DNA of 11,360 nt. Source: Actinomycetota bacterium (lineage in GTDB: Bacteria > Actinomycetota > Actinomycetes > Nanopelagicales > Nanopelagicaceae). Within the stretch, counting starts at the first letter, position 1; the number at the start of each line of letters is the position of its first letter. Shown here one piece after another: positions 1-11,360 of this stretch. Below the pieces are notes generated by a model, which was not told the origin of the DNA, did no database searches, and saw nothing but the letters and a program-made list of their open reading frames with translations. The stretch lies in NCBI GenBank assembly GCA_009703165.1, contig WLGP01000012.1, positions 1 to 11,360 of the forward strand. The letters are read 5' to 3'. The position numbers and the translations under genes are program-made.

Positions 1-264
1 ACGACGTTAGGGCATGCATCTGAGTCTGAGGTGCGACGCCACCTTGCTCTCATCTGGCAGGTAGATACCGCTGATTGGGAACTTGTTGCTAAGTACGACA
101 TCAAGAACGCATTGCCGTTATTTTCTCCAGGAAGATCTCGCGTGCATTCGTTACAGGTGCGCGAAGGTATTTGGCGAGCTGGAGATTACTTAAGCGCGCC
201 ATCACAAAATGGAGCGCTGGCCTCTGGGCGTCTTGCCGCTCTTGAATTAATTAATTCTCTATAA
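1..264 (+). CDS. FAD-dependent oxidoreductase (amine oxidase/protoporphyrinogen oxidase-like), C-terminal part
   Basis: The frame is open to the first base of the window, so this is the last 87 codons of a longer gene and its real start lies outside. The tail reads WRAGDYLSAPSQNGALASGR near its end. A Gly-Asp pair followed by NGA and SGR is the pattern with which flavin amine oxidases and phytoene desaturase-like enzymes close the FAD site. The stretch VRRHLALIWQVDTADWELV is typical of actinobacterial members of this superfamily. The substrate cannot be told from this fragment. The last 14 bases overlap the 3' end of the converging epimerase gene, with no room for a separate terminator. Confidence 0.75.
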   Translation, partial: TTLGHASESEVRRHLALIWQVDTADWELVAKYDIKNALPLFSPGRSRVHSLQVREGIWRAGDYLSAPSQNGALASGRLAALELINSL

Positions 265-1138
265 GAGCATCGAGGGCAGAGGTTACATGTGGGTAATCCC
301 ATGTAAATCCAGCATCGATAAGTTTCTGAGGGATGACCTTCTTTGAACCCAAAACCTCAGATGAGAATCCACCAAGAACAATCTTGAGTGCAATGGCAGG
401 TGCTGGAAAGAGCGCTGGACGATGCATCGCTCGAGCAAGGGCTGCAGTAAATTCGCGGTTTGTCACAGGATTTGGTGAAGTCACGTTGATTGGACCCTCG
501 ATTGGATTTTCGAGTGCGAAGGTAATCGTGCGAATAACATCGTGGAGAGTAATCCAAGACCACCACTGCTTACCTGATCCAAGTTTTCCACCAAGGCCAA
601 AGCGGAAGAGTGGAAGCATCTTTCCTAGCGCTCCACCGGTGGGATCGAGTACAAGACCTGTACGTAGTTTTACTGTGCGCACACCTGCTGCCAGATCTGC
701 AGCGCCTTCCCATTCGCGGCAGACAGCTGCGAGGAAATCATCTCCGGCGCGATCACTTTCAATCACAGCGCGGTTACCTGATTCACCATACCAACCGATG
801 GCGCTGGCGCTGATAAAAACCTGTGGCTTTAATTCAGCAACTGCCTTTGCAATTGCCTCGGTACCGAGAAGTCGTGAGTTGAGGATTTGCGCCTTGTACT
901 TCTTGCTCCAGCGCTTATCGCCAACACCAACGCCCGCTAAGTGAATAACTGCATCGACTCCGGCCAATGCATCGGTATCTACATAACCAGTTGTTGGATC
1001 CCACTGCACTTCATCGGGGGAGACAGGCAATCGGCGGACAAGGCGCTGAACAGTATGTCCCTCACTCTTGAGGTGACCAACAAGTGCGCTACCGATAAGA
1101 CCGGATGCGCCAGTAATGGCAATGCGCTGAGGAAGCAT
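251..1138 (-). CDS. TIGR01777 family NAD(P)-binding epimerase-like protein
   Basis: A 295-residue protein of the extended short-chain dehydrogenase/epimerase type, the usual length for TIGR01777 (E. coli YfcH-like). Visible features are the nucleotide-binding glycine motif GASGLIG at residues 10-16, the HLAGV strand at 66-70, the family-typical SASAIGWYG at 110-118, and a C-terminal DUF1731-like segment containing GSKKVIPQKLIDAGF. The canonical YxxxK pair is not in its usual form, which is normal for this family; the reaction is unknown. The start is 5 bases after the E2 stop with no clear Shine-Dalgarno, so translation is probably coupled to the E2 gene. In mycobacteria and streptomycetes the same gene follows the E2 gene and precedes lipB/lipA; here an opposite-strand gene follows instead. 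Confidence 0.9.
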   Translation of the reverse strand: MLPQRIAITGASGLIGSALVGHLKSEGHTVQRLVRRLPVSPDEVQWDPTTGYVDTDALAGVDAVIHLAGVGVGDKRWSKKYKAQILNSRLLGTEAIAKAVAELKPQVFISASAIGWYGESGNRAVIESDRAGDDFLAAVCREWEGAADLAAGVRTVKLRTGLVLDPTGGALGKMLPLFRFGLGGKLGSGKQWWSWITLHDVIRTITFALENPIEGPINVTSPNPVTNREFTAALARAMHRPALFPAPAIALKIVLGGFSSEVLGSKKVIPQKLIDAGFTWDYPHVTSALDALIEN

Positions 1139-1143
1139 GAGTC

Positions 1144-2850
1144 TTAGAGACCCAAATCAGATTCGAAAGATCCGCCTTCGAGACGCTCTTTGAGAGTGAC
1201 GAGGAAGCGAGCTGCATCTGCTCCATCAACAACGCGATGGTCATATGAAAGTCCGAGGTAGACCATGGAACGAATTGCAATTGTCTCTCCGCCATCTTCA
1301 CCACGGACAACCATCGGACGCTTGACGACTGCGCCAAGACCCAAGATCGCTACCTGTGGCTGATTGATGATCGGTGTATCAAAGAGTGCTCCACGTGAAC
1401 CAGTGTTGGTCAGAGTAAATGTTCCACCGCTGAGCTCATCTGGATTGACCTTATTGTCGCGAGTGCGTGCAGCTAGATCTGCAATCTTGCGAGCAACGCC
1501 ACCCATGTTGAGATCTCCTGCATTTGCAATGACAGGAACAAGAAGACCGCGCTCAGTATCTACTGCAACACCGAGGTGCTCGGCACCGTGATAGATGATC
1601 TGATCACCTTCAACAGAAGAGTTAAGAACTGGATGCTGCTTCAACGCTTCGCATACAGCGACGGCGAAGAATGGAAGGAATGAGAGCTTGACGCCTTCAC
1701 GCGCTTCAAAAGATGCCTTTGCGCGATCGCGAAGTCGAGCAATCTTTGTAACATCAACTTCAATAACGGTTGTGAGCTGAGCTGACACTGCAAGCGATTC
1801 GACCATGCGCGCTGCGATAACTTTGCGAAGGCGTGACATTGTCACTGTTGTTCCGCGAAGTGGTGATGCAGCAATTGGGGCTGCAGCACGAGGAGCTGCA
1901 GGGGCAGCTGGTGATGAAACAGGTGCTGATGGCTTTGCCATTGCTTCGACATCTTCGCGACGAATTCTTCCGCCGATTCCGGTTCCACGAACAGATGCAA
2001 GGTTGACACCTAGATCAGAGGCAAGTTTGCGAACGATTGGTGTCACATAAGAATCTTGTGGTTGTGTCACAGGCGTTGCAGGTGCTGGTGGGGCTGCAAC
2101 TACTGGCGCTGCAGCAACAGGTGCTGCAACTGGTGCTGCAACTTCTGGTGCTGGTGGTGGGGTTACAACGGCAGGTGCTGCAGCAACAGGAGGTGCCGCA
2201 ACTGGCGCTGCGGGTGCTGGTGTTGCTCCCGCTGTTCCAATGACTGCAAGGCGAGCCCCGACTGGAACAGTTGAATCGACTGCAACATCGATTGCAATCA
2301 GAGTTCCAGCAACAGGTGAAGGAATCTCGGTATCTACCTTGTCAGTAGAAACTTCAAGGAGAGCCTCATCTACTGCAACGCTATCGCCAACGTTCTTCAG
2401 CCAACGTGTAACAGTTCCTTCACTGACGCTCTCGCCGAGTGCTGGCATCGTAATAATTGTTCCGGCGGTAGATGCTGCAGGAGCAGGTGGTGGGGTAGCG
2501 GCAACTGGTGCTGCTGCAACTGGTGCTGCTGCAACTGGTGCTGGTGTTTCCACGACTGGTACTACTGCAACTGGTGTAGCAGCAGGGGCAGCAACTGGTG
2601 CTGGTGCCGCTGCGCCATCTTCAATAATTGCAAGATCTGCTCCAACTGGAACAGTTGCATCTACCTGAACAAGAATCTTTGAAAGTGTTCCAGATACTGG
2701 AGAAGGGATCTCTGTATCTACCTTGTCGGTTGATACTTCAAGGAGTGGTTCATCGACGTTGATGTGATCGCCTTCGGCCTTAAGCCAACGAGTAACTGTG
2801 CCTTCGCTTACGCTCTCGCCAAGTGCTGGCATCTTTACAGAGAATGTCAT
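1144..2850 (-). CDS. sucB: Dihydrolipoamide acyltransferase, E2 of a 2-oxoacid dehydrogenase complex
   Basis: A 568-residue E2. Domain order: lipoyl domain 1 (about 1-78, lipoyl-lysine K43 in TDKVD), Ala/Pro linker (80-130), lipoyl domain 2 (about 131-205, K171 in TDKVD), second Ala/Pro linker (206-265), peripheral subunit-binding domain (about 269-304, ending [12 protein letters not shown]), and catalytic acyltransferase domain (about 335-568) with the active-site HRVVDG, H538 and D542. It moves acyl groups from E1 to CoA through the swinging lipoyl arms in the cytoplasm. Actinobacterial genes of this layout are named sucB, dlaT or pdhC; sequence alone does not separate acetyl- from succinyltransferase, and neighbouring lpdA fits either. 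AGGGAG at 2858-2863 ends 7 bases before the ATG and directly follows the lpdA stop. Confidence 0.95.
2056..2235 (-). repeat. Ala/Pro linker repeat between lipoyl domain 2 and subunit-binding domain
   Basis: Codes for residues 206-265 of the E2, built from repeated APVAA and AAP units. Such flexible, extended linkers let the lipoyl domain travel between active sites. The DNA is a degenerate short-period repeat of GCA, GGT and GCT triplets and is a likely place for length changes between strains. Confidence 0.8.
2461..2613 (-). repeat. Ala/Pro linker repeat between the two lipoyl domains
   Basis: Codes for residues 80-130 of the E2. On the plus strand, 15-base units of the form GCAACTGGTGCTGCT recur almost exactly in tandem between about 2500 and 2550, giving repeated APVAA peptide. 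The near-identity at DNA level suggests recent slippage expansion, unlike the more degenerate second linker. Confidence 0.8.
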
Positions 2851-2863
2851 TGGTGTTCTCCCT

Positions 2864-4231
2864 TTATCCGTGTGCGTGAAGCGGTTTGCCGGCTAGAGCC
2901 ATGTGCGCTTCGCCCATGGCTTCAGACATTGTTGGATGTGCATGAATCAAAGGAGCAACATCTGCAGCAGTTGCTTCCCAGTTAAAGATCAATTGCGCTT
3001 CTGCAAGTAATTCACCAACGCGCGAACCGACCATGTGAATTCCAAGAACTGGACCATCCTTCTCGGCAACGAGTTTGATAGATCCGGAAGTACCGAGAAT
3101 CTGCGCCTTACCGTTTCCAGCTAAGTCGTAGTTCAGTTCGACAACATTATGGCCACGCTCTTTTGCTTGTGCGGTGGTCAGACCAACTGAAGCAACTTCA
3201 GGCTCTGAATATGTCACGCGAGGGACACCGTCATAGTTAATTGGGCGAGGGTTCAGGCCGGCAATCTCTTCTGCGACGAGAATTCCTTCTTGGAAACCAA
3301 CGTGTGCCAATTGAAGGGTTGGGATCAAGTCACCGACTGCCCAGATCCCTGGAACGTTGGTGCGGCACTTGTCATCAACGATCACATAACCGCGATCCAT
3401 TGTGATGCCCTGCTCTTCATAGCCTAGGTTTGCTGAGACTGGACCACGACCGACAGAGACGAGGAGAAGTTCAGCGCTAAATGTGCGTCCATCTTCGAGC
3501 TCGACAGTCACGCCATCTGCCGTGACGGTGTGTGACTTGAAGCGAACTCCAAGTTCAAAGTTGATTCCGCGCTTGCGGTAGGCACGTTCAAGAAGTTTCG
3601 ATGATGATTCATCTTCGAGAGCGATCAAGTGAGGAAGTCCTTCAATGATCGTTACATCAGAGCCAAATGACTTCCAGACTGAGGCAAATTCGCAACCAAT
3701 TACTCCACCACCGAGAACAATGACGCTCTTTGGAATGTAATCAAGTTTTGTACCGTGATCTGAGGTGATGACGCGCTTTCCGTCGATCTCAAGACCTGGC
3801 AGAGTTTTTGCATATGAGCCGGTAGCCAAGATGACGTTCTTGCCGGTGTAGCGAGTTCCATTTACCTCGACTGTGTCGCGAGAGACTAACTTTCCATAAC
3901 CTTCGACAAATGTAATTCCCCGAGATTTAACGAGCCCTTGGAGGCCTTTATAAAGTTTGGTGATAACTCCATCCTTATATGAGTTAACGCCATTCATATC
4001 AATTGAGTTAAGAGTTGTATTGACGCCAAAGTGTGAGGATTCGCGGGCAGTATCTGCAACTTCACCTGCATGTAGCAGGGCTTTTGTTGGAATACATCCG
4101 CGGTGAAGGCATGTTCCGCCAACCTTGTCAGCTTCGATTAGTACAACGGAGAGTCCGAGTTGGGCGCTACGAAGAGCGGCTGCATATCCACCACTACCGC
4201 CACCGAGTACTACGAGATCGACGTTCGACAA
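2864..4231 (-). CDS. lpdA: Dihydrolipoyl dehydrogenase (E3)
   Basis: A 455-residue flavoprotein disulfide oxidoreductase that re-oxidises the lipoyl arms of 2-oxoacid dehydrogenases and glycine cleavage H protein, passing electrons to NAD+. Visible features: FAD-binding GGGSGG at residues 10-15, redox-active disulfide C41-C46 in [13 protein letters not shown], a second nucleotide-binding motif [13 protein letters not shown] in the middle, the second FAD motif WAVGD, and the C-terminal active-site pair H432 and E437 in [14 protein letters not shown] chose the TTG at 4231 because AAAGGAG lies 8 bases upstream and the protein then begins [12 protein letters not shown], normal for the family. The in-frame ATG at 4252 would add 7 residues, has no ribosome site, and would place that AAAGGAG inside the coding region. 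It probably begins a transcript continuing into E2, 13 bases downstream. Confidence 0.95.
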
Positions 4232-4239
4232 GAGATTTA

Positions 4240-4246
4240 CTCCTTT
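4240..4246 (-). promoter_or_regulatory. Ribosome binding site deciding the lpdA start
   Basis: AAAGGAG on the minus strand, 8 bases before a TTG codon. It lies downstream of the alternative in-frame ATG at 4252, so it supports initiation at the TTG. Confidence 0.65.
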
Positions 4247-4251
4247 GCTCA

Positions 4252-4294
4252 TCTGACCGCAAGGTCTATACCCATATCTTGCCAGTCTGACCGC
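4252..4294. repeat. 9-bp direct repeat TCTGACCGC upstream of lpdA
   Basis: TCTGACCGC (plus strand) occurs at 4252-4260 and 4286-4294, 34 bases start to start, or about three helical turns. A shorter CTGACC lies at 4306-4311. The pair brackets a weak promoter-like stretch: on the minus strand TTGAGC at 4293-4298, TATGGG at 4271-4276 and TATAGA at 4265-4270. It could be an operator for the lpdA-E2 transcript, but two copies alone are modest evidence. The rest of the 134-base spacer to pepA shows no terminator-like hairpin. Confidence 0.4.
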
Positions 4295-4365
4295 TCAATG
4301 ACTAACTGACCTCGGCGGCAGATCACATAATGAGAGGCAGATAACGCTAGGTGGAGAAGTTCGCC

Positions 4366-5886
4366 TTAGATCTGGGCCTTGGCCGCTGCAACGAGTGAAC
4401 GCAGGCCGATACCGGTTCCACCAACAGGGGTGTAGCCATGAGGGCTGCGATCGTTGTAGGCAGGGCCAGCAATATCTAAGTGGAGCCATGGAAGATCATC
4501 GGAGACAAACTCTTTGAGGAAGATTCCGGCAACAAGCATTCCGCCCATGCGATCTCCGATATTTGCAAGATCTGCAACTGGTGAATCAAGGGATGCGCGC
4601 AGCTCGGTTGGAAGTGGCATTGGCCAGAACTGCTCGCCGGTGCTTTGGCTCACCGCAAGAAATGCCGATGAGAGCGCTTCATTATTTGTCATCACCGCAG
4701 ATGTGCGGGTACCAAGAGCAATTACTTGTGCACCAGTAAGAGTTGCAATATCAAAGATCGCATCAAGGCCCTTCTCTTCTTGTGCGCGCTGAAGTGCATC
4801 AGCGAGAACAAGACGACCTTCTGCATCAGGGTTGAGAACTTCAACTGTCTTGCCACCATAAATTGTGATGATGTCACTAGGTCGGGTCGCATTGTCACTG
4901 ACCATGTTTTCTGCAAGTGGTGCCCAGACATCGACTGCAACTGGCAACTTCAACGCTGCGATCGCCAATACAGAGGCGCAGACTGCTGCAGCTCCGCTCA
5001 TATCTGACTTCATCGCCTCCATGCCAAGTGCTGGCTTGAGTGCAAGACCGCCGCTATCGAAGGTGATTCCCTTGCCGACAAATGCGTAACGCTTTGCAGG
5101 CTTTACCTTTCCAGTAGGTGTATATGAAATTCGAACTAAACGTGGGGGATTGGCAGATCCTTGGCCGACAGCTGTAATTCCGCCGTACCCCTTGCTCTTG
5201 AGCGCTGTCTCTGTCATCACTGTGATGGAAAGACCTGCGCGGGCACCGCCTGCTGCCTTTACCTCAGCGCTCATGCGCTCTGCAAATGTCACAGGATTGA
5301 GATGGCTTGGCGGAGTGTTGATGAGGTCACGAGTAAGAAATGTGTACTGGGCAATAACAGATGCCTCAACAGCCGCCTCTTTATATTCAGCCTTTGCTGC
5401 ATGAGATGTATAGATCTTTGCAGATGCTAGAGAAGAGTTACTTGTTACAACTTCATCACTTCTAAATTCATTAAAGAGATATGCGCCAAGACCTGCTCCT
5501 TGTGCAACGGCTGCAACACCTTCTAGATCGCGAGCAGGAAGGGCGAAGGTTGCAGACTTCTGGTTAATCAGTGATCGTGCTGCAGCACCTGCTGCGCGAC
5601 GAAGAGTTTCGTGACCATAGGCAGATGAAACTTTTCCAAGTCCGGTAAAGACCAAGAGACGAACTGAGTTGCCAGGGATCTTGACGACTTCATCTGCCTT
5701 ACCTGTGGCTCCCATATCACTGAGAATCTCTTCCAAGCTCTTGGCATCGAGTGCGAGATCACCTGATTCAATGACCAACGTCGCCTTGCCGCCTTTACGT
5801 GCTGGCTGGCCTTGGGCCAAGCCGACAACAAGGATGTCATCTGTCAGCGATGAGGTGAGAGAGAGTGTGGTCATAGTCGAAGTCAC
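4366..5886 (-). CDS. pepA: Leucyl aminopeptidase, peptidase family M17
   Basis: A 506-residue cytosolic dizinc aminopeptidase that removes N-terminal residues from peptides. The C-terminal catalytic domain is complete: K272 and D277 in KGITFDSGG, K284, D295 in KSDMSG, and D354, E356 and R358 in NPDAEGRLVLADAL. These have exactly the spacing of the metal ligands and catalytic residues of bovine leucine aminopeptidase (250, 255, 262, 273, 332, 334, 336). The N-terminal domain (about 1-170) is less conserved, as usual. The start is GTG at 5886, chosen because GAAAGG at 5892-5897 sits 5 bases upstream; the in-frame ATG at 5874 lacks a site at the right distance. It lies 134 bases upstream of lpdA and may be a separate transcript. 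pepA next to lpdA and divergent gcvT is a familiar actinobacterial arrangement. Confidence 0.95.
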   Translation of the reverse strand: MTSTMTTLSLTSSLTDDILVVGLAQGQPARKGGKATLVIESGDLALDAKSLEEILSDMGATGKADEVVKIPGNSVRLLVFTGLGKVSSAYGHETLRRAAGAAARSLINQKSATFALPARDLEGVAAVAQGAGLGAYLFNEFRSDEVVTSNSSLASAKIYTSHAAKAEYKEAAVEASVIAQYTFLTRDLINTPPSHLNPVTFAERMSAEVKAAGGARAGLSITVMTETALKSKGYGGITAVGQGSANPPRLVRISYTPTGKVKPAKRYAFVGKGITFDSGGLALKPALGMEAMKSDMSGAAAVCASVLAIAALKLPVAVDVWAPLAENMVSDNATRPSDIITIYGGKTVEVLNPDAEGRLVLADALQRAQEEKGLDAIFDIATLTGAQVIALGTRTSAVMTNNEALSSAFLAVSQSTGEQFWPMPLPTELRASLDSPVADLANIGDRMGGMLVAGIFLKEFVSDDLPWLHLDIAGPAYNDRSPHGYTPVGGTGIGLRSLVAAAKAQI

Positions 5887-5906
5887 ATATACCTTTCAAA
5901 AGTTTC

Positions 5907-5934
5907 GGCAGCGCTAACTGCCTCTTCCTAGCGC
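5907..5934. promoter_or_regulatory. Interlocked inverted repeats in the pepA-gcvT divergent promoter region
   Basis: The 68-base spacer holds two overlapping dyads: GGCAG/CTGCC (5907-5911 and 5918-5922, 6-base centre) and GCGCTA/TAGCGC (5911-5916 and 5929-5934). Two mutually exclusive pairings in a spacer that must hold both promoters suggest an operator. The regulator is unknown. Confidence 0.35.
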
Positions 5935-5942
5935 CGTAAGTG

Positions 5943-5954
5943 TAGGTTGATGGG
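5943..5954 (+). promoter_or_regulatory. gcvT: Candidate -10 element for a leaderless gcvT mRNA
   Basis: TAGGTT at 5943-5948 matches TANNNT. The A of the gcvT ATG lies 7 bases after it, where transcription would begin. No well-placed Shine-Dalgarno is present. Leaderless mRNAs with this geometry are common in actinobacteria. Confidence 0.4.
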
Positions 5955-7043
5955 ATGAAAAATTCACCTTTGCATAGCCGCCACGTAGCCCTTGAGGCGA
6001 AGATGGCTGATTTTGGTGGCTGGTTGATGCCTATTGAGTATCCAGGCGCTGGTGTCTTAGCCGAGCATGGAGCGGTGCGAGAGCGAGTAGGGCTCTTTGA
6101 TGTTTCGCACTTAGGTAAGGCGCGAGTTAAGGGTGATGGCGCTCTTGATTTTCTTAATTCAGTTTTCACAAACGATCTCTCTCGAATCACAGACGGTCAG
6201 GCTCAATACACGCTTCTATGTAACGATCAAGGTGGAGTGATTGATGACCTGATTGTCTATCGCAATAGCCCCACCGATTTATTTCTAGTTCCCAATGCAT
6301 CAAATACAACTGATGTAGTTCGAGTACTGCACGAGAGCGCTCCTGCGGGAATAACTGTTGAGAATCTTCATGAAGATTTCGGAGTGATTGCGCTTCAGGG
6401 ACCGAGTGCAGCTGCGGTTCTGCAAAAACTTGGTGCAGAACCTGCCATGGATTACATGGCTTTCTCTCACATGAATATTGGTGGCGCCGATGTCATTATC
6501 TGTCGAACTGGTTACACCGGTGAGCATGGTTTTGAGCTGATTCCACAGCGTGCAGATGTTGAGAAGGTCTGGGATCTCTGCGCTGCTGCAGTCTCGCAAG
6601 AAGGCGGACTTATTTGTGGCCTCGGAGCACGCGACACATTACGCACTGAAATGGGCTATCCACTCCACGGCCATGAACTCTCTCTTGAGATTTCTCCGGT
6701 GCAGGCAAGTGCGACATGGGCTATCGGATGGAAGAAGGGTGCATTTCACGGCCAGGAAGTTCTTCTTGCACAGAAGAACGCTGGTGCAACAAGACGTATG
6801 CGTGGCATTAAATCCAATGATCGTGGAATTCCGCGTGCGGAGATGGAGATCAAAGATTCGGCAGGAAAATCAGTGGGTATCGTGACAAGTGGAACGTTCT
6901 CGCCGACACTTCGCGTGGGAATCGGACTTGCGCTTATTGATACTGCTCTGACAATCGGAGATCAGGTAACGATCGATATTCGAGGGAGAGAGTCAACGGC
7001 AACGATTGTTGAGTTCCCTTTTGTTCCATCACACGTTCGCTAA
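5955..7043 (+). CDS. gcvT: Aminomethyltransferase, glycine cleavage system T protein
   Basis: A 362-residue T protein, full length for the family. It takes the aminomethyl group from lipoyl H protein, releases ammonia and gives 5,10-methylene-tetrahydrofolate. The N-terminus LHSRHVALEAKMADFGGWLMP and the substrate loop GLFDVSHLGK (about 46-55) are typical. The folate-site motif GGVIDDLIVY (93-102) contains the catalytic aspartate, and GYTGEHGFEL and the GLGARDTLRTEMGYPL block follow in the usual order. The C-terminal barrel ends with the expected SPTLRVGIGLA segment. It depends on an E3 subunit, plausibly the lpdA product encoded nearby. gcvP and gcvH are not in the window. Its TAA at 7041-7043 overlaps the stop of the converging S-component gene. 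Confidence 0.95.
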   Translation: MKNSPLHSRHVALEAKMADFGGWLMPIEYPGAGVLAEHGAVRERVGLFDVSHLGKARVKGDGALDFLNSVFTNDLSRITDGQAQYTLLCNDQGGVIDDLIVYRNSPTDLFLVPNASNTTDVVRVLHESAPAGITVENLHEDFGVIALQGPSAAAVLQKLGAEPAMDYMAFSHMNIGGADVIICRTGYTGEHGFELIPQRADVEKVWDLCAAAVSQEGGLICGLGARDTLRTEMGYPLHGHELSLEISPVQASATWAIGWKKGAFHGQEVLLAQKNAGATRRMRGIKSNDRGIPRAEMEIKDSAGKSVGIVTSGTFSPTLRVGIGLALIDTALTIGDQVTIDIRGRESTATIVEFPFVPSHVR

Positions 7044-7849
7044 CTCGTTGCCTGAACGCTCTCTCGAAATTCAATAGGGCTAAGAAAGGCCGCCTTAAAG
7101 TATGTCCGCCTGAGTGCGCGGAGAAACGGCGTTGCAGTAAGAGCAATGAGGGTCGACGTCAAAATCGCTCGAGGAATATCCCAGGCCATCGACGAAGCAA
7201 AGTGGAAGGCAATAAAGCGCGAGAAGTTTTCACTTAACTCACCACCTGGAATATATGAAAGTTCTGTGCTGGAACCCAGAACCCACGGCCAGAACTGAAG
7301 ATCCATCAATAAACCAAAGGCAAAGGATGCAAAGATTCCTACGAGAATCAACATCACTTTCTCGCTGACCCCGCGAATTAATCTGCCACCGATTTTCTGT
7401 GGAAGCGATCCAGCCATGAGTCCAATCCATCCTGCGGCAAATATTTGATAGGAAAGCCACGGTCCGACTCCACCTGTGATCAGCGCTGAAGTTGTCATCG
7501 ATGTAACGCCTAAGAGAAATCCCCATGATGGGCCAAAGACGCGGGCTGCGATGATCAGTGCAAACCAGATCGGCTCAAGACCGGCAGCCCCTGCGCCAAG
7601 TGGGCGGAGCAATGTAATAAATGCGCTCATTACGCCAAGGAGAGCGATCGATTTTGCATCGATCGATCCAATACCAATTTCGGAGATAAGAAGAAAGACA
7701 GATGCTGCGATGGCTATGACAAATATCCACTGTAAATTTCCAGAGTAGAAGAACGGCCAGATGAATCCGGCCAGAGCTATCAGTGATGTAAAGGTCAAAA
7801 CGATCTTTGATTGTGGTGAAAGGCGATAGATATCCAAGGTGCTGTTCAT
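7040..7849 (-). CDS. ECF transporter substrate-binding membrane subunit (S component), predicted corrinoid-specific
   Basis: A 269-residue, very hydrophobic protein with about seven or eight predicted membrane segments. The first two lie near residues 16-32 and 40-56, and a conserved-looking core runs from about 67 to 150 (LLRPLGAGAAGLEPIWF, FGPSWGFLLGVTSM, GGVGPWLSYQ). Position after T and A genes, and this Gly-rich core, identify an S component that binds the transported vitamin. It lacks the N-terminal MHI metal site of CbiM/NikM, so cobalt or nickel is unlikely. The upstream cobalamin riboswitch makes a corrinoid the best guess. The start is ATG at 7849, overlapping the ATPase stop as ATGA with GAAGG 6 bases before; a longer frame from 7912 would lie inside the ATPase gene. 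Its 3' end overlaps gcvT by 4 bases. Confidence 0.8.
   Translation of the reverse strand: MNSTLDIYRLSPQSKIVLTFTSLIALAGFIWPFFYSGNLQWIFVIAIAASVFLLISEIGIGSIDAKSIALLGVMSAFITLLRPLGAGAAGLEPIWFALIIAARVFGPSWGFLLGVTSMTTSALITGGVGPWLSYQIFAAGWIGLMAGSLPQKIGGRLIRGVSEKVMLILVGIFASFAFGLLMDLQFWPWVLGSSTELSYIPGGELSENFSRFIAFHFASSMAWDIPRAILTSTLIALTATPFLRALRRTYFKAAFLSPIEFRESVQATS
7645..7665 (-). repeat. Perfect 8-bp inverted repeat inside the S-component gene
   Basis: CGATCGAT at 7645-7652 and ATCGATCG at 7658-7665 with a 5-base loop. In the mRNA this would make an eight-pair hairpin within the codons for a membrane segment. It may be chance from GATC-rich codons. Confidence 0.6.
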
Positions 7850-9468
7850 TGCACACCTTCGGGATGAGTGACATCTGAAATTGCTTTGAGGGCATCTTTG
7901 ACTGTCAGCCATGGAGCTGGAGACATTACCTTTGCAACCTGAGGTGCAAATGCCGGCGATGAAAGGAGGACATCAACAGTTGCTCCATCTGCAACGACAT
8001 CGCCATCTGCGATGAAGACAACACGATCTGCAACTTCAGCAACTAACTCCACGTCGTGGGTTGCAATCAAGACGCACTTTCCAAGGTTGCGCGCGTACGA
8101 GACGAGCGTGTCAACGAGCATGGTTTTTGCCTGGTAATCCAATCCACGAGTGGGTTCATCCATGATCAATACCTCAGGTGCGCTACATAAGATGAGCGCT
8201 AGAACCAAGGAGAGTCGCTGCCCTTCGGAGAGGTCGCGTGGGTGGGCTTCGGGATTTACAGTCGGAGTTAAACGAGCGAGAAATGCGAGTGTGGATCCGG
8301 CCTCTAGTCCATTGTCACGATCACTTGCCGCGCACTCCTTCGCCACAGATGGATGGATCAATAAGTCACTGGGTTCTTGCGGAATGTAACCAATCTTCTT
8401 TAATCGATCGACTCCGTGGAGTTCAATTGGATTGTTACCAAGAACTCTGACGCTGCCACTATCTGATGAATGAAATCCGACAATCGATTTAAAGAGCGTG
8501 CTCTTGCCGGCGCCATTTCTTCCCATCACGGCGGTAATCTCCCCGGTCCTGAAGTCGAGAGTAATTTCACGCAAAGCGATCTTCTGTCCGTAGCGATGTG
8601 AAAGCTTATTTATCTCAACCACGTTCTCACCTGTCGAATCTGATGATTGCGCAACCAGGGGAGTGAAGTCACGGAGATGAGAAGTCATTCGTCGCACTTC
8701 GCGCACACTTGTGCCTACAGAATCAAGATTGAGGGCTCTAGCTAAATGGACAATCGGAGGAGCGATGGCTGAACGTTTGAGAATCTCTTCCGGAATATCG
8801 ATCTCTGCTTGGCCGTCTCTGGAAATCGAGATGATTCGATCGGCAAAGCCGATAACGCGCTCGAGCTTATGTTCTGAGATAACAACTGTGAGGCCAAGGT
8901 CGTGAACCAATCGATGCAGAATTGAGAGAACTTCTTCGGCGGCGATCGGATCCAGCGCCGACGTTGGTTCATCGAGGACGAGAACCTTCGGGTGCATCAC
9001 TAGTGCGCTACCGATTGCCACTCGCTGTTGTTCGCCACCGCTTAGTGTTGAGATAGATCGTTGGCGCAGATGGGTAAGAGAAAGCAAGTCGAGAATCTCC
9101 TCAACGCGCTTTCGCATGACATCTTGCGAAAAGTTAAGGGCTTCCATTCCGAAGACGAGTTCTTCTTCAACCGTATCTGTAACAAAACCGTGTGCGGGGT
9201 TCTGGCCAACAATTCCAATGATGTGGGCTAAACCGCCCGGCTTTGTCAGAGATGTAGAGATTCCATCTACTGATATATCCCCGGCAAGAATTCCGCCTGT
9301 GTGATGGGGAACTAGCCCGTTAATCAAACGCAGCAGTGAAGATTTACCTGAACCGGTTGCTCCGATGACAAGGACCATCTCACCTTCCTCGATAGTAAAG
9401 GAGAGATTGTCAAAGACGGTCCGCAGCGAATGCGGGTAGATCAACGAGACGTTGCTAAATGAGATCAT
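7846..9468 (-). CDS. ECF transporter ATPase, two fused ABC domains
   Basis: A 540-residue protein carrying both EcfA-type ATPase halves. First half: Walker A GATGSGKS at 36-43, Q-loop Q89, signature LSGGEQ at 142-147, Walker B ending DEP with E167, and switch H200. Second half: Walker A GRNGAGKS at 316-323, Q-loop Q364, signature LSEGQ at 413-417, Walker B with DEP at 437-439, and switch H471. The first domain has the canonical signature while the second has Glu in place of the usual Gly, so the two sites may hydrolyse ATP unequally. The fusion matches dedicated (group I) ECF importers of actinobacteria. The start codon abuts the EcfT stop (TAAATG) without a clear ribosome site, and the stop overlaps the S-component start, so translation is likely coupled along the operon. 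Confidence 0.93.
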   Translation of the reverse strand: MISFSNVSLIYPHSLRTVFDNLSFTIEEGEMVLVIGATGSGKSSLLRLINGLVPHHTGGILAGDISVDGISTSLTKPGGLAHIIGIVGQNPAHGFVTDTVEEELVFGMEALNFSQDVMRKRVEEILDLLSLTHLRQRSISTLSGGEQQRVAIGSALVMHPKVLVLDEPTSALDPIAAEEVLSILHRLVHDLGLTVVISEHKLERVIGFADRIISISRDGQAEIDIPEEILKRSAIAPPIVHLARALNLDSVGTSVREVRRMTSHLRDFTPLVAQSSDSTGENVVEINKLSHRYGQKIALREITLDFRTGEITAVMGRNGAGKSTLFKSIVGFHSSDSGSVRVLGNNPIELHGVDRLKKIGYIPQEPSDLLIHPSVAKECAASDRDNGLEAGSTLAFLARLTPTVNPEAHPRDLSEGQRLSLVLALILCSAPEVLIMDEPTRGLDYQAKTMLVDTLVSYARNLGKCVLIATHDVELVAEVADRVVFIADGDVVADGATVDVLLSSPAFAPQVAKVMSPAPWLTVKDALKAISDVTHPEGVQ

Positions 9469-10230
9469 TTAGAACGCGACCACTGCTAGCGGAATGAATG
9501 CAAGAGATGATGCGATCACAGTGAGGTCGTGGCGGAGCAACTTCTCACGTCGATAGCGAGAACGTTTACGCGAAAAGCCATAACCGCGAGAGTCCATCGC
9601 AGCTGCTAAATCTAGAGATCTCGCTAGCGACTCTTCTAGGAGAGGGAGAGCAACCCCTGCCCACCCTCGCCGTTCTATCCCGCGCATCCGTTGTGCGCTC
9701 TTGATACGTGATGCACTGGAGACTAATTGTGGAAGAACCGATGTCGCGATAACGAGGGCAACTCCAAATTCGTAGATAAAGATGGGCATCTGACGTAAGA
9801 GTCGATGTGGAGATGTCAGAGAGGTAGCAGCAGCGAATATGCAGATGAGCGTTGCAATGTGCACGCCTTCGCTTACTGCAAAGAACAAACGTTCCTGTGT
9901 GATCGCTCCACCGATTCGAATTCCTGCCATCCAATCAGGCAGATAGAGAATTGGTAGTTCAAAGAGGGTGTTTCCTGGAACTGGAACACCAATTGCGATG
10001 CCGATGAATGTGCGAATGGCGATGATTACTAATGCGATTTTGAGGGCAAACCAGAGCCCGCCAGACCATGGCGTCTTATCGATGGCGCTGCGATTTGCTG
10101 TAAAGACGATGAAGGAGATTCCAGCCACGACAGCCACGTTAAAGGCGATGTCATCGGCTAGGGATATGGCGATCGCAAGAACGATCGCACCTATCCACCA
10201 CGTCAATGGGTGGAATCTCTTCTTCATCAT
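9469..10230 (-). CDS. ECF transporter transmembrane coupling subunit EcfT
   Basis: A 253-residue membrane protein with about five hydrophobic segments: near 11-25, 30-44, 60-80, 122-138 and 235-252. Between the last two lie the two coupling-helix motifs diagnostic for EcfT: AQRMRG at 179-184 and AMDSRG at 211-216, both matching A-x-x-x-R-G. These Arg-Gly helices dock into grooves of the two ATPase halves and transmit ATP-driven toppling of the S component. The start is the first of two ATG codons, with AGG 6 bases upstream. It is 41 bases downstream of the secreted-protein gene and touches the ATPase gene without a gap, so it belongs to the same riboswitch-headed operon. Confidence 0.9.
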   Translation of the reverse strand: MMKKRFHPLTWWIGAIVLAIAISLADDIAFNVAVVAGISFIVFTANRSAIDKTPWSGGLWFALKIALVIIAIRTFIGIAIGVPVPGNTLFELPILYLPDWMAGIRIGGAITQERLFFAVSEGVHIATLICIFAAATSLTSPHRLLRQMPIFIYEFGVALVIATSVLPQLVSSASRIKSAQRMRGIERRGWAGVALPLLEESLARSLDLAAAMDSRGYGFSRKRSRYRREKLLRHDLTVIASSLAFIPLAVVAF

Positions 10231-10249
10231 CTACTACCTATGGATTCAT

Positions 10250-10282
10250 TTACTTTGAGGTTACTTTGAGGTTACTTTGAGG
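10250..10282 (-). repeat. Three exact tandem copies of CCTCAAAGTAA
   Basis: Exact 11-bp copies at 10250-10260, 10261-10271 and 10272-10282, read on the minus strand. The first transcribed copy supplies the stop codon of the secreted-protein gene. Because 11 is not a multiple of three, the three TAA triplets fall in three different frames, closing every frame before the EcfT ribosome site. Confidence 0.9.
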
Positions 10283-10808
10283 CTAGTTCTGTCGGAGTTG
10301 GGATCTCTACTCCGCACTCTTTACGCGGATAGCCGGCCAGGCCACAGATGAGTCCTGATTTATCTGCACGCACTCGTACAACTTTTCCTAGAACATCAAT
10401 GCCTTGCGCCTTCTTATCAATGACAATACAACGCTTAACTGTCTTCAGTGGCTTCTCACCAGTTGGAGAGAGGTAGGCAGCACCGAAATCAATGACAATA
10501 CCGATGCGCTTTTTACCGGCAACTGCGCGAGTCTTGCCGCAGAGTGTTTGGAAATCTGGAAGTACTGAAGGTGATGACGCATCTGGGACAGCATCACTTG
10601 AGAATGTGAAGGCCCAACCTTCAACTGCGCCATCTGAAATGTTTACTGTTGGGCCTGTCATGGCAGCCGTCCATGCAGTTGCTTTAGGTGCTGCTTGGAA
10701 GTAACCCCAATAGCGATAGCCCGAACCTGCAGCCGATGCTGAAGGTAAGGTTGAAAGCGTTGAGAGTGAGATGGCAACGGCGGCCAGTATTGCGAATTTC
10801 TTGTTCAT
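10272..10808 (-). CDS. Secreted SCO2322-family protein, first gene of the B12-riboswitch operon
   Basis: A 178-residue protein with a clear Sec signal peptide: MNKK, hydrophobic core to about residue 21, and probable cut after ASA at 24-26. The mature part opens with YRYWGYF (31-37), continues with DGAVEGWAF (59-67) and RIGIVIDFG (101-109), and ends with GLICGLAGYPRKECG (152-166). This order resembles the actinobacterial SCO2322 family, a set of exported proteins of unknown function often encoded beside ECF transporter genes. Four cysteines (90, 127, 155, 165) could make two disulfides. There is no lipobox, sortase signal or C-terminal membrane anchor. AGGAG at 10819-10823 is 10 bases before the ATG and can be masked by riboswitch RNA. 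A role in capturing or handling corrinoid outside the membrane is inference from regulation and position. Confidence 0.85.
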   Translation of the reverse strand: MNKKFAILAAVAISLSTLSTLPSASAAGSGYRYWGYFQAAPKATAWTAAMTGPTVNISDGAVEGWAFTFSSDAVPDASSPSVLPDFQTLCGKTRAVAGKKRIGIVIDFGAAYLSPTGEKPLKTVKRCIVIDKKAQGIDVLGKVVRVRADKSGLICGLAGYPRKECGVEIPTPTELASK

Positions 10809-10815
10809 TTATCTG

Positions 10816-10853
10816 GAGCTCCTCATCATGTGAGAGTCTCACAGGGGTAGCTC
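10816..10853 (-). promoter_or_regulatory. Candidate Shine-Dalgarno-sequestering hairpin (riboswitch expression platform)
   Basis: In the mRNA, GAGCUACC (10846-10853) can pair with GGAGCUC (10816-10822) with one bulged A, burying the AGGAG at 10819-10823. Inside lies a six-pair hairpin UGUGAG/CUCACA (within 10829-10843) that would bring the arms together. No U-run follows, so control of translation is more likely than termination. Confidence 0.55.
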
Positions 10854-10884
10854 GAAGAGATGCGATTGCACGCTTATCTTTGGA

Positions 10885-11007
10885 CTACGCCCCGCAAACC
10901 TCGGCGGGTGTTGGTCAATGCTCTTAGGTAGGTAATCCGACTACGAGCGAAGAACGCTCTCACGGTTGCGGGTCAGCGTCGGATTTGCACCGAACTTCCC
11001 CTACAAA
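10885..11007 (-). promoter_or_regulatory. Cobalamin riboswitch aptamer, compact type
   Basis: Read on the minus strand, the leader holds the ordered hallmarks of a cobalamin riboswitch: TAGGGGAAG, GGTGCAAATCC in a small stem (TCGG/CCGA), GCTGACCCGCAACCGT, a hairpin GAGCG-TTCTT-CGCTC (10945-10959), and the B12 box AGTCGGATTACCTACC (10927-10942). GTAGG at 11000-11004 can pair with CCTAC at 10928-10932 to close the core. Only about 20 bases separate the CGCAAC core from the B12 box, so the large peripheral arm of E. coli btuB-type aptamers is missing, as in the class II/variant group. A downstream loop can kiss the conserved CCCGCAA. It lies 76 bases upstream of the secreted-protein start and should turn the operon off when cobalamin is plentiful. 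Confidence 0.92.
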
Positions 11008-11042
11008 AGAACTGTTGGTTAGAACTGTTAGACAGGACTGTT
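11004..11042 (-). repeat. 13-bp tandem repeat, three copies, upstream of the riboswitch
   Basis: AACAGTCCTGTCT (11030-11042), AACAGTTCTAACC (11017-11029) and AACAGTTCTTTTG (11004-11016) share AACAGTYCT at exact 13-base spacing and end where the riboswitch core begins. They lie in the 66-base gap after the DUF3043 stop, where the operon promoter should be. I found no convincing -35/-10 pair there. Confidence 0.65.
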
Positions 11043-11072
11043 ATTAAGTTGTGTTCGTACCTTAACGTGTAG

Positions 11073-11360
11073 TTAGAACTTTTCGCCCACTGCCACGCCA
11101 GGCTTTGGCGCACGCATACGGCGCATCTGCGTTGAGCGTAGCCAGCCGTACATTCCCAAACCTTTGAGAGATTCTCCTGGGAAGCGAGAGGCAACTTCAC
11201 GCTTAATGCGCTTGGTGAGGAAGATTCCATCGACAACGGATGCCAAAAGGACTGCATACATCAGAGCAACTCCCATGACGGCTGCAACGGCAACGGGAAT
11301 CAATGAGATGACAAGAACGATTGCGATAATTGGCAAGAAGTACTCACCGATAGAACGGCG
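11073..11360 (-). CDS. DUF3043 family membrane protein, C-terminal part
   Basis: The frame is open to the last base, so the start lies outside the window. The visible 95 residues begin RRSIGEYFLPI, followed by two closely spaced hydrophobic segments, then the charged LTKRIKREVASRFP and the tail GLGMYGWLRSTQMRRMRAPKP. This RR-x-x-GE-x-FLP plus WLRSxQxRRxRxPKP pattern is characteristic of the actinobacterial DUF3043 family, small membrane proteins of unknown function. A shorter frame starting at a TTG (11336) is not needed because family similarity continues upstream of it. The gene is co-oriented with the ECF operon but separated from it by the riboswitch leader. Confidence 0.85.
   Translation of the reverse strand, partial: RRSIGEYFLPIIAIVLVISLIPVAVAAVMGVALMYAVLLASVVDGIFLTKRIKREVASRFPGESLKGLGMYGWLRSTQMRRMRAPKPGVAVGEKF

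Follow-up and report, generated by a model that had tools for sequence, protein, structure and literature searches.

A cobalamin riboswitch-headed ECF operon of probable acI actinobacteria as a candidate cobamide importer with a putative permuted transcobalamin-type capture protein

ECF transporters are usually portrayed as doing without a separate binding protein. In the acI actinobacteria, ECF modules located behind cobalamin/AdoCbl riboswitches have been proposed as cobalamin transporters (Kang 2017, PMC5301498), and the operon described here resembles those modules in its lineage, as far as names go, in its riboswitch-ECF arrangement and in its proposed substrate. In the vitamin section of that paper, however, neither the secreted gene at the head of the operon nor an S family is named. 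A second precedent is provided by bacterial transcobalamin-like SLBB proteins encoded with CbiO/CbiQ genes, which are predicted to scavenge B12 (Burroughs 2007, PMC1796856). As portrayed there, these have in common with our system a secreted beta-grasp domain, often accompanied by an alpha/alpha toroid, and a CbiO/CbiQ operon context, but the clade given spans animals, low-GC Gram-positives, planctomycetes and euryarchaea, whereas ours lies in the Actinomycetota. The ECF-CbrT system of Lactobacillus delbrueckii is likewise a cobalamin ECF importer, but it is described as a group II system with a shared module (PMC5997447), whereas the system studied here is of group I. Within the open-licence literature, no link was found between SCO2322 and either the transcobalamin-like SLBB proteins or the acI ECF module, and the only match for SCO2321-SCO2325 concerns SCO2321 and is unrelated by title.

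Comparison of sequences and their genomic settings leads us to consider it likely that the operon encodes an ECF importer for complete cobamides that works with an exported, permuted transcobalamin-type beta-domain as capture protein. We also lean toward a broader proposal, namely that SCO2322 represents a bacterial transcobalamin beta-domain in circularly permuted form, that external B12 capture for ECF importers may be Actinomycetota-wide, with or without a toroid, and that the acI bacteria would keep a minimal version of it. An initial annotation of this DNA had raised the idea of a poorly described route for corrinoid uptake. That view is only partly sustained, given that the acI ECF module was already proposed as a cobalamin transporter (PMC5301498); the annotation had noticed the secreted first gene without recognising its nature. 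The importer role was largely predicted before, and what is added here is a proposed identity for the first gene together with its permutation, the toroid link across Actinomycetota and the replacement of the system by a BtuFC-type importer in relatives.

The window, by which we mean the whole stretch of 11,360 nucleotides analysed, is contig 24 of a MAG that is 65% complete (967,987 bases) and whose lineage is most likely that of the freshwater acI actinobacteria. The B12-riboswitch-headed ECF operon read from the letters by the initial annotation was borne out by profile scans, which recovered the riboswitch and all four genes on the minus strand (Table 1). The claim that the first gene encodes a secreted SCO2322-like protein also held, the family match being accompanied by an N-terminal signal-like stretch judged by eye.

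Table 1. Parts of the importer operon identified by Rfam, Pfam and NCBIfam profile scans of the window
Feature	Coordinates	Strand	Profile match
AdoCbl (cobalamin) riboswitch aptamer, operon leader	10880..11026	-	RF01482, 52.3 bits vs gathering score 50, E 1.7e-7
SCO2322-family secreted protein, 178 aa	10272..10808	-	NF040672, 150.9 bits vs cut-off 85
EcfT transmembrane coupling subunit, 253 aa	9469..10230	-	PF02361, 27.0 bits vs cut-off 25
EcfA-EcfA' fused double ATPase, 540 aa	7846..9468	-	PF00005 (ABC_tran), two stretches
S component, 269 aa	7040..7849	-	PF07155, 26.7 bits at cut-off 26.7 (conserved start)

The system has the makeup of a group I ECF transporter, as its dedicated S component is encoded side by side with EcfT and an ATPase pair. 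The fused double ATPase also scores above the cut-off of TIGR01166 (cbiO) and reaches 300.8 bits with TIGR04520, below the cut-off of 315. For the S component, the start of the longest open reading frame, at 7912, lies too far upstream, and with it PF07155 scores 26.2 bits, below the cut-off; the conserved start is an ATG that gives a 4-nt overlap with the ATPase gene, an arrangement also seen in 15 of 20 relatives. Folding of the leader RNA is not unusual (z -1.31), and a promoter/terminator scan returned one promoter-like site against 4.4 expected and seven terminator-like sites against 3.9 expected, so none of these sites enters our reading. A DUF3043 gene lies upstream of the operon, and GcvT lies downstream on the opposite strand. 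Elsewhere in the window, an Rfam match to isrG at 2051-2293 was set aside, as it scores 22.9 bits against a threshold of 100 and overlies the repetitive SucB linker.

The arrangement is conserved well beyond this locus. A profile search detected the S protein in 77 of the 121 genomes of the order, and the order SCO2322-EcfT-EcfAA'-S is kept in all 20 relatives that were fetched, which argues that the operon is more than a chance assembly; the last three genes overlap by 1 to 17 bases in these relatives. A riboswitch of the cobalamin clan exceeds Rfam's gathering threshold in 18 of the 20, and the two misses are a contig that ends before the site (L048) and a site just below threshold (L049, 30.3 vs 31.5). 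In a collection of named loci, which partly duplicates the 121 order genomes, 181 stretches encode a relative of the S protein, and the best 80 of these 181 were used. Gene order was counted in those 61 of the 80 in which the sequence upstream of S extends for 3.6 kb or more, and the four-gene order is kept in every one of them. A covariance model, R1, built from 13 riboswitch aptamers of the lineage was run on 62 of the best 80 loci and matches 61 of these, the sole miss (L054) being a stretch that starts just before the SCO2322 domain.

The S component itself gives only general guidance as to substrate. Matches to PF07155 (16 of 20 members) and PF12822 (11 of 20), together with structural matches, identify it as having the S fold of group I ECF transporters. 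In a Foldseek search with its AF2 model (pLDDT 85.0), the 19 best matches are all S components and the first 12 have a probability of 1.00; the top ones are FolT, RibU, ThiT and PanT, all at E of at least 0.02, and none reaches E<=0.001. A profile of the family matched none of 177635 distinct PDB sequences at E<=10, so that, as far as the PDB sequences searched reach, no similarity to CbrT (published as entry 6FNP) was seen at that threshold. The suggestion in the initial annotation that the S component is not obviously of a characterised vitamin family is supported as far as these general Pfam, NCBIfam and PDB scans reach. Two stretches of viral contigs fitted a pattern for the S component and neither was confirmed. 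No match of the protein to the CbiM family was found at E<=1, and its N-terminus, which reads MNSTLDIY, does not carry what we take to be the N-terminal metal motif of CbiM/NikM.

The pattern of B12 synthesis and use in the order is more informative. CbiC is found in none of the 121 genomes, and CobS in one, which lacks this operon. A PduO-type adenosyltransferase is present in 114 of the 121, MetH in 91 (the MAG of the window included) and methylmalonyl-CoA mutase in 22, and the NrdJ profile matches 111 at E<=0.001, 98 of them over its cut-off. As judged from this gene content, these bacteria are predicted to use B12 without making it by known routes. The B12 enzymes do not discriminate between genomes with and without the operon, since all 77 genomes with S and 43 of the 44 without it encode at least one. 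NrdJ, the adenosyltransferase and FecCD were not found in the MAG of the window, where absence means little at 65% completeness.

If the S component were instead devoted to cobinamide or another precursor, cobalt or a flavin, rather than to a complete cobamide, some of the family labels would make sense: PF07155 is labelled a riboflavin S component (PF12822 is a general S family), and 10 of the 20 members match a riboflavin S model of NCBIfam and seven a folate-family S model. Transporters of cobalt and of precursors are also described as being under riboswitch control (PMC3766115). We consider such a non-cobamide substrate very unlikely. With CobS in only one of the 121 genomes, the remaining ones could not turn precursors into complete cobamides by the known route, and the corrinoid-precursor alternative put forward by the initial annotation is accordingly disfavored. 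The alternative is further weakened by a separate cluster in the same MAG, in which CbiQ was identified by profile and a CbiN-like protein and a CbiO-like ATPase by eye, and an FMN riboswitch was not detected in the window at E<=1. The preference of the initial annotation for cobalamin over cobalt therefore agrees with the missing CbiM match, with this separate cluster and with the riboswitch-bearing importers of relatives described next. Taken together, cobalamin import is a well-supported prediction for the operon.

The initial annotation had proposed surveying the genus for B12 synthesis and BtuCDF genes, and the survey, run on the order, found FecCD permeases in 70 of the 121 genomes, alongside the CbiC and CobS counts given above. 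Counting the 64 FecCD genomes with E below 1e-9, 30 genomes have both S and FecCD, 47 have S alone, 34 have FecCD alone and 10 have neither (Fisher p 6e-5, not corrected for kinship), so that 47 of the 77 genomes with S have no clear FecCD. A genome of the same genus that consists of a single contig and lacks S (G021) encodes in a row an AdoCbl riboswitch, a BtuF-like Peripla_BP_2 protein, FecCD, an ATPase, CobU, CobS and CobT. Twenty further FecCD loci were picked by hand from the match list. Twelve of them come from genomes lacking S, and in ten of these twelve an AdoCbl riboswitch that exceeds the gathering score lies some 1 kb upstream of FecCD; in L220 and L224 it falls slightly short of that score (45.5 and 49.9 vs 50). 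With G021 included, the riboswitch is thus over threshold in 11 of 13 such loci and just under it in two. It is absent at E<=1 from the other eight loci, six from genomes bearing S and two that are second copies in genomes lacking it. Since a Peripla_BP_2 gene stands directly upstream of FecCD in all 20 further loci, it is the riboswitch, and not the Peripla_BP_2 gene, that separates the two kinds. The occurrence of the riboswitch on one importer or the other in this sample provides the strongest support for cobalamin as the probable substrate of the ECF system. BtuCDF resembles the proposed system in coupling cobalamin import to an external capture protein, and the BtuFC-type pair of sister genomes follows the same class of riboswitch, but the permease and the Peripla_BP_2 capture protein are unrelated to the ECF system of the window.

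What, then, is the secreted first gene? Across 396 genomes of the phylum, the SCO2322 profile has matches at E<=0.001 in 54 (13 over its cut-off), and in several of these genomes its two halves match in reversed order. The family set used for profile comparison left out four of 31 sequences that the motif did not fit. In its native order, this profile splits into two exchanged segments when aligned with canonical-order homologs (98.8% and 97.6%); once its halves are swapped, it aligns with them at 99.8% (E 1.3e-28, 117 columns). The canonical profile was built from open reading frames of loci L168-L182 and matches there by construction; other loci supplied the profiles for DUF4430, EcfT, the ATPase and S. 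Against a DUF4430 set of 30 domains (51 of 296 genomes matched in that search), the canonical homologs reach 83.9% with a score of 39.0, where the best of 200 column shuffles scores 21.3. The swapped family of the window reaches 72.3% directly (E 3.3e-5, score 33.8; best shuffle 28.9 and 44.8%), a figure that we read as a moderate signal only, one of the 200 shuffles reaching 44.8%. In native order the probability is 42.1% (best shuffle 20.3%). Reversed profiles gave at most 1.9%, and other operon families used as decoys less than 1%. When the canonical HMM was run against 6152 open reading frames at E<=1, it matched 148, of which 146 belong to its own family and two are DUF4430 proteins, matched at E 0.0002 and 0.001 over most of the profile. 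These comparisons, the direct one and the two-step one through the canonical homologs, argue for homology to the DUF4430/SLBB domains, and they show the SCO2322 profile to be circularly permuted with respect to actinobacterial proteins that are related to DUF4430, the family of the transcobalamin beta-domain. The word permutation is absent from the earlier report on transcobalamin-like SLBB proteins (PMC1796856); we find the permuted form within the acI lineage and also in 12 genomes that we regard as Streptomyces-like, those of loci L133-L144.

The structural model points in the same direction. The AF2 model of the mature SCO2322 protein (pLDDT 92.5) has strands at residues 3-13 and 36-45, then strands at 73-81 and 98-105, a helix at 110-117 and strands at 120-122 and 128-131, and the order reported for the transcobalamin beta-domain is hairpin, helix, hairpin, hairpin (PMC11107200). 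As modelled, the SCO2322 order is this published order rotated by one hairpin, and it is thus not the canonical order of DUF4430/SLBB domains. The beta-hairpin insert that follows the helix in those domains has a counterpart in the last two modelled strands, whose pairing was not seen. Similarity of this kind could in principle reflect convergence of two small secreted beta-rich domains rather than homology. Sequence identity is low, the native-order probability just cited is modest, and single-sequence searches fail: the Pfam DUF4430 model does not match the window protein at E<=10 and matches one of 19 canonical homologs, at E 0.04. In addition, the canonical profile matched no transcobalamin chain in the PDB, and Foldseek returned nothing for the SCO2322 model against the PDB or viral models (best E 0.96 and 1.5). 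Because Foldseek aligns in chain order, a permuted fold is expected to be missed, yet the result is still a negative one. We nevertheless think convergence quite unlikely, given the lower scores of shuffled, reversed and decoy profiles, the rotated order of elements in the model and the operon context that both families share, EcfT adjoining 25 of the 30 DUF4430 loci.

Further clues come from outside the acI lineage. We selected 20 regions from the match list, representing 19 of the 54 genomes matched by the SCO2322 profile. Four short loci had been seen before this choice was made, three of them from these 19 genomes, and EcfT and toroid genes had been noticed there; the toroid profile was built from three sequences, one of them from L168. 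All 20 wider loci encode EcfT, the double ATPase and an S component of the same family (in L180 on the opposite strand), and 14 have an alpha/alpha-toroid gene beside the SCO2322-type gene. A cobalamin riboswitch scores over the gathering score in ten of the 20 and lies upstream of the toroid or beta gene on the same strand in nine of those ten (by about 1.4 kb in L180), L182 being the exception. In L177, a single open reading frame at 4569-6881 joins a toroid to a domain matched by the DUF4430 HMM (E 4.1e-5 and 1.6e-4) and stands behind a cobalamin riboswitch. The layout of toroid plus beta-domain in many of these relatives, fused in L177, is that of animal transcobalamin and intrinsic factor. 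The best 60 of the toroid's 83 PDB matches comprise squalene-hopene cyclases, prenyltransferases, C3 fragments and the like, with no transcobalamin among them. The window differs from the animal carriers in keeping only the permuted beta module, for which no match to a solved structure was found. A toroid gene was not found in the window, in any of the 61 close named relatives, or in the 20 fetched acI loci other than L050.

This uneven distribution of the toroid bears on how SCO2322 might function. We suspect that it binds B12, but the operon could also be a B12 importer in which SCO2322 is an extracytoplasmic scaffold, a stabiliser or a cell-wall factor of the ECF complex and does not touch the vitamin. 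Such a role would sit comfortably with the missing toroid in the lineage of the window and with the Foldseek negatives, and B12 binding by SCO2322 is itself a prediction. Its profile link to the DUF4430/transcobalamin family and the toroid that accompanies it in most of the wider loci nonetheless speak for a capture function, and we judge a purely structural role unlikely.

In the scheme that we infer for the ligand, its binding and hand-over and the direction of transport, the stand-alone (group I) ECF importer would take in complete cobamides such as cobalamin, and adenosylcobalamin would shut the operon off through the leader riboswitch. The first gene would supply an exported capture protein, a transcobalamin/DUF4430 beta-domain permuted such that the end of the domain comes first in the chain. 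In many other Actinomycetota, B12 may be sandwiched between this beta module and the toroid beside or fused to it, which we take to be the counterpart of the transcobalamin alpha-domain and of the same fold, and then be passed to the S component. The toroid gene has presumably been lost in the lineage of the window, where the beta module alone would catch B12 outside the membrane and deliver it to S. In the animal carriers, binding starts with the beta-domain, and cobalamin can also be bound by domains in isolation (PMC11107200), so that a beta-only version of capture is plausible. EcfT and the ATPases would drive release into the cell, where the imported B12 would be adenosylated and would serve MetH, NrdJ and, in part of the genomes, methylmalonyl-CoA mutase.

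If this scheme is correct, it proposes a function for SCO2322, a named and unexplained family of acI-like and Streptomyces-like genomes, and extends the transcobalamin-type B12 carriers to the Actinomycetota in permuted form. It also suggests that ECF importers can make use of an external capture protein, and offers a way in which freshwater bacteria that depend on B12 but do not synthesise it could scavenge the vitamin without BtuCDF. As a minor observation on the first gene product, five of the 19 aligned acI SCO2322 proteins have a hydrophobic C-terminal tail and two have a lipobox-like N-terminus, both judged by eye, as would be expected of a surface capture protein.

The MAG to which the window belongs carries, on another contig, a cobalt/nickel ECF system that is distinct from the window's operon. 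Its substrate is perhaps nickel, since CbiC, a marker of B12 synthesis, was found in none of the 121 genomes from the MAG's order. The window's genus also contains another B12 route, encoded by a riboswitch-headed gene row in genome G021. Three single-contig genomes from one other genus of the family (G008, G011 and G019) encode NrdJ and an adenosyltransferase, and the first two encode MetH as well; despite these B12-enzyme genes, neither the S component of the window's operon nor the BtuFC-type permease FecCD was found in any of the three.

Features of the window and of related loci (L-numbers, fetched loci)
Locus	Positions	Feature
L001 (contig 122, same MAG)	199-2036	CbiN-like protein, CbiQ and CbiO-like ATPase, clustered
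L213 (G021)	3481-9101	AdoCbl riboswitch, then BtuF-like protein, FecCD, ATPase, CobU, CobS, HAD-CobT fusion
L177	4569-6881	single ORF, alpha/alpha toroid fused to DUF4430-like domain; cobalamin riboswitch ahead
Window	10250-10282	TTACTTTGAGG, three tandem copies
Window	10272-10274	SCO2322 stop codon

The fused ORF of L177 encodes a bacterial protein laid out like transcobalamin. This locus, L174 and L179 each hold two ORFs of the beta type near one another, and some species may therefore use predicted capture proteins in pairs. In the window, the SCO2322 gene has the tandem repeat at its 3' end, and the third copy of the repeat opens with the gene's stop codon.

Six loci (L074, L080, L091, L092, L096 and L109) come from records titled Bifidobacterium breve or Streptomyces griseus; these MAG names appear to be wrong, because the loci bear the operon of the freshwater acI lineage.
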